Source of the DNA: Alteromonas naphthalenivorans
GTDB lineage: Bacteria; Pseudomonadota; Gammaproteobacteria; Enterobacterales; Alteromonadaceae
Length of the DNA stretch: 64,000 nt
Direction of reading: 5' to 3'
Assembly (NCBI RefSeq): GCF_000213655.1
Contig: NC_015554.1
Span: forward strand, 1,860,001-1,924,000
The notes beneath the pieces were generated by a model, which saw only the letters and a program-made list of their open reading frames with translations, was not told where the DNA came from and searched no databases. A program made the translations under genes and the position numbers. This document shows positions 1-64,000 of this stretch, one piece after another; positions within the stretch are counted from its first letter, which is position 1, and every line of letters starts with the position of its first letter.

Positions 1-2
1 AC

Positions 3-257
3 AGTGATGAATGGCACCGTGTTCACCTGCTTAATCCGCGTAACGTGGTACCTGAGTCGAATATGCCTGGTTTCCCATGGCTTGCAGAAAACAAACTTGA
101 CGGTAAGTTAACCGCCAAGAAGATGGAAGTTTTCCAAGGCTTTGGCGTGCCGTATACCGACGAAGATGTCGCGGGAGCACAAGCGGCAGTACAGGGTAAA
201 TCTGAAATGGAAGCCCTTATTGCATACCTACAATCTCTTGGCACACATTTGAAATAA
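3..257 (+). CDS. ccoO: Cytochrome c oxidase cbb3-type subunit II, C-terminal fragment
   Basis: This is the 3' end of the membrane-anchored mono-haem cytochrome c subunit of cbb3 oxidase, the high-affinity terminal oxidase used at low oxygen. The gene begins outside the window. The visible 84 residues start [19 protein letters not shown] and run into [12 protein letters not shown], which is characteristic CcoO sequence and includes the methionine region expected to supply the sixth haem ligand. It ends one base before the ccoQ start codon, as expected for a ccoNOQP operon. Only identity and the C-terminus can be judged. Confidence 0.93.
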
Positions 258-258
258 T

Positions 259-420
259 ATGGATCAAGGAATAGTAGGTAGCATTTTTACTGTCATCGTC
301 TTTGTTAGTTTCATTGGCATAGTTTGGTGGGCTTTTAGTAGTCGCAACAAGCAAAAGTTTGATGAAGCGGCGAATTTGCCTTTCGCAGACGAAGACAAAG
401 AAAAATCAAAAGAAGATTAG
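259..420 (+). CDS. ccoQ: cbb3 oxidase small subunit CcoQ
   Basis: A 53-residue protein starting MDQGIVGSIFTVIVFVSF. It has one hydrophobic segment (about residues 5-26) ending in a WW pair, then a charged tail rich in K, E and D. This is the classic size and shape of CcoQ (FixQ), the small membrane subunit that helps keep CcoP associated with the oxidase core. It sits between ccoO and ccoP: its ATG lies one base after the ccoO stop and its TAG is 16 bp before the ccoP ATG. It is shorter than most gene-finder cut-offs and overlaps a spurious 5' extension of the ccoP frame, so it is easily missed. Confidence 0.92.
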   Translation: MDQGIVGSIFTVIVFVSFIGIVWWAFSSRNKQKFDEAANLPFADEDKEKSKED

Positions 421-436
421 CAGGAGTCTCGAACTT

Positions 437-1390
437 ATGAGTATGTTTTGGACAATATGGATTTCAGTGATAACCCTAGGGTTAATCATTGGTTGCTATT
501 TCCTTCTGCGCTGGTGTTTGTCTAACCAAACAGGCGTGCCAGAAGGAGAATCAATGGGGCATGAATTTGACGGCATCGAGGAGTTGAATAACCAACTTCC
601 TCGTTGGTGGACAATCATGTTCTACATGACAATCATTTGGGGTTTTATCTATCTTGCCCTTTATCCTGGATTGGGTTCATACGAAGGCTTATTTGGCTGG
701 AAGAGCTCAAACCAAGGCATATTGACGCTTGAAGAATCGGCGCAAGCGCGTATCGATGCAAAAGAGCAAGGCAAGTTTGTAGAGTACGATCGTGAGTTGG
801 ATTATGCAGCTGAAAAGTTCGACCCAATTTTCGAAGCGTATGCGCAAATTCCTGTTGAGGAGCTAGCGAACGACCCTGAAGCGAATAAAGTAGGACAGCG
901 TTTGTTTATGCAAAACTGTTCTCAGTGTCACGGTTCTGATGCTCGCGGCCAAAACGGTGGTTTCCCTAACCTTACTGATAACGATTGGTTATATGGTGGT
1001 TCGGGTGCAAAAATCGTTGAAACCCTAACGTTAGGCCGTAAAGCCGCTATGCCAGCATGGATAGATGTTATGGGTGAGCAAGGCATCGAAGAAGTGGTTG
1101 AATATGCATTAAGCCTAAGCGGCCGTGATGTTGACCAGCAACTTGCTGATGCAGGTAAAGTTCGCTTTGCTGCATGTGCTGCCTGTCATGGTATGGACGG
1201 TAAAGGTAACCAAGCACTTGGTGCGCCTAACCTGACTGACAACATTTGGTTATATGGCGGAAGCCATCGTGCGGTTACTGAAACACTAACCTACGGCCGA
1301 AATGGTGTTATGCCTTCATTCAAGAAAACCTTGGGTGATGACAAAATCCACGTTGTTGCATCGTACGTTTATAGTCTTTCTAACGACTAA
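437..1390 (+). CDS. ccoP: Cytochrome c oxidase cbb3-type subunit III, di-haem CcoP
   Basis: CcoP is a di-haem cytochrome c that passes electrons from soluble cytochrome c to the catalytic subunit. The start chosen here (MSMFWTIWIS) gives 317 residues. It is preceded by AGGAG at 422-426 and lies after the ccoQ stop, whereas an upstream in-frame ATG at 359 would overlap ccoQ. There are two N-terminal hydrophobic segments (about 5-26 and 58-76) joined by the typical MGHEFDGIEELNNQLPRWW linker. Two CXXCH haem sites follow: CSQCH at 161-165 and CAACH at 247-251. Methionines at about 205 and 292 are the likely axial ligands. Length and order match a full-length family member. It is the last structural gene and is followed by a terminator. 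Confidence 0.96.
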   Translation: MSMFWTIWISVITLGLIIGCYFLLRWCLSNQTGVPEGESMGHEFDGIEELNNQLPRWWTIMFYMTIIWGFIYLALYPGLGSYEGLFGWKSSNQGILTLEESAQARIDAKEQGKFVEYDRELDYAAEKFDPIFEAYAQIPVEELANDPEANKVGQRLFMQNCSQCHGSDARGQNGGFPNLTDNDWLYGGSGAKIVETLTLGRKAAMPAWIDVMGEQGIEEVVEYALSLSGRDVDQQLADAGKVRFAACAACHGMDGKGNQALGAPNLTDNIWLYGGSHRAVTETLTYGRNGVMPSFKKTLGDDKIHVVASYVYSLSND

Positions 1391-1415
1391 ATTCGTATAA
1401 CCAACAATAATGCTA

Positions 1416-1443
1416 AAAAGCCTCGTTATCACGGGGCTTTTTT
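1416..1443 (+). terminator. Rho-independent terminator after ccoP
   Basis: A stem made of AAAAGCCTCG and CGGGGCTTTT (one G-U pair) around a TTATCA loop, running into a T tract. It lies 25 bp after the ccoP stop and should separate the structural genes from the maturation genes downstream. Confidence 0.82.
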
Positions 1444-1527
1444 TATGAGAAAATACACCTCTCCAACTGGATGCCTTATTTTTCCTATCGCGCCGGTTTT
1501 CCTGTAGTAAACGAGTTGATGTAATTA

Positions 1528-2007
1528 ATGAATACACCCTGGTATAAACAATTTTGGCCCTGGTTCCTTATTGCGGTTCCCCTAATTACATTAGTAATGG
1601 GTGGCGTGTTATTGAAATTGGCTATTTCAACCGAAGACAGCTTAGTAGTAGACGATTATTACAAAGAAGGTAAAGCCATTAATGCCCGGCTAGATAAAGA
1701 AGCCATCGCGAAACGCAAAAACATAACAACAGAGTTAACCATTACTGATGGCAGTATTGCAGTAAAATTCCATTCAGGTATTCCCCAAGAAGGAAACGCC
1801 CTTAAATTGAATTTTTATCATGTGACCATCGAAGAGCGTGATGCAAGTGTATTATTAAGTCGTGATGCTAATGGTATTTACCGTGGTTTTGTGGAAAAGG
1901 ACTTAACCGGTAAATGGCAAGTCTCGCTTTCTCCTGTAGATGACAGCTGGAAAGTACAAAATACGCTGCAACTTCCCTACTCTGGCGCCATCAAGTTTAA
2001 TCCGTAA
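1528..2007 (+). CDS. ccoH: FixH/CcoH family cbb3 oxidase assembly protein
   Basis: A 159-residue protein with one N-terminal membrane anchor (about residues 9-31) starting MNTPWYKQFWPWFLIAVPL. A periplasmic domain follows, with the family hallmark DSLVVDDYYKEGKAINARLD just after the membrane segment. FixH/CcoH proteins are needed for assembly of cbb3 oxidase and bind the assembly intermediate. The position between ccoNOQP and ccoI fits this role. Its TAA overlaps the ccoI ATG by one base, so translation of the two is probably coupled. Confidence 0.9.
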   Translation: MNTPWYKQFWPWFLIAVPLITLVMGGVLLKLAISTEDSLVVDDYYKEGKAINARLDKEAIAKRKNITTELTITDGSIAVKFHSGIPQEGNALKLNFYHVTIEERDASVLLSRDANGIYRGFVEKDLTGKWQVSLSPVDDSWKVQNTLQLPYSGAIKFNP

Positions 2008-4409
2008 TGAGCGAAAACCTTTGTTACCATTGCGCGTTACCTAACGATGCAACACACAAATATGAAGCAGTAATATTAGGCGAAACCAGGCAGCTCTGCT
2101 GCCCTGGTTGCCAAGCTGTTGCTCAAGCCATCGTTGATAATGGCTTGGAAGATTATTATCAGTTTCGTACTGAGCCAGCCCAAAAGTCAGACGATGGTAT
2201 CTTAGAAAGCCTTTCTGCGCTTAACGTTTATGACGACCCAGCCCTTCAAGAAGAGTTTGTTTTTGACGAAGGACAGCACAAGCAAATACAGCTAACCCTT
2301 GAAGGCATAACGTGTGCAGCGTGCGGTTGGCTGATTGAAAAGCAGCTTTCAAAAGTATCAGGTATTGCGCAAGTCGCCGTAAACGTTCAAGAGCGTCGCG
2401 CACTAATAACCTGGGAACCCGATGTTATTAAACTTAGCCAGATACTCACCACACTAAAACGCATAGGGTATGTTGGCTCACCGTTTCACCCAGATGAACA
2501 TGAAGCGAGTTATAAACGCGAGCAAAAATCGTTTATTAAAAAGTTAGGCTTGGCAGGCATCATGACTATGCAGGTGATGATGCTAATGGCAGGGCTTTAT
2601 TTTGATTGGTTTGGTGCCATTGAACAAGAAACCCGTCAATACTTTTATTGGGTTGCACTCACCCTTACCACCCCCGTAGTACTTTATTCAGGAAGCGCGT
2701 TCTATTTAAGTGCATTAAAGGCAATAAGCGCAAAAACCGTGAATATGGATGTGCCTGTCACCCTCGCGGTATTTGGCACCTACTTTGCGGGTTTACGTTC
2801 CACTTTGCTTGAGCAAGGTGAAGTGTATTTTGAATCCATATGCATGTTTATCTTTCTACTGCTGTTAAGCCGATTCCTTGAACATAGAAGCAGGCACCGT
2901 GCGGCGCAAATTTCAGCCAATATGATGCAATACATTCCGGTTTCAGCGGCTAAAATTGAAGAAGATGACAGTATCGTTCAAATCCTTGCAAAGCAATTAG
3001 CGCCCAATGATGTGGTACTAGTGAAACCCGGTGAGACCATCCCTGTCGATGGTATTGTGCTAGACGGCACTGCTGCGGTTGATGAGTCTATGTTAACGGG
3101 TGAATTTAACCCCGTCAGTAAATCGGCCAGCCATGTAGTTTACGGCGGTACAGTAAACCAAGATGGCACACTAACGGTTAAAGTGACCCAAAGCTTAAAG
3201 CATGCCTTGGTCAATCAAATCGTGCGTTTACAAGCTAGCGCCATGGCAAGCAAGCCAAAAGCTGCGCAGATTGCCGATAACTTTTCCCGTTACTTTGTGT
3301 TCTCGGTATTGCTGATATCGGCTTTAACGTACAGTTATTGGTCGTTTGTGGGCAGTGAAGATGCTTTTTGGATCACCATCTCTGTATTAGTGGCAACCTG
3401 CCCTTGTGCGCTAGGCTTAGCCACACCTTCAGCGTTAACCTGCGCTATGGCGAAGCTGAATCGTCAGGGCATTTTGTTAAAGCGTGCTGACGCCTTAGAG
3501 CAACTTAACGATATTGATACCATTGCCCTTGATAAAACCGGCACACTGACCGAAGGTAAGTTCTCATTGCAACAGCGCTGGTTTGCTAAAGGGGTAGATC
3601 CAGTGCAGGTAATGGCGCTAACTACATTGTTAGAGTCTCGTTCTGAGCACCCTATTGCCCGTGCCTTCGACAACGATAATGTTAAGTCAAAACATAGAAC
3701 CCTGCCTAATACCATGAACGGATTTACCGTTACACCAGGTGGCGGCATTAGTGGTGAGATAGACAACGTAGTTTTTACTATGGGTTCAGCCGTATTTTGT
3801 AATTTATCAACCACCTCAAAGGTAGATATACCGGCAAATGTGTTTTTGTGTGCCGACGGTGTATTAATGGCCGCGTTCTGCGTAAATGATAGCTTGCGGC
3901 AAGATGCCTTAGCGACACTCACCGCACTGAATGAACATCAATTAGTGGTGCTAAGTGGCGACACACAGAAAAACGTTGATGCACTTACTGCTAGTTTACC
4001 AATCAACTTAGCAAAGGGTGGCTTATCACCGGAGCAAAAATATTCACAGGTGCATACTTTGCAAAAGCAAGGTCGCAAAGTCATGATGATGGGCGACGGT
4101 ATAAACGATGCCCCTGTTCTTGCTAGCGCAGATGTGGCGGTTGCGGTAGGAAACGCCACAGATGTGGCCAAAACAGCCGCCGATGTTATTTTGCTAGGAG
4201 ACAGCTTGCTATCGGTGCCAACCTTATTTTCTGTGGCGAAACAGGCAAAACGTAAAATTCAGCAAAATATTGCATGGTCAGTAGGTTACAATATTATCAT
4301 TCTACCCTTTGCAGTGTCGGGGTTACTCTCTCCCTGGATGGCCGTGGTTGGCATGTCACTGAGTAGTATTATTGTGGTCACCAATTCAACGAGGTTATTA
4401 AGTAAATAA
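2007..4409 (+). CDS. ccoI: Copper-translocating P1B-type ATPase CcoI (FixI)
   Basis: An 800-residue heavy-metal P-type ATPase that delivers copper for the CuB centre of cbb3 oxidase. Domains in order: an N-terminal cysteine cluster (CYHC at 6-9, CCPGC at 31-35) typical of CcoI; a heavy-metal-associated domain with GITCAACG (CXXC at 103-106); membrane segments from about 180; the actuator loop around TGE (364-366); the CPC metal site (465-467); the phosphorylation motif DKTGTLTEG with Asp509; SEHP (546-549); and the ATP-hinge motif GDGINDAP near 698. All catalytic motifs are intact. ccoS starts one base after its stop. Confidence 0.97.
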   Translation: MSENLCYHCALPNDATHKYEAVILGETRQLCCPGCQAVAQAIVDNGLEDYYQFRTEPAQKSDDGILESLSALNVYDDPALQEEFVFDEGQHKQIQLTLEGITCAACGWLIEKQLSKVSGIAQVAVNVQERRALITWEPDVIKLSQILTTLKRIGYVGSPFHPDEHEASYKREQKSFIKKLGLAGIMTMQVMMLMAGLYFDWFGAIEQETRQYFYWVALTLTTPVVLYSGSAFYLSALKAISAKTVNMDVPVTLAVFGTYFAGLRSTLLEQGEVYFESICMFIFLLLLSRFLEHRSRHRAAQISANMMQYIPVSAAKIEEDDSIVQILAKQLAPNDVVLVKPGETIPVDGIVLDGTAAVDESMLTGEFNPVSKSASHVVYGGTVNQDGTLTVKVTQSLKHALVNQIVRLQASAMASKPKAAQIADNFSRYFVFSVLLISALTYSYWSFVGSEDAFWITISVLVATCPCALGLATPSALTCAMAKLNRQGILLKRADALEQLNDIDTIALDKTGTLTEGKFSLQQRWFAKGVDPVQVMALTTLLESRSEHPIARAFDNDNVKSKHRTLPNTMNGFTVTPGGGISGEIDNVVFTMGSAVFCNLSTTSKVDIPANVFLCADGVLMAAFCVNDSLRQDALATLTALNEHQLVVLSGDTQKNVDALTASLPINLAKGGLSPEQKYSQVHTLQKQGRKVMMMGDGINDAPVLASADVAVAVGNATDVAKTAADVILLGDSLLSVPTLFSVAKQAKRKIQQNIAWSVGYNIIILPFAVSGLLSPWMAVVGMSLSSIIVVTNSTRLLSK

Positions 4410-4410
4410 T

Positions 4411-4626
4411 ATGAGTATCATTTACGTCTTAATTCCCATCGCTATTATTATTGTTGCGCTGGCACTGGTTATCTTTTTCTGGGCGGTAAAAACCAATCAG
4501 TTTGAAGATCTTGATAGACAGGGCTACAGCATTTTGTTTGATGATGATTTATCAGGTGATGAAAAGAAGCTAGCCGAGCAGCGAAAGCAGTTACAACAAC
4601 GCAAAGAAACAGATGACAGAGATTAA
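4411..4626 (+). CDS. ccoS: cbb3 oxidase maturation protein CcoS
   Basis: A 71-residue protein with a single N-terminal hydrophobic segment (about 4-27) followed by FWAVKTNQFEDLDRQGYSIL, the diagnostic CcoS (FixS) motif, and a charged tail. CcoS is required for incorporation of haem and copper cofactors into cbb3 oxidase. It follows ccoI by one base and overlaps the next gene by 14 bp, which indicates one transcript. Confidence 0.95.
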   Translation: MSIIYVLIPIAIIIVALALVIFFWAVKTNQFEDLDRQGYSILFDDDLSGDEKKLAEQRKQLQQRKETDDRD

Positions 4627-5272
4627 TATATTCTCTGCTTTTTTCATTGGAATTGCTGGCGGCGTGCATTGTGTGGGTATGTGCGGTGGTATTGTTGCCG
4701 CACTACGCACAGTAACGCCAAGTAATGAACCGGCATTACCCTACACCCTTGCCTATAATTTTGGCCGTATCCTCAGCTACACATTAGCCGGCGCTATTAC
4801 AGGCGCTGTCGGCCAAATGGCCACCGAGTTTGTGCCTATTGCTAAACCCGTTTTATCTTTGATTAGTGGCGTTATGCTGCTGCTATTAGCGTGTTATTTG
4901 GGAAAGTGGTGGCAAGGCTTGAATTATATTGAAGCTATGGGACGCGGCTTATTTAAAGCTATTCAGCCAATATCTAAACGATTTCTTCCATTCAAAAGCC
5001 CGGTTTATGCACTACCCTATGGTTTTATATGGGGCTGGCTACCCTGCGGGTTGGTCTATTCCACGTTAACGTGGTCATTAGCATCGGGGTCGGCCGTTGA
5101 CGGCGCTGCCATCATGTTATTTTTTGGGTTAGGTACTCTGCCCACTTTGTTAGCTGCAAGCGCAGGTAGCCAGTACCTAATAGCTGGTTTTAGGCACCCC
5201 GTGGTAAGACAATGCTTTTCCGTAATAGTGGCTATTTACGCTCTCTTTTTAATTTATGCAGCAATTTCATAA
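4613..5272 (+). CDS. SafE/TauE-like membrane protein of the cco maturation cluster
   Basis: A 219-residue integral membrane protein with about six hydrophobic segments. It has the motif GIAGGVHCVGMCGGIVAALR near the N-terminus and a second pattern, LPYGFIWGWLPCGLVYS, in the middle. This HCxGMCGG signature defines the cysteine-containing membrane proteins annotated as sulfite exporter TauE/SafE-like that follow ccoS in many gammaproteobacteria. The conserved Cys and His suggest a metal (copper) or thiol role in oxidase biogenesis rather than sulfite export; that is inference. It overlaps ccoS by 14 bp. fnr starts 50 bp downstream. Confidence 0.85.
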   Translation: MTEINIFSAFFIGIAGGVHCVGMCGGIVAALRTVTPSNEPALPYTLAYNFGRILSYTLAGAITGAVGQMATEFVPIAKPVLSLISGVMLLLLACYLGKWWQGLNYIEAMGRGLFKAIQPISKRFLPFKSPVYALPYGFIWGWLPCGLVYSTLTWSLASGSAVDGAAIMLFFGLGTLPTLLAASAGSQYLIAGFRHPVVRQCFSVIVAIYALFLIYAAIS

Positions 5273-5322
5273 ACAAAAGAGTAAGATTAATATTAAGTCG
5301 ACCCTATTTATAGTTTGAACCT

Positions 5323-6063
5323 ATGAGCAAAGGAAGCCAATTCTCAATTCATTGTCAAAATTGCAGTTTCAGCCACTTGTGTTTGCCCGTTGCGCTAAAC
5401 AAGACTGAGATTGAATCTTTAGATGATATTATTGAGCGAAAGAAACCCCTTCACAAGAGTGATTTGCTGGTAAAGTCGGGAGATAAATTCAACTCTCTTT
5501 ACGCAGTACGAACGGGCTCTTTTAAGTCTTTCGTCACCAATTCAGATGGTGAAGAGCAGATTACAGGTTTTCACTTCCCTGGCGATATTATCGGCTTCGA
5601 TGCCTTACGGGAAAATAAGCACCAAAGTTATGCTCAGGCATTAGAAACCGCCATGGTGTGCGAATTACCGTATGAAACGCTTGATGAAATGTCGGTTCAA
5701 TTTCCTAAGTTAAGACATCAAATAATGAGTTTTATGAGTGCGGAAATTAAACAAGATCATGATCTCATGATGTTGCTTAATAAACGCTCAGCGGAAGAAC
5801 GTCTATTGTATTTCCTCTCTCAGCTTTCTCAACGTTTCGAAGAACGTGGATTTTCAAATAAAGAATTTCACCTAACCATGACTCGAAATGAAATTGGGAA
5901 CTATCTTGGTCTAACTATTGAGACCATTAGCCGCCTGTTAAGCCGTTTTCAAAAAGAAAATATTATCCAAGTGGACGGTAAACTCATCACTATTTTAGAT
6001 TTTGATGAGATGTCACAACGTTTAACGTCTGTGGTTGCACCTAATATCGCCTGTAATAGCTAA
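5323..6063 (+). CDS. fnr: FNR-type oxygen-sensing transcriptional regulator
   Basis: A 246-residue Crp/Fnr family regulator. The [4Fe-4S] ligands are visible: C11, C14 and C20 near the N-terminus and C113 in the sensory domain, matching FNR rather than CRP. A cyclic-nucleotide-like beta roll (about 40-140) and a dimerisation helix (about 140-165) are followed by the helix-turn-helix [20 protein letters not shown] (188-207). In it E200, S203 and R204 correspond to residues that read the TTGAT half-site. Its place directly after the cco maturation cluster and before uspE matches related genomes. It is expected to control the oxidase genes under oxygen limitation; the cco promoter lies outside the window. 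Confidence 0.95.
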
Positions 6064-6075
6064 TCTTCAAAGCTT

Positions 6076-6089
6076 TTGATCTAAAACAA
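6076..6089 (+). promoter_or_regulatory. Candidate FNR box upstream of uspE
   Basis: TTGAT, four bases, then AACAA. This matches the FNR consensus TTGAT-N4-ATCAA at nine of ten positions. It lies 71 bp before the uspE start, directly downstream of fnr itself, which suggests uspE responds to FNR and low oxygen. Confidence 0.5.
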
Positions 6090-6160
6090 GTTACGTAATA
6101 GCAAATAGGTATTACACTTAAATTGTAGCAACCAAAATTCTGACTATGTTTGGAGGGGTT

Positions 6161-7084
6161 ATGATTAAGTATGAGCGTATTTTAGCGGTTATTGAAGCCG
6201 ATAGAGAAACCCAACCTGCGCTTAGCCGTGCATATGAACTTGCCAAAAAGACAGGTGCCTCTGTCACCGCCATGCTGGTGGTTTACGACTTATCTTACGA
6301 TATGACAACCATGCTTAGCCCTGATGATCGTGAAGCCATGCGTGATGCGGTCACTAAAGAACATGCTGGATGGTTGAAAAAAACTTTAGACGACTTAGGT
6401 TTTTCTAAAACAGATATAGTTGTGGAATGGAACAACCGTGCCTTTGAAGCTGTGGTGCATTATGTCATCGACAACAGTATAGATTTAGTGGTAAAAGCAA
6501 CTAAGCGCCATGACGATTTAGCTTCTGTTATTTTTACTCCTACAGACTGGCATCTACTTAGAAAATGTCCCTCCCCCGTATTATTGGTTAAAGATCATGA
6601 ATGGCCTGAAAATGGTGAAATTATTGCCGCGGTAAATGTAGGCAGTGAAGACGACGAGCATGCCTTACTTAACGACAAAATCACGGTGATTGCTAACGAT
6701 TATGCCGCGCTGCTCAGCGGTAACGTAAATTTGGTAAACAGCTACCCAGCTACGCCGCTAAATATTGCTATTGAAGTTCCTGAGTTTGACCCAGACACTT
6801 ACAACAACGCGGTAAAGCATCATCACGAACTTGAGATGAACACACACAGCGAGAAGTATGCTATCGATAGTAAGCGCTGTTATGTGAAGGAAGGCCTTCC
6901 TGAAAAAGTCATTCCAAAGATAGCCCAAGATATAGACGCTGAACTTGTTATCATAGGTACGGTTGGCAGAATAGGTATTTCTGCGGCTCTCATAGGTAAC
7001 ACCGCAGAACATGTTATTGATGAACTTGTGTGTGATGTACTGGCAATAAAACCAGACGGCTTTATTTCGCCCCTTTCACGGTAA
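6161..7084 (+). CDS. uspE: Universal stress protein UspE
   Basis: A 307-residue protein made of two tandem universal stress protein domains (about 1-150 and 155-300), the arrangement of E. coli UspE. The second domain contains VIIGTVGRIGISAALIGNTAEHV, the usual nucleotide-binding loop; the first has the degenerate loop seen in UspE. The start is taken at MIKYERIL because GGAGGGG at 6151-6157 lies ahead of that ATG and would be inside the coding region if the ATG at 6146 were used. Adjacent to fnr, as in many gammaproteobacteria. Confidence 0.92.
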   Translation: MIKYERILAVIEADRETQPALSRAYELAKKTGASVTAMLVVYDLSYDMTTMLSPDDREAMRDAVTKEHAGWLKKTLDDLGFSKTDIVVEWNNRAFEAVVHYVIDNSIDLVVKATKRHDDLASVIFTPTDWHLLRKCPSPVLLVKDHEWPENGEIIAAVNVGSEDDEHALLNDKITVIANDYAALLSGNVNLVNSYPATPLNIAIEVPEFDPDTYNNAVKHHHELEMNTHSEKYAIDSKRCYVKEGLPEKVIPKIAQDIDAELVIIGTVGRIGISAALIGNTAEHVIDELVCDVLAIKPDGFISPLSR

Positions 7085-7264
7085 TTCAGACAGGTTCATA
7101 AACAGCCTGTCGGCACTGTTTGCTATCTTTGCGCTATAGCTTTAAACGCTATTGTTTTTTGTTAGAAGAGAGGGCCAACAAGATTTAAAAAATCTGAACC
7201 TCGCACATTCAATTTTACTTGATTACTGTATAATGGTTTTTTTCGCAGTAACAAAGCTATTGAT

Positions 7265-8206
7265 ATGAACAGTGCAGGCACAAACCGTGCGGACGCTCCG
7301 TTAACCGCGTCTCAAAACAAACAAAAATACAGCTTTAATAAGCTACAAAAGCGACTTCGTCGAAATGTAGGCAAAGCGATTGCTGATTTCGGCATGATTG
7401 AAAACAACGATAAAGTCATGGTGTGCTTATCTGGCGGCAAAGACAGTTACGCTATGCTTGATATTCTTATGTTTTTAAAGCGCATTGCGCCAATTCATTT
7501 TGACATTATTGCGGTTAACCTTGATCAAAAGCAGCCAGGATTTCCAGAGCACGTACTTCCTGAATACCTTGAAAGTGTAGGTGTAGAGTACAAAATTGTA
7601 GAAGAAGACACCTACTCTATTGTTATGGATAAAGTGCCTGAAGGTAAAACCACGTGCTCACTTTGTTCTCGATTACGTCGCGGTATTTTATACAGCACGG
7701 CCAAAAAGCTAGGCGCCACTAAAATTGCCCTTGGCCATCACCGTGACGACATGCTAGAAACCTTCTTTTTAAACATGTTCCATGGCGGTAAGCTTAAATC
7801 AATGCCACCAAAGCTGGTTAGCGATAATGGTGAGCACATTGTCATAAGGCCCCTTGCTTATTGTACTGAAAAAGACATTCAGCGTTATTCTGATGCCGTA
7901 GAATTTCCTATTATTCCTTGCAACTTGTGCGGGTCTCAAGAAAATTTGCAGCGTCAGAACGTAAAGGCCATGCTACAAGATTGGGATCGCCGTTTCCCTG
8001 GGCGTATTGAGTCAATGTTTAGTGCGCTTCAAAATGTAGCGCCGTCACATTTGGTCGACAAGAATTTGCACGACTTTAAAGGCATCTCTACACAGAACGG
8101 GCCGGTTGAAGATGGTGATATTGGTTTCGATCCGCCCAGCTTCGAGTCACCCAGTGAGCCTACTGACGACACGGTTCACGTTATCAATTTGATGGAATCA
8201 AACTAA
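7265..8206 (+). CDS. ttcA: tRNA 2-thiocytidine(32) synthetase TtcA
   Basis: A 313-residue PP-loop ATPase that thiolates cytidine 32 in certain tRNAs using an iron-sulfur cluster. Seen: the PP-loop SGGKDS near residue 58, the [10 protein letters not shown] motif (CXXC) and a later NLCGSQ, which together supply the cluster cysteines, and [16 protein letters not shown]. The C-terminal about 40 residues are acidic and less conserved. The stop codon directly abuts the ATG of the next gene, so the two are probably co-transcribed. Confidence 0.96.
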
Positions 8207-9220
8207 ATGAAAATTGGTCTAGCATTAGGTGCGGGTGCCGCAAGAGGTTGGACCCACATTGGTATTATTCAAGCATTAGAAAAGCTGGGTATTAAAATTG
8301 ACGTGGTGGCAGGTTGCTCTATTGGTGCCTATGTTGGTGCCGCTTACGCTAGTGGTAAGTTAGAAGGCCTTAAAGAGTGGTCTTGTTCTTTGTCAGATTG
8401 GCAGGTACTTGCTTTGATGGGCGTTGGTTTACGTAGGGGCGGTATTGCTAGCGGGCGAAAAGTGTTTGATAAACTTGCCAGCGAATTTTGTGCCCCAACC
8501 TACGAAGCAATGGAAAAACCGTTCGCCTCTGTGGCTACCGATTTGTACACAGGTCGTGAGGTAGTGTTTAGTTCCGGCGAGATTGGCAATACCATTCAAG
8601 CTTCGTGTGCTATTCCTGCCCTATTTGCCCCAGTCGCCCATGGCGATCGTTGGTTAGTAGATGGCGCGGTGGTTAATCCAGTGCCTGTTAACCTGTGTCG
8701 TCAGCTTGGTGCAGACTTTGTTATTGCCGTGAACCTTAATGCTGACTTCAGGCCCCTTAGGCTTGAAAAATTACGACTCGATCACGAAGAAAACCAAAGA
8801 AAAACCGAAGACTTTTTCACTAAAAGCCAAAACGTGCTTAAGCAGTGGTTCTCACCTGATGGTAAAGAAAAAGCAGAAACGGAAACTGAAAGTGAAACCG
8901 ATAGTAAACATAGCGAGCAAAACGAAGGCGTTGCTAGCGACGCTATTGAGGCCATAGAAGAAACAATTTCGCCGCCACCAAATAAAGTCCCTAAAGGTAA
9001 CCCTCCAGGGATTTTAAGTGTAATGAGTAGTTCGTTAGAAATACTTCAAGCAAGGGTGACACGTTCTCGTTTAGCGGGCGATCCGCCGGATATTCTGATA
9101 GAGCCCCAACTAACCGACGTGGGTATTATGGAATTTCACCGCGCACAAGAGCTATGTGAAAAGGGTGAAGAAACCATCACCCGTATTGCTGAGCAAATTA
9201 AGTATCAGCTATTAGCTTGA
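8207..9220 (+). CDS. rssA: RssA-like patatin-family phospholipase
   Basis: A 337-residue patatin-like serine acyl hydrolase. The oxyanion loop GAGAARG, the nucleophile elbow GCSIG and the DGAVVNPVPV Asp motif form the Ser-Asp dyad of the family. The closest named type is RssA, which starts similarly (KIGLALG-GAARGW). There is a low-complexity insert of about 45 residues rich in E, K, T and S near residues 220-265, absent from the compact family core. The gene begins immediately after ttcA and overlaps the end of the convergent downstream gene by 9 bp. The physiological lipid substrate is not known from sequence. Confidence 0.85.
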   Translation: MKIGLALGAGAARGWTHIGIIQALEKLGIKIDVVAGCSIGAYVGAAYASGKLEGLKEWSCSLSDWQVLALMGVGLRRGGIASGRKVFDKLASEFCAPTYEAMEKPFASVATDLYTGREVVFSSGEIGNTIQASCAIPALFAPVAHGDRWLVDGAVVNPVPVNLCRQLGADFVIAVNLNADFRPLRLEKLRLDHEENQRKTEDFFTKSQNVLKQWFSPDGKEKAETETESETDSKHSEQNEGVASDAIEAIEETISPPPNKVPKGNPPGILSVMSSSLEILQARVTRSRLAGDPPDILIEPQLTDVGIMEFHRAQELCEKGEETITRIAEQIKYQLLA

Positions 9221-9847
9221 TGCCATAGCGGTAACACGAAGTGGGGCTTTCGGTAGTGTGAGCCCTTTATTTTCGTTAATTTCACTTTGTTCTAAGTGAA
9301 GTATGCCGTTATTAATATGCAGGCCTTCTGGGGTAATATAATCCAGATTTTTATCATCAAATTGCAACATCAACCCTTTCACCGTTGGCATTAAGAACGA
9401 TAAAAAGCTACCCATTTCATTGAAGAACGCTTCATATTGGCCATAGATAAAATTCAGCTCTTCTTTTGTATAACTGGCGGTTAAGTATTCACTTTTTGTT
9501 TCTAGCTGCACAGACATATCACATACATTAGCCGCTTCAGTTAAATCGATACTGATATAGGCATTTGCCAATTTTAGCGCTTTTTCCGTTGGTACAGTGA
9601 ATCGGTACTCATCACTAACCTCTAATGGCATAGTTTGTTTGTCAGTGACTATCTCAGCGTTATTAATTTCACATAACCGCCCTTCACCAACACGCAGAAA
9701 ACCAAAAGCGAATTGCAAAGCTTGAGTGTCTTCATTATCCAGTTTTTTTACGTGGCTATAAAAACGGCTGTATTCCACATTCACCGTTTCAGCGGCAACA
9801 CTTGAGGTGAGTAATGCGCCTATAAGCGCGCATGCTATACGTTTCAT
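9212..9847 (-). CDS. DUF2987 family secreted protein
   Basis: A 211-residue protein with a signal peptide (MKRIACALIGALLTSSVAAE, cleavage likely after residue 19). The mature part begins with VEYSRFYSHVKKLDNED and FAFGFLRVGEGRLCEI, a pattern I associate with DUF2987 proteins of Alteromonadales and Vibrionales. Function unknown. It overlaps the glucosaminidase gene upstream by 4 bp, indicating one transcript, and may act in the cell envelope with it. Confidence 0.72.
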   Translation of the reverse strand: MKRIACALIGALLTSSVAAETVNVEYSRFYSHVKKLDNEDTQALQFAFGFLRVGEGRLCEINNAEIVTDKQTMPLEVSDEYRFTVPTEKALKLANAYISIDLTEAANVCDMSVQLETKSEYLTASYTKEELNFIYGQYEAFFNEMGSFLSFLMPTVKGLMLQFDDKNLDYITPEGLHINNGILHLEQSEINENKGLTLPKAPLRVTAMASS

Positions 9848-10650
9848 TCGGTTAAGAACTCCTGGTTAAACCGGATCATGGTTTGTAATTCGTCTACATA
9901 GGCCGCGCCGCGCTCAGAGTAATTCATTAATCCCTCTGCCAAGGCTACGCCAGTAATGGGGATTTGATTTGCTCTTAACCGCTCTCTGATTTCTCGCAAA
10001 TCGGTATAGGCATCGTGTCTATTCAGGTTACGCATATAAGTATAAGTCGCGCGAGATAGGCTTGGGAACTTCGCGACTTCGTGCGTTGCGCCGGCATTTC
10101 GTTTACCGGGAACAAAACCACATCCTTTCACAAAGCACCAAATACCAAAAAAGTTATAACCTTTTCTAGCAAAACGACTGGTGCCCCATGCCGACTCGTT
10201 TGCCGCTTGCACGAGCACGAGTTCAGCAGGCAAAATATCAATTTTGTGAAGTAACGCAAGCAGACGAGATGTGAGCGGTTGTTCCGCCTTTACACGGTAC
10301 TCAGTTTGCAACCACTCAAGACGGCTAATGTCATCGTCGGTTAGCGGCTCTTCGTTCAAAGCCTTGCGATACAACGTTTGTATGTAATGTCTAAGGGTAA
10401 GTAAATACGCATTCTGTTTTTCAACTTCGGGGCGTAAGTAATCAAAAAAGGCACTCTTCTTTTCTTTAACGTCGGTATACGCAGAAAAGTCGGGAACCGG
10501 TTTTGTGGCTTCTGGTGTTTCTGGAATATCTAAAATATCGGGCTCGCGCTTAGTTAATATAAGCGCGTTAATGACTATTACTGCCAATACAGCAATAGTC
10601 ATTAAAACAATTTTTAGCGTTTCCCGTTTATGCATCGAAGCTCGACTCAT
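9844..10650 (-). CDS. bax: Bax-like glucosaminidase domain protein
   Basis: A membrane-anchored protein with one N-terminal hydrophobic segment and a C-terminal glucosaminidase (lysozyme-like) domain. The catalytic region reads AANESAWGTSRFARKGYNFFGIW, the hallmark of Bax/FlgJ-type peptidoglycan hydrolases with the Glu of NES as acid. The middle holds a charged linker. The start is uncertain: ATGs at 10650 and 10635 both overlap the preceding gene slightly, while a longer frame to 10698 begins with GTG deep inside the neighbour and is unlikely. Ends overlapping DUF2987 by 4 bp. Confidence 0.82.
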   Translation of the reverse strand: MSRASMHKRETLKIVLMTIAVLAVIVINALILTKREPDILDIPETPEATKPVPDFSAYTDVKEKKSAFFDYLRPEVEKQNAYLLTLRHYIQTLYRKALNEEPLTDDDISRLEWLQTEYRVKAEQPLTSRLLALLHKIDILPAELVLVQAANESAWGTSRFARKGYNFFGIWCFVKGCGFVPGKRNAGATHEVAKFPSLSRATYTYMRNLNRHDAYTDLREIRERLRANQIPITGVALAEGLMNYSERGAAYVDELQTMIRFNQEFLTE

Positions 10651-11389
10651 TCGTTTTACTTTGAACAGTTTGGCTGGGTGTATATTCACCCTCTTCACCG
10701 ATCATCTCTTCATACAACAACCCTAGCATACTGAAATACAGGGGTAGAACCCACACAAGGGACAAGCCTAATGTAAACGGAACGGAAATAAACAATATAA
10801 TAAAAATGGCAAACACACCGGCTAACTGTGCCCAATAAGCATTAAATACCCGGCAGGATAAAATAATAGCGCGAAGCGGAGTAAGCGATTTATCGGCAAC
10901 CAGCATGAGTGAAAAAGAGGTCGCCATCCAAAAATACACACCAGGTACCACTAACAATACCAAGCCAATTTGCACCACAATGCCATTCACCAATTGAGTA
11001 AGGGCTAATGCGAATATTATAGAGACGTAGCTGAAAATAGAGAAAACCGTGGTTTTTTGACCTCTGGCATGGCTCACCCCCATCATATACAACCCGCCAA
11101 TTAGTGGTGCAACAATGAAAATAGCGACAATTTCAATTAACGATTGGTGTTCAAAAATGAAGGTGCCGTCTTCATTGAAAGTAATGAACTTCTGAGCAAC
11201 AAAACCGAGTACGACAAACGTAAGAAATAGGACTAATGATGCTTGGAATAAGCTTAAAAAATTTGCTTTAGCCAAACCATTAGCGCGAGAAAACAACGAT
11301 TTAATATCGAAATCATATTGCTTTGAAAGTGTTCTTTCTAGCTTGCTTGATGGCTGGTTATCTTTAAAAGGCATTTTATTATCTGCCAC
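10628..11389 (-). CDS. Six-helix inner-membrane protein of unknown function
   Basis: A membrane protein with a cytoplasmic N-terminal region of about 45 residues and six hydrophobic segments, ending in an acidic tail. The pairing of LLVVPGVYFWMATSFSLMLV with a segment rich in APxRAI is typical of DUF975/GlpQ-membrane-domain-like families, but I do not recognise a named gene. The GTG at 11389 is chosen because AGAGG lies just ahead of it. The frame also has an ATG at 11428, but that ATG coincides with a TATAAT hexamer and so is probably upstream of the transcript start. It shares a short overlap with the downstream glucosaminidase. Confidence 0.65.
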   Translation of the reverse strand: MADNKMPFKDNQPSSKLERTLSKQYDFDIKSLFSRANGLAKANFLSLFQASLVLFLTFVVLGFVAQKFITFNEDGTFIFEHQSLIEIVAIFIVAPLIGGLYMMGVSHARGQKTTVFSIFSYVSIIFALALTQLVNGIVVQIGLVLLVVPGVYFWMATSFSLMLVADKSLTPLRAIILSCRVFNAYWAQLAGVFAIFIILFISVPFTLGLSLVWVLPLYFSMLGLLYEEMIGEEGEYTPSQTVQSKTNESSFDA

Positions 11390-11426
11390 ACGATCCTCTA
11401 CTGCTGCTATCGAATTTAACCGCCGC

Positions 11427-11456
11427 ATTATACATAAATATGGCGATTAACCCCAA
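11427..11456 (-). promoter_or_regulatory. Candidate promoter for the membrane protein-bax-DUF2987 operon
   Basis: A perfect TATAAT (11432-11427 on the minus strand) with TTGGGG 18 bp upstream as a weak -35. It lies 38 bp before the GTG start chosen for the first gene of this three-gene set. Confidence 0.4.
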
Positions 11457-11527
11457 TTACCACGTGTTAGTTGATTAAATATAATAACCAGCGTTTTGCC
11501 TCAAAGCATAAATCTATGAGTGAAACG

Positions 11528-12220
11528 TTAGCCCAAGACTAATTTTGCGGCCAAGCCAACCAGTAAAACGCCCATTGCACGGTCGAGCCAGTACCCTTTT
11601 TTCCCAATAAGTTGAGCAATTTTACTGGTACTAAGTAGGTAGGATAGAAAACAAAACCAAAGTCCTGTTGCTATGGCTAAGTAAATTCCATAACCAAGCT
11701 TGATTGAAAAAGGCGTGTCGATATCAATAATAGCGGTGAACAACGATAAGAAGAATAAGGTTGCTTTGGGGTTTAAGCCATTTGTTAAAAAGCCAATCCA
11801 AAGTGCTTTTTGTGCAGATATTTGCGAGTTAGCTTTTTTATTATTGGCCGCCTTGTTATTAGCTAGCTTAGTTTCATCCAGATTATCTACGCTGTTGCTT
11901 ACCCCTGCCTCGTCGCCTGTTGGCGGTTGGCTAGGCCCGCTTTTTAGTGCGCCATACGCAATATACAATAGATAACCCGCAGCAAGATAACTAAAGGTTT
12001 TGAAAAGCCATGGCGTAGTGGCAATAACTACACTTAACCCCACCAGTGAATACCCAACGTGTAGCAAAATCGCCAGTCCAATGCCAACACTTGTATAAAT
12101 AGCAATACGGCGACCGTACGCGAGGCTATTGCGAACCACTACCGCAAAATCGGGGCCTGGGCTAGCTACTGCAACAAGGTGTACTAGGGCAATGGTCAAA
12201 AATTCATTCAGGTAAGGCAT
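11528..12220 (-). CDS. LysE/RhtB family amino-acid exporter
   Basis: A 230-residue LysE-superfamily transporter that exports amino acids or related small molecules. The N-terminus MPYLNEFLTIALVHLVAVAS followed by PGPDFAVVVRNSL is the family signature (PGPD), and six hydrophobic segments can be drawn. Between the third and fourth segments lies a hydrophilic insert of about 40 residues with the low-complexity stretch LANNKAANNKKANSQ, longer than in typical members. The substrate cannot be read from sequence. Confidence 0.87.
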   Translation of the reverse strand: MPYLNEFLTIALVHLVAVASPGPDFAVVVRNSLAYGRRIAIYTSVGIGLAILLHVGYSLVGLSVVIATTPWLFKTFSYLAAGYLLYIAYGALKSGPSQPPTGDEAGVSNSVDNLDETKLANNKAANNKKANSQISAQKALWIGFLTNGLNPKATLFFLSLFTAIIDIDTPFSIKLGYGIYLAIATGLWFCFLSYLLSTSKIAQLIGKKGYWLDRAMGVLLVGLAAKLVLG

Positions 12221-12321
12221 ATGTTATTAATATTACTCTATATTTTAGGCGCTCAGTGTCAGTGAGCTTACATGCTAGTAAAGCGTCTTTAGCTATGAGT
12301 TTTTTCAAATTATGGCTTTAT

Positions 12322-13038
12322 TTAAAGATAATATTCTTTAATTAACCGCGTTACAAACGCTGGGACTATTTCAGTGGCATTGCCGCTAATAGATTCATCG
12401 AATAACCAATTATTCGCACTGGGTTCTAAATTTAATTCTATGCATTGTGCGCCCGAGTCTTTCGCATTAATCACAAACCCCGCGGCAGGATAAACATTTC
12501 CTGAGGTTCCAATGGCTAAGAAGATATCTGCGTTCGCAATATCTTGTGAAATTTCTTCCATATAAAGGGGCATTTCACCAAACCATACAATGTCGGGTCG
12601 TAAAGTGGCGGTATTACAACAGGCGCAAACAGTTTGGCCGTCGAACGCAATTTTGCATTCAAAAGTCTTATTTGTTGTTACGCAACGGCTAGACAGTAAT
12701 TTTCCGTGCATATGCAAAATACGTTCGCTGCCCGCGCGTTCGTGCAAATCGTCGACATTTTGCGTGATTAATGTGAATCGGTCTTTCAATGCGCGTTCAA
12801 GTGTCACTAGCGCTTCATGAGCAGCATTGGGATTAACGCAATCCGTAGTCAATTGCATTCTACGTTCATTATAAAACCGATATACAAGTTCAGGGTTACG
12901 GGCAAAAGCTTCGGGCGTAGCCACGTCTTCCACACTGTGCTCTTCCCATAATCCGTTGTTATCTCGAAACGTCTTTAATCCAGATTCTGCTGAAATTCCT
13001 GCACCAGTTAACACGACAACGCGAGGTGGTGTATTCAT
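12322..13038 (-). CDS. cobB: NAD-dependent protein deacylase (sirtuin)
   Basis: A 238-residue class III sirtuin. Seen: the NAD-binding GAGISAESGL (12-21), TQNVDDLHERAGS (92-104), catalytic His111 in HMHGKL, four zinc cysteines (C119, C128 and the C138/C140/C141 cluster) and FGEMP. The Y-x-x-R motif (Y56, R59 in YNERR) is the one that lets CobB and SIRT5 accept succinyl-lysine, so it probably acts as both deacetylase and desuccinylase. Single gene with its own intergenic spaces. Confidence 0.93.
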   Translation of the reverse strand: MNTPPRVVVLTGAGISAESGLKTFRDNNGLWEEHSVEDVATPEAFARNPELVYRFYNERRMQLTTDCVNPNAAHEALVTLERALKDRFTLITQNVDDLHERAGSERILHMHGKLLSSRCVTTNKTFECKIAFDGQTVCACCNTATLRPDIVWFGEMPLYMEEISQDIANADIFLAIGTSGNVYPAAGFVINAKDSGAQCIELNLEPSANNWLFDESISGNATEIVPAFVTRLIKEYYL

Positions 13039-13096
13039 AAGCTCAATTCCTTTGAAATATATACACGTAACACGACTACCCTAAATTAAACGAAGG

Positions 13097-13921
13097 TTAA
13101 TCTTTCACTACTGGAAAAGTGGCGTTTGCTCCCCACTCAGACCAAGAACCATCGTAAATAGCAACATCATTTGCACCGCACATGAGTGCAGCAACGCCAA
13201 TAATACACGCCGTAACCCCTGAGCCGCAGGTACAGATAATGGGCTTCGATAAATCAATATTGGCTTTGGCAAAAACATCTTTTAATTTTTCAACGCTTAA
13301 GAAAAAACCATTCTCTAACAGCGCTGTGAATGGAAGATTGTAAGCACCTGGCATGTGCCCCGAACGAATCCCAGGGCGAGGCTCTTCTACTTGCCCGTAA
13401 AATCGCGCTTCACTTCTGGCATCGACTAGTTGAGCATCGGTATTAATCGCTTGAATAACCGCTGAACTATTTACAAACCATTTGCTCTGCGCATTACTTT
13501 CATACTTAAAATGTGAGGGAATACGTTGTTCTGATACTGGTAAGTTTTTTTCTTCCCACGCTACTTGGCCGCCATTTAACAATTTTACGTTCTCATGCCC
13601 CATGGCTTTAAGCATCCACCAAACACGAGGGGCGCTGTACATACCTCGGGTATCGTAAACCACTACAGACGAACGTTCGGTTAAACCTTGTCGGCCTAAG
13701 TACAAAGCAAAGTCAGATTCGGTTGGCATACTATGAGGAAAACCCGTAGTGTGAGCACTGCCCTCGCCGTCTAAGTCTATATCCACAGAGTTTGGCAACA
13801 CCATGGCATCACGAGAATCAGGCGTTTTGGTAACCGGGTCGTCCATAACCGCACGCACTAAAATGATGGGTTCATCTTGCAGTTGCGTGGCAAGCTGTTG
13901 AACATTAACTAACATCGACAT
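13097..13921 (-). CDS. sseA: Two-domain sulfurtransferase (mercaptopyruvate type)
   Basis: A 274-residue protein with two rhodanese domains; the C-terminal domain carries the catalytic loop CGSGVTACI. The CGSGVT form points to 3-mercaptopyruvate sulfurtransferase rather than thiosulfate sulfurtransferase. The start (MSMLVNVQQL) is chosen because GGAGAGGG lies four bases ahead; the longer frame to 13963 has no ribosome binding site. Sulfur handling nearby (tpx, ttcA, tus genes) is not evidence of a shared pathway. Confidence 0.88.
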   Translation of the reverse strand: MSMLVNVQQLATQLQDEPIILVRAVMDDPVTKTPDSRDAMVLPNSVDIDLDGEGSAHTTGFPHSMPTESDFALYLGRQGLTERSSVVVYDTRGMYSAPRVWWMLKAMGHENVKLLNGGQVAWEEKNLPVSEQRIPSHFKYESNAQSKWFVNSSAVIQAINTDAQLVDARSEARFYGQVEEPRPGIRSGHMPGAYNLPFTALLENGFFLSVEKLKDVFAKANIDLSKPIICTCGSGVTACIIGVAALMCGANDVAIYDGSWSEWGANATFPVVKD

Positions 13922-13998
13922 ATCACCCTCTCCATTGAAATGCCCACGTAACGCTGTGGGCATTACTGGTTTGAGCTATTTACGCTTTATATTCTTAA

Positions 13999-14493
13999 TT
14001 ACAAAGCAGCCATTGCTGAATCGTAGTTTGGTTCTTCCGTGGTTTCAGCCACTTGCTCGGTATAAAGTACCTTACCGTCGGTATCAATCACAACGACTGT
14101 TCGTGATAGCAGACCAGTTAGCGGCATAGAAGTGAACGCCACACCATAGTCGTCACCAAAACTTGTACGGAAAGTAGAACCGGTAATCACATTTTCAATG
14201 CCTTCTGCACCACAAAAGCGGCCAGCTGCAAACGGTAAGTCAGCAGATACGCAAATAACTTGTGTATTGTCTAGACCAGCTGCTTGTTCATTGAATTTAC
14301 GCACTGACGTTGCACACGTGCCTGTATCGATAGAAGGGAAAATGTTAAGAATAACGCGTTTACCCTTAAGATCAGCGAGGGTTACTTCACCTAAATCCGC
14401 TTTTACTAATGTGAAGTCTGGGGCTTGCTGCCCAACTTCTGGAAGCGAACCTACAGTTGAAACTGAATTACCTTGAAACGTAACTGTTGCCAT
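13999..14493 (-). CDS. tpx: Thiol peroxidase Tpx
   Basis: A 164-residue atypical 2-Cys peroxiredoxin that reduces hydrogen and organic peroxides in the periplasm or cytoplasm with thioredoxin. Peroxidatic Cys60 sits in [14 protein letters not shown] and resolving Cys94 in GRFCGAEGI, the Tpx spacing. The start MATVTFQGN is preceded by AAGGAG; the longer frame to 14550 lacks one. Length matches E. coli Tpx closely. Confidence 0.96.
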
Positions 14494-14558
14494 GTTTTTC
14501 TCCTTGGGTTTTGATTGCTTAACCTTATAGTTAAGCGCGAATGCACGCAAGATAAGGG

Positions 14559-15266
14559 TTACTTAACTTGCGCCTTTGCAAATTCAATTTTGTGACTTAA
14601 ATGGGGCTTCCCTTTTAAGTATTGGTGTCGAAAAATACTGAAGTATTTAGCTAGCGCCGTAGCCGCTTCAACTTCACCTGCCAAATCTAACACGTTTATT
14701 CCCACCTCTGCAGTGCAATGCTGGAATTCTCGTGTAGATTCTCGCAACAAGTAATTCGATGATATTTCAGGGGATACGCCCAGCACCGGAAACTTATCTA
14801 GGTACGGGCTTTTACCAAACATTTTTCGCGCCTCACGCCACGTGCCGTCTAAAAATATAAACAATGGAATTTTGTCTAATTTATCTTCCGGCTTGGGGAT
14901 GCAACGCGCTGGCTCAGCATACTCGTGAGGAAATATAATGATGGGTTGGTATTTAGGGTTGCTTAGTAACGTCAGTAAATCTGCATCGGGTTCGGTTCTG
15001 TGCCACACAAACGCGTAATTTTCAGCTACCACATCCGCAATTAATCGGCCTGTGTTGGTTGGCTTGTAGTATTCGCCCTTGTACATGATGAAAAGTACCG
15101 CACAGGATGCTTGTGGTTCAGGCTTATCGGCACAAATACACGCGTTTACAGGCAGTAAACAAATATCGCAACGGATAACTTTACTACCCCGCGCATTGAA
15201 AGCTCGCTTTGCTCGTTTGAGCTCAGACGTTCTAAGCGCCAGAATGGAATTAATATGTGGAAGCAC
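14559..15266 (-). CDS. tapT: DTW-domain tRNA aminocarboxypropyltransferase
   Basis: A 235-residue protein of the DTW family, which installs acp3U in tRNA using S-adenosylmethionine. An N-terminal zinc-knuckle-like set ([13 protein letters not shown]) is followed by the diagnostic [11 protein letters not shown], the DxTW motif. TapT proteins modify U47 of tRNA variable loops. The start codon appears to be GTG at 15266 with no strong ribosome binding site, so the N-terminus is uncertain by a few residues. Gene symbol by family resemblance. Confidence 0.82.
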
Positions 15267-15399
15267 GCAGTAAACTCAATAAGATTAGAGTGATATGGTA
15301 GCACAGAGCGTGAGTTAGCCGTAAAGCAAAATACTGAAATTAATTAGCGAATTATAAGCTTTAAGAATATATATTGGATGTATTTAGATATGTAGAAAA

Positions 15400-15486
15400 T
15401 GGTGCCCGGGGCCGGACTTGAACCGGCACGTCATTACTGACGAGGGATTTTAAATCCCTTGTGTCTACCAATTTCACCACCCGGGC
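15400..15486 (-). tRNA. leuZ: tRNA-Leu (TAA)
   Basis: An 87-nt tRNA with encoded CCA (plus-strand TGG at 15400-15402), acceptor stem GCCCGGG, the long variable arm of a leucine tRNA and anticodon loop TTTAAAA giving anticodon TAA. It is last in a Gly-Cys-Leu tRNA cluster after pgsA, the same order as glyW-cysT-leuZ in E. coli. Confidence 0.96.
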
Positions 15487-15548
15487 ATCGGGGTAACCTT
15501 TCGGTTGGGGTGTCAGGCGTAGAAACCTGTTGTAGCATTAAAGCATTA

Positions 15549-15622
15549 TGGAGGCGGAACCCGGAGTCGAACCGAGATCCACGGATTTGCAATCCGCTGC
15601 ATAGCCATTCTGCCATTCCGCC
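15549..15622 (-). tRNA. cysT: tRNA-Cys (GCA)
   Basis: A 74-nt tRNA with acceptor GGCGGAA, anticodon GCA in the loop TTGCAAA and encoded CCA. It is the middle gene of the Gly-Cys-Leu cluster, 14 bp after tRNA-Gly. Confidence 0.96.
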
Positions 15623-15636
15623 GTAATACTAGACTT

Positions 15637-15712
<76 letters not shown>

Positions 15713-15863
15713 ATTTAAAGTCTTACATTTCGTTTCGTTGTTGCCGTCTCGAAATGTGCGGTGAATTCTACCTGTAACGCTGAAAGTGTCAATACGAAAA
15801 ACAAGGAAATATGCAATTTTGTGATCGTTTGCTACATTTTTATTCACATTGCTCAATAGACGA

Positions 15864-16442
15864 TCAAATCTTATCTTTTAAACCCGCACTTAGGTGTGGC
15901 CACGCAGCACGAGAGTAAATAATCATTGACCAAATTGACAGCACTGCAGCGATATAAAGTAAAATATGTCCTAGGGTTACCCAATAAAGTGGAATGCCCA
16001 TAAACGATTCAAGGCCAGATAATAATCCAATAATGGCTAACATTTGCGCAGTCGTTTTTGCTTTGCCAATAAATGACACTTTTACCGCTTCCCTCACACC
16101 ATTTTGTCCCATCCACTCTCTTAGTGCAGAAACATAAATTTCTCGCACTAATAGTGCAATGGCTGGAATAGTAATCCATAAACTACCGTAACTGTGGGTA
16201 ATCATTAATAATGCAGCCCCCACAATAAGCTTATCGGCAACAGGATCGAGGAAAGCACCAAAAGGCGTAGATTGTTCAAGTTTTCGAGCTAAGTAGCCAT
16301 CGAACCAATCGGTAATCGCCGCAAGCCAGAAAATAACTGCGCCAGCTTCGTGGGCCCAACGCCAATCTAGAAAATAAACACCAACAAACACAGGAATAAG
16401 GATTACTCTGAATAGAGTAATTAAATTTGGAACCGTCCACAT
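15864..16442 (-). CDS. pgsA: CDP-diacylglycerol-glycerol-3-phosphate 3-phosphatidyltransferase
   Basis: A 192-residue membrane enzyme that makes phosphatidylglycerophosphate, the committed step to phosphatidylglycerol and cardiolipin. The CDP-alcohol phosphotransferase motif is intact: D-W-F-D-G-Y-L-A-R, then G-A-F-L-D-P-V-A-D. It starts MWTVPNLITLFRV, very like E. coli PgsA. It follows uvrC in the same direction after 114 bp and is followed by tRNA-Gly-Cys-Leu, a conserved gammaproteobacterial arrangement. Confidence 0.96.
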   Translation of the reverse strand: MWTVPNLITLFRVILIPVFVGVYFLDWRWAHEAGAVIFWLAAITDWFDGYLARKLEQSTPFGAFLDPVADKLIVGAALLMITHSYGSLWITIPAIALLVREIYVSALREWMGQNGVREAVKVSFIGKAKTTAQMLAIIGLLSGLESFMGIPLYWVTLGHILLYIAAVLSIWSMIIYSRAAWPHLSAGLKDKI

Positions 16443-16556
16443 AAATACATCTCAAAATTTTCGCCTAATATAGGCAGGTTTAGCGCAGCTTTTTTTAAGC
16501 CTTCAATTTTTAACAGATTACCGCAATTTACGCATTAATGCGCGTATTGGATGAGA

Positions 16557-18374
16557 TTAAAGATGAAGATGATCGTATATGGTGTCAGCTAACTCTTTGC
16601 TAATACCTGGTACGCTGGCAATTTCATCTTTACTGGCCTTTTTAAGCCCTTGCAGCCCGCCCATGTATTTCAACAATGTTTGGCGACGTTTAGCCCCTAC
16701 TCCAGGTATGGTTTCTAAACTTGATGTGGTTTTCACCTTTTGACGGCGGTTTCTGTGCCCAGTAATAGCAAAGCGGTGAGATTCATCTCTTATATGCTGA
16801 ATAAGATGCAATGCGGGTGAGTGGCTGTCCATAGGCACGGTGTCGTGGCTATCGGCCAATATAATAGTTTCTAACCCCGGCTTACGGGTTGTACCTTTCG
16901 CTACACCTAATAACATAGGCTTTTTATCATGCGGCCAATCTTCAAAGAAAGTTTCAGCTTGCGACAACTGCCCTTTACCGCCATCAATAAGCAGTAAATC
17001 AGGGATCTTTTGTACTTCTTTAACCGATTTATAGCGACGTTTAAGGGCTTGTGCCATAGCGGCGTAATCATCACCGGGCGTAATGCCCTCAATATTATAG
17101 CGGCGGTAATCGCTTTTAAGCGGGCCTTCACGATTAAACACCACGCAAGAGGCCACGGTTTGTTCGCCGGAGGTGTGGCTTATGTCGAAACATTCCATAC
17201 GCTGTAATGGCGCATCTAATTCAAGCGCCGTTTCTAAATCGAGATATCGGGCAAATACCGACTTTTGTTCGCCGTACTGGGTCTCTAGTGCGGTTTCAGC
17301 ATTGGCTTGTGCTAGTTCCAAGTAACGGCGTTTCTCTTCACGTGCACCTTTAAAGAAATTTACACGGTATCCGGCTTCACCGCTAAGTAAATCGGCTATC
17401 GCGTCTTCATCAGACAACGCACTGGCAAATACCATTTGCTTAGGTATAAGTTTGTTGCCCGCTAAGTAGAACTGCAATAAGAAGGATTCGAATATTTCTT
17501 GTTCATCGGCCGTGTTCGGCACTTTTGGGAAAAACGCCTTGCTGCCTAAAAGTTGGCTGTCACGAATAAACATCACCTGAATACACGCCATATTGCCTTT
17601 TACCGCAAAACCAAATACGTCCATTTCATCTTGGGTACCGGCTACCCATTGGCGCTCTTGTACTTTGCGAAGCGTGTTGATTTGATCGCGATAACGTGCG
17701 GCAGCTTCAAAGTTTAGTGCTTCGCTGGCCTTTTCCATTTTATCTACCAAGGTACCAATGACTTGTTGGTTTTTACCTTTTAGGAATAGCCTAGCGAGGT
17801 CTATCTGCTCGTTATACTCTTCGTCGCTAACGTAACCTTCAACACAAGGTGCACTGCATCGTTGCATTTGATATTGCAAACAAGGGCGACTTCTAGCGCG
17901 GTAGTAACTGTCTTCACATTGGCGTACTGGAAAAATACGCTGCATAGAACGCAGACTTTCACGAACGGCCCCCGCACTAGGATAAGGACCAAAATATTCG
18001 CCCTTTTTCTTTTGCGGGCCGCGGTGAAACGATAAACGTGGATGCTGGTGATCAGATAGGAATATAAAAGGGTAGGATTTATCGTCACGCATAACCACGT
18101 TATAACGTGGCTTGTACTTCTTGATGAAGTTATTTTCTAGCAAAAATGCTTCTGTTTCGCTATTTACAACGGTGACATCCATATTGGCAATTTGCAATAC
18201 CAATGAGCGTGTTTTTGCATTATCGACATTCATTCGAAAATAGCTAGAAACACGCTTTTTAAGGTTTTTTGCTTTACCCACATAAATGACTTCTTCCTGG
18301 GCGTTATACATTCTGTATACGCCAGGTTGAGAAGTTAAATTTTTGAGAAACGCTGCGGAATCAAATGCAGACAT
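16557..18374 (-). CDS. uvrC: Excinuclease ABC subunit C
   Basis: A 605-residue nucleotide excision repair endonuclease that makes both incisions around DNA lesions. In order: GIY-YIG nuclease (GVYRMYNAQEEVIYVGKAKN, residues about 16-95), cysteine-rich region (CLQYQMQRCSAPC), UVR domain (about 205-240) contacting UvrB, the RNase H-like endonuclease (MECFDISHTSGEQTV and LLIDGGKGQL) and C-terminal helix-hairpin-helix motifs (ETIPGVGAKRR, ASVPGISKELA). It starts 6 bp after the uvrY stop, so uvrY and uvrC are one transcript, as in E. coli. Confidence 0.98.
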   Translation of the reverse strand: MSAFDSAAFLKNLTSQPGVYRMYNAQEEVIYVGKAKNLKKRVSSYFRMNVDNAKTRSLVLQIANMDVTVVNSETEAFLLENNFIKKYKPRYNVVMRDDKSYPFIFLSDHQHPRLSFHRGPQKKKGEYFGPYPSAGAVRESLRSMQRIFPVRQCEDSYYRARSRPCLQYQMQRCSAPCVEGYVSDEEYNEQIDLARLFLKGKNQQVIGTLVDKMEKASEALNFEAAARYRDQINTLRKVQERQWVAGTQDEMDVFGFAVKGNMACIQVMFIRDSQLLGSKAFFPKVPNTADEQEIFESFLLQFYLAGNKLIPKQMVFASALSDEDAIADLLSGEAGYRVNFFKGAREEKRRYLELAQANAETALETQYGEQKSVFARYLDLETALELDAPLQRMECFDISHTSGEQTVASCVVFNREGPLKSDYRRYNIEGITPGDDYAAMAQALKRRYKSVKEVQKIPDLLLIDGGKGQLSQAETFFEDWPHDKKPMLLGVAKGTTRKPGLETIILADSHDTVPMDSHSPALHLIQHIRDESHRFAITGHRNRRQKVKTTSSLETIPGVGAKRRQTLLKYMGGLQGLKKASKDEIASVPGISKELADTIYDHLHL

Positions 18375-18380
18375 ACTGGG

Positions 18381-19025
18381 CTAAAGCAAATTCGAATCGA
18401 TGAGTTTGTGGCGAAGCGCTAAGTGGGTTAATTCCACATCAGTGGTTACGCCTAACTTTTCAAACATACGATAACGGTATGTATTGACGGTTTTTGCGTT
18501 AATGCTTAGTTCAGTAGCAATATCAGGTACACGCTTGCCCTTGGTGAGGCGAAGCGCAATACTTAACTCTCTATCTGATAAGTCATTGAACGGATTGTCT
18601 GAATTTGGGGAAAGCTTATCGATGGCGATGCTGTTCGCAACTTCACTATCGATATACTTTTGCCCACCAACCACTTTATGAATGGCACGAATAACTTCTT
18701 CAGGTTCGGCATCTTTCGTTAAGAAGCCGAACGCGCCAGCATTCATTACCTGCATAGGTATGGGGCTTTCTTTATGCATAGACAAACAAATTACGCGGGT
18801 GTTCTCTGACATCCGCACAATGCGTTTGGTTGCTTCTAGCCCGCCAATACCGGGCATATTTACGTCCATGAGCACCACATCTGGAGCGTTTTTTCGACAT
18901 AGCTGTACGGCATCTTCGCCATTTTTAGCTTCAGCTATGATTGAAAAATCTACGACATCTTCCAGAATTCGGCGGATCCCTCTTCTGACCAAATCATGGT
19001 CATCTGCTAGGATTATTTTTATCAC
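18381..19025 (-). CDS. uvrY: GacA/UvrY-type response regulator
   Basis: A 214-residue LuxR-family response regulator: receiver domain with phospho-acceptor Asp54 (VVLMDVNMPG), DDHDLVRRG acidic pocket and a C-terminal helix-turn-helix (KRVPDIATELSINAKTVNTY). UvrY/GacA is the partner of the BarA/GacS hybrid kinase and activates Csr-type small RNAs. Linkage to uvrC is diagnostic. The 205 bp upstream show no clear binding site by eye. Confidence 0.95.
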   Translation of the reverse strand: MIKIILADDHDLVRRGIRRILEDVVDFSIIAEAKNGEDAVQLCRKNAPDVVLMDVNMPGIGGLEATKRIVRMSENTRVICLSMHKESPIPMQVMNAGAFGFLTKDAEPEEVIRAIHKVVGGQKYIDSEVANSIAIDKLSPNSDNPFNDLSDRELSIALRLTKGKRVPDIATELSINAKTVNTYRYRMFEKLGVTTDVELTHLALRHKLIDSNLL

Positions 19026-19230
19026 ATGTATCTCACTGACTACGGTTTGCTTTCAAACAAAAAAGATCCGTAACCGAGGTGGATTCCACCAGTTACTTAC
19101 CAATCATGTGTTCGTATCATACCACGACTACCGACTAGGTAAACTTTTCAGTGTCAATTTGTAGTAAGGAAATGTGTAAAAACAAGCATTAACAGAACAA
19201 GCTGGTTAATAAAGATACTACACCGACTTA

Positions 19231-19956
19231 TTAGCCTACAGGAGGCAAATCAAACCAAAGCGCAAGTGCTTCTTCATTGGCCAAAACCACTACCTTTTGC
19301 CCCAAGCCTAACCCTATTGCATCGCCTTTTGTTAAGGTAGTCATCTTGTCTGACTTAACATCGTTAACGGTTAATTCACCTTTCACAATATGCAAATAGC
19401 CAGCCCCCAAGGTTGGCGAAGATTCAACGGCCAAGTCGAAACTTTCCCCTCGGCTAAGGGCCAGTTTACTAATACGTGCATCTTGATTAATTTTTAACGA
19501 GCCGTCTTGCCCCGATTCACTGACAAGAAGCTCTAATCCGTTTTTATCACTAACCGATTTCTGTAAGTAGGCCGGCTGAACACCCGTTACGTTAGGCTCA
19601 ATCCAAATTTGAATAAAATTAACTTCCTCCTTATCAGACGCATTCATTTCAGAATGCCGAATGCCCTTCCCTGCACTCATCACTTGGATATCACCAGCAG
19701 GTATAACGTAGTCGTTACCCGTACTGTCTTTGTGTTTTAACGCACCGCTTACCACAAAAGAAATGATTTCCATGTCCCGGTGCCCATGGGTTTCAAAGCC
19801 TCTGCCCGGCTGTACGATATCGTCGTTAAATACCCTAAGTGCAGAAAACCCCATATGATTGGCATCATAGTACTGGCCAAATGAAAAGCTATGTTTGCTG
19901 TTAAGCCAACCAAGATTAACGTTACCTCGTTCGCTACCTTTTCGAATGTATTGCAT
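19231..19956 (-). CDS. Pirin family protein (YhhW-like)
   Basis: A 241-residue bicupin of the pirin family. Metal-binding residues of the N-terminal cupin are present: the HGHRDMEI motif supplies two His and GIRHSEMN supplies His and Glu. Bacterial pirins such as YhhW have quercetin 2,3-dioxygenase activity in vitro, but the natural role is unclear. The ATG is preceded by AAGGAT. It is flanked by 205 and 253 bp of non-coding DNA, so it is probably transcribed alone. Confidence 0.88.
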   Translation of the reverse strand: MQYIRKGSERGNVNLGWLNSKHSFSFGQYYDANHMGFSALRVFNDDIVQPGRGFETHGHRDMEIISFVVSGALKHKDSTGNDYVIPAGDIQVMSAGKGIRHSEMNASDKEEVNFIQIWIEPNVTGVQPAYLQKSVSDKNGLELLVSESGQDGSLKINQDARISKLALSRGESFDLAVESSPTLGAGYLHIVKGELTVNDVKSDKMTTLTKGDAIGLGLGQKVVVLANEEALALWFDLPPVG

Positions 19957-20209
19957 AATTATATCCTTTCATCGAGGCGCTTTTTAAGAACCATTAATGC
20001 GCCTGTTTTCGATAATTAACTTTCAATACACCATATTTTAGTTACTAAGCAGCGGGATAAAATTAGCGAAATTAGCACCGTTCATTCGCTTTTTGAGAAT
20101 GAATAAATTAGATATGAGTTTACGCTGGCGGTAATGTGATTTAAGGCAAAGGCGACAATAACGATAGAGCTAGAAAAACGCTAGGGCGAGAATAACGAAA
20201 GGCGATAAC

Positions 20210-21694
20210 TTAATCGGAGAATAATCTTAGTAACGCGGTTTTTATCGCGCTAGGGTGACATGCCAAATTAAGGCGTAAATAACCGGGGGCGTTAAAACTT
20301 GCCCCATCAACACCAATAACACCGCGCCGGCAGGCTTCAAGGAACGTATTTTGTGGAAAGTATTGATTCAAATTCAACCATAAAAAATAACCGGCTTCGC
20401 CCAACGTAAATGGGGTTGTTGGGCTAAGTACGTTCATAAGCGCTTTGGCGTATTGCCTATTGAACGCAATGGCCTTTAGTACTAGCGCTAACCAATCATC
20501 AGCTTTTTCATACGCCGCAATCAGTGCAACTTTTGCTACAGGTGTCGCCTCAAGATGGCAACTGTCTATTTCCTTCGCAAATTTAGCCCGTAATGCATCA
20601 TTCGCGATAATGGCATATGAGGCAGCGGGTATAGCCGATAAATTATATGCCTTACCGGCACTGTTTATTCGAATAATCATATCTTGCGCAAATGGGATAT
20701 TTATCGCGAAAGGTCTTATAACACACGCTTTATTGGTATTGGTGTTGCTCGAAGCATCAACAGTAGCATCGGCATCAATAAAACCAAATTCACTGTGCAC
20801 TTCATCAAGAATAAGGGTGATCTTGTGAGTATCACAAAAACGGGCAATATCATGTTGGTGTGTTTCGCTTAGCACTGTGCCTGTGGGGTTATTCGGGTGG
20901 CAAAGCACAAAAGCACTACAATCTGGATCTAATAACGCGGTTATCTTTATCTCTATACCGGTTTCTTTAAAACTAATCTCGTCGATACTCACATCAACGA
21001 GGTTTAGACCCTGCGCCGCAATTCTTTCTCGAAGGGGGCCGTAGGTAGGTGAAAGCACCATGACTTTATCACCTTTGGTGGTGCACACCTTCAACGCAGT
21101 ATCTACTGCAGCCATCACACTTGCCGTACTCACTACCGAATTGGCGGCAATGACTGCACCTTGTTTAGCGTAACGGGCTGCCACAACATCACCAATATCA
21201 CATGACTGATACCCATAATGCGAAGATACAAATGCCGAAATAGCATGGGCAATGTGCTTAGATGGCGCCGTGTCCATGTCGGCTATCCACATACTTACTG
21301 CGTGTTCTGGTGCATGCGGGAACCGAGTAGAAAGCGACGAAAACTTTAAGCGGCTTCTTGCGTTAGTTTCGCCATCGCCATCGCCATCGCCATCGCCATC
21401 GCCATCATTAGTATTGACCTCAATATCACCGCAACCCAAAGGTGTATACCACAGTGATGAGAATTGACTAAGTTGCGCAGAAAACAGGTTGTCAATATCG
21501 GCAACCTGTTGTTTCAACGCTGCGTTTATATCTACGCTGCTGTCTGCGAGTTTATCAGCGCCTGCTAGCGCGCTTGGCCTCACAGATTTATCGCCTTGCG
21601 AAGCTTTAGCGTCAGGCTTTGCCGCTTTAGCGCGAGGCTTTGCCGCTTTAGCGCGAGGCTTAGCTGCTTTAGCACTAGGTTTAGCCGCTTTCAT
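20210..21694 (-). CDS. ovoB: MalY/PatB-type PLP C-S lyase, probable OvoB
   Basis: A 494-residue fold-type I PLP enzyme of the MalY/PatB (cystathionine beta-lyase) group. Visible: HPNNPTGTVLSETH, the Asp motif LILDEVHSEFG, and the PLP lysine in NSAGKAYNLSAIPAA. It starts 51 bp after ovoA in the same direction. Ovothiol synthesis needs a PLP lyase to cleave the OvoA product, so OvoB is the likely function (inference). Oddities: about 45 N-terminal residues form a histone-H1-like tail of AKAAKPR repeats, followed by an acidic DGDGDG tract at about residues 97-108. The catalytic core begins only near residue 65, making the protein about 100 residues longer than usual. Alternative: general cysteine-S-conjugate lyase. 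Confidence 0.78.
   Translation of the reverse strand: MKAAKPSAKAAKPRAKAAKPRAKAAKPDAKASQGDKSVRPSALAGADKLADSSVDINAALKQQVADIDNLFSAQLSQFSSLWYTPLGCGDIEVNTNDGDGDGDGDGDGETNARSRLKFSSLSTRFPHAPEHAVSMWIADMDTAPSKHIAHAISAFVSSHYGYQSCDIGDVVAARYAKQGAVIAANSVVSTASVMAAVDTALKVCTTKGDKVMVLSPTYGPLRERIAAQGLNLVDVSIDEISFKETGIEIKITALLDPDCSAFVLCHPNNPTGTVLSETHQHDIARFCDTHKITLILDEVHSEFGFIDADATVDASSNTNTNKACVIRPFAINIPFAQDMIIRINSAGKAYNLSAIPAASYAIIANDALRAKFAKEIDSCHLEATPVAKVALIAAYEKADDWLALVLKAIAFNRQYAKALMNVLSPTTPFTLGEAGYFLWLNLNQYFPQNTFLEACRRGVIGVDGASFNAPGYLRLNLACHPSAIKTALLRLFSD
21371..21406 (-). repeat. Six-copy GCCATC hexanucleotide repeat inside ovoB
   Basis: Six perfect tandem copies of GCCATC (plus strand) encode (Asp-Gly)6 in the lyase. 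Unit length is a multiple of three, so copy-number change would alter protein length but not frame. Confidence 0.97.
21611..21694 (-). repeat. Four 21-bp tandem repeats encoding the AKAAKPR tail of ovoB
   Basis: Four head-to-tail 21-bp units (21611-21631, 21632-21652, 21653-21673, 21674-21694) encode MKAAKPS, AKAAKPR, AKAAKPR and AKAAKPD. Units 1 and 2 are nearly identical; the outer ones have drifted. The coded tail resembles bacterial histone H1-like repeats. Confidence 0.93.
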
Positions 21695-21745
21695 TCATGA
21701 CCTTCTTGGCAAAGAACACAACGCTTAAACGCTCTATACACAATA

Positions 21746-23845
21746 CTATCGCTTTTTAAACACGTTAAATTCAGACAATGTATGCTGATATTTACGCTTA
21801 GTTTCACGAATAACAAAAGGAATTTCAGTTGGTGCCCCTACTCGCTCAAAACTTTCTTTAAGCGTGGCTTCCAGCGCTTCTGTCGACGTTAACGTTTCAC
21901 CATTCTCGTCTTTATAACCACCTAACCATTCGCTACGTTCTGTGTATTCTTCCAACCACGTAAACGGTGAGGCTATTACCAGTATGCCGCCAGCATTAAG
22001 CCTTGCTGTAACGTCGTTCAGTACTTTCTTAGGGCTGTACACTCTATCAAGCAAGTTCCCCATAAAGATTAAGTCGTAGCCGGTAAATTGCGGCTTCAAA
22101 TTACAGGCGTCACCTTGAGCAAAGTGCACTTTATCGGCACATTCCGCTAAGCCCAAGTTACTTAACTTTCTGGCTTTAAATGAAGTTAGTTCGCCTTCTT
22201 CAATAAGGTTATAGCGGATTTCACCTCGTTCCTGCATAGCAACGGCGGTTTTAATAAACCGTGCAGAAAAATCGATACCATCAACATGGTCAAAATAGGT
22301 AGCTAATTCAAACGATGAACGGCCTACTGCGCACCCTAAGTCTAACGCCTTGCCGCCTTTATTTTCAGGCATGTAGCTTAAACAAAAATGAGCACTCGCT
22401 TTAGCGAAGTTTTCAACATTAAAGTAAGTGTCACCGTAATGGAACTCACTGTATTGTGATACCTGTGTATCGCTTTCGTAATCCAAATCATTTACCTGTA
22501 TGGGTAGCGCAGCTTCTACATAGCGAAAGCCTGCGTGTTGAAAAAAGTGACGGCGAAATGCATAACGGCTTTGTGCCATTGCCTCATTTCCCGTAGATAT
22601 CCAGCTTCCGCCTTTAATAAGGTTATGTTTGTTGTCAAAGGTAGGCGTAGTGAAATCATCGTACAACGGGTGCACTTTAAACCCATCAAAGGGGTAAATT
22701 GGCGTTTCCGTCCACTGCCATACGTTGCCCACTACATCGTAAAAATCACCGTTTTGGTTAACATCAACCGGTTCACTAGACGCGTACTTGTTCAGCGCAA
22801 TGTTATAGCCGTCTGAATAGGTGTTTTCGGTAATGCCCGCAAACTCACGTAGACGTAACCACTCATCTTCAGTAGGTAGTCGAATTAACGTGCCGGATTG
22901 TTCACTTTTATAATTACAGAAGGCTTTGGCTTCGTGGTAATTCACATCTACAGGCCAGCTCAGTGGTAACGGAAATGCTTCTAGCATACTGCGGTACAAA
23001 TAACCGTTGTCAGTCTTTACCCAAAAAGTCGGATGCGATGCTTTTGTGTATTCGCGCCATTTATTACCTTCTTCTTCCCAGTAATCTGAGTTCTCATATC
23101 CGCCTGCTTCTACAAACGTTAAAAACTCACCATTACTCACAACGAATTGACTGGCTTTGAATTCGGCTACGCTAGCTTGATGGTGACCATATTCGTTATC
23201 CCACCCATACAAGTCATCGTTCCATTGCTTGTTGCATATAACATCGCCACTTGGCACATCGATTAATGTATTGATTGGGGCGCCAGAGAAAACGTTACAT
23301 CTAGGCCAATTTTCGTTATCGGTCTTAACCTGGCTAATGGGCAGTTGACGGATAAGGACTGAGGACGTTTCTAAATGAATGCGTTCATGTTCAATACACA
23401 TCACCAGCGGCCACATTGGGCTTTCCCAATTGATAGGCATACTAAAATCGAGGGTTTCAATTACCGATAACACGAGATCGCGCACTTGGCGGCGATATTG
23501 ACGTACTTCATCAACAGAAGGCCATGCGTAGTTCTCGTCGTTAAGATCATCCCAACTCATTTCGTCTACACCAATGGCAAATAACGACTCGAATCTCGGG
23601 TTGATACGCTCAGAAATGATTTTAGCCAAAATAAGCTTATTGATAAAAAAAGTCGCGGTATGGCCAAAATAAAAGATAAGTGGATGGCGAAGCTTTTCAG
23701 CACGCTGGAAATAGGCGTCATCGCTTGCTAGGCAAGTAAATAGGCTTTCATAGGTATCAAACGAATCCGTAAAATACGCTTTTATTTCCTGACGTTTTTG
23801 CTCAACACTGCCCTGACTCAAATTGAGCGTACTCATAGCCTGCAT
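21746..23845 (-). CDS. ovoA: 5-histidylcysteine sulfoxide synthase / ovothiol synthase
   Basis: A 699-residue three-domain enzyme. Residues about 15-165: DinB-like domain with the iron ligands H62 (GHTATFF) and H153/H157 (IEHERIHLE). Residues about 180-450: formylglycine-generating/sulfatase-modifying-like domain ending in GGSWISTGNEAMAQSRYAFR and FFQHAGFRYV. Residues about 480-699: SAM methyltransferase with LDLGCAVGRSS. This is the OvoA architecture: oxidative coupling of cysteine to histidine, then N-methylation to give ovothiol A, a strong antioxidant thiol-histidine. Shorter EgtB-like enzymes lack the C-terminal methyltransferase. GAGGAT precedes the ATG. The probable lyase partner follows at 21694. 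Confidence 0.93.
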   Translation of the reverse strand: MQAMSTLNLSQGSVEQKRQEIKAYFTDSFDTYESLFTCLASDDAYFQRAEKLRHPLIFYFGHTATFFINKLILAKIISERINPRFESLFAIGVDEMSWDDLNDENYAWPSVDEVRQYRRQVRDLVLSVIETLDFSMPINWESPMWPLVMCIEHERIHLETSSVLIRQLPISQVKTDNENWPRCNVFSGAPINTLIDVPSGDVICNKQWNDDLYGWDNEYGHHQASVAEFKASQFVVSNGEFLTFVEAGGYENSDYWEEEGNKWREYTKASHPTFWVKTDNGYLYRSMLEAFPLPLSWPVDVNYHEAKAFCNYKSEQSGTLIRLPTEDEWLRLREFAGITENTYSDGYNIALNKYASSEPVDVNQNGDFYDVVGNVWQWTETPIYPFDGFKVHPLYDDFTTPTFDNKHNLIKGGSWISTGNEAMAQSRYAFRRHFFQHAGFRYVEAALPIQVNDLDYESDTQVSQYSEFHYGDTYFNVENFAKASAHFCLSYMPENKGGKALDLGCAVGRSSFELATYFDHVDGIDFSARFIKTAVAMQERGEIRYNLIEEGELTSFKARKLSNLGLAECADKVHFAQGDACNLKPQFTGYDLIFMGNLLDRVYSPKKVLNDVTARLNAGGILVIASPFTWLEEYTERSEWLGGYKDENGETLTSTEALEATLKESFERVGAPTEIPFVIRETKRKYQHTLSEFNVFKKR

Positions 23846-24456
23846 ATCAATCCTCTATATTTATTCTTTTTCGTCAGTGGGTGTAACGAGCTGTCGTTGC
23901 GTTTCACTTACACTTTCGTTTTAAGCATTAGCACTGTAATGAGTAATAACCTCTACATCACTTACTATACACCTTAATTGCAATTGGACATTAGAGTGAA
24001 GCCCTAATCACACATCTGCGAATTAGCGTCTTTAAGCAAGTGTACCTATGTACAATAGCGATAGCATACAAAACTAATAGTTAATCGTTTTTAGCAAAAA
24101 TTTATGACCAACATGCGACTGTCGCGAGAGCCTTTCTTCTATCTCTCACTCATTTTTATTAACGCCGCGGAGTCGAACACATTAGTTATAATGAATGTAA
24201 TCATTTTATAAGTGCTTAATACAAATTATAGACAGAGGAAGATCAGAAAAACTTTCAATGAGTTGCAGTACTTTTTCACCGCTATCTTACGTGTGTTTGT
24301 ACGTTTATCAATGCGGCATTGCTACTTAGTGGCTAGAACATCTTCTAACCTTAATAAAAGTTTTAGCATTGTGAATTTTATTTAATGAAACCTGCACGAA
24401 AATATACGCTGCTTATTCCAGCTTGCTGTGGTGCTAATACATTTTATTTCGAGCAT
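23846..24456. other. 611-bp intergenic region upstream of ovoA
   Basis: AT-rich DNA with no supportable gene. A 35-codon frame at 24104-24211 has no convincing ribosome binding site. The ovoA promoter should lie near 23850-24000 on the minus strand, but no convincing -35/-10 pair was found. Confidence 0.5.
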
Positions 24457-24484
24457 AAAAAAACCCGCAACAGTGTGCGGGTTT
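24457..24484 (-). terminator. Terminator of tRNA-Ser copy 1
   Basis: On the minus strand, AAACCCGCA, a short loop, TGCGGGTTT and a T run. It lies 9 bp beyond the CCA end of the tRNA and is conserved in the other two copies. Confidence 0.88.
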
Positions 24485-24492
24485 CTAGAACT

Positions 24493-24584
24493 TGGCGGAG
24501 AGGGAGGGATTCGAACCCCCGGAAGGTTTGACCCTTCGCCTGATTTCAAGTCAGGTGCATTAAACCGAGCTCTGCCACCTCTCC
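24493..24584 (-). tRNA. serT: tRNA-Ser (TGA), copy 1
   Basis: A 92-nt class II tRNA: acceptor GGAGAGG, long variable arm, anticodon loop CTTGAAA (TGA) and encoded GCCA end. It is identical over its whole length to the copies at 24743 and 37186. Its promoter and terminator are most similar to those of the distant copy 3. Confidence 0.97.
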
Positions 24585-24595
24585 AAGTGCTGCGT

Positions 24596-24623
24596 ATCTT
24601 AATGATATTTTTCAGCGTGTAAA
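24596..24623 (-). promoter_or_regulatory. Promoter of tRNA-Ser copy 1
   Basis: On the minus strand TTTACA (-35), 16 bp, TAAGAT (-10), then a GC-containing discriminator before the tRNA. The same elements precede copies 2 and 3. Confidence 0.6.
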
Positions 24624-24706
24624 GGGTAAATTTAAATTAAAAGCACTAAGTGATGAATTGATAAACAAACTGATTAAAAACTATTACATCCTAGTGGTTA
24701 CAGCAT

Positions 24707-24734
24707 AAAAAAACCCGCAACAATGTGCGGGCTT
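24707..24734 (-). terminator. Terminator of tRNA-Ser copy 2
   Basis: Same hairpin as copy 1 with two base changes (CCCGCACATTGTTGCGGG on the minus strand) followed by a T run. Confidence 0.86.
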
Positions 24735-24742
24735 TTAGAACT

Positions 24743-24834
24743 TGGCGGAGAGGGAGGGATTCGAACCCCCGGAAGGTTTGACCCTTCGCCTGATTTCAAG
24801 TCAGGTGCATTAAACCGAGCTCTGCCACCTCTCC
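24743..24834 (-). tRNA. serT: tRNA-Ser (TGA), copy 2
   Basis: Identical 92-nt sequence to copy 1, exactly 250 bp away and in the same orientation. Flanks on both sides are recognisably duplicated (AAACCCGCAAC before it and GTGATGAAT-ACAAAC after it on the plus strand), so copies 1 and 2 are a tandem duplication of a 250-bp unit. Confidence 0.97.
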
Positions 24835-24845
24835 AAGTACTGCGT

Positions 24846-24873
24846 ATTGTGGCGATTTTTTTTATTCTGTAAA
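24846..24873 (-). promoter_or_regulatory. Promoter of tRNA-Ser copy 2
   Basis: TTTACA (-35), 16 bp and CACAAT (-10) on the minus strand. The -35 is identical to copies 1 and 3, while the -10 region has diverged. Confidence 0.5.
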
Positions 24874-25120
24874 GTATTAATTTAATTAAATAGTGCTAAG
24901 TGATGAATAGACAAACAAACTGGTCAAAAAGTAACGGCTGGTGGTTAAATTTACACCACGTTAAAAACTAAATGCCACCCGCGAAGTGTTGTGCATTAAG
25001 TATTTTTTAACTTTCACCAGCATAACGTAAGAGCGTCACAATGCGTGTTCATTTTCGTAAAAAATGTGGGCCGCAAATCCGCGACACACATTTCTCTTTC
25101 ACACATTTGCAGATGTGCCA

Positions 25121-26587
25121 CTAAAGCCGAAACGACGCCATAATAGCAGGCACACCTGGGAACATACCGATTAAGGCCATTACCGTGCACAGCACAATAA
25201 AGGTAATACCCGGTATCAACCACCTACCCGCTTTACCCAGTTCACCTGCCCGTTCTTTACATCCAACTAGGCCTAAATTGTCTAATAGCATAGTAAAAGA
25301 CCAACCAAATACTGGATTAACTAATACAGAGGAAATAACCACTAGTGCTGCAGACTGGGTTGTTTTGCCTTCTCTTGTCATTTGCATGCCGGCTTCCATT
25401 AGCGGTAAAAACACACCGACAATAAGTGCAACACACAACACGGGAGGCCAAATAGCGAGATCCATCGGGTAACCCCAAATAGCAGCAACCACACATAGTA
25501 GGCCAGTGACTATCGCGCCCCCTGGAATAGGTCTTCGGGCAATTGAGGCAGGAACAATATAGGTTCCCCACGATGACGCAATGTTGCCTCCGCCCAGTAA
25601 ACTCCCTACGGCCTGACGGCTAGACGCGGCAATCATGGTGTCGTCGATATTCATATGTGCTTTGTCACTTTTTTTCGGATAGCTCAATTTTTGAAATACT
25701 TGATGCCCAAGAAAATCAGGAGACCACATAGACACCGCTAATACAGCAAATGGCAGAACAGCAATAAAATGAGACCAATTGGGTAATCCTAATTGCCAGC
25801 CTGTATTTTCACCCCACCAATAAGCCGGGTTTAAATTTGGCATACCGGGTGACGTGGTGAATTCAAACGGCGCGCCTAAAGCAAACGCAATAGTTGCAGC
25901 CATCGCTGCGCCCAATGGAATAGCCAACCAACGCTTTTGAATATGCTCTAACCATGCGTACATCAGTATGGTGGCAACAATAACAACAAATGCTAAGTAG
26001 GCCATATCGAAACTTTCTGCCCATGCAAACAGTTTTTTTACTTGCCCTGTAATGCCAATAAAACCTAAATACAATAAAAGGCCGCCACAAACTCCATTAC
26101 TGGTTAATTTGGCCAGTACACTGCCGCCTTTGGTGATCCCGAGTAAAAAGCCAAAAAAGCCTATTAACAACCCTAACGCCATTGGGTGGCCGCCCGACGC
26201 TACAATAAGTGGAACCAAAGGCAGCAAAGGACCATGGGTACCTGCTAGGTTCGCTGAAGGGTTAAATAAACCTGATATCAATACAACAAACAACACGGCG
26301 GCAATCAAAAGTTCAAACCGGACATTTTCTACCACAAATTCTGGTGATAACCCCAGTGGAGCCGCAAATGCCCCCACAACGGCCGCAACCATCACAATTT
26401 TACCTATCGTTGCTGCCATGCCAGGCACACAATCTTCCCACTCTATACGATAGTCTTTACCCGGTAGGTTTAATCGCCAGCGCTTTGGCGAGATTATTTG
26501 TAATTCGTGGTTGAGATAATCTTCTCTTGATTGGAATGTACTACTAGATTTGTGAAGTTGTTGATAAGAGGAACTTTCTTGAGACAC
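25121..26587 (-). CDS. DUF3360 family membrane permease
   Basis: A protein of about 488 residues with some 12 hydrophobic segments. It resembles DUF3360 proteins, which look distantly related to SulP/NCS2-type anion or nucleobase permeases: FNPSANLAGTHGPLLPLVPLIVASGGHP is a characteristic stretch. The true start is taken as GTG at 26587 (VSQESSSYQQLHKSS) because TAAGG lies just ahead and the family domain begins there. The frame extends to 26773, but the extra 62 residues have no family character. Substrate unknown. It is the first gene after tRNA-Ser copy 2 and has no site of the local operator type upstream. Confidence 0.72.
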   Translation of the reverse strand: MSQESSSYQQLHKSSSTFQSREDYLNHELQIISPKRWRLNLPGKDYRIEWEDCVPGMAATIGKIVMVAAVVGAFAAPLGLSPEFVVENVRFELLIAAVLFVVLISGLFNPSANLAGTHGPLLPLVPLIVASGGHPMALGLLIGFFGFLLGITKGGSVLAKLTSNGVCGGLLLYLGFIGITGQVKKLFAWAESFDMAYLAFVVIVATILMYAWLEHIQKRWLAIPLGAAMAATIAFALGAPFEFTTSPGMPNLNPAYWWGENTGWQLGLPNWSHFIAVLPFAVLAVSMWSPDFLGHQVFQKLSYPKKSDKAHMNIDDTMIAASSRQAVGSLLGGGNIASSWGTYIVPASIARRPIPGGAIVTGLLCVVAAIWGYPMDLAIWPPVLCVALIVGVFLPLMEAGMQMTREGKTTQSAALVVISSVLVNPVFGWSFTMLLDNLGLVGCKERAGELGKAGRWLIPGITFIVLCTVMALIGMFPGVPAIMASFRL

Positions 26588-26851
26588 ATAACACCTTACG
26601 ATTGCGGGAAGAAATCGCAAGACTATACATGTAAATGGAGTGTAACAATGCGACTGTGGTCGTACATGAGCGTTGATTTCACATTTATTACTGCTAGTAA
26701 TGTGAAAATTGGAGGCTGCATTCCACGACCCCTTCACTGGCAATCTCAGTTTTGAAGTCCTATTCAACGTCAAAAAATTAGTGAACGATCACACATTGTC
26801 GGCAAGTTACACCAACAAAAATACTCTTTAATCAGCAAATACATAGAGATT
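26588..26851. other. Intergenic region between DUF3360 and the NTF2-like gene
   Basis: Divergent intergenic DNA totalling 386 bp up to 26973; the right part holds the first direct-repeat operator. In the rest I see only the AAGG ribosome binding site for the DUF3360 GTG start. Confidence 0.45.
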
Positions 26852-26884
26852 TTGACCCTAAATTCACCCTGACTAACATAGGTT
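26852..26884 (+). promoter_or_regulatory. Direct-repeat operator/promoter 1 (NTF2-like gene)
   Basis: Half-sites TTGACCCT (26852-26859) and TTCACCCT (26863-26870), starts 11 bp apart, then 8 bp, then TAGGTT (26879-26884) as a -10-like hexamer. Points at the gene starting at 26974. One of eight sites with this architecture. Confidence 0.6.
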
Positions 26885-26973
26885 TATGTTGAGAGCGTAA
26901 CCCTTCGCACGACAAGGAAAAGCGTGAGCTTTGCTACATAGACCACTCACTCCACACACAGAATAGGATTATT

Positions 26974-27480
26974 ATGACAAACGGATTCGGATTGTTTTGC
27001 GTTCCAGCACTAATGGTTGCCCAGGTTAGTCTTGCATCAGTTGAAGATGCTGAAGCTGACATTCGTGGTATTGTCGAACAATTTCGTGTCAGTATTATCA
27101 ATCAAGATACGGAAGTTTTTAGTTCGCTATTCTTAAATGAAGACATTCCATTTGTCGCGGTGTTCAGCAAAGAAATGCTAGCCAAGAAGCGCATAGACAA
27201 GCCTGACTATCCAGCTATTATCGATTTTAGTGATTTTGGCTCTCCAGTTAAAATGCTGTCTGGAGACGAAACTCAAGAAGAGAAGATGTCGAATATCAAA
27301 GTACATACAGATGGATACCTCGCCAGCGTGCACTTTGATTATAAGGACTATGAAGGTGGTCAACAACGCTCATACGGAACCGAGTTGTGGAGCCTGATAA
27401 AAGTCGGTGGTGATTGGAAAATTACATCCGTCACTTTTTCCGTTACGGAGTTGGAAAGCTGGGAGTCGAGTACTAAATGA
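26974..27480 (+). CDS. Secreted NTF2-like (SnoaL) domain protein
   Basis: A 168-residue protein with a likely signal peptide (hydrophobic to about residue 20, cleavage near SLAS). An NTF2-like fold follows: VEDAEADIRGIVEQFRVSII at the start and GTELWSLIKVGGDWKITSVTF at the end, typical of SnoaL_3/DUF4440-like domains. Such domains can bind small ligands or be enzymes; none of the usual catalytic residues is certain. Downstream of operator 1 and followed by a good terminator. Confidence 0.7.
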   Translation: MTNGFGLFCVPALMVAQVSLASVEDAEADIRGIVEQFRVSIINQDTEVFSSLFLNEDIPFVAVFSKEMLAKKRIDKPDYPAIIDFSDFGSPVKMLSGDETQEEKMSNIKVHTDGYLASVHFDYKDYEGGQQRSYGTELWSLIKVGGDWKITSVTFSVTELESWESSTK

Positions 27481-27489
27481 ACATGCCTG

Positions 27490-27519
27490 TGCAGCAGAAG
27501 TATTTGCTGCCTTTTTTTT
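27490..27519 (+). terminator. Terminator after the NTF2-like gene
   Basis: GCAGCA, 8-base loop, TGCTGC, then a run of eight T. It also abuts the 3' end of the convergent marR gene. Confidence 0.85.
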
Positions 27520-27522
27520 CTT

Positions 27523-27945
27523 CTAAATCATCCGTAATAAGTTCAAGAGTTTATCGGCATTTTCTTTATCGAGGTTCTTAAGCATTGTTTGAGACTGCGC
27601 ATCAAAGGTTACACAGGCGTTATTGAACAACTCCTCTCCCGCCGCAGTAAGTTTTATTAAGCTCACTTTTGCGCCCCTTTCATTACTGTCTTTTGTCACA
27701 AGCCCGTTCTTTTCCATTGGCTGTAGTAGTCGAGTAATTCCCGATACCGATCTTGCTAGCGCGTCAGCAATATCAACTCGCCGAAGAGTATGACTTGGTG
27801 CTTTTATTAGAGTGAACAAAACCATGTATTCGGTTGAACCTATTCCATGTATATCCCCCAAACTATTATCTAAACGCTTAGTCATGATTGCTGTATTCAA
27901 CCACAAGTTTTTTGTTATTGATCCAGAGTCCGAATGTTGTTTCAT
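27523..27945 (-). CDS. MarR family transcriptional regulator
   Basis: A 140-residue winged-helix regulator. Seen: LRRVDIADALARSVSGITRLLQPMEKNGLV as the recognition region and the wing NERGAKVSLIKLTAAGEEL. Full family length. The ATG follows GAAGG. It lies downstream of a truncated oxidoreductase in the same direction, and MarR regulators often control such genes and themselves. The ligand is unknown. Confidence 0.86.
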   Translation of the reverse strand: MKQHSDSGSITKNLWLNTAIMTKRLDNSLGDIHGIGSTEYMVLFTLIKAPSHTLRRVDIADALARSVSGITRLLQPMEKNGLVTKDSNERGAKVSLIKLTAAGEELFNNACVTFDAQSQTMLKNLDKENADKLLNLLRMI

Positions 27946-28001
27946 AATATAATTACCTTCAAAAAATTTGCATGAGTATTAATAGTCAACAATAGTCCAA
28001 A

Positions 28002-28015
28002 AATTAGTTCTAATT
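28002..28015. promoter_or_regulatory. Palindrome upstream of marR, candidate MarR operator
   Basis: AATTAG-TT-CTAATT, a perfect 6-2-6 inverted repeat 57 bp before the marR start. Suits a dimeric winged-helix regulator, but assignment is by position only. Confidence 0.35.
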
Positions 28016-28045
28016 GTTTTTTTCATAGCCCTGTTGTCGATTTAT

Positions 28046-28055
28046 AGTTGCAACT
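28046..28055. promoter_or_regulatory. Second palindrome upstream of marR
   Basis: AGTTGCAACT, a perfect 10-bp palindrome between marR and the broken oxidoreductase. It could be a second operator half of the same system. Confidence 0.3.
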
Positions 28056-28104
28056 TAGTTTTTAATTTATACTTTAACGCTAGGCTCACGTTAATTTTAT
28101 TCAC

Positions 28105-28251
28105 TTAAAATTTGAACACTGTTCTTAAAGAATATGTAAAGGCTTCCTTTCTGCGAACAAAAGCAACGACTGGGATCCCACTTTGGACCACCGCTCTAAT
28201 TAAGCTGTTTCCTAAATATCCACTGGCACCAAAAATAGCCACTTTTTTCAT
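28105..28251 (-). pseudogene. Truncated NAD(P)-binding (NmrA/epimerase-like) oxidoreductase
   Basis: A 48-codon frame starting MKKVAIFGASGYLGNSLIRA, the N-terminal Rossmann strand and GxxGxxG dinucleotide loop of NmrA-like/NAD-dependent epimerase proteins, then VVQSGIPVVAFVRRKEAF. After about 38 family-like residues the homology stops and the frame closes at 28105, so most of the protein is missing. Its upstream parts are intact: a good ribosome binding site (AGGGAAAG) and operator/promoter 2. I read it as a gene cut down by deletion, with the rest not found nearby. Confidence 0.75.
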
Positions 28252-28279
28252 CTTACTTTCCCTTAAAAGGCATGTAAGC

Positions 28280-28312
28280 AGTATCAGTCAGAGCTGGTAA
28301 ATTGAAGGTGAA
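28280..28312 (-). promoter_or_regulatory. Direct-repeat operator/promoter 2 (truncated oxidoreductase)
   Basis: Minus strand: TTCACCTT (28312-28305), 3 bp, TTTACCAG (28301-28294), 8 bp, GATACT (28285-28280). The hexamer is 28 bp before the ATG of the broken oxidoreductase. Confidence 0.55.
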
Positions 28313-28626
28313 AATAGACGTGTTTGTTATAAAGAATGTGGCAAATGAATACTCAATAGTTTCTTCCATGCATTTACCTTGCAAACGCGCTGACGATTAC
28401 GCTATCAAGCAAAACTCCACGTAAATCGGGATATCATTGTTGGCTTAAATTGTTTTTTACCGAGCTATCACTTAACAACAAGTCGAATGTCTAAGCGAAG
28501 AGCAACTAAGCGCTTATAATAAACGTCAAATAAAAAATCTCCTGCTATCAACCAATCTTTTGTTAGTATTGCATCGTTGAAAACAACCTCATCAATGGGT
28601 GGGATTTTACTGTTGGCAAAAGAAAA
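28313..28626. other. Intergenic region upstream of the DUF4386-like gene
   Basis: About 310 bp with no recognisable gene. A perfect TATAAT at 28515-28520 is about 107 bp before the next plus-strand ATG but has no matching -35. A minus-strand frame of 91 codons crosses this region; it resembles nothing I know and overlaps the start of the next gene. Confidence 0.4.
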
Positions 28627-29304
28627 ATGAGAAAAAAGCAGCTTTATGGCGTTTTCGCTTCTTTTATTTGCGCTACAAGCTTTGTTCTTGGTTTGTGCCT
28701 TATATTTATCATTGCGCCCGACTTTAATAATGGCCCTGACCAACGCTTGCGCACGCTTACGAACTTTAGTGGTTTAATGCAGGTTTGGTATTTTTTGGTT
28801 TATGTTGTATTTGGGATAAGCGTTTTAGTACTTAGCGTTTCATTATTAGAAAATCAAACGCGAGAGCACAGTGTGCTTCAACAAATTACGATGCTAATGA
28901 GCTATCTTTGGTCATGTTATATATTCGCCAGCGGCTTTATCGCTATTCTTTCGATCGAATTTCTATTTAATGAGAATTTTACGCTGGCAACGGCTGTCGT
29001 TGATTTATGGCGAGATATCTACGCCATTCAAATGGGATTAGGGGAAGGCTTTGAATGGGTAGGCGCAATTTGGGTATTGATGATTAATACTTGTTTACTG
29101 AAAGAGAAAAGGCTAAGTAAAAAGCTTGTTATGTTTGGTTACTTTATAAGTTTTTTCGGTTTTTTAACGCTTATTCCAAGCCTTCAGGAAATGGGCGCAG
29201 TGTTTGGGTTACTACAGATTTTTTGGTTCCTATTTGTAGGTTTTATGTTGCAGCATGAAAGGCGCCATTCGTGCCGTCATCACGCCACCTATTCAAATGA
29301 ATGA
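28627..29304 (+). CDS. DUF4386-like integral membrane protein
   Basis: A 225-residue protein with about six hydrophobic segments starting MRKKQLYGVFASFICATSFV. The pattern (segments at about 8-30, 47-72, 84-108, 128-152, 163-182 and 187-205) and motifs such as MQVWYFLVYVVFGISVLVLS suggest DUF4386, but this is only by resemblance. There is no strong ribosome binding site. It is convergent with the sensor kinase gene. Function unknown. Confidence 0.6.
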   Translation: MRKKQLYGVFASFICATSFVLGLCLIFIIAPDFNNGPDQRLRTLTNFSGLMQVWYFLVYVVFGISVLVLSVSLLENQTREHSVLQQITMLMSYLWSCYIFASGFIAILSIEFLFNENFTLATAVVDLWRDIYAIQMGLGEGFEWVGAIWVLMINTCLLKEKRLSKKLVMFGYFISFFGFLTLIPSLQEMGAVFGLLQIFWFLFVGFMLQHERRHSCRHHATYSNE

Positions 29305-29343
29305 TGATTAAGCAAGAAGGCTTGAATAAAAATACGCATTCGC

Positions 29344-29376
29344 ACTTTACGTTGATAGAGGGAATCTAAAGGTGAA
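29344..29376 (-). promoter_or_regulatory. Direct-repeat operator/promoter 3, no obvious target gene
   Basis: Minus strand: TTCACCTT (29376-29369), 3 bp, ATTCCCTC (29365-29358), 8 bp, TAAAGT (29349-29344). It lies between two convergent genes and points into the 3' end of the DUF4386-like gene, so it would drive antisense RNA. The second half-site is the weakest of the set. Confidence 0.4.
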
Positions 29377-29394
29377 ATTTCAAATCAATAAGGG

Positions 29395-30621
29395 CTAGAT
29401 AATGGTTGATATGGCGACTCTGTAGATACTGTTTTCTTGCTCAATCGTGACGCCCCACCCCATTTCTTCAACGATGCGTTTTACAAGGTATTGACCGTGT
29501 CCCAAACCTTGATAATAGGGACGCTCTTGAGTGGCTTCCAGTGAATTTTCAAAAATGAGTTCGTGGGCAGCAGAACGGATGCTCATAGCTTTACCGTTTC
29601 CATGGTAAACCCCATTGTTTACCAGGTTTTGGCAGAGCAAACCCAACAATAGCTCGTTGCCAATGACGCGCATTTTAGGATCAACAGTGATATGAGCATC
29701 AAAAGAAAAGTCAGGGTATAAATGATAAACCTTCAGTACCGTTTTCTCGATAATCGGTAATACCCTAAATTCTGTAAACTGCAAATTTTCTTGTCTAGCT
29801 AGCGCCAATAGTATTTCAACCGTCTGTTCAAGTTCATTGGCAGATTGTTTTAATAGGTTGTACTCAGCTTCGCTACCCACCTTTGCATTATTGAGTGTTA
29901 AGGTATTTTTAATTAACGTGATGGGTGTACGTAGCTCATGGCTAACGTCGCGGGTAAAATTTTGCTCCCGCTCCAGTAATATCTGAATTTCGTCATAAGA
30001 CTCTGCAAGCGCTTTGGCAAGCTTTCCAATTTCATCTGCCCTATCTAAACCAAACATAGATACTACATCCACCTTTCTTTCAGATTTAAGGTCGGTAGTA
30101 CTACCTCTTTTTTCAACATTTTTAGTCAATTGCTCTATAGGGCGCGAAAGCCATTTAGACAGGTACCACGAGCTCAATAAACATAGAATAAATGCACTTC
30201 CAGAAATACTATAAAGAAACAACGATTTATATTGGCTAAGATGTTGATTTGCTGACAAAGAATTTATGTTCATCAGTAGTAGTTGAGTGTTTTGCTCCAT
30301 CAAAAGTATTCTGAAAACAAACTGTTGATTATCTTTTGTGACAAAACTTCCACTACGCGCATTGCCAACGGCCTTAATTATTTCATTGGGTACCGACGAC
30401 ATATTGGCATATAAAACAGTATTTAGTATTGTTGGCGTTAATAAGGTATTTTTGTTTGCTATTAAGCGTTGCTCCTCTTGCGCGAGCACAGATTGATAGG
30501 CATTCGCTTCGGCGATTTCTATTAATATTGTTGAGAAGCGTATAAAAAAAACACAGATGATTAACGATAAACAGGTAAAGGCAACCATTAGTCTATTTTG
30601 TAAGCTCGTAAACCTAATCAT
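29395..30621 (-). CDS. Sensor histidine kinase of an OmpR-type two-component system
   Basis: A 408-residue kinase: membrane segments at about 10-32 and 132-152 flank a periplasmic sensor of about 100 residues, followed by a HAMP-like linker (150-210). The H-box is RDVSHELRTPITLIKN with His228, the N-box is LLCQNLVNNGVYHG and the G2-like loop is GLGHGQYLVKRI. The usual DxGxG (G1) motif is replaced by FENSLEATQ, so ATP binding is divergent. It overlaps the response regulator by 8 bp, so the two are co-translated. The ligand cannot be read from sequence. Confidence 0.87.
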   Translation of the reverse strand: MIRFTSLQNRLMVAFTCLSLIICVFFIRFSTILIEIAEANAYQSVLAQEEQRLIANKNTLLTPTILNTVLYANMSSVPNEIIKAVGNARSGSFVTKDNQQFVFRILLMEQNTQLLLMNINSLSANQHLSQYKSLFLYSISGSAFILCLLSSWYLSKWLSRPIEQLTKNVEKRGSTTDLKSERKVDVVSMFGLDRADEIGKLAKALAESYDEIQILLEREQNFTRDVSHELRTPITLIKNTLTLNNAKVGSEAEYNLLKQSANELEQTVEILLALARQENLQFTEFRVLPIIEKTVLKVYHLYPDFSFDAHITVDPKMRVIGNELLLGLLCQNLVNNGVYHGNGKAMSIRSAAHELIFENSLEATQERPYYQGLGHGQYLVKRIVEEMGWGVTIEQENSIYRVAISTII

Positions 30622-31303
30622 CGATACCCTTTAACTGATAGCCAATATTGCTGATCGTGTGAAGAATAGGTTTTCCCGTTACTTGTTCGGTCGCCTTTCT
30701 AAGCGCATATATGTGTGATTTTAGCGCATTGCTTTCAGGCGGTTCATCCCCCCAAACGTGCTCAATTAGTTCTGAACGGCTGACAGGGTAAGGTATTTCA
30801 TTCAATAGTTTATGCAAAAGTTTAAAGCCCACCTTTGTCACTTTTATGTTTTCATTATTCCATAGTACCTCAAACGATCTAGTGTCTAGAGATAACGCTC
30901 CGTGGGAAACAAGGGTGTTTTGGTGCAACTCAGACCTTCTTGACATCGCCTCGCATCGCAAGGCCAGCTCTCTTAGATCAAAAGGCTTAGTAAGATAATC
31001 GTCAGCGCCTTTGCCAAACCCTTTGACTTTATCCTCAAAAGCATCCCTAGCAGTAAGCATCAATATTGGTATGTTGGCGCTAGCATGATACTTAATTTTT
31101 TCACATACTCGTAGGCCGTCAATATCAGGCAAATTTAAGTCCAAAATAACAACATCAAAAGTATGCTCTAATGCTAATGTTACTCCTAACTTCCCTGTTG
31201 CCGCATAATCTACATCCCAGCCATGGCCTTGTAGGAAACCGATAATTTGATTCGCTATTGCTTGGTTGTCTTCAACAAGAAGCACGCGTAATTTACGCTT
31301 CAT
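30614..31303 (-). CDS. OmpR/PhoB family response regulator
   Basis: A 229-residue regulator: receiver domain with phospho-acceptor Asp55 (VVILDLNLPD) and the LTKPFD lysine, then a winged-helix DNA-binding domain (VSRSELIEHVWGDEPPESNALKSHIYALRKA). The start MKRKLRVLLVED is preceded by AAGGGAGAG; the frame extends six more codons without support. OmpR/PhoB-type regulators bind tandem direct repeats with about 11-bp period, which is what is found at eight sites around this gene, including its own promoter at 31381-31413. I infer it controls the surrounding genes. Confidence 0.92.
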   Translation of the reverse strand: MKRKLRVLLVEDNQAIANQIIGFLQGHGWDVDYAATGKLGVTLALEHTFDVVILDLNLPDIDGLRVCEKIKYHASANIPILMLTARDAFEDKVKGFGKGADDYLTKPFDLRELALRCEAMSRRSELHQNTLVSHGALSLDTRSFEVLWNNENIKVTKVGFKLLHKLLNEIPYPVSRSELIEHVWGDEPPESNALKSHIYALRKATEQVTGKPILHTISNIGYQLKGIDD

Positions 31304-31380
31304 ACAGCTCTCCCTTTGCATAAAAAAACTGTGTCAAAGCTGAATAATTCAGCTTTATTTAGTCAATAATCGTAATGAGT

Positions 31381-31413
31381 AGCCTACTTATTTGAAAGTG
31401 ATGTGAAGGTGAA
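31381..31413 (-). promoter_or_regulatory. Direct-repeat operator/promoter 4 (two-component operon)
   Basis: Minus strand: TTCACCTT (31413-31406), 3 bp, ATCACTTT (31402-31395), 8 bp, TAGGCT (31386-31381). It lies 77 bp before the response regulator ATG, suggesting autoregulation. Confidence 0.6.
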
Positions 31414-31432
31414 ATTTAATCTTTTATATCAT

Positions 31433-31465
31433 TTCACCCTAAATTTACTTAAGAGTACTGATGAT
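31433..31465 (+). promoter_or_regulatory. Direct-repeat operator/promoter 5 (S41 protease)
   Basis: TTCACCCT (31433-31440), 3 bp, TTTACTTA (31444-31451), 8 bp, GATGAT (31460-31465). Back to back with operator 4, forming a divergent control region. The -10-like hexamer covers the ATG at 31461, so translation must start downstream. Confidence 0.6.
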
Positions 31466-31496
31466 TGTTAATTCATTCAATAAACGAGGTAATAAC

Positions 31497-32567
31497 GTGC
31501 TTCAAATGAACAGTAACATGAGTCGAGAAAATTCGTTCTGGCAGAGAGACATAAGTGTCTATCTCAATTGCCGAAAACACGACATTATTATGTTTGCTAC
31601 ACTGTTTTTCCTAACAACCACCACATCCTTTGCACAACAAAACGATGTTGAATGTGTTCAGTTAAACAACAAAATGAAGCTTGAATTAATTGAAGAGTTG
31701 AAAACCAAAATAAATCTCAACTACGTAGAAATTGATAAAATACCATTAATTATTAAAACGTTAGAGGCGATTAAACATAATAGGGCGTTCGCGAATGTAA
31801 AAAGTCGCCAGGATTTTACACGGTTTATAAACAACACCCTTCTAAGAATTGACCAGCACTTTTCTGTATCAAGCAATCTTAAAAGTAGTGGCGCCCCCCT
31901 AAAAGAATCATGGTCCGAAAAACTTGCAAGGCTCGATTGGGGCTTTGAACGTGTTGAAGTTTCAGTAAACAATATAGGGCTTCTACGTTTTTGGGGGTTT
32001 GCTGATCTCAACGAGACTTCAAAAGAAGTGATTTCAAATCACATGCGGGCAATTGAAAATGTTGATGGCCTTATCATTGATTTACGAGACAATGGAGGTG
32101 GCAGTGCGCAAACTGTTCAGTACATATCGAGCTATTTTTTAAAGGGCCGACAGCACCTAAATACCTTTTACTCAAGAGCTTCTGATAGCTTCGAAGAATT
32201 CTATACAGACCCTGCCATTGATTTCCCTCATTTAAGTCAAATCCCAATAGTCATCATTATTGGACCAAAGACGTTTTCCGCTGCCGAAGAGTTTGCTTAT
32301 AACTTCAAACATATGTCTCGTGCAATGGTCATTGGAAAAACAAGTAAGGGAGGCGCCAACCCTTGGCGTTACTTTGAACTCCAGCATGGATTACGATTTG
32401 CCATACCAACTGCAAAAGCAATAAACCCTGTTACTCAATCAAATTGGGAGGGTGTTGGCGTGCAGCCACACTTATATATAGAACTTGAAGATGCTGAACA
32501 GAAAGCCACTGAGCTATTAGTCAGGAAGTTGCACGTAAAAAGAAGCATTATTAATCACAATAATTGA
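31497..32567 (+). CDS. S41 family peptidase
   Basis: A protein of about 356 residues with an N-terminal signal segment (IIMFATLFFLTTTTSFAQQ) and a C-terminal S41 (tail-specific/IRBP-like) protease domain. Seen: GLIIDLRDNGGGS, and the catalytic Ser in GPKTFSAAEEFAYNFK (about residue 261). No PDZ domain is evident between them, which suits the IRBP-like branch. The start is placed at GTG 31497 because GAGG at 31486-31489 precedes it and the upstream ATG lies in the predicted -10; the signal peptide would then have an unusually long N-region. Predicted periplasmic or surface protease. Followed by the DJ-1-like gene after 51 bp. Confidence 0.85.
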   Translation: MLQMNSNMSRENSFWQRDISVYLNCRKHDIIMFATLFFLTTTTSFAQQNDVECVQLNNKMKLELIEELKTKINLNYVEIDKIPLIIKTLEAIKHNRAFANVKSRQDFTRFINNTLLRIDQHFSVSSNLKSSGAPLKESWSEKLARLDWGFERVEVSVNNIGLLRFWGFADLNETSKEVISNHMRAIENVDGLIIDLRDNGGGSAQTVQYISSYFLKGRQHLNTFYSRASDSFEEFYTDPAIDFPHLSQIPIVIIIGPKTFSAAEEFAYNFKHMSRAMVIGKTSKGGANPWRYFELQHGLRFAIPTAKAINPVTQSNWEGVGVQPHLYIELEDAEQKATELLVRKLHVKRSIINHNN

Positions 32568-32596
32568 CCTCAAATTTACCGCACTTTCGATAGTTT
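32564..32596 (+). promoter_or_regulatory. Direct-repeat operator/promoter 6 (DJ-1-like gene)
   Basis: TTGACCTC (32564-32571), 3 bp, TTTACCGC (32575-32582), 8 bp, TAGTTT (32591-32596). It overlaps the S41 stop codon and would give the downstream pair its own promoter in addition to read-through. Confidence 0.5.
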
Positions 32597-32618
32597 GGTA
32601 CTTTTTGAAGGAATAAGT

Positions 32619-33683
32619 ATGTTTAAAAAGATTGGTTTCATTACTCTTACTGTCATCTTTTGCATCACTAGCTTCATCATATGGTTTTTTAGTCTTCTAG
32701 GAAACGAGCTAAAAACTGACTATAGCCAACAACAGCCAAAAGACATTCGCTATATTCTTGAGGGCGTTAACGTTAGTCGCGGGCGCATATTGGCAGTACT
32801 GACTAGTGAAGACACATTAGGAGCCACGGGGAAAAGCACAGGTTACGAACTTACTGAGCTAGCGCGGGCGTTCTATGTTTTCCAAGCTAATGGGTTCACC
32901 GTTGATATAGCCAGTGTTGAAGGTGGCGAACCCTCTATGGTGGTAGACGCTGATGATATGGGCAAGTTTGACTATGCTTTTTTGAATGATGAAAAAGCCA
33001 TGTTTAAAGTTAAAAATTCATTTGCTATTAAACGTGCAAACTTAGCAATCTACGACGCCATATATTTCGTTGGCGGCAAGGGAGCAATGTTCGACTTTGC
33101 AAGTGACGTAAGTATTAAGGCTGCAGTGTCTTATTTTTGGCAAACGAACAAAGTTATTGCTGCTGTATGTCATGGTCCGGCAGCATTCGTTGATGTTGTT
33201 TCGGACACGGGCGAATATTTTGTTGAAAATAAGCAGGTTTCCGCTTTTACAAATTCCGAAGAACTATTTTTCATCCCCGATGCTAAAAATATTTTCCCCT
33301 TTTTATTAGAAACAAAATTGCGTGAGCAAAGCGCGACTTTTATCGCCGGTGAAAATTACCTTAACCAAGTCAGTGTTCACGACAACCTAATTACGGGGCA
33401 AAATCCTTGGTCAGTTTGGGAAGTAGCGGAAGAAACGATTAAGGCTTTAGGGTATGAGCCATTGCCTAGAGTAAAAACGCCGGAAGAAAATAGTGTTCAG
33501 ATTTTAAAGATTTTCGTTACTCAAGGCTATGAGAGCGCACTAAGAGTCATAAGTGAACTCAACCAAACCCCGAATACAAATATAAGTAGGCTTACCATTG
33601 CTACCCACGCTCTTGTCGCTGGCATTAAAGGCAAACTTTATAAGTCCTCTCAATTACTGATGCTTTTAAACGCAGTTGAGTAA
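32619..33683 (+). CDS. Membrane-anchored DJ-1/PfpI (Hsp31-like) family protein
   Basis: A 354-residue protein. Residues 5-28 form a membrane anchor; about 55-285 is a DJ-1/PfpI (class I glutamine amidotransferase-like) domain with GYELTE (Glu at 77-80), GGKGAMFDF and the nucleophile elbow AAVCHGPAAF with Cys184 and His185. Hsp31-type relatives act as glyoxalase III/deglycase or chaperones. A C-terminal extension of about 70 residues is unassigned. The start follows GAAGGAAT and lies just after the predicted promoter; an ATG at 32595 is inside that promoter. An external anchor is unusual, as most DJ-1 proteins are soluble. Confidence 0.8.
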   Translation: MFKKIGFITLTVIFCITSFIIWFFSLLGNELKTDYSQQQPKDIRYILEGVNVSRGRILAVLTSEDTLGATGKSTGYELTELARAFYVFQANGFTVDIASVEGGEPSMVVDADDMGKFDYAFLNDEKAMFKVKNSFAIKRANLAIYDAIYFVGGKGAMFDFASDVSIKAAVSYFWQTNKVIAAVCHGPAAFVDVVSDTGEYFVENKQVSAFTNSEELFFIPDAKNIFPFLLETKLREQSATFIAGENYLNQVSVHDNLITGQNPWSVWEVAEETIKALGYEPLPRVKTPEENSVQILKIFVTQGYESALRVISELNQTPNTNISRLTIATHALVAGIKGKLYKSSQLLMLLNAVE

Positions 33684-33726
33684 CGCAGTGCATACACCTT
33701 TTACCCCAGTCAAATCAGGAGCAAGT

Positions 33727-34971
33727 ATGAAGATGTTGCTACAACTATCTGTTCTAATCATTATATTTATCATTACCTTATCTAGCTGTTCCATCGTTAA
33801 CAGCCTGAGAATGATGAACGCGAACAATGAAATTAAACCGAGTTGGAAAACGGCGCAACGTAACAAACAAATATTAACCGCTCATTATATTGGCGAAAAA
33901 CCATACATTAAATTGACCGTTAATAAACAACACGAACTACTATTTTTAGTCGATACGGGTGCCTCATTCACCATGCTTTTTGATACCCCTGCCGTTTCTA
34001 AGCTGCAGTTCAAAAAAGGCTACTCATTGGCCGTGGCGGGTTGGGGCGAAGGAGAGAATACGCCCGCATATCAAACCCAACTTTCTGAACTCGAGATAAA
34101 CGATATTTCCTTCGAAAAAGTAGATGTCGCCTACATCCCTGTCAGTACTAGTCAGTACTATTTAACAGAAGATGAGGCTATTTTTGATGGTGTTATTGGC
34201 CATGATCTAATGAGGCATTTTGTGTGGACCTTCGACAAAAAAAATCAAACTATTTCATTGTCGGTAGAAGCAAGTCCTCGGCAAGCAAACGATGTGGTCT
34301 TACCGTTTAAAACCTCACTTTCAAAAATTAGCATACCAAGCACCGTCTATTTTAATGATAAAGACAGCATCACTCGAAACATTGTTATAGACACAGGTAG
34401 CCGACATTATATGAAAATGAATACCGCTTTCACGGATAAGAATAAAATTAAGCTACCAGCATCTTCAATTCGCGCTGCAGACTTTGGTTTGAGCGGCAAA
34501 GCACCTCACCAGCGAATGACACTGCCCGCTTTACAATTAGGATACCTCACGTTACGCAGTGTAAAAACTAATATCATAAAAAGCGATGACGAAGACGATT
34601 GGTGGATATTGGGTAGTGCCTTGTTAAACCAATTTGTGACGATAATCGATTATCCGAATAGACAATTCACTATTCGCCCCTACCCCGATGTAAAATTCAA
34701 AACGCGCTATAACTTAGCTGGCCTTGACCTTAGAAAGTTGCGAGGAGGCAACCTTATCGTTCGTTACGTGTATCCAAAGCTACCAGGGCAGATTGCAGCT
34801 ATTCAGGCCGGTGACGTGGTGAGTTCAATTAATAACAAGCGTTCAGACACAATTACCGAGGAAGATTGGCTTTTGATGGCAAGCGAGCCTAGTGATTTTA
34901 CATTATGTTTTACAACCGACATATGTAAAAGCTTTCAAACAGAAGAAATAGAGGGATACTCTGTTCGGTAA
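33727..34971 (+). CDS. Retropepsin-like aspartic protease lipoprotein with two DTG motifs and PDZ-like domain
   Basis: A 414-residue protein. The signal peptide ends in a lipobox (LSSC, Cys21), so it is probably lipidated. Two retropepsin-like halves follow: FLVDTGASFTML (Asp76) and NIVIDTGSRHYMKM (Asp222), which would form an active site within one chain. Residues about 335-400 (NLIVRYVYPKLPGQIAAIQAGD then VVSSINNKRS) look like a PDZ domain. The start MKMLLQL is preceded by AGGAG; an earlier frame from 33676 overlaps the previous gene. It starts 43 bp after the DJ-1-like gene, so they are probably co-transcribed. Confidence 0.83.
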   Translation: MKMLLQLSVLIIIFIITLSSCSIVNSLRMMNANNEIKPSWKTAQRNKQILTAHYIGEKPYIKLTVNKQHELLFLVDTGASFTMLFDTPAVSKLQFKKGYSLAVAGWGEGENTPAYQTQLSELEINDISFEKVDVAYIPVSTSQYYLTEDEAIFDGVIGHDLMRHFVWTFDKKNQTISLSVEASPRQANDVVLPFKTSLSKISIPSTVYFNDKDSITRNIVIDTGSRHYMKMNTAFTDKNKIKLPASSIRAADFGLSGKAPHQRMTLPALQLGYLTLRSVKTNIIKSDDEDDWWILGSALLNQFVTIIDYPNRQFTIRPYPDVKFKTRYNLAGLDLRKLRGGNLIVRYVYPKLPGQIAAIQAGDVVSSINNKRSDTITEEDWLLMASEPSDFTLCFTTDICKSFQTEEIEGYSVR

Positions 34972-35060
34972 TTCGTTTCTTAGTGTTGCTGTTGTAAGTG
35001 AATTGCTCGCAACCGTTACCGTACCGAGAGCCGTTGCTATACCGAGAGCCCCAAAAATAT

Positions 35061-35107
35061 AAAAAAAAGCCCAACTTCGTTTTATCGCGAGGTTGAGCCT
35101 CATTTTT
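35061..35107. terminator. Bidirectional terminator between protease and beta-barrel genes
   Basis: Stem AACTTCG (35073-35079) with CGAGGTT (35088-35094, one G-U pair), flanked by a run of eight A on the left and six T on the right. It serves the plus-strand protease gene and the convergent beta-barrel gene. Confidence 0.65.
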
Positions 35108-35129
35108 TAAAAGAGGTTTATTTGCCCAA

Positions 35130-35711
35130 TTAGAATGCGTATCTGATACTCATATTTACGATTTCTTGATCAGAGTATTTAGTATATTCAATACCCGTTA
35201 AGAAACCCCAAAGATCATACTGAGCACCGAGCCTATAAGCTTTCTGATCGGCGTCTCCATCCCAATTTTGCACTTCTAAGCCACCAAACACCTCTACGTC
35301 TGCAGTTAGCTGGTAGCGAAGGTTTGTTGCGACACTAAAGTAGTCTGTGTCGGCGCTTGCAGAATCATTATCTCGAGTGCCGGTCATATCAAAATTACCT
35401 AAACCCAGCCTGTAGTCTAGTGTCATTTGGGGTGAAATATTATGGATATATCCAATCGAAAACTGTCGTTGCAAAGTTTCAAGTTTAAATCCATCTAGAG
35501 AATCTGAAGAGTCGGTATGTTTGTATTCAGCAAAAAAGCCATACCCTATTTCAGCACTTGCTCTGAGCTCATATCCATTTAGGTTAAATGATTCAAGATC
35601 TGCTATTTCAGTTTTTACAAAACCTGCCTGCAAGAAACTGTAAGAAGGCTGAGCTGTAGTTGCGAAACTGCAAAACGATAAGCACAAGGTTGGGAGAAAA
35701 ATTTTATACAT
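35130..35711 (-). CDS. Small outer-membrane beta-barrel protein
   Basis: A 193-residue protein with a signal peptide (MYKIFLPTLCLSFCSFATTA) and alternating amphipathic strands: GYGFFAEYKHTDSS, QRQFSIGYIHNISPQM, YRLGLGNFDM, YFSVATNLRYQLT and YRLGAQYDL. The last residues are MSIRYAF, ending in the C-terminal phenylalanine expected for Bam-inserted barrels. The size suggests eight strands, as in OmpX/Ail or porin-like barrels. Exact family uncertain. Preceded by operator 7; AAGGAC is its ribosome binding site. Confidence 0.78.
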   Translation of the reverse strand: MYKIFLPTLCLSFCSFATTAQPSYSFLQAGFVKTEIADLESFNLNGYELRASAEIGYGFFAEYKHTDSSDSLDGFKLETLQRQFSIGYIHNISPQMTLDYRLGLGNFDMTGTRDNDSASADTDYFSVATNLRYQLTADVEVFGGLEVQNWDGDADQKAYRLGAQYDLWGFLTGIEYTKYSDQEIVNMSIRYAF

Positions 35712-35745
35712 GTTTGTCCTTTATGGTTTTTTTTAAACGACCTAA

Positions 35746-35778
35746 AGGCTAGCAACTCGATGGTGAACTGAAGGTGAA
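35746..35778 (-). promoter_or_regulatory. Direct-repeat operator/promoter 7 (beta-barrel gene)
   Basis: Minus strand: TTCACCTT (35778-35771), 3 bp, TTCACCAT (35767-35760), 8 bp, TAGCCT (35751-35746). It is 34 bp before the ATG and gives one of the clearest half-site pairs in the set. Confidence 0.62.
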
Positions 35779-35825
35779 AGCTGTATGGACAAAACAATCA
35801 AGACGAGATTGACTAACCATATTCG

Positions 35826-35858
35826 TTCACCCTTATTTCACTTTGCATATTTTACTAT
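35826..35858 (+). promoter_or_regulatory. Direct-repeat operator/promoter 8 (serine hydrolase)
   Basis: TTCACCCT (35826-35833), 3 bp, TTCACTTT (35837-35844), 8 bp, TACTAT (35853-35858). It is 43 bp before the hydrolase ATG and divergent from operator 7. Confidence 0.62.
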
Positions 35859-35901
35859 TCGCTTATTACGAAACGGTCCATTACCTAAGAGGATATAAAA
35901 T

Positions 35902-37071
35902 ATGATAGACATAAATGTGTTCCAGAAAACGATGATAGCAAGTGTTGTGTGTTTAGGTTTAGCGGCTTGTGGATCAAGTAGCGATTCAAGTGCGCCGATT
36001 ATACCAAGCCCACAACCTGAGCCAACCGCTGATTATCAGGACATGTTACAAGCGGCAGTAAATTCTGGTGTGCCTGGGATAGTTATGGCAATTGAAAGCC
36101 CTGAAATAAATTTTATTGGGGCTGCAGGGGTTGCCGATATTGACACCCAAGCACCTATGCAAACGTATCATCAAATGCCAACAGGCAGTTCAGGCAAAAA
36201 AGCCACCGCCTTATTAGTTGCTATGCTGCACGAAGAAGGTGTACTTAATATGGATAATTCAATATCAACATGGTTGCCCACAACTATTTTGTCTCGTATT
36301 GAAAATAGCGAGAGCATGACCCTTCGTCAGTTATTGAACCACACTGCTGGTGTTTGGGATTACTTAGATAACGGTAGTTCAGAGGAATGGTTTGAAGCTA
36401 TTATTAACGATCCTACATCAGTTAAAACCGATATTTTTGCTTTGCAGTTTGCACTTGATCGACCAGCGTACTTTGCTCCCGGTGACGCGTTTAATTATTC
36501 TAATACCGGCTATTTATTAGCGGGGTTAATTCTTGATAAGGTACTAGGAACGCACCACCACACCGCCATGCGCGAGCGTTTATTTATAGGCTTGGGCATG
36601 AACAATACCTACTACAATGGCCTTGAAAAAGACATGGGTAGCATTATTTCAGGGTACACAGAATTTGATGGTGAAATTGAAAACACTAAGTTCATTTACG
36701 AAAACATTGGTGTAGCCGATGCGCCATTAGTGTCTACAGTAGAAGATATGTCTTTATTATTGCGTGCCATCGTTGGTGAAAACTCAACCCTAGATACCGC
36801 AATAACTGAACACCTGTTTGCCAGTAACCGTCTTGTACAGGTTAACAATGAAACGCAATACGGCCTTGGGATATTCTATCAAAACATCAATGGTAAAGAC
36901 GTATATCACCATGGCGGCGGCGACCCTGGTTTTATTACCGAAAACTATTATGTGGCAGACAGTGACCTTACGTTAACCGTATTTTTTAACTGCAGTGGCT
37001 ACGAAGCTTGCCAAGTTCCCGCGGCAAACTTTACGAATAGTGTACTTGAAACTATTTTCGAGGATCGCTAG
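35902..37071 (+). CDS. Beta-lactamase/PBP4-like serine hydrolase lipoprotein
   Basis: A 389-residue class C beta-lactamase-like protein. The signal peptide ends in a lipobox (LAAC, Cys23). Catalytic motifs: S96-S-G-K99 (SxxK), Y199-S-N201 (YxN) and HHGGGDPGF (HxG). The family includes D-alanyl-D-alanine carboxypeptidases, esterases and beta-lactamases; antibiotic hydrolysis should not be assumed. Ends 115 bp before tRNA-Ser copy 3. Its AAGAGG ribosome binding site is good. Confidence 0.88.
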   Translation: MIDINVFQKTMIASVVCLGLAACGSSSDSSAPIIPSPQPEPTADYQDMLQAAVNSGVPGIVMAIESPEINFIGAAGVADIDTQAPMQTYHQMPTGSSGKKATALLVAMLHEEGVLNMDNSISTWLPTTILSRIENSESMTLRQLLNHTAGVWDYLDNGSSEEWFEAIINDPTSVKTDIFALQFALDRPAYFAPGDAFNYSNTGYLLAGLILDKVLGTHHHTAMRERLFIGLGMNNTYYNGLEKDMGSIISGYTEFDGEIENTKFIYENIGVADAPLVSTVEDMSLLLRAIVGENSTLDTAITEHLFASNRLVQVNNETQYGLGIFYQNINGKDVYHHGGGDPGFITENYYVADSDLTLTVFFNCSGYEACQVPAANFTNSVLETIFEDR

Positions 37072-37150
37072 AAAGACATGTATGATAGGTTGTTGAACAA
37101 CACATGAGGGTTCTCACTCTTATTGGCCAACCGCCTTTCTTTTACCCATA

Positions 37151-37177
37151 AAAAAACCCGCAACAGTGTGCGGGTTT
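37151..37177 (-). terminator. Terminator of tRNA-Ser copy 3
   Basis: Same CCCGCACACTGTTGCGGG hairpin and T run (minus strand) as copy 1. It may also serve the incoming plus-strand hydrolase gene. Confidence 0.88.
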
Positions 37178-37185
37178 TCAGAACT

Positions 37186-37277
37186 TGGCGGAGAGGGAGG
37201 GATTCGAACCCCCGGAAGGTTTGACCCTTCGCCTGATTTCAAGTCAGGTGCATTAAACCGAGCTCTGCCACCTCTCC
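37186..37277 (-). tRNA. serT: tRNA-Ser (TGA), copy 3
   Basis: Identical to copies 1 and 2, same orientation, 12,443 bp from copy 2. Its downstream terminator and upstream promoter are closest to copy 1 (shared GCTGCGTATCTTAATGATA on the plus strand). Confidence 0.97.
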
Positions 37278-37288
37278 AAGTGCTGCGT

Positions 37289-37316
37289 ATCTTAATGATA
37301 TTTTTATGACTGTAAA
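37289..37316 (-). promoter_or_regulatory. Promoter of tRNA-Ser copy 3
   Basis: TTTACA (-35), 16 bp, TAAGAT (-10) on the minus strand, identical in elements and spacing to copy 1. Confidence 0.6.
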
Positions 37317-37514
37317 GTAAAAATTAAAAAAAATAAGTTAAGTGATGGCATTTCAAACAATTAGTGCGCTAATTGCGCGGTTGACACGTAATTCATACTT
37401 ACTAACACTATTTTCATTTGAAACTACTTGAAAATGGGAACTAAAACCCATACAACATACACTAATAGTTAGTTTACCGTTTTGGTTAAAGACAAAGTCC
37501 TTTTGGAGGAAACA

Positions 37515-38180
37515 ATGGATCAACGTTCGATGTATTCAAGTGCATCTCAACCATCAGTGTTGCAAACGAACAAGGTTTTGCGCAACACCTATATGCTGCT
37601 TGCGATGACACTAGCGTTCAGTGCGGTTTGTGCTGGTGTTGCCATGGCTGTAGGTATTTCTCCTATGATGTCACTAGGCATGACCATTGGTGCATTCATT
37701 ACTTTATTTGTTGTACAAAAGAAAGCTGAATCAGCTTCAGGTATTTATTGGGTATTTTTGTTCACCGGTTTAATGGGTGCTTCATTAGGTTACACGCTTA
37801 ACTTCTATTTAGGTGTAGCAGGCCCAGGCTTAATTATGGAAGCGTTAGGTGCTACAGCGTTAGTCTTCTTCGCTCTTTCTGGTTATGCACTTACTACCAA
37901 AAAAGATTTCTCGTTTATGGGCGGCTTCTTGGTTGTAGGTTTAGTTGTTGTGATTGTAGCGGCCATTGCGAATATGTTTTTCGCAGTACCTGCGGTAAGC
38001 TTGGCAATTAGCGCAGCTATCGTATTTATTATGTCTGGTTTCATCTTGTTTGATACAAGCCGTATCATCAACGGTGGTGAGACAAACTACATCCGCGCAA
38101 CGGTTTCTTTGTACTTGAACATTTATAACTTGTTCACGTCTATGCTTCACCTTCTAGGTGCATTTGGCGGCGACGACTAA
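37515..38180 (+). CDS. yccA: Bax inhibitor-1/YccA family membrane protein
   Basis: A 221-residue protein with seven hydrophobic segments. It resembles YccA, a modulator of the FtsH membrane protease: VLRNTYMLLAMTLAFSAV at the start and ISAAIVFIMSGFILFDTSRIINGGETNYIRATVSLYLNIYNLF at the end, which is the signature region. The start follows TGGAGG; an ATG-like frame from 37482 is not needed. Linkage to the tusDCB genes is usual in gammaproteobacteria. Confidence 0.92.
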   Translation: MDQRSMYSSASQPSVLQTNKVLRNTYMLLAMTLAFSAVCAGVAMAVGISPMMSLGMTIGAFITLFVVQKKAESASGIYWVFLFTGLMGASLGYTLNFYLGVAGPGLIMEALGATALVFFALSGYALTTKKDFSFMGGFLVVGLVVVIVAAIANMFFAVPAVSLAISAAIVFIMSGFILFDTSRIINGGETNYIRATVSLYLNIYNLFTSMLHLLGAFGGDD

Positions 38181-38203
38181 GTTCAACGCAAACGTTAAAG
38201 AAG

Positions 38204-38227
38204 ACACCCCGTAACTGGGGTGTTTTT
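38204..38227 (+). terminator. Terminator after yccA
   Basis: ACACCCC, loop GTAACT, GGGGTGT, then five T. A strong hairpin 23 bp after the stop. Confidence 0.9.
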
Positions 38228-38306
38228 GTTTCTACGGCGCAGTTTTTACAACTAGAATAAACCTTAGATTTATCACTAAATTAATCATCAAGCATATTGT
38301 AGAGTC

Positions 38307-38696
38307 ATGGCACACTATTCAATTTTAGTAACAAGCTCCCCTTATGAAGGTCAACATGCACAGCGTGCGGTTTCCTTTATCAATAGTGCTATTGCACAGG
38401 GGCATACTGTTAATAACGTCTTCTTCTATGGCCAAGGTGTGCATCATGCTAATGGCTTCATGGTAGAAGTCGGCGATGAATTTTATCCACTGGCTGCGTG
38501 GCAAGCGCTTAAAAACGATCATAACGTTACCCTACTCCTTTGTATTACTGCCGCAGTTAAACGTGGAATTGTTGGTGAGCAGGAAGCTGCTAGCGCCGGG
38601 GTATCAGGTGCTAATCTGGCAGAGGGTTTTGAACAGGCTGGTTTAGGTGAATTTTTTACCGCGCTTCACGACTGCGATAAGGTGGTACAATTTTAA
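38307..38696 (+). CDS. tusD: tRNA 2-thiouridine relay protein TusD
   Basis: A 129-residue DsrE-like protein. With TusB and TusC it forms the heterohexamer that accepts sulfur from TusA and passes it to TusE for s2U34 synthesis by MnmA. Motifs FYGQGVHHAN and VTLLLCITAAVKRGI carry the conserved active cysteine region. Its stop overlaps the tusC ATG by one base. Confidence 0.94.
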   Translation: MAHYSILVTSSPYEGQHAQRAVSFINSAIAQGHTVNNVFFYGQGVHHANGFMVEVGDEFYPLAAWQALKNDHNVTLLLCITAAVKRGIVGEQEAASAGVSGANLAEGFEQAGLGEFFTALHDCDKVVQF

Positions 38697-39058
38697 TGGC
38701 TACTTTACTGATTCGATTTACGCAAACCCCTTATCAATCTAGCACCAGCCAAGATGGGCTGGACTTTGCACTCGCTGCCACCAACTATGGCCATGAGATC
38801 ATTGTGCTGTTCGAACAACAAGGTGTATTGCAGCTAACTAAAACTGAATCTGTTCGCGGAACAAAAAACCACAGTAAACGGTTAGGCTCCCTGCCCTTTT
38901 TCGATATTGAAGAATGTTACGTTTGCGAAGAAAGTTTAAAGCAGTCGCCTCTAGCTAACCAAAAACATGAGTTAATAGCGCAACTAGATGCTTCACTGTT
39001 ATCAATTGATGAAAAGCTAGCACTGTGCGCGCGCGTAGACCATGTGGTGACCTTCTAA
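38696..39058 (+). CDS. tusC: tRNA 2-thiouridine relay protein TusC
   Basis: A 120-residue DsrF-like subunit of the TusBCD complex: TPYQSSTSQDGLDFALAATN at the start and ending in ARVDHVVTF. Translationally coupled on both sides, with one-base overlaps to tusD and tusB. The normal partner of TusD. Confidence 0.93.
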   Translation: MATLLIRFTQTPYQSSTSQDGLDFALAATNYGHEIIVLFEQQGVLQLTKTESVRGTKNHSKRLGSLPFFDIEECYVCEESLKQSPLANQKHELIAQLDASLLSIDEKLALCARVDHVVTF

Positions 39059-39441
39059 TGCTCTTTATTGTAAAATTTTACCCGCTAAGTGCTGTAGCGG
39101 TTAAAACCCTTCAACAGGCGTTTATAAGTACTGATTCTGCCAACGCAGTTGTGCTAGTAGACGACGGTGTGTATTACGCCCACCAGACTGATACCCAACA
39201 GACTGGTCTCGGTCTGTTAAGCGGTTTAGCGAACACAATAAATGCCGGTGAAGCTATGCACAGTGCAACAAGCCTATTTGCCCTACAAGATGATATGGCG
39301 CTGCGTGGGCTATTCCATAAAGCGAGTCAAGCGCTTAGCCATGAAGCAAGTAGCGAAGACAATACGGAATCTGTCACACCAATATCGATGGATAAATTTG
39401 TAGCACTGACTGATACTTTTTATCCAGCTGTGCTCTTATAG
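39058..39441 (+). CDS. tusB: tRNA 2-thiouridine relay protein TusB
   Basis: A 127-residue DsrH-like subunit starting [11 protein letters not shown], at the ATG that overlaps the tusC stop; a frame reaching back to 39025 is inside tusC. DsrH proteins are the least conserved of the three and this one has a variable C-terminal third with [13 protein letters not shown]. Completes the TusBCD set. Confidence 0.88.
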
Positions 39442-39496
39442 CTGCGCTAATAGAAGCACTTACAAAACCTTATGCGTCAATTACAGAGCGTTATTA

Positions 39497-39844
39497 ATGA
39501 CCCAAGAACAGTTTCATTTTGAATTTAACGGCACTACCATCCCTACTGACAAGGCAGGCTATCTGCTTGATCACACCTTGTGGAATGAAGACATGGTGCC
39601 AACGCTAGCAGCAAACGAAAACATTACGCTTAGTGAGCCTCATTGGGAAGTTATTCGTTTTGTCCGCAACTTTTATGAAGAGTTTGAAACTAGCCCTGCT
39701 ATTCGTGCGCTAGTGAAAGCGATGGCAGCTAAATATGGGCCAGAAAAAGGTAATAGCCGTTATTTACAACGTTTGTTCCCTAAAGGGCCAGCCAAACAAG
39801 CCACCAAACTTGCTGGGTTACCGAAGCCTGCAAAGTGCTTATAA
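39497..39844 (+). CDS. tusE: Sulfur relay protein TusE (DsrC family)
   Basis: A 115-residue DsrC-like protein, the last carrier before MnmA in tRNA thiolation. It contains [39 protein letters not shown] and the C-terminal penultimate cysteine (AKCL), the mobile-arm Cys that carries persulfide. It follows tusB by 55 bp in the same direction. Confidence 0.95.
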
Positions 39845-39916
39845 AAAGTGCTTGTAAAAGCGGTTTACGCTAGCGCAAACGCTTAGGCACTTATTAAGGT
39901 TAACGAGGAGCAACAC

Positions 39917-40735
39917 ATGGATCTTATCTTCTTCGATTTAGACGGGACGCTGTTAAATAGCGAATCACAAATTTCAAACTATACCCGTGAGACCTTAGCC
40001 CTGCTGAAACAGAACGGCATTGCTTATACAGTGGCGACGGGCAGAACCATGCTGTCCGCTAACAGTATTATTGCAGAAGATAACTTTCTGCTGCCCCATA
40101 TTTATAATAACGGTGTGGCTATATGGGACCCAACAGCCAATGCATTAACCCTCGAAAACCTAGTCAATACTAATGAGCTTGAATTCATTATTCATCTTGC
40201 GCATCAAAATGATATCACCCCTTTTGTTAACGTTATTGATGGCACATCTCATGTTGTTTATCACCCCACGGCAAAACACCCAATAGAACAAAATTTACTA
40301 GACAAATATTTTAAAAAGACGAACGCAATACTTCGCCCGATAAGCCAACTTTCCCTTTCCGCTAAAATAACCAACATCAGTATGATTGGCGACAATACAA
40401 CGGTTAGAAATATGTGGAAAACCATTAACGACGTTGAAAACCTTATTGCGTATTCAGGGCCCGCAATAGAGGGAAATTCTTTTAGTTGGATGGATATTCA
40501 CCACCGTGCAGCAAGTAAAGGTAGTGCGGTCATGAATTTGAAACAACAACTGGGTGCTACCAATGTTATTTGTTTTGGCGACAGCGACAACGATTTAAGC
40601 ATGTTTGAATTGGCTAATGAATGTTATGCCCCCGACAACGCTAAGACTGTTATCAAAAACGCAGCCAGTGAAGTGATTGGACACCATAATGAAGACGGTG
40701 TAGCGCGCTTTCTCAGGCAGCGATTCTCACTTTAA
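39917..40735 (+). CDS. Cof-type HAD-IIB sugar-phosphate phosphatase
   Basis: A 272-residue haloacid dehalogenase hydrolase: DLDGTLLNSESQI (nucleophile Asp8), VATGR motif and CFGDSDNDLSMF in the C-terminal region. The cap insertion between them is of the Cof type. Substrates are usually sugar phosphates or nucleotides; none can be assigned. AGGAGC precedes the ATG. Confidence 0.85.
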   Translation: MDLIFFDLDGTLLNSESQISNYTRETLALLKQNGIAYTVATGRTMLSANSIIAEDNFLLPHIYNNGVAIWDPTANALTLENLVNTNELEFIIHLAHQNDITPFVNVIDGTSHVVYHPTAKHPIEQNLLDKYFKKTNAILRPISQLSLSAKITNISMIGDNTTVRNMWKTINDVENLIAYSGPAIEGNSFSWMDIHHRAASKGSAVMNLKQQLGATNVICFGDSDNDLSMFELANECYAPDNAKTVIKNAASEVIGHHNEDGVARFLRQRFSL

Positions 40736-40808
40736 TTAACAAGTACTACACGGTAATTCTAATGCACGAAGCCATTTGCCTTTAGCTATTTATATCCCAC
40801 ATACAAAT

Positions 40809-40841
40809 AAGCTCGCAGATAGAACATCTACGAGCTTATAA
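40809..40841. terminator. Hairpin between convergent HAD and serS genes
   Basis: ATAAGCTCG-c-AGAT, 5-base loop, ATCT-a-CGAGCTTAT: a 13-pair inverted repeat with one mismatch. It probably terminates transcription from both sides, though the T tract is short. Confidence 0.55.
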
Positions 40842-40917
40842 ATAGTCATTAAATATGAAATGTAAGTTGTGGCTCTAGACCTTAAAGGCTATACCTCAAA
40901 GCGCATGCCTTAAAGGC

Positions 40918-42216
<1,299 letters not shown>

Positions 42217-42220
42217 CTAC

Positions 42221-42613
42221 TTATCCTTTCATGAGTTCAATAGCCAGCCAACCTGCTGATAAGCAAGCGCCAACGTTAAGAAATATGTTAGCAATGGCTT
42301 TTAACCACAGCTCGTTTTCTAATAATGTGAGCGTTTCCACAGAGAATGTTGAAAATGTAGTAAACGCGCCCAACAACCCTACCCCAATTAATGCACGAAA
42401 GGGAGAGTCGGTTAATTCGTTGCGCTCAATAAAGCCGTATAGCGTAACTAAAGCAAATGAGCCTACAACGTTCACCGCTAGTGTACCAAAGGGCATATTT
42501 TTTCCAAACCAAGAATCTATGGTTGTGGTACAAAAATAACGCAAGCAAGCGCCAATTGCTCCGCCTGCTGCAATATAGCAGTATAAAATAACGCCTTGGG
42601 GCACAATATTCAC
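42221..42613 (-). CDS. crcB: Fluoride ion channel CrcB (Fluc)
   Basis: A 130-residue four-helix membrane protein that dimerises to export fluoride. The hallmark [15 protein letters not shown] and the N-terminal [11 protein letters not shown] are present. Its ATG overlaps the rarA TGA by four bases and serS starts 10 bp after its stop, so it is translationally coupled within the operon. Confidence 0.95.
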
Positions 42614-43944
42614 CGTTTCTGATTATTTTGCGCGCTGCGCGCAGCTAAGTTAAGTTGATCTAAATAGTCACGTTTTGCTTTAAGCGCTTTCTCTAACCCG
42701 CGTTCGTTAGGCTCGTATAAACGAGTGCCTACAATGCTATCGGGCAAGTAAACCTCTCCTGCGGCAAAAGCATTAGGTTCGTTATGGGCATACCGATAGC
42801 CGTCGCCATGGCCTAAGTCTTTCATTAAGTCAGTTGGCGCATTACGTAAATGCATGGGAACCGGTGCATCTGAAGTTTTTCGAGCTAATGCTTTAGCCTG
42901 GCTAAATGCCATATAAACAGCATTACTCTTTGCCGCTAAGGCACAATAAACAGCAGCTTGCGCTATTGCACGTTCACCTTCAGCAGGCCCTACGCGATGA
43001 AAGGTATCCCAGGCGTTTATGCTTAACTGCATGGCTCTAGGGTCGGCATTGCCTATATCTTCCGAAGCAATGGCCAATAATCGCCTAGCGACATACAGCG
43101 CGTCACCACCACCGTCTAATATACGAGCGTACCAATATAATGCAGCATCAGGGTCTGAACCCCGTACCGACTTATGAAACGCCGATATTAAGTCATAAAA
43201 TGTATCACCTTTATTGTCGTAGCTGGCAATTTTTTCGCCTACGGCTTGTTCAATATCGGCAATAGAAATAACACTGTTCTCGGTAAAGTCGGCTGCTAGC
43301 TCTAAATACGTAAGTAACCTTCGACCATCGCCGCCGCACAACCCTAATAAGGCGTTACTGGCATCTTCCTCAATGCTTAATTGGCGTGAACCTAGCCCTT
43401 TCTCTTCGTCGGTTAGCGCGCGTTGCATTAATTCAGCAAGCGCCTCTTGTTCTAACGCTTTAAGTACGTAAACCCGAACACGAGAAAGCAATGCATTATT
43501 TAATTCAAATGAGGGGTTTTCAGTGGTGGCACCAATAAAAGTGACGGTGCCAGATTCTACGAAGGGTAAAAACGCATCTTGCTGGCTTTTGTTGAACCTA
43601 TGTACTTCGTCCACAAACAGCAAGGTACGTTGGTTATAGCGAGAGTTTTCTTTTGCGGCATCCATTGCAGCACGAATATCTTTAACACCAGAAGTTACCG
43701 CTGAAATGCGAATAACCGAAGCATTGGTATAGGTGGCAATAAGCTCGGCTAACGTCGTTTTACCCGTACCTGGCGGGCCCCATAAAATCATAGAATGGCA
43801 ATGGCCTGCTTCTAGCATTTTACGTAATGGTTTGTTGGTGCCTAATAGATGCGACTGGCCAGCATATTCATCTATGGTAACTGGCCGCATTTTAGCTGCT
43901 AGTGGCGCGAAAGGCTCAAGCGGTTCTTTGTTATCGTTAATCAT
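42610..43944 (-). CDS. rarA: Replication-associated recombination protein A (RarA/MgsA)
   Basis: A 444-residue AAA+ clamp-loader-like ATPase acting at stalled replication forks. Walker A is GPPGTGKTT, Walker B is [14 protein letters not shown], the sensor is [12 protein letters not shown], and the C-terminal tetramerisation domain includes [20 protein letters not shown]. Located between lolA (10 bp upstream) and crcB, as in many gammaproteobacteria. Confidence 0.96.
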
Positions 43945-43954
43945 CTATTCTTGG

Positions 43955-44710
43955 CTATCGCTGATCATCAATAATATAGCTTTGCGGCACGTCTACAGAG
44001 AATAGGTTATCTTTAGCAGTATCAATAGCAAAATCTAAGTCTTGGTTGCTAAACACTAACGCACTGGTTTGGTCTTGTGCATCAAGCATATCAAGTGTCG
44101 ACAGAATACCGTCGCTGTTGAACCCTAATGTCAGTGACTTTATTTGGCCATCTGTCGATTTAGGCACAATTTGGTATTGCTCTAACGTTGAACTGGCCTT
44201 CGCGTCATCAAGCTTACTGATCACAAAGCTATTCCAAGTTTCATCGTCGTTAGCCGTTAATAAAACAATAGGATTGTCTTTAATCGCTTGGTCTTGCGAA
44301 ATAATAGTCACCTGTTCAACAAAGGTATCGATATTCCATACCGCTTCACCATCGGCAATCAGCAAGGTTTCATCAGGAAAGGTGGTTTCCCAGCGAAGTT
44401 TATTGGGGCGCATCATGGTTAGGGTACCTTGGGCTTCATGCACAATATTACCTTGGGCATCCGTTACCGTTTGGTTAAAAGCAGCTTGGTATTGTTGTAA
44501 TCCATGTAGGCGTTTTTTTAAGAGTACATTTGCATCATCGGCTTTTGAAATTTGTCCAGCACTGTGAGAGGTAAATTCAGGCTTTGTAGCAGCTTCAACC
44601 ACCACTTCGGCCCCACCACTGACATCATTAATTGCCTCTACTGGCATTGCAGATAAGCTTAACGGCGCCGTTAGCGCCATTGCCATCATAATAGGTACTA
44701 CTTTGTTCAT
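43955..44710 (-). CDS. lolA: Outer-membrane lipoprotein carrier LolA
   Basis: A 251-residue periplasmic chaperone that ferries lipoproteins from LolCDE to LolB. It has a signal peptide (MNKVVPIMMAMALTAPLSLS then AMP), and a LolA fold with LQQYQAAFNQTVTDAQG, GTLTMMRPNKLRWET and DLLFS-like C-terminal strands. A Ser/Val/Ala-rich spacer of about 30 residues follows the signal peptide. It starts 5 bp after ftsK. Confidence 0.93.
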   Translation of the reverse strand: MNKVVPIMMAMALTAPLSLSAMPVEAINDVSGGAEVVVEAATKPEFTSHSAGQISKADDANVLLKKRLHGLQQYQAAFNQTVTDAQGNIVHEAQGTLTMMRPNKLRWETTFPDETLLIADGEAVWNIDTFVEQVTIISQDQAIKDNPIVLLTANDDETWNSFVISKLDDAKASSTLEQYQIVPKSTDGQIKSLTLGFNSDGILSTLDMLDAQDQTSALVFSNQDLDFAIDTAKDNLFSVDVPQSYIIDDQR

Positions 44711-44715
44711 TCTTT

Positions 44716-47409
44716 TTAATCCTTAGGCGCTGGCGGAGCTAATACTTCGCGGTTACCGTTGTGACCCTGTGCACTTACGACGCCACTAGATTCCATTTGT
44801 TCCACTAATCGCGCGGCGCGATTGTAACCAATTCTGAATTTGCGTTGCACACTAGAGACACTTGCCCTTCTTGTTTCGGTAACAAAGGCGACGGCTTCAT
44901 CATAAAATGCATCAAATTCTTGATCTTCACCTTCGGCTTGTTCACCGGGTAAAAGTACCTCGGCGGACGCTTCGCCATTTAATATCTCATCAATATATTT
45001 AGGTGCACCACGACGCTTCCAATCTGCTACAACAGCATGAACTTCATGGTCGTCTACAAATGCGCCGTGCACACGCGTAGGTACTGGGCTACCTGGTGGC
45101 AAGTACAACATATCACCCATACCTAGCAGTGCTTCAGCACCTTGCTGGTCTAAAATAGTTCGTGAATCAATTTTACTGGAAACTTGGAATGCAATACGCG
45201 TTGGAATATTCGCTTTAATCAGGCCGGTAATAACATCTACCGAAGGTCGCTGCGTAGCCAAAACTAAATGAATACCAGCTGCTCGGGCTTTTTGCGCAAT
45301 ACGAGCAATAAGCTCTTCCACCTTTTTGCCTACAATCATCATCATGTCGGCGAATTCATCAACCACAACCACAATAGCAGGCAGCTTTTCTAAATCAGGC
45401 GCATGGGGCTCCATGCTTTCTTCACTCTTCCACAACGGATCTTGAATAGGCGTACCAGCGGCAATCGCTTCTTCCACTTTTGCGTTGTAGCCTTTTAGGT
45501 TTCTTACCCCTAAGGCACTCATTAAGCGATAACGACGCTCCATCTCGCCTACACACCAACGAAGGGCGTTGGCCGCTTCTTTCATGTCGGTTACCACTTC
45601 GGCAAGCAGATGCGGAATGCCTTCATATACCGATAGTTCAAGCATTTTCGGGTCTATCATGATCATACGTACATCTTCTGGCGTGCTCTTATACAGCAAG
45701 CTTAAGATCATAACGTTAACCCCAACCGATTTACCTGACCCCGTTGTACCTGCCACCAACAAATGAGGCATTTTTGCCAAATCTACTATGACAGGCTTAC
45801 CGGAAATATCCGCACCTAACACCATGGTAAGCGGTGAACTATTGCGCTGGAATGCATCACCGCCAATCACTTCACTTAAACGCACCATTTCACGCTTTTT
45901 GTTTGGAAGCTCAAGGCCTATAACAGATTTACCCGGAATAACTTCCACTACTCGCACCGATATGGCAGACATAGCGCGTGCCAAATCTTTAGATAACCCC
46001 GTAATTTTGCTTACCTTCACACCAGGTGCTAAATCTAGCTCGAAACGCGTAATAACAGGACCGGGATAAACACCCACTACCGTGGCTTCAATATTAAAGT
46101 CAGCCAGTTTCTCTTCAACTAGCCTTGAAATACCGTCTATCTCTTCCTGAGTGAGAGGATTTTCGTGTTTATCTGCACGCTCAAGCAAGTCGAACGAAGG
46201 CATAGCCGTAATAGGCTCGCTCCCCTCCCCTTCATGACGAGTAATGGATTTTGCTCCCATCGCCACTGGTGTAAAGGGTTGATGTACTGGCTTAGGCGCT
46301 GGCTGTGGTGCTGATTCAGGAGCAGGCGCAGGCGCAGGCTGCGCGTCTAATGGCTCTGCATTAACAGGCTCAGCAGTGTGTTGTGCCTCAGTCGCTTGCG
46401 CTTCATCTAACGTATCGGTTTGCGATATATCGAAGGTTGGCTCAATCATTTCATCAGACTGCGACTGAGTATCTTGACGATTAACTGCAGCCTCGTCATT
46501 ACTAGAAGGCTTGGCTTCTTTCACTTTGTTGCGCACTGCTTCACGCATACCAGATAAAGAAAAACTCGACTTAGGTTTGCTTTCACTATCAGTATTATCA
46601 GGCGTGTGGCGCTGTGTTTCAAAAGGCGGAACATCGTCATCATCAAATACATCATCAGGAACACCAAATGAAGGCTCACTACGCTCTGCCTGAGGTGGCG
46701 GCGTATAGACAGGTTCAGGTGTTTCTGCGGGCTCGGCACGCATGCTGGTTATGTCTAATTCATCATTTTCAGACTTTGCACTACGAGAAGGAAGCGCAAG
46801 CCTTGGCATATCGAGCGCAAGTGCCTGTTGGGGTAAAGAGACACATTTGCGCCCAAACCAAAGTGTCATTTCACCAAGTCTGTCCACAATACTTAACCAG
46901 CTAATACCCGTGAGTAAAGTAAAGCCTGTACAGAAAAAACACAAAAGCAATAAAATAGTGCCTGCGGTATTAAAGTACGGCACAAGGGCTGAACTAATAA
47001 CATCGCCAACAAAGCCGCCGGCAGAAAAGTTGTATATGTCGTCAAAATTTATACTGGCAATTCCCGTGGCACCCAGTGCCATCAATAAACCACCAATAAT
47101 TCGTAAACCAATTGTGAGGTAATCGAACTCTTCTAAGGCTTTTATGTGCTGGAATAAGAACCAACCTAAAAAGGCGGCTCCAAAAGGCAGTAGGTAAGCT
47201 AAAAAGCCAAAAGAGAAAAGTAATAAATCGGCACTCCACGCGCCGGTAGACCCTACCCAGTTATGTACGTCTAATTGCAAGCCGGCTTGGCTCCAGCCAG
47301 GGTCACCCGGATGAAAAGATACTAATGCCAGCAATAAGAAAAAGGCGAAGACACAGGCTATAATCATGCCGGCTTCCCAAATTCGCTGAATCCCTGTTAA
47401 TTGCGTCAT
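44716..47409 (-). CDS. ftsK: DNA translocase FtsK
   Basis: An 897-residue septal DNA pump. Four N-terminal membrane helices (to about residue 175) anchor it at the divisome. A Pro/Ala/Glu/Ser-rich linker (about 210-390, with [20 protein letters not shown]) is much shorter than in E. coli. The RecA-like motor has Walker A GTTGSGKS near residue 550 and [11 protein letters not shown]. The C-terminal winged-helix gamma domain ([20 protein letters not shown]) reads KOPS and activates XerCD. Followed by lolA. Confidence 0.97.
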
Positions 47410-47649
47410 AACCCTAAGTCACTTATTAAACTAAATTGATGTTTCGATGTTGTGATAATTCTATCGATAAAGAAGAATACAAATGCAGTGCCAATATTAT
47501 CGTAATGTTTTCAATAAGTAATTTATTAATAAGGTGTATTACAAATCGGTTTACGTACACCCACTATTGCGAGTCAAATTTACACTAACAATAACCACTG
47601 TGTTTTTGCACAGCCTATCACAAATGCCCATAATTGAGCCATGCTTTCA

Positions 47650-48135
47650 TTACTTCAAATTAATCCGAAGTGATGTTGTACTTTTCACTTCTTCCATGAC
47701 TACATAGGTTCGTGACTCACTCACACCTGGAAGGCGCAGTAAGGTGTCGCCCAATAATCTACGGTAACTCGACATGTCTGCAACCCGTGCTTTTAGCAAG
47801 AAATCAAAATCCCCAGAGACAAGATGGCATTCTTGAATATCGTCATGGAGCCTAACTGCCGCAGAAAATTCTGCGAAGATATCTACTGACGTCTTCGTTA
47901 ACGTTATTTCTACAAAAACGAGCATGGCCGCACCCAGCTTTTCTGGATCAACCACGGCATGGTAGCCTTTTATATAGCCTTGGCTCTCTAACCGCTTAAC
48001 TCGCTCTAAACAAGGACTAGGGCTCAAGCCCACGTCTTTCGCCAATTCCACGTTTGATATTCGCCCGTTTTTTTGTAGCGAAATCAGTATATTCCTGTCT
48101 ATTCGGTCAAGGTGTTTTGGAGTTTTTACCAACAT
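47650..48135 (-). CDS. lrp: Leucine-responsive regulatory protein (Lrp/AsnC family)
   Basis: A 161-residue regulator: N-terminal helix-turn-helix (RISNVELAKDVGLSPSPCLERVKRLE) and C-terminal RAM ligand-binding domain (VSGDFDFLLKARVADMSSYR). Length and sequence are like global Lrp. It is divergent from ald with a 146-bp shared region, the arrangement in which Lrp relatives activate alanine dehydrogenase; that control is inferred. Confidence 0.93.
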   Translation of the reverse strand: MLVKTPKHLDRIDRNILISLQKNGRISNVELAKDVGLSPSPCLERVKRLESQGYIKGYHAVVDPEKLGAAMLVFVEITLTKTSVDIFAEFSAAVRLHDDIQECHLVSGDFDFLLKARVADMSSYRRLLGDTLLRLPGVSESRTYVVMEEVKSTTSLRINLK

Positions 48136-48281
48136 ATTTTATTCCGACTTAATCACGCTATGCCAGATTATATGCTGCAACTGATATTTTTTCAGCACAT
48201 AGTTCGTTTTTATCTCACGTATACTGAATCAAATAATAATCGGCAAGTGAGCCACTAGGCTAATCAATTAGAGGAAAAGTT
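48136..48281. promoter_or_regulatory. Divergent lrp-ald control region
   Basis: AT-rich 146 bp between divergent genes. A good -10 hexamer TATACT at 48220-48225 faces ald, with no clear -35, as expected for an activator-dependent promoter. AGAGGAAAAG precedes the ald ATG. Runs such as GATATTTTTTCAGCAC resemble AT-rich Lrp sites but no firm site can be drawn. Confidence 0.45.
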
Positions 48282-49412
48282 ATGTTAATCGGTGTACCAA
48301 AAGAAATTAAGAACCATGAATATCGCGTTGGCTTAACGCCTGCGGCAGTGAAAGAATTTACCAGTCATGGTCATTCAGTGTTAGTTGAGACGCTAGCCGG
48401 TGATGCAATTGGTTTTACCGATGAAATGTACGTTGAAGCTGGTGCTTCTATCGCATCTACTGCTGAGCAAGTTTTTGCTGAAGCAGAAATGATTATTAAA
48501 GTGAAAGAACCACAAACAAATGAATGTAAAATGCTTCGTAAAGGCCAAACCCTTTACACTTACCTTCATTTAGCCCCTGATCCTACGCAAACAGAGCTTC
48601 TTATTGCTTCTGGCGCAACCTGTATCGCTTACGAAACCGTAACCGACGACCGTGGTGGCTTGCCGTTATTAGCGCCAATGAGCGAAGTGGCTGGCCGTAT
48701 GTCAGTTCAAGCCGGTGCACATTATTTAGAAAAAGCACATGGCGGCAGCGGCACCCTTCTAGGCGGCGTTCCTGGTGTAGCACCGGGTAAAGTACTTATT
48801 ATTGGTGGCGGTGTTGTAGGAACGCAAGCAGCTAAAATGGCTTTAGGCCTAGGCGCTGACGTTACTATTCTAGACCGTTCACTTCCTCGCCTTCGTCAGT
48901 TAGATGACATTTTTAATGGCCAAGTTAAAACGGTTTACTCAACGGTTGATGCTATTGAACATTACTCTTCAAAAGCTGATCTTGTTGTTGGTGCCGTACT
49001 TATTCCTGGCGCAGCAGCACCTAAGCTTCTTAACCGCGAACAAATAGCAGCCATGAAGCCAGGCTCTGTGTTGGTTGATGTTGCTATCGACCAAGGTGGT
49101 TGTTTTGAAACCTCTAAAGCCACTACACACCAAGACCCTGTATACATCATCGACGACGTAGTGCATTACTGTGTTGCCAATATGCCAGGTGGTGTTGCAC
49201 GTACTTCAACGATGGCCCTTAACAATGCAACCCTTCCGTTTGGTTTAGCATTAGCGAATAAAGGCCCTGCTAAAGCCATGCTTGAAGATAAGCATTTATT
49301 GAACGGTCTTAACGTTCATGAAGGCAAAGTAACTTATAAAGCAGTCGTTGACGCATTAGGTGAAAAGTTAGGTTTAACTTACACACCTGCACAAGAAGCA
49401 CTTAACGCGTAA
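48282..49412 (+). CDS. ald: Alanine dehydrogenase
   Basis: A 376-residue NAD-dependent enzyme interconverting L-alanine and pyruvate plus ammonia. It starts [20 protein letters not shown], has [13 protein letters not shown] with the substrate lysine region, the Rossmann loop [20 protein letters not shown] (about 170-190) and [20 protein letters not shown]. All standard motifs are present. Probably regulated by the divergent lrp. A long hairpin terminator follows. Confidence 0.97.
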
Positions 49413-49455
49413 GTAAATGTTTGGCTTGCTAGTACTTATATAAGTGCTAGCAAAT

Positions 49456-49511
49456 AAAAACGCCCAGTAAGTGGTTAGCATATTGAATGCGTCACTACTG
49501 GGCGTTTTTTT
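49456..49511. terminator. Bidirectional terminator between ald and pyrF
   Basis: Arms AAAAACGCCCAGTA and TACTGGGCGTTTTT form a 14-pair stem. The inner part (GTG-GCAT ... ATGC-CAC) can extend it. A- and T-tracts on both sides let it serve either strand. Confidence 0.9.
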
Positions 49512-49558
49512 GTATGTATTCGTTTGCTACTATTTGCTTGAAGTTAGCTAGTGGGCAA

Positions 49559-50254
49559 CTAACTAATAGAGGCGTTTACCTGCTTTAACACATCCATAGG
49601 GTCGCTAGCTTGCGTAATTGGTCTTCCCATCACTAAATAACTTACGCCACTGTCGATTGCTTCTGGCGGCGTCATCACACGTTTTTGATCGCCCGCGTCA
49701 CTCCCCTTAGGACGTATGCCAGGAGTCACCAACAAAAAGTCTTCGCCAATTTCATTACGTAGCATCACGGCTTCTTTAGCAGAACACACCACACCATCTA
49801 AACCCGCTTGGGCAGTTAACGATGCTAGGCGCAACACTTGTTGCTCGGGCGTTACATTATCAATCACGCCGCTTAGCTGCGATTGATCCATGCTGGTAAG
49901 TACTGTAACCGCAATTAATTTGGTTTCAGGACGGCTACTTTGCGCAATACCTTCTTTGGCTGCCTGCATCATTGGAAGTCCACCGCTGGCGTGCACGTTT
50001 ACCATCCACACGCCAAGTTCAGCGGCTGCCTTACACGCTTTACCTACAGTATTGGGGATGTCATGAAATTTCAAATCAAGAAAAACGTCGAAGCCTTTCG
50101 CCACTAAAGATTTTACAAACTCAGGGCCAAATAAGGTGAACATTTCTTTGCCCACTTTAACTTTACACAGGCTGGGATCTAATTGGTCTACAAACGAAAG
50201 TGCTTGTTCTTGGTTGTCATAGTCGAGTGCAACAATAACGCGAGGTTCTTGCAT
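49559..50254 (-). CDS. pyrF: Orotidine-5'-phosphate decarboxylase
   Basis: A 231-residue TIM-barrel enzyme making UMP, the last step of de novo pyrimidine synthesis. The catalytic motif [16 protein letters not shown] carries the Asp-Lys-Asp set, with [12 protein letters not shown] at the start and [16 protein letters not shown] near the end. It follows lapB by 7 bp, the same lapAB-pyrF order as in E. coli. Confidence 0.97.
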
Positions 50255-50261
50255 GGTGAAG

Positions 50262-51431
50262 TTATTCTCCGTCTAGCCCTTTTATTGGTTTTACTACGCC
50301 CCATTTTTTACATGAAGGACATAGCCAGTAGAGTTTACGCCCTGAAAACCCGCAGCTATGGCAGCGGTATTTAGGGCGTTGCAACATTTGCTTTTCTACT
50401 AATTCTTTTAATATACGTAAGCTCTCTGCTGAGGTCTTATCGTCTAACTGGTCGATATACAACCCCATTAAGGTTTTGAAGCCACGCATGGTTGGGCGTT
50501 TACGTAGTTGTTCTAATAGATAATCCGCCGCTTGCGTGGTATCGCCTTTTTTCAACAATACATCAACCATGGCAAGGTACGAGGTTGCACATTCTTGCCA
50601 ATGGGCTTCTAAGCTTTCGGCGAAACTATCCCAGTCTCCGGTTTCTTCCGCAATTTTTTCTAAACTGGGAACCGCTTCACTGAACCAATTAATGTCACGC
50701 TCTGCCACTTGCACAAAATAAGCCCGTGCGTCGCTGTAACGTTGTTGTTGAAGTGCAAGCTGTCCAAGCATTAACCACGGTCTTACTGCATGCTCATCGG
50801 CATTAACGGCCTTTTGAAGCAAGGACAACGCAGTGCCTTGATCATCGTCTTTAAGCTTCGCTACCGCATGTTCACAATAAAAATGCGCTAAGCGTTCGCA
50901 CACATCATCGTTGTCGCCATGGCATTCCACCATGCGCTCGGCAAGCTCAATGGCTCTGTCCCACTCTTTGGTGGTTTGGTAAATACTAAATAGCTGGGTT
51001 TGCGCCACTAAATAGTGCTTGTCGCTATTAAGCAATTGAAGAAAAGCGTTTTCAGCCCGTTCTAAGAAACCAGCATGAGTGTAATCATGGCCAAGTTCTT
51101 TTAACGCGCTTTCACGTTGCGTAGGTTGCAGCTCGTCTCGGCTTACTAGGTTTTGGTGAACCTTTATGGCTCTGTCTATTTCGCCGCGGTGGCGAAAGAA
51201 GCTGCCCATCGCAATGTGAGTTTCAACCGTATCGCTGTTCACATTAATCATTTTGATTAAGGTGTCTACCGCTTTATCTGGTTGATCGGAAAGGAGGAAG
51301 TTTAAGCCTTTATAATAATGCTTAGAAAGAATACTAGACTGTTTACGTTGTGCTTGGCGAACACTGTTACGGCCCATAATCCATCCGTAACCTGCTGCAA
51401 CAGGCAAAAGTAAAAACAGCAGTTCGAGCAT
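50262..51431 (-). CDS. lapB: LPS assembly protein LapB (YciM)
   Basis: A 389-residue cytoplasmic-facing TPR protein anchored by one N-terminal helix (residues 1-20). About nine TPR-like repeats are followed by a C-terminal rubredoxin-like zinc domain (CHSCGF and CPSC). LapB guides LpxC to FtsH and so sets LPS levels. It begins one base after the lapA stop and is followed by pyrF. Confidence 0.95.
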
Positions 51432-51432
51432 A

Positions 51433-51690
51433 TTAGTGTTCTTTTTTCAGGCTATTGATTTTTGAGTTCGCCGACAACAACTGCACGCGTAAACGCAACC
51501 AGCTTGCTGACATAATAAGTATCCCGACTAACACACCCAAAGAAAGCGCAATAGCAATAAGGGTGGAAACCCGCATGTTAGCTTGAGCAATAAGATAGTT
51601 AACGGTGATATAGGCTTCGTTTTGTGTGCCAATGACAAAAGCAAATGTCAGTAATACCAAAATGGCGAGTATTGTGAGGATCCCTTTCAA
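51433..51690 (-). CDS. lapA: LPS assembly protein LapA
   Basis: A protein of about 85 residues with two hydrophobic segments and the LapA/DUF1049 pattern NEAYITVNYLIAQANMRVSTLI, ending in a charged coil. The start is placed at TTG 51690, which gives the usual short LapA N-terminus (KGILTILAILVLL) and lies after AAGAAGGG; an ATG at 51753 would add 21 residues not seen in the family. Partner of LapB. Confidence 0.82.
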   Translation of the reverse strand: MKGILTILAILVLLTFAFVIGTQNEAYITVNYLIAQANMRVSTLIAIALSLGVLVGILIMSASWLRLRVQLLSANSKINSLKKEH

Positions 51691-51784
51691 GACCAAACCC
51701 TTCTTGTACGTAATTAATAAAGAATAGCAAAATGCAGCAAGAGATAACACCAAAACCCAAGGTTTTAGTTGTGCTTACTTAGCG

Positions 51785-54139
51785 TTAGGCGGTGGCTTCA
51801 TCTTCTGATAAAGGGCGCTCTTGCTTTGCAATTAATTTGGCCATAACCAAGTCGTGATGCAATGCAGACATATTAGTCACAAAAATACAGTGTGTATAGC
51901 CAGCTTGCATGGTTTCTAATTTATCGTACATTGCCTTATCAAGTTTAGACAGCTGTGCTAAGCGCTTCTTTGTCAGCGGTGTAGTGGCGCCATAACAGCG
52001 TATAGCCGTTACATTAGTGGCACTCACCTGCACTTTTTCTTCTTCTAGCTGATTTTGAATTTGCGTGCGTAATTTAGAATAAAGAAAATCGCTTTCTTTT
52101 ATGTATACCAAGCGATTGTCGCTTTTACGTACACAATGCACCACTAGATTGTTTTCAACATCGCCTTTAAACATGGCTTCAAGCATCATCGATTTAGGCT
52201 TAGCTACCGCTTTATCAGCAAAAAAGCCATGTAATGGAATAATATTTGCCGTACGAGAAAATGGGTACAAGTCGTCAGATGAATCGCTTTGATATACGGT
52301 TTTAAGTCTATCCAGAATATGCCTGTTCATGACGCAAAGCACAGAAAGCGAAGGCATATGGCGTACGGCTAGTTCCCAAATGAATCGATGGGTTGAGCGT
52401 TGAATACGCGCAATGTCTCTTATTTTGAAATACGCGGTATTTTCTTCAACCATGGCGTCAACATTTGCCCCAGCTTTAGATTTTTTCACATCTTCTAAGC
52501 ATAAGCGCACAACGCCTGACGCAGCGTCATAGTGAACAACCTTATACCTCTCATTTTTAATTTTAAGATCTGGTACCGATACCCGTACATCGCTTTGCAG
52601 CTCAGTGCCTGGGGCAACCATTAACTTCATACCACTGGCAGATAAATCGGCAACACGTACATTAATTGAAGATAGCAGCCCTACTTTTATCATGGCGACT
52701 TTATCGATGATATAGCGGGTCTCAGAACGCCTATCAAGATCATCTTCCATCACGAAATCGATGGACCAGTTGTCGCCCGTAGCCCGCAGCGTTTTCGATA
52801 AGGGTTTAAAATCACACTTTTCGCTGAGGGTTAAATTAGTAAGGTACATAGAGATATCTCGGCAGTACATTACATGGCTTAACGCAGCAAGATGTTCAAA
52901 TTCTTTGCTAGGGATGTCATGAATAGCGAATGCTTTTACTTTATCTTCTCGGCTTACCTCTTCTAAGCGGCACTGCGTGCAAGTAAACTCCCCACTTTTA
53001 ACCAGTAGATAAACGATGGCATTGAGTTGCCCAAGTTCTACAAGTTGGCGATGGGTTGCAGTGATAGTAATTTGACCGCTTTTGGTTTTAATCACACCAT
53101 GGAAGATAAAAGCTTCATTGTACTTATGTAATTCTTGGACCAAATTTTCAAAATGCGTTTTGTCTTGCAGACTCGCTAGTAGCTTCTCTGAATTATTGTT
53201 GTCCACATTCGCTTTAGTAAATAGCGCAATAATTGGCTTAAGCGATTTTTGATGGGCAGAAAGAAAAACTGGCAACCAGGGGCTGTTTTCTAAAATACGG
53301 TCGCGTTCGAGGTCTTGCATGGCCCTTTCAATTTCTAAGTCTCGCTGCAAAGGCTGTTTATACGACGTGCCTTTAATGTAGCGCTTCAAATTATTAAGCA
53401 GGCTAAGATCGGTTTCTGATGAAACCGTAAAAAATGACTCGTACTTACCTAAGTGCTTATTGTACTTAATGGCATCGAGTTCGTAGGTAATTTCAGTCGG
53501 TTCGGTGGTTAAGCCCATTACTTCGGGTATAACGAAGGTAATAATATCCCCGGTGGAAACGTTAGGCGGTCGTTTTGTTTCAACAGCAATACCGGTAAAA
53601 GAAAGGGAGCTTACGGTGCAATGCCTCCCCTTTTCAAAATCTACGGAAGACACGGTGAAGTTGGGTCTTACAGCAATGTCGTCACCAAAATCTATATCAG
53701 TAAATGACTGGCTTTCTACATTAAATGCTTCAACAATTTTTTTAAATTGATCGCGCTTAATTTGTGTTTGATAAAAATCGGAGTTCATCACCGATTCAAA
53801 CACCCCTACGGTATATCGTTCTTGATATAAGGCAGTTTCATTTTGAAGGATTTTAGCGCCCACTTTGTCTAAACGCATGGGGATGCCAAAATGTTTAAAC
53901 TTCATGACAGGGAATTTCGCGAACGCAGAATTGTCCGCAGATGCATCAGTTAAAGACGTAAGCCTAACGACTTCCTCTTTAATGATTTTGCGGATATTGC
54001 CTGGGAGCCGCTTTGAAAATTTATTAATACCTTCCAATAAGCGATTATCTTGCTCATAAGGAATTAAGGCACGAATAAGCGGCTGATACTGCTTTATGAT
54101 TTGTTGTTCTTCGCCGGCCGACATTGGTACACCATGCAC
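51785..54139 (-). CDS. Large PilZ-domain protein
   Basis: A 784-residue protein with a cyclic-di-GMP-binding PilZ domain at about 465-560: DRRSETRY (the RxxxR part) followed by VADLSASGMKLMV (the D/NxSxxG part). An upstream segment near 185-260 (CTVSSLSFTGIAVETK) resembles a second, degenerate PilZ-like unit. The long flanking parts are unassigned and no membrane segments are apparent. It lies between ihfB and lapA. The start may instead be the ATG at 54124 (MSAGEEQQII). Role in motility or surface behaviour is only inferred from the domain. Confidence 0.78.
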   Translation of the reverse strand: MHGVPMSAGEEQQIIKQYQPLIRALIPYEQDNRLLEGINKFSKRLPGNIRKIIKEEVVRLTSLTDASADNSAFAKFPVMKFKHFGIPMRLDKVGAKILQNETALYQERYTVGVFESVMNSDFYQTQIKRDQFKKIVEAFNVESQSFTDIDFGDDIAVRPNFTVSSVDFEKGRHCTVSSLSFTGIAVETKRPPNVSTGDIITFVIPEVMGLTTEPTEITYELDAIKYNKHLGKYESFFTVSSETDLSLLNNLKRYIKGTSYKQPLQRDLEIERAMQDLERDRILENSPWLPVFLSAHQKSLKPIIALFTKANVDNNNSEKLLASLQDKTHFENLVQELHKYNEAFIFHGVIKTKSGQITITATHRQLVELGQLNAIVYLLVKSGEFTCTQCRLEEVSREDKVKAFAIHDIPSKEFEHLAALSHVMYCRDISMYLTNLTLSEKCDFKPLSKTLRATGDNWSIDFVMEDDLDRRSETRYIIDKVAMIKVGLLSSINVRVADLSASGMKLMVAPGTELQSDVRVSVPDLKIKNERYKVVHYDAASGVVRLCLEDVKKSKAGANVDAMVEENTAYFKIRDIARIQRSTHRFIWELAVRHMPSLSVLCVMNRHILDRLKTVYQSDSSDDLYPFSRTANIIPLHGFFADKAVAKPKSMMLEAMFKGDVENNLVVHCVRKSDNRLVYIKESDFLYSKLRTQIQNQLEEEKVQVSATNVTAIRCYGATTPLTKKRLAQLSKLDKAMYDKLETMQAGYTHCIFVTNMSALHHDLVMAKLIAKQERPLSEDEATA

Positions 54140-54244
54140 CGTATTTAATTAACTACAATCTATTCAGATTTGAAAATAAAACCTGCATCCAGATATAAAT
54201 TTAAACTTAAGTAACGAATATACCAAATTTTTTTTAATAGATAT

Positions 54245-54273
54245 AAAAAAACCGCAACATGTGCGGTTTTTTT
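54245..54273 (-). terminator. Terminator after ihfB
   Basis: AAAAAACCGC and GCGGTTTTTT arms around a short loop, four bases after the ihfB stop on the minus strand. Confidence 0.88.
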
Positions 54274-54276
54274 TAT

Positions 54277-54564
54277 TTAAGCTATGGAGGCGTCTACTCT
54301 TTCTCGAAGCTCTTTTCCTGGCTTAAAGTGAGGGACATATTTGCCATCTAACTCTACTGTTTCGCCAGTTTTCGGGTTACGTCCCACGCGCGGAGCGCGG
54401 TAATGTAATGAAAAACTGCCGAAGCCTCGAATTTCAATCCTGTCGCCTTTTTGAAGGGTCTGGGCCATCTGTTCGAGAAGTTCTTTAATTGCCAGTTCAA
54501 GATCTTTTGCAGGAATTTGACGCGCTTGATCCGCGAGCCGTTCAATTAATTCAGACTTGGTCAT
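54277..54564 (-). CDS. ihfB: Integration host factor subunit beta
   Basis: A 95-residue HU/IHF family DNA-bending protein: [18 protein letters not shown] at the start and the DNA-arm region [20 protein letters not shown] and GRNPKTGE with the intercalating proline. It follows rpsA by 76 bp, the same rpsA-ihfB order as in E. coli. GAGG precedes the ATG. Confidence 0.97.
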
Positions 54565-54640
54565 ACTAACCTCGTTTCAATATTATCGTTAAACAGCTAC
54601 TGCGAACAAGGGAGTGCAAGACACTCCCACATATAGCTTA

Positions 54641-56311
54641 TTATTCGCCTTTAGCAGCTTTAAATGCTTCTGCCATTGCGCTAGCAAAACCAGCATCTTC
54701 TTGCTGATTAACCTTGTCGATAGCTTCTTTTTCGTCAGCCTGATCTTTTGCTTTCACAGATAGGTTAACGGTGCGGTTTTTACGGTCAACGCCCATAAAT
54801 TTCGCTTCGATGCTGTCGCCAACGTTAGCAGCTTCAGTTGCGTCTTCAATACGGTCAACAGATAAATCTGCAACGCGAATGTAGCCATCAACTTCTTCAG
54901 AAAGGTTAACTGTAACGCCTTTAGCGTCAACTTCAGTAACCGTACCTACAACGATAGCACCTTTCTTGTTATCTGTCAGATACTTGTTGAAAGGGTCTTC
55001 TTCGATTTGCTTAACGCCAAGAGAGATACGCTCACGCTCAGGGTCAACTTGAAGAACAACAGCTGAGATTTCGTCGCCTTTCTTATAGTCACGAACAGCG
55101 TCTTCACCAGACTTGTTCCAGCTAATGTCAGAAAGGTGAACTAGACCGTCGATGCCGCCGTCAAGGCCGATGAAGATACCGAAGTCAGTAATAGACTTGA
55201 TCTTACCAGACACTTTGTCACCTTTTTCGTGTGACTTAGCGAAAGTTTCCCAAGGGTTGTCGATGCACTGTTTAAGGCCTAGAGAAATACGACGACGTTC
55301 TTCGTCGATTTCAAGAACCATAACGTCAACTGTGTCACCTAGGTTAACAACCTTAGATGGGTGGATGTTCTTGTTAGTCCAATCCATTTCAGAAACGTGT
55401 ACAAGACCTTCAACGCCGTCTTCGATTTCAACGAAGCAGCCGTAATCGGTAAGATTCGTAACCTGACCAGAGATCTTAGTACCTTCTGGGTAACGTGAAG
55501 CAATTTCTTGCCATGGATCGTTGCCCATTTGCTTCATGCCAAGAGAAACACGTTGCTTCTCTTTATCGAACTTAAGTACTTTAACGTTGATTTCGTCACC
55601 AACATTTACGATTTCACTTGGGTGCTTAACGCGCTTCCAAGCCATATCGGTAATGTGTAGTAGACCGTCTACGCCACCAAGGTCAACGAATGCTCCGTAA
55701 TCAGTAAGGTTCTTAACGATACCTTTGATTTCGTGGCCTTCTTCAAGGTTAGCAAGAAGAGATTCGCGCTCTGCGCTGCTTTCTGCTTCAATAACGGCAC
55801 GACGTGAAACAACAACGTTGTTACGCTTAGCGTCAAGTTTGATAACTTTAAATTCTAGCTCTTTGCCTTCAAGGTGAGTTGTGTCACGTACTGGACGTAC
55901 ATCAACCAATGAACCAGGAAGGAAAGCGCGCACTGTGTTAACTTCAACAGTGAAACCGCCTTTAACTTTACCGTTGATAATACCTTTAATGGTAACTTTA
56001 TCATCGTAAGCTTTTTCCAGCTCAACCCACGCTTCGTGACGCTTCGCTTTTTCGCGAGAAAGGATTGTTTCACCGAAACCATCTTCTACTGCGTCTAGAG
56101 CTACATCTACTTCGTCACCGATAGCGATTTCAAGCTCGCCTTCAGCGTTTTTAAATTGGTCAGCTGGTATAGCACTTTCTGATTTCAAGCCTGCATCAAC
56201 AAGAACGATGTCTTTGTCGATAGAAACTACAGTACCTTTTACAATTGAACCTGGACGTGTTTCTAGTTCTTGTAAGCTTTCTTCAAAAAGTTGTGCAAAA
56301 TTTTCAGTCAT
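54641..56311 (-). CDS. rpsA: 30S ribosomal protein S1
   Basis: A 556-residue protein of six S1 (OB-fold) repeats that brings mRNA to the ribosome. It starts [15 protein letters not shown], matching E. coli S1 in start and length; a frame reaching 56350 would add 13 unlikely residues. Repeats are clear at [45 protein letters not shown] and [15 protein letters not shown]. The start has only a weak ribosome binding site, as is usual for rpsA. Confidence 0.98.
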
Positions 56312-56432
56312 AAGGTTTAAATTAACTTTAAGTTGATATCCACGCTTCAAATCCGGATAACGTGGGGTTATTAGTAAAAGCCGCCACTCCCTGTGGTAGC
56401 ACTGCTTTGAATACCTTAAAAACTCACCTTAC
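56312..56432 (-). promoter_or_regulatory. rpsA leader with hairpins
   Basis: Between cmk and rpsA the minus strand can form CCAC-AGGGA-GTGG and, further down, CCACG ... CGTGG stems, followed by an A/T-rich stretch up to the ATG without a strong Shine-Dalgarno. In E. coli a structured rpsA leader mediates S1 autoregulation; a similar role here is inference. Confidence 0.4.
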
Positions 56433-57104
56433 TTAAAGGCGCGAATTGATGATATCCATCGCTTTTTCAAAGACTTGGTCTATATCCAAGTCCGTTGAGT
56501 CTATAATTACCGCATCTTGAGCCGGTACCAATGGCGCCACTGAACGTTGTGTATCTCGCTCATCTCTGGCCTTGATATCGGTTAAAAGGCGCGCAATATT
56601 AACATCCATACCTTTAGCTTTCAACTGGCTATAGCGACGTTCAGCACGGGCTTCGGCGCTAGCGGTAAGAAATATCTTCACTTTTGCGTCGGGGAAAACC
56701 ACTGTACCCATGTCTCGACCGTCGGCGACAAGGCCAGGATCTTGTTGAAAAGCACGTTGACGTCGAAGCAAAGCTTCACGAACGCGAGGTAACGCGGCAA
56801 CCTTCGATGCAACACTACCCACTTCTTCAGTACGAATGTCGTCAGTTACGTCTTCACCTTCCAAAATGACACGTGTGGTGTCTTTGTCAGTTTCAAAACT
56901 TACATCAAGACCCGTTGCTAACGGAACAACACATTCTTCATCGTCGCACGGTAAGTCGTGGTGTAGAGCTGCGACAGCCAGAACACGATAAATCGCGCCG
57001 CTATCTAAAAAGTGCCATCCAAGCTTCTTTGCGAGTAAGCTACTTAACGTTCCCTTACCTGCACCGCTGGGACCGTCAACCGTGACTACGGGTGTAGAAT
57101 GCAT
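56433..57104 (-). CDS. cmk: Cytidylate kinase
   Basis: A 223-residue CMP/dCMP kinase with P-loop GPSGAGKGT and [13 protein letters not shown]. The start [11 protein letters not shown] is preceded by TGGAGCAGGT; the frame to 57146 lacks support. Located upstream of rpsA and downstream of aroA, the common serC-aroA-cmk-rpsA-ihfB order. Confidence 0.96.
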
Positions 57105-57261
57105 ACCTGCTCCAGAATTTATAAAATACGTAAAAATCGCGCGCAATTATACGCGTTAAGTAGAGATAAGCAATGCCATCGAGCGTTGATGGCATTGTAC
57201 ATAAGGCTAAATTTCGTTTTAAAAATAATACGCTATGAACGAAATAAGGTCTTTTTTCAGA

Positions 57262-58542
57262 CTAAGAATAGAGTGTGGCAAACCGTGTGAAGTAATCAGG
57301 GAAGGTTTTGCGGGTACAACCTGGGTCGTTAATGGTTACCGGCGTATCACTGAGTGCTACTAGCGAAAAGCACATGGCAATGCGATGATCGTTATAGGTA
57401 TCAATGGCAGCATGCTTTAACATATCCGTTGGCCATACTTTTATATAGTCATGCCCTTCTTCTACTTCTGCACCCAACTTTCTAAGCTCAGTGGCCATGG
57501 CGTTTAAACGGTCAGTCTCTTTTACTCGCCAGTTGTAGATGTTAGTAATACTGGTTGGCCCTTGTGCAAAAAGTGCAGTAGTGGCAATGGTCATGGCCGC
57601 ATCAGGAATATGGTTCATATCCATGTCTATACCCTTAAGTGGAGCCCCTGTTACTTCCACATATTCATCATGCCAAGTGATTTTAGCGCCCATGGCTTCA
57701 AGCACATCGGCAAAGCGAATATCACCTTGGATGCTATTTTTACCAATTCCGGTTACGCGTACCGTGCCGCCTTTAATGGCGCCGGCTGCAAGGAAGTAAG
57801 AAGCCGATGAAGCATCACCTTCCACCATAAATTTACCTGGCGAACGATATGATTGCCCTGCACTAATGGTGAATGTTTGATAGTTATCGTTGTTTACTTC
57901 AACACCAAACTTCGCCATGGTATCTAGGGTAATATCGATATACGGTTTTGACACTAATTCGCCTTTAATACGAATGGTCACGTCACCAGTAAACAAGGGT
58001 GCAGACATTAATAGTGCAGTCAAAAATTGACTCGACACACTACCGTCTACTTCCATTTCACCGCCGGATAACGTCTTACCCTTAATTTGTAGCGGAGGAA
58101 AACCGTCGTTTTTAAGGTATTCAATTTCCGCGTTACCCATGCGTAATGCATCAACCAAATCGCCTATAGGGCGCTCTTCCATGCGCGGCTCACCGGTAAG
58201 TACGACTTCTACCTTACTTGCAGCGAGTGCAGCGCATAGTGGGCGCATTGCCGTACCTGCATTACCTAAGAAAAGTTCTAATGGCTCGGCAACTGAAAAC
58301 GCCCCGCCGTTACCCACTACTTTACAGCGAGTTTTATCTTCACTAAGTGAATAAGTAACGCCAAGTTTGGTTAGCGCATTTAGCATATGCTCAATATCTT
58401 CACTATCAAGCAAGTTTGTTAGTTCGGTTTCGCCTTCAGCTAATGCAGCAAGCAGTAATGCTCGGTTCGACAGGCTTTTAGACCCAGGAACGTTTACTTC
58501 CCCTGATACTTTGCTAATAGGTTCTAATGTTAACTGTTCCAT
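57262..58542 (-). CDS. aroA: 3-phosphoshikimate 1-carboxyvinyltransferase (EPSP synthase)
   Basis: A 426-residue shikimate-pathway enzyme joining PEP to shikimate-3-phosphate. Signatures: [19 protein letters not shown] near the N-terminus, [17 protein letters not shown] (the PEP site, class I with GNAGTAMRP) and [19 protein letters not shown]. The class I signature suggests a glyphosate-sensitive form. It follows serC by 2 bp. Confidence 0.97.
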
Positions 58543-58544
58543 GA

Positions 58545-59630
58545 CTACCCGTTTACTCGTTCAAATTCACGCATAAATTCTACTAACGCCATCACCCCTT
58601 CAACGGGCATAGCGTTATAAATGCTAGCACGCATTCCGCCTACAGAGCGGTGACCTTTTAATGCCATTAAACCAGCATCTTGTGCTTGGCGTAAAAATAG
58701 CGCATCTAATTCTGGGTTAGCCAACTGAAACGGCACATTCATTTTAGAACGATTGTCTGGGTGTACTTGGCTAGCATAAAAATCAGAGCTGTCGATAGCA
58801 GAATACAACAATGATGCTTTTTCGCTGTTGCGTTTTGCCATAGCATCAACGCCGCCCATCTCTTTGAGCCACTCAAACACTAACCCCGCCAAATACCACG
58901 AGAACGTGGGCGGCGTGTTATACATAGAATCAGCTTTAGCGGCTAATGCGTAGTCGAAAATAGACGGTGTTTCTTTACGAGCTTTGCCCACTAAGTCTTC
59001 ACGAACAATCACTACCGACAAACCACTTGGGCCTATATTTTTCTGCGCACCGGCGTAAATAAGACCGTGTTTAGCAACATCAACAGGCTGAGACAAAATA
59101 GTAGAAGACATATCAGAAACCAGCGGTACATCGCCAGACTCTGGTAACCAATCGTAGGCGATACCGTCAACGGTTTCATTCGGGCAGAAATGATAATACG
59201 CTGCAGATTGATCTACATTGGCCAGTGAGGGTTGCGGCATGTAATGCAAACCCTCTTTTTTAGAAAGCTCGCCTACCACTACAGCATTATTGTATTTCGC
59301 AGCTTCACTCACCGCACCATCAGACCAAGACCCACTGACTAAGTGAAGACTGGTGTCTGAAGCAGACGATAAATTAAGGGGAACCGCTGCAAATTGACCA
59401 CGTCCACCGCCATGGGTGAAAAGAACATGATAATTTTTAGGAACCGAGAGTAATTCGCGCAAATCTTGTTCAGCTTTGGCTGCTATCTCGATGAAATCTT
59501 TTCCGCGGTGACTGACTTCCATTACCGAGCAACCTGAGTCGCGCCAGTTAGTAAATTCAGCTTGTGCTTTTTGCATTACGGCTTCAGGCAACTTTGCCGG
59601 GCCAGCGCTAAAATTGAAAACCTCTTTCAT
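58545..59630 (-). CDS. serC: Phosphoserine aminotransferase
   Basis: A protein of about 361 residues, PLP class V aminotransferase, making phosphoserine and 4-phosphohydroxythreonine. The N-terminus [19 protein letters not shown] is typical; PLP lysine lies in [14 protein letters not shown]. The frame extends five codons upstream to a GTG at 59645 without benefit. Paired with aroA as in E. coli. Confidence 0.96.
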
Positions 59631-59652
59631 TGCGTTTTTCAACACCTATAAA

Positions 59653-59677
59653 ATAACAAGCGGCCTAAGCCGCTTGT
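59653..59677 (-). terminator. Terminator after gyrA
   Basis: ACAAGCGGC-CTAA-GCCGCTTGT hairpin; on the minus strand it runs into TTATTTTAT. A second inverted repeat (GCCCGCTT ... AAGCGGGC, 59698-59720) lies between it and the gyrA stop and may stabilise the mRNA end. Confidence 0.68.
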
Positions 59678-59726
59678 AATAAAGAACACCGATAACTGCC
59701 CGCTTTTAAATTAAGCGGGCAATACC

Positions 59727-62423
59727 CTACTCTTCTGTCGTTGAGCTGTCGCCGTCTTGTGCAGCGTTTTCTTCTTGCTCAATAGGTTCTTCTATAGCGA
59801 TTGGATTGCCATCTTCATCTAACTCTAGCAATTCTTCTACTACTTCTTCTATACGTTGTAAGCCAACAACGTGTTCATTCTCAACAGTACGGATTAAGCG
59901 AACACCTTGGGTATTTCGACCTACCACTGATACTTCACCAACGCGGGTACGTACTAAAGTACCTTGGTCAGAAATAAGCATGATTTCATTGGCTTCATCA
60001 ACTTGAACCGCGCCAACCACTTTACCATTACGCTCAGAAACCTTAATCGATACTACACCTTGTGTAGCACGGCTCTTCGCTGGGTAATCTTCAAGCGGTG
60101 TACGTTTACCAAAACCGTTCTCTGTGGCAGTAAGGATAGGACCATCACCACGAGGTACAATTAGGGACACAACGCGTTGGTCGTCTTGTAATCTGATACC
60201 ACGAACACCGGTAGCGGTACGACCCATTGGACGTAGTGCTAATAGTTCTTCGCCAGTTTCAGGATCTAATTTAACGTTACCTGTTTCGCTGTCACGCAGT
60301 TTTTCGTTAAAGCGAACCACTTTACCCGCGTCTGAGAACAACATAATGTCGTCATCACCATGGGTAATGTCAACACCAATTAGTTCATCACCTTCGTTCA
60401 AGTTAACAGCAATGATACCGCTTGAACGTGGGCGTGAATAAAGGCTTAAATCGGTTTTCTTCACCGTACCGTTAGCCGTCGCCATTAATACAAACTTACC
60501 TTCTTCAAATTCTTTGATAGGTAGAATTGCAGTAATACGCTCGTTATCTTCTAAAGGAAGAATGTTTACAATTGGACGACCACGCGCGTTACGGCTCGCT
60601 AACGGCAATTGATACACTTTCAACCAGTACAAACGGCCACGGGTTGAGAAGCAAAGTATGTGGTCATGAGTATTCGCAACGAGTAGCTTCTCAATGAAAT
60701 CTTCATTCTTCATCTTGGTAGCGGATTTACCACGGCCACCACGACGCTGAGATTCATAATCATTAAGTTTTTGATACTTCACATAGCCTTCACGAGACAA
60801 GGTAACAACAACATCTTCTTGTTCGATTAGGTCTTCAATATCAATATCGTGACTAGCAGCAGTAATTTCAGTACGGCGCGCGTCACCAAATTCTTCACGA
60901 ATTTTTTCAAGCTCTTCTTCAATCACTTCCATTAATCGCTCTGGGCTATTAAGGATGTGAAGTAGTTCAGCGATTACTTCTAGAAGCTGTTTATATTCTT
61001 CAAGAATTTTTTCGTGCTCAAGACCAGTCAGTCTGTGCAAGCGAAGGTCTAGAATAGCTTGTGCTTGTTGTTCGGTAAGGAAGTATTGTCCGTCACGAAT
61101 ACCAAACTCAGGCATTAACCAATCTGGGCGTGCAGCATCATCACCAGCACGTTCAAGCATTTGCGAAACATCGCCTAAATCCCACCCTTGTGCGACTAAC
61201 GCTTTTTTCGCATCAGCAGGACCAGGTGAGGCTTTAATTAGCTCAATGATTGGGTCGATATTGGCTAGCGCAATAGCTAAACCTTCAAGGATGTGTGCAC
61301 GGTCGCGAGCTTTACGTAGTTCAAATACCGTTCTGCGGGTAACGACTTCACGGCGATGCAGAATAAAGGCTTCTAAGGTCTCTTTTAAGTTAAAGACTTT
61401 AGGCTGGCCGTTATCTAACGCAACCATGTTAATACCGAATACCGTTTGTAACTGCGTATTGGCATATAAATGGTTAAGCAGTACTTCTGCTGATTCGTTA
61501 CGTTTTACTTCAACAACAATACGCATACCGTCTTTATCAGACTCGTCACGTAGTGCAGAAATACCTTCGATACGTTTTTCTTTAACTAGCTCAGCAATTT
61601 TTTCAATAAGGCGAGCTTTGTTAACCTGGTACGGAATTTCATTAATGATAATGGTTTCTTTACCGTTATCTTCCGTTTCAATTTCCGCTTTGGCGCGCAT
61701 GTATATTTTGCCGCGACCGGTACGGTAAGCGTCATCAATACCTTTACGACCACTGATCATAGCGGCAGTTGGGAAATCAGGACCAGGGATATGAAGCATT
61801 AAGTCATCAATCGTAATTGATGGGTCTTTAATAAGGGCAATACAACCGTTGATAACTTCAGTTAAGTTATGTGGCGGAATGTTAGTTGCCATACCTACCG
61901 CGATACCAGAAGAACCGTTTACCAGTAAGTTAGGAACCTTGGTAGGTAACACTTCTGGAATGTGTTCAGTGCCATCGTAGTTAGGTACGAAGTCGACGGT
62001 TTCTTTATCGAGGTCGGCAAGAAGTTCGTGGGCAATTTTTGCCATACGTATTTCGGTGTAACGCATCGCAGCGGCTGAATCGCCATCTACCGAACCAAAG
62101 TTACCTTGGCCGTCTACCAACATATAGCGAAGTGAGAATGGCTGGGCCATACGTACAATAGTATCGTATACCGCAGAATCACCATGTGGGTGATACTTAC
62201 CAATTACATCACCTACCACACGGGCAGATTTCTTGTATGGTTTGTTGAAGTCGTTTTTCAGTTCGTTCATTGCGAACAGCACACGGCGGTGTACAGGCTT
62301 CAAACCATCTCTCACGTCAGGCAATGCTCGCCCGACAATAACGCTCATCGCGTAATCGAGATAGGAGTTCTTTAACTCTTCCTCAATATTAACGGGGAGG
62401 ATTTCGTTAGCGTTATCAGACAT
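59727..62423 (-). CDS. gyrA: DNA gyrase subunit A
   Basis: An 898-residue type II topoisomerase subunit. The catalytic Tyr122 sits in [14 protein letters not shown]. The quinolone-resistance region reads [10 protein letters not shown] with Ser83 and Asp87, the susceptible form. The GyrA box QRRGGRGKS opens the C-terminal pinwheel domain (about 560 on), followed by a 60-residue acidic tail ([14 protein letters not shown] then EEPIEQEEN). Divergent from ubiG. Confidence 0.98.
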
Positions 62424-62847
62424 AAACTGCTTAATCCCTTTATTTCGGTTTGTTCTGCATTATCTATTTAGCTCAATCTACACAATATAGAGAAGCAAAT
62501 GATAGATTTGCATTGTTATTATGGGGTCATAATCTTGCTTCGAGTGTAACACTTGATGACACATTTATGTAGCGCTTAATTGCCCTTCCTTACGTACTCG
62601 TGAACAAGCGATTATTTTTCGTTCAAGCAGACACTCGAAACTACATTCAAGTGCCAAAAACGATGCCTTAACGCTGGTTTTGCGTTATGTTATTGCTCTT
62701 ATATAGGCAGTGTTTAATTAATTGCAGATAGCTTCTATCTGTCGAGCGGCATTAGTCATGCGCGTTCTTTTGCAAAATCGGTATGTAAAAATCGATGCGA
62801 TAAATCAATGCAAAATAATTAGCAGGCGCAGAAAGGAAAAAATATAA
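62424..62847. other. Divergent gyrA-ubiG intergenic region
   Basis: 424 bp. On the minus strand TGCAAA, 17 bp, TATATT (near 62485-62515) is a plausible gyrA promoter. It overlaps a perfect inverted repeat GCAAAT-GATAG-ATTTGC at 62495-62511. AAAGGAAAAAA precedes ubiG on the plus strand. No gene was found. Confidence 0.4.
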
Positions 62848-63552
62848 ATGACAAACGTTGATGAGCAGGAAATTGATAAGTTTTCTGAGTTAGCCTCACG
62901 GTGGTGGGATCCTGAAGGTGAGTTCAAACCCCTACATTTAATTAACCCACTTCGTTTAGATTTTATTAACCAACACAGTAATGGCTTGTTTAACAAGAAA
63001 GTGGTGGATATTGGTTGCGGTGGCGGCATATTGGCAGAGTCTATGGCGAAAGCCGGTGCTGAAGTTGTTGGGCTCGATATGGCAAGTGCGTCATTAGAAA
63101 TTGCCAAGCTTCATGGTTTAGAGTCGGGCATTAATGTTGACTACCACTGTGTTACCGCTGAATCCTTCGCAGACAGTCATGCGGGCGAGTTCGATGTAGT
63201 GACCTGTATGGAAATGCTTGAACATGTACCCGACCCTGCTTCGGTAGTGCGGTCTTGCGCTAAATTAGTTAAGCCTGGTGGCCATGTTTTCTTCTCTACA
63301 TTAAACCGCAATATAAAGTCTTATTTGATGGGGATCGTTGGCGCTGAGTATTTATTAAAGCTGGTGCCAAAAGGCACTCACGATCATTCTCGATTCATTA
63401 AACCTTCTGAACTTATGCAGATGACCGATGATGCCGGTTTACTACCACGAGATATGACCGGCTTACATATGGACCCGGTTTCCCAGGGCTTTTATCTGTC
63501 TGACCGCAATGTAGACGTTAACTACCTACTATATACGGTGTCGCAAGATTAA
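62848..63552 (+). CDS. ubiG: Ubiquinone biosynthesis O-methyltransferase UbiG
   Basis: A 234-residue SAM-dependent methyltransferase that carries out both O-methylations in ubiquinone synthesis. N-terminal signature [19 protein letters not shown] followed by the SAM-binding [20 protein letters not shown] and [13 protein letters not shown]. It is next to gyrA, and nrdA would be expected just after it. Confidence 0.97.
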
Positions 63553-64000
63553 TTAGCACTACATATTGGGGCTTGATGATAATTTCAACACCACATATCG
63601 TGTTTAAGTGTTAAGTACGATATTAAGTTAAATTATTTTAAGCCTCGATCATTTTTTCGAATAGTACTTGCAATCAGTATATTTAAGGCTTGTACAAAGC
63701 TAAAAAGTTAGTCACTACTAACCTAAAATCCGTGCCAGTTTAAGTGCTCGTTTAAGCACCAGATATTGGGTTGCATTGTGAGGCAAACCTCACTATCTTG
63801 TGTTTAATCCAACGCGGGATCCCAAAGTGAATTTTTGGAAAATATTGAGATCGACAACGATCCTTTCACTGCGTTTTTTCGGATGATCAGACAAAACATA
63901 CTATTAAAGAAAAGCATTCAGCGGCATCTCTCAAACTTATGCGCTAATAAGTTTAGGGTTGGTCGTGGTTAGTTGTGTATTTCGCGCAAATGGTCTTACG
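63553..64000. other. Intergenic region, probably upstream of nrdA
   Basis: No gene found in the last 448 bp. It holds two NrdR-box-like sites (63756-63803) and an AT-rich leader. Neither a ribosome binding site nor a recognisable NrdA N-terminus is present before the window ends. Confidence 0.5.
63756..63803 (+). promoter_or_regulatory. Tandem NrdR-box-like sites
   Basis: Two 16-bp sites, GCACCAGATATTGGGT (63756-63771) and CCTCACTATCTTGTGT (63788-63803), each match about 12 of 16 positions of the NrdR consensus as I recall it. Their starts are 32 bp apart, the three-turn spacing typical of NrdR tandem boxes. Position after ubiG fits control of nrdAB. Confidence 0.5.

Follow-up and report, generated by a model that had tools for sequence, protein, structure and literature searches.

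A predicted OmpR/PhoB-type two-component regulon with direct-repeat promoters beside tRNA-Ser in Alteromonas naphthalenivorans

The regulator pair, its neighbors, and eight direct-repeat sites

The window, 64,000 nucleotides of A. naphthalenivorans contig NC_015554.1 (positions 1,860,001 to 1,924,000), contains a 9-kb segment in which a two-component operon lies among the genes listed in Table 1. The response regulator (RR) carries PF00072 (Response_reg, 91.7 bits) and PF00486 (Trans_reg_C, 55.7 bits), the domains of an OmpR/PhoB-type regulator; its ESNALKSH segment is largely invariant in 18 aligned RRs and, by analogy, may be the recognition helix. In the sensor histidine kinase (HK), the H-box, N-box, FEN, and GLGHGQYLV segments are conserved across 17 aligned HKs; four more HK matches (G017:C10, G038:C10, G042:C55, and G048:C31) are 26 to 34% identical. 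The 225-aa membrane protein adjoins the HK in 20/20 fetched loci of the genus, and a box was found at 3 of 40 of its homologs.

Table 1. Features of the segment and its surroundings (window coordinates; spacers in lowercase)
Position	Strand	Feature	Basis or remark
26690..37134		10.4-kb stretch holding the regulon	Missing from the same position in three relatives
26852..26884	+	Box and -10: TTGACCCT aaa TTCACCCT gactaaca TAGGTT	Faces 168-aa gene
26974..27480	+	168-aa target gene	Homolog downstream of SerH in L218
28094..28251	-	NAD(P)-binding (NmrA-like) oxidoreductase target, remnant	Alignment
28280..28312	-	Box and -10: TTCACCTT caa TTTACCAG ctctgact GATACT	Faces oxidoreductase remnant
28415..28523	+	Small lipoprotein target gene, remnant	Two pieces align with 144-aa L211 gene, E 3e-6
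28627..29304	+	225-aa membrane protein (by reading)	Convergent neighbor of HK, mostly boxless
29344..29376	-	Decayed box and -10: TTCACCTT tag ATTCCCTC tatcaacg TAAAGT	Apparently a promoter left after gene deletion
29395..30621	-	HK, 408 aa	Pfam HisKA
30614..31303	-	RR, OmpR/PhoB-type, 229 aa, presumed activator	Pfam and alignment
31381..31413	-	Box and -10: TTCACCTT cac ATCACTTT caaataag TAGGCT	RR-HK operon; presumed autoregulatory site
31433..31465	+	Box and -10: TTCACCCT aaa TTTACTTA agagtact GATGAT	S41 gene
31461..32567	+	S41 peptidase, target	Pfam PF03572
32564..32596	+	Box and -10: TTGACCTC aaa TTTACCGC actttcga TAGTTT	DJ-1/aspartyl-protease genes
32622..33683	+	DJ-1/PfpI-like protein, target	Domain scan
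33728..34971	+	Aspartyl protease-like protein, after DJ-1, no box of its own	Domain scan
35130..35711	-	Outer-membrane beta-barrel (OMP), target	OmpO porin (NCBIfam), Porin_4, OMP_b-brl (Pfam)
35746..35778	-	Box and -10: TTCACCTT cag TTCACCAT cgagttgc TAGCCT	Beta-barrel gene; exact cre-tag match
35826..35858	+	Box and -10: TTCACCCT tat TTCACTTT gcatattt TACTAT	Serine hydrolase gene; exact cre-tag match
35902..37071	+	Beta-lactamase-family serine hydrolase (SerH), lipoprotein-type signal by reading, target	Pfam PF00144
37145..37376		232-nt repeat holding tRNA-Ser(TGA), one of three copies	Others at 24452-24683 and 24702-24933

The first half-sites listed in the sequence-only reading are all present (8/8), at 26852(+), 28312(-), 29376(-), 31413(-), 31433(+), 32564(+), 35778(-), and 35826(+). 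Its proposed layout of two 8-bp half-sites 3 bp apart, 8 bp, and a hexamer holds for seven of them: these are strong copies of TTYACC-N5-TTYAC, placed 8 bp ahead of a -10 hexamer (TAnnnT in five and GAnnnT in two) and agreeing with the half-site consensus at all 11 positions or at 10 of them. It does not hold for 29376(-), which has a broken second half (ATTCCC; 9/11 consensus positions) and faces no gene. The counterpart of this box is intact in L059, L060, L061, L211, and L212, where it faces a gene for 343 to 347 aa, identified as an alpha/beta hydrolase in Pfam scans of L061 and L212; the eighth site reads as the scar of a deleted gene.

What faces 28312(-) is an oxidoreductase remnant, of which the first 45 residues align (E 1.8e-14) and a 17-residue C-terminal piece with a stop aligns only weakly (E 0.56); an intact 292-aa oxidoreductase homolog is found in L211, and the intact gene is boxed in L061 and L211. 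Two corrections apply. The mechanical start codon of the S41 gene (31461) falls within the -10 hexamer of its own site (31460-31465); the real start therefore lies downstream and is probably, by reading, GTG 31497 or ATG 31506. The label "NTF2-like" for the 168-aa protein is not backed by any Pfam or NCBIfam hit; the gene is boxed in one of three cases. The three matches of the beta-barrel each score below their cut-off.

Occurrence of the box in the genome and in relatives

Within the window alone, a search allowing up to two mismatches gave 16 matches against 11.0 ± 3.3 in shuffles (11/100 shuffles reach 16), which is not significant, and genome-wide and comparative tests were therefore used. 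The core TTSACCYTNNNTTYAC occurs without mismatch six times in the 4.97-Mb genome, five of them inside the 9-kb segment, and is thus not equally common elsewhere; the reversed-pattern control has three exact matches in the same genome. The binomial P for this clustering is ∼1e-13 for one given 9-kb stretch, before allowing for ∼550 such stretches. With up to one mismatch the whole genome gives 67 matches, close to the 58 of the control, so that matches outside the segment are near background. The motif signal resides in the near-exact sites.

For the promoter geometry, 62 distinct boxes were picked on their half-sites alone, the -10 region not being looked at. All 62 have A(-11) and T(-7), at a distance of 8 bp in 58 and 7 bp in four; TAnnnT is found at 8 bp in 46, at 7 bp in four, and at any other distance in at most four. 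Both repeats are well conserved, the upstream one slightly more. With 11-bp direct repeats lying over the -35 region at a fixed distance from the -10, the boxes have the class II layout of OmpR/PhoB-type sites, as the sequence-only reading had proposed from the eight sites; class II activation by a phosphorylated regulator that recruits sigma-70 polymerase is putative.

Twenty-one of the 59 genus genomes carry the RR-HK pair, as do seven further genera. A box lies directly upstream of 24 of 35 RR hits, or at 24 of 32 loci once L088, L226, and L227, whose RRs are distant, are left out; at four further loci (L072, L074, L077, and L222) a boxed SerH gene stands immediately upstream of the RR on the same strand. 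Relatives with the regulator accordingly keep the box. L076, L212, and L223 lack it at the RR, and L075 has only part of it there. For the target families, the counts cover the subset of loci fetched by homology and not by motif; since orthologous loci are not independent, the locus counts overstate the number of events. Boxed were OMP 12/12, SerH 13/15, alpha/beta hydrolase 5/5, lipoprotein 5/5, S41 4/4, and DJ-1 5/6; SerH of L076 has no box. The genes expected to have no box of their own were indeed boxless (HK 0/33; aspartyl protease 0/3). A TTCAT version of the box was seen upstream of a paralogous OMP.

Without the regulator, the box is seldom found: the strict box-plus-(-10) pattern has 49 hits in 23 HK-positive genomes versus four in 36 HK-negative ones, and is present in 19/23 versus 3/36 genomes (Fisher, 7e-9). 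The strict pattern gives no hit in four HK-positive genomes (G005, G025, G034, and G035), of which the last three do have boxes with TTGAC second halves. G007, with no HK at E ≤ 1e-30, yet has a good box at its OMP. SerH (E ≤ 1e-60) is found in 10/59 genomes, all HK-positive. Taken by itself, with no -10 required, the core TTSACCYTNNNTTYAC is found in 51/59 genomes and does not separate carriers. Among the 27 remote hits fetched, nine sit 33 to 101 bp upstream of cluster-gene homologs, and scattered boxes in relatives face homologs of the beta-barrel, serine hydrolase, lipoprotein, and S41 genes; several other remote matches are intragenic or stand ahead of unrelated genes, such as transketolase.

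Relation to CreBC, ColRS, and PhoB

The comparisons draw on passages of PMC2689224, PMC5231390, PMC3660660, PMC10294691, PMC4415409, and PMC8306577. The consensus has precedents: its skeleton, TTNAC-N6-TTNAC, is common to CreB and ColR boxes. CreBC was considered first because of the cre/blr-tag of CreBC and BlrAB, given as TTCAC-N6-TTCAC in the part consulted of PMC3660660: the repeat unit and 11-bp period are the same, and there is a beta-lactamase-family target here. The exact tag is present in 19/62 boxes and 2/8 window sites, the others being variants such as TTTAC or TTGAC. Membership is ruled out by the curated cut-off (the RR scores 142.6 bits against 273), by the tree, in which the RR lies far from E. 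coli CreB (a long-branched row), and by the missing creD (PF06123 has no match in the A. naphthalenivorans genome; the E. coli control was found).

In the tree, the RR stands apart from E. coli PhoB, OmpR, CreB, ArcA, BasR, QseB, and PhoP and shares a wide clade with Xanthomonas, Stenotrophomonas, Lysobacter, Microbulbifer, and Psychrobacter RRs. This clade, which includes Xanthomonas-type RRs, has 36 rows (96/95) and the RR's own subclade 17 (100/99), in a tree without a labeled Pseudomonas ColR; the RR is ColR/RaxR-like. ColRS, taken here to include RaxRH/VgrRS of Xanthomonas, was considered because both RR and box are alike: the skeleton YYNAS-N6-TTSAC, lacking the T-run, is present in 33/62 boxes, and the ColR regulon, as described in the portions used of PMC5231390, concerns membrane functions and includes genes next to colRS, much as predicted here. 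The full ColR consensus YYNASNNYTTTTTSAC with its T-run is, in contrast, found in 0/62 boxes. According to the same excerpts (PMC5231390), one repeat of the ColR box, the downstream one by the printed consensus, is much better conserved, whereas here both are, the upstream slightly more. The ColRS/RaxRH sensors are characterized by an ExxE just before TM2 (PMC8306577, section 3.2); read by eye, the 17 aligned sensors show no conserved ExxE there, and neither lpxE nor eptA was found among the 10 window proteins scanned. The system was not assigned to ColRS, from which it departs in sensor, scanned neighborhood, and full consensus.

Like the pho box, which the extracts consulted describe as two 11-nt direct repeat units from which PhoB contacts sigma-70 (PMC4415409), with strict spacing to core promoter elements (PMC10294691), the present box consists of two 11-nt direct repeat units strictly spaced from the core promoter. 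It differs in repeat sequence and regulator branch, and no phosphate genes are among the named targets. Regulatory logic of this type is familiar; the titles and abstract openings of the literature searched contain no account of this regulator with this gene set.

Predicted regulation and a possibly portable gene set

We consider it very probable that a single OmpR/PhoB-type two-component system governs the segment as its locally clustered regulon, with the RR as predicted activator of the boxed genes. The box at the RR operon, the co-occurrence, and the conserved target families support the earlier proposal of a single autoregulated regulon. The HK would sense an envelope signal and phosphorylate the RR, two molecules of which would bind head-to-tail to the 11-bp-period box TTYACC-N5-TTYACC over the -35 region; bound RR would recruit sigma-70 RNA polymerase in a PhoB-like manner, with the -10 a fixed 8 bp (rarely 7) past the 19-nt box. 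Predicted targets are the RR-HK operon, beta-barrel, serine hydrolase, S41 peptidase, DJ-1/aspartyl-protease pair, and 168-aa protein; relatives would add three more, each lost or disrupted here: an alpha/beta hydrolase, a small lipoprotein, and an NAD(P)-binding oxidoreductase.

Another OmpR-type regulator, CreB-like or a different ColR-like paralog, might bind the boxes and have the local pair merely as one target. The box skeleton is that of the cre-tag and resembles the ColR box, two other RRs of the genome score ∼200 bits against the family alignment, one CreB-model match in the genome reaches 229.5 bits (below the 273 cut-off), and G007 has a boxed OMP without an HK. We nevertheless judge this improbable: the strict box tracks HK presence across the 59 genomes, most loci have the box ahead of the RR operon, the absence of CreD speaks against a CreB-like paralog, and a scan of the stretches preceding the RRs of 54 among the 80 named loci gave one weak match and no convincing box.

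Repression by the RR, with the box overlapping the core promoter and blocking RNA polymerase, has a similarly small chance. The spacing of 8 or 7 bp kept by 62/62 boxes is something repression does not need. The layout puts the ends of the two repeats 21 and 10 bp from the -10, whereas a -35 element usually lies 16 to 18 bp away; neither repeat can therefore act as one. The box does span about -39 to -21, a position also used by repressors, and oprQ is reported, in the portions used, to be under negative ColR control (PMC5231390). That the repeats are a chance or composition effect of A+T-rich intergenic DNA, as the window count taken by itself would allow, is hardly credible against the exact-match clustering, the co-occurrence, and the fixed -10 in 62 distinct boxes.

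With the regulon as predicted, a two-component system found in no fewer than eight genera of a single bacterial family gains an operator, a promoter architecture, and a target list together. It offers a tractable case for regulon assembly and movement, because some genomes have the regulon as a cassette and others have it dispersed, and because operator decay is visible after target loss. The description of the regulon as compact suits some lineages; in others, members are scattered around the chromosome. The chances are about even that it is portable, a ∼10-kb cassette that would move sensor, regulator, nearly all targets, and operators, with targets entering and leaving together with their operator and leaving scars. 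The cassette lies beside tRNA-Ser here and at a different place in G032, and the same gene order is found in another genus (G261). At the corresponding site in L287 and L288, the sides matching window positions 26664 and 37150/37147 are only 31 and 27 bp apart; in L286, ∼1 kb separates the sides at 26689 and 37147, and this interval holds one more tRNA-Ser repeat.

Direct-repeat boxes and their distance to the -10

The sequence-only reading had placed eight direct-repeat promoter sites between 26852 and 35858 of the window, and computational analysis finds all eight there. Their equivalence held for seven, which match 10 or 11 of the 11 positions of the consensus TTYACC-N5-TTYAC (third base allowed C, G or T); the site at 29376(-) scores 9/11, its second half being broken. 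The exact core TTSACCYTNNNTTYAC occurs six times in the 4,972,148-bp genome, five of them inside this segment (P about 1e-13 for at least five of six in one given 9-kb stretch), so the genome-wide scan bears out that the motif is not equally common elsewhere. With up to one mismatch the core is near control (67 vs 58 for the reversed pattern). The sixth exact copy (2940823; locus L099) showed no match to the strict box-plus-(-10) pattern.

We analyzed the spacing in 62 distinct boxes, picked on half-sites only (at least 10/11) in loci fetched by homology and drawn from upstream of genes for the response regulator (RR), outer-membrane beta-barrel (OMP), serine hydrolase (SerH), S41 peptidase, DJ-1-like protein, hydrolase, lipoprotein and oxidoreductase. 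TAnnnT follows at 8 bp in 46/62, at 7 bp in 4/62 and at any other distance in at most 4; A(-11) and T(-7) are in place in every box, at a distance of 8 bp in 58 and of 7 bp in 4. Counted from the -10, the 19-nt box spans about -39 to -21 and therefore lies over the -35 region. This arrangement is that of pho boxes as described in passages of two papers, one reporting direct repeat units of 11 nt and contact of PhoB with sigma-70 (PMC4415409), the other strict spacing to core promoter elements (PMC10294691). The predicted -10 of the S41 promoter overlaps the start codon called mechanically for that gene, and the gene start should therefore lie further downstream.

Coordinates of genes, repeats and related loci
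Feature	Sequence	Position
RR	window	30614..31303 (-)
Histidine kinase (HK)	window	29395..30621 (-)
225-aa membrane protein	window	28627-29304 (+)
OMP	window	35130..35711 (-)
SerH	window	35902..37071 (+)
S41 mechanical start codon	window	31461
232-nt repeat with tRNA-Ser(TGA), copy 1	window	24452-24683
232-nt repeat, copy 2	window	24702-24933
232-nt repeat, copy 3	window	37145-37376
Second OMP paralogue	genome G000, C1	4082382-4082978
Additional HK homologue	locus L061	15708-16898 (-)
Additional HK homologue	locus L211	519-1706 (+)

Box, kinase and targets across genomes

Searching 59 genomes of the genus for HK (E≤1e-30) gave 28 matches, spread over 23 genomes; 21 carriers remain without G005 and G013, which form a separate branch (HK 28% identical, RR 46-47%). 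The strict pattern, TTYACC-N5-TTYAC-N11-TAnnnT, is matched without mismatch 53 times in the 59 genomes (reversed control, 13), 49 times in HK-positive and 4 times in the 36 HK-negative genomes. It is present in 19/23 vs 3/36 genomes (Fisher 7e-9) and, for a stricter carrier set, in 18/21 vs 4/38 (1e-8). The core TTSACCYTNNNTTYAC alone, found in 51/59 genomes, fails to separate carriers; the -10 element thus contributes to the distinction.

Twenty-eight of the 49 matches lie outside RR loci, and 27 of these were fetched (all but G053:C115). Nine stand 33-101 bp upstream of cluster-gene homologues (OMP four, SerH two, lipoprotein two, S41 one); others recur between genomes, with three cases at a cytochrome b561-like gene and two at a small membrane protein. 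Several fall within genes or precede unrelated ones and probably arose by chance. SerH (E≤1e-60) is confined to 10 genomes, all HK-positive, and OMP (E≤1e-12) occurs in 25. A box is shown for 19/21 OMPs from HK-positive genomes, the remaining two being a fragment (G005) and a misframed copy whose box the strict pattern found (G053). Among the four HK-negative genomes with OMP, G007 has a boxed copy and is the clearest exception to the co-occurrence; G046 and G047 have a TTCAT version and G015 none.

The TTCAT version also precedes the second OMP copies of G000, G018 and G058. At the G000 paralogue (L260, L273) a conserved TTCATTTT-tcg-TTCATCTC box stands 8 bp before TATTCT; this variant of the same architecture, seen also in G018, G046, G047 and G058, is perhaps read by a paralogous regulator.

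Conservation of the motif in regulator-bearing relatives, as the regulon proposal implied, is apparent from the RR, OMP and SerH counts below. Orthologous loci inflate all these counts; the stricter ones leave out loci fetched by motif (L081, L082, L085, L089, L090, L092, L096, L097). The RR matches include distant RRs (29-43%; L088, L226, L227), and the RR box is absent in L076, L212 and L223 and partial in L075. A boxed SerH lies directly upstream of RR in L072, L074, L077 (there in two frames) and L222. A control set of 472 further ORFs from these loci includes 48 that score 13 or 14/14; the set still contains boxed targets and is no clean background.

Boxed upstream regions per gene family
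Family	All matches	Without motif-fetched loci	Remark
OMP	16/16	12/12	
SerH	15/17	13/15	
Lipoprotein	7/7	5/5	two fetched by motif
Alpha/beta hydrolase	5/5		
S41	4/4		
DJ-1	5/6		
Oxidoreductase	2/3		
RR	24/35		
MarR	2/4		
168-aa gene	1/3		
HK	0/33		no own box expected
Aspartyl protease	0/3		no own box expected
Membrane protein	3/40		no own box expected

The signaling proteins and known systems

RR comprises Response_reg and Trans_reg_C domains. HK matches HisKA, with no HATPase_c match at the threshold used; because 17 aligned HKs show little or no variation in the H-box, the N-box, the G1 region (a FEN variant) and the G2 box (GLGHGQYLV), it looks like a real, though divergent, kinase. The S41, DJ-1, aspartyl protease and beta-lactamase family assignments are clear, and the beta-barrel matches OmpO porin and two outer-membrane models, every score below its cut-off. 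Domain searches matched no family for the 168-aa and 225-aa proteins.

The 225-aa membrane gene adjoins HK in 20/20 genus loci fetched besides the window (one per genome, ≤19.9 kb; G005 and G013 added later), and its product could be a signaling partner. As query against 295 evenly drawn family genomes it gave matches in 96, mostly at ~23-35% identity; homologues occur in 32/52 genera. RR, HK, membrane gene and boxes stand together in ten of 17 stretches fetched (L211-L214, L217-L222; seven further genera); in the other seven RR is absent or at most 50% identical, or the contig end is reached. An additional HK homologue (~37% identical), with no RR match beside it, lies between the OMP and SerH promoters in L061 and L211.

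The box skeleton is not new, since related repeats are known: passages of PMC2689224 describe ColR of P. putida as binding YYNASNNYTTTTTSAC, two direct repeats, and as having many membrane-protein targets, and an excerpt of PMC3660660 gives the CreB/BlrA tag as TTCAC-N6-TTCAC. The TTYACC form and target set here differ from those so described. In a tree of 47 RRs (most E. coli rows long-branched; no row a labelled ColR), the RR family forms a 17-row clade (100/99). This clade sits within a 36-row group (96/95) that also holds Xanthomonas- and Moraxellaceae-type RRs and is separate from PhoB, OmpR, CreB, ArcA, BasR, QseB and PhoP of E. coli. On box form, target set and the separate RR clade, we file the system as a putative new OmpR-type, ColR-like two-component system rather than as ColRS or CreBC.

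Chromosomal site and turnover of the cluster

The tRNA-Ser(TGA) repeats bracket a permease gene and the proposed regulon. The last copy with its flank, used as query, matches 58/59 genomes, between one and four times in each. In HK-negative G022 and G024, 31 and 27 bp separate the permease-side flank (window ≤26664) from the tRNA-Ser flank (window from 37147 or 37150); in G047 the distance is about 1 kb and includes one extra tRNA-Ser repeat. The cluster occupies the same place in G018 and G058. In G032 it is on contig C42 and the flank on C15, a second tRNA-Ser match lying 3.4 kb from the flank. G261, of another genus, has identical gene order and proteins 65-91% identical. We infer that the cluster was gained rather than lost, and moved as a unit. 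No integrase was found among 10 window proteins scanned.

In four loci (L059, L060, L061, L211), a 343-aa gene preceded by an intact box separates the membrane gene from HK; a Pfam scan of the L061 copy assigns it to the alpha/beta hydrolases. Because the window aligns to both flanks of this gene and lacks the gene itself (window 29265/29274 = L059 7666/8730), 29376(-) is the promoter of a deleted target, its second half-site having decayed afterwards. The oxidoreductase remnant retains the first 45 codons and a C-terminal piece that matches weakly and contains a stop, and that of the small lipoprotein is in two pieces. In the G058 cluster (L060) most of S41, DJ-1 and aspartyl protease is gone (the part matching window 31834-35062), which likewise points to target turnover.
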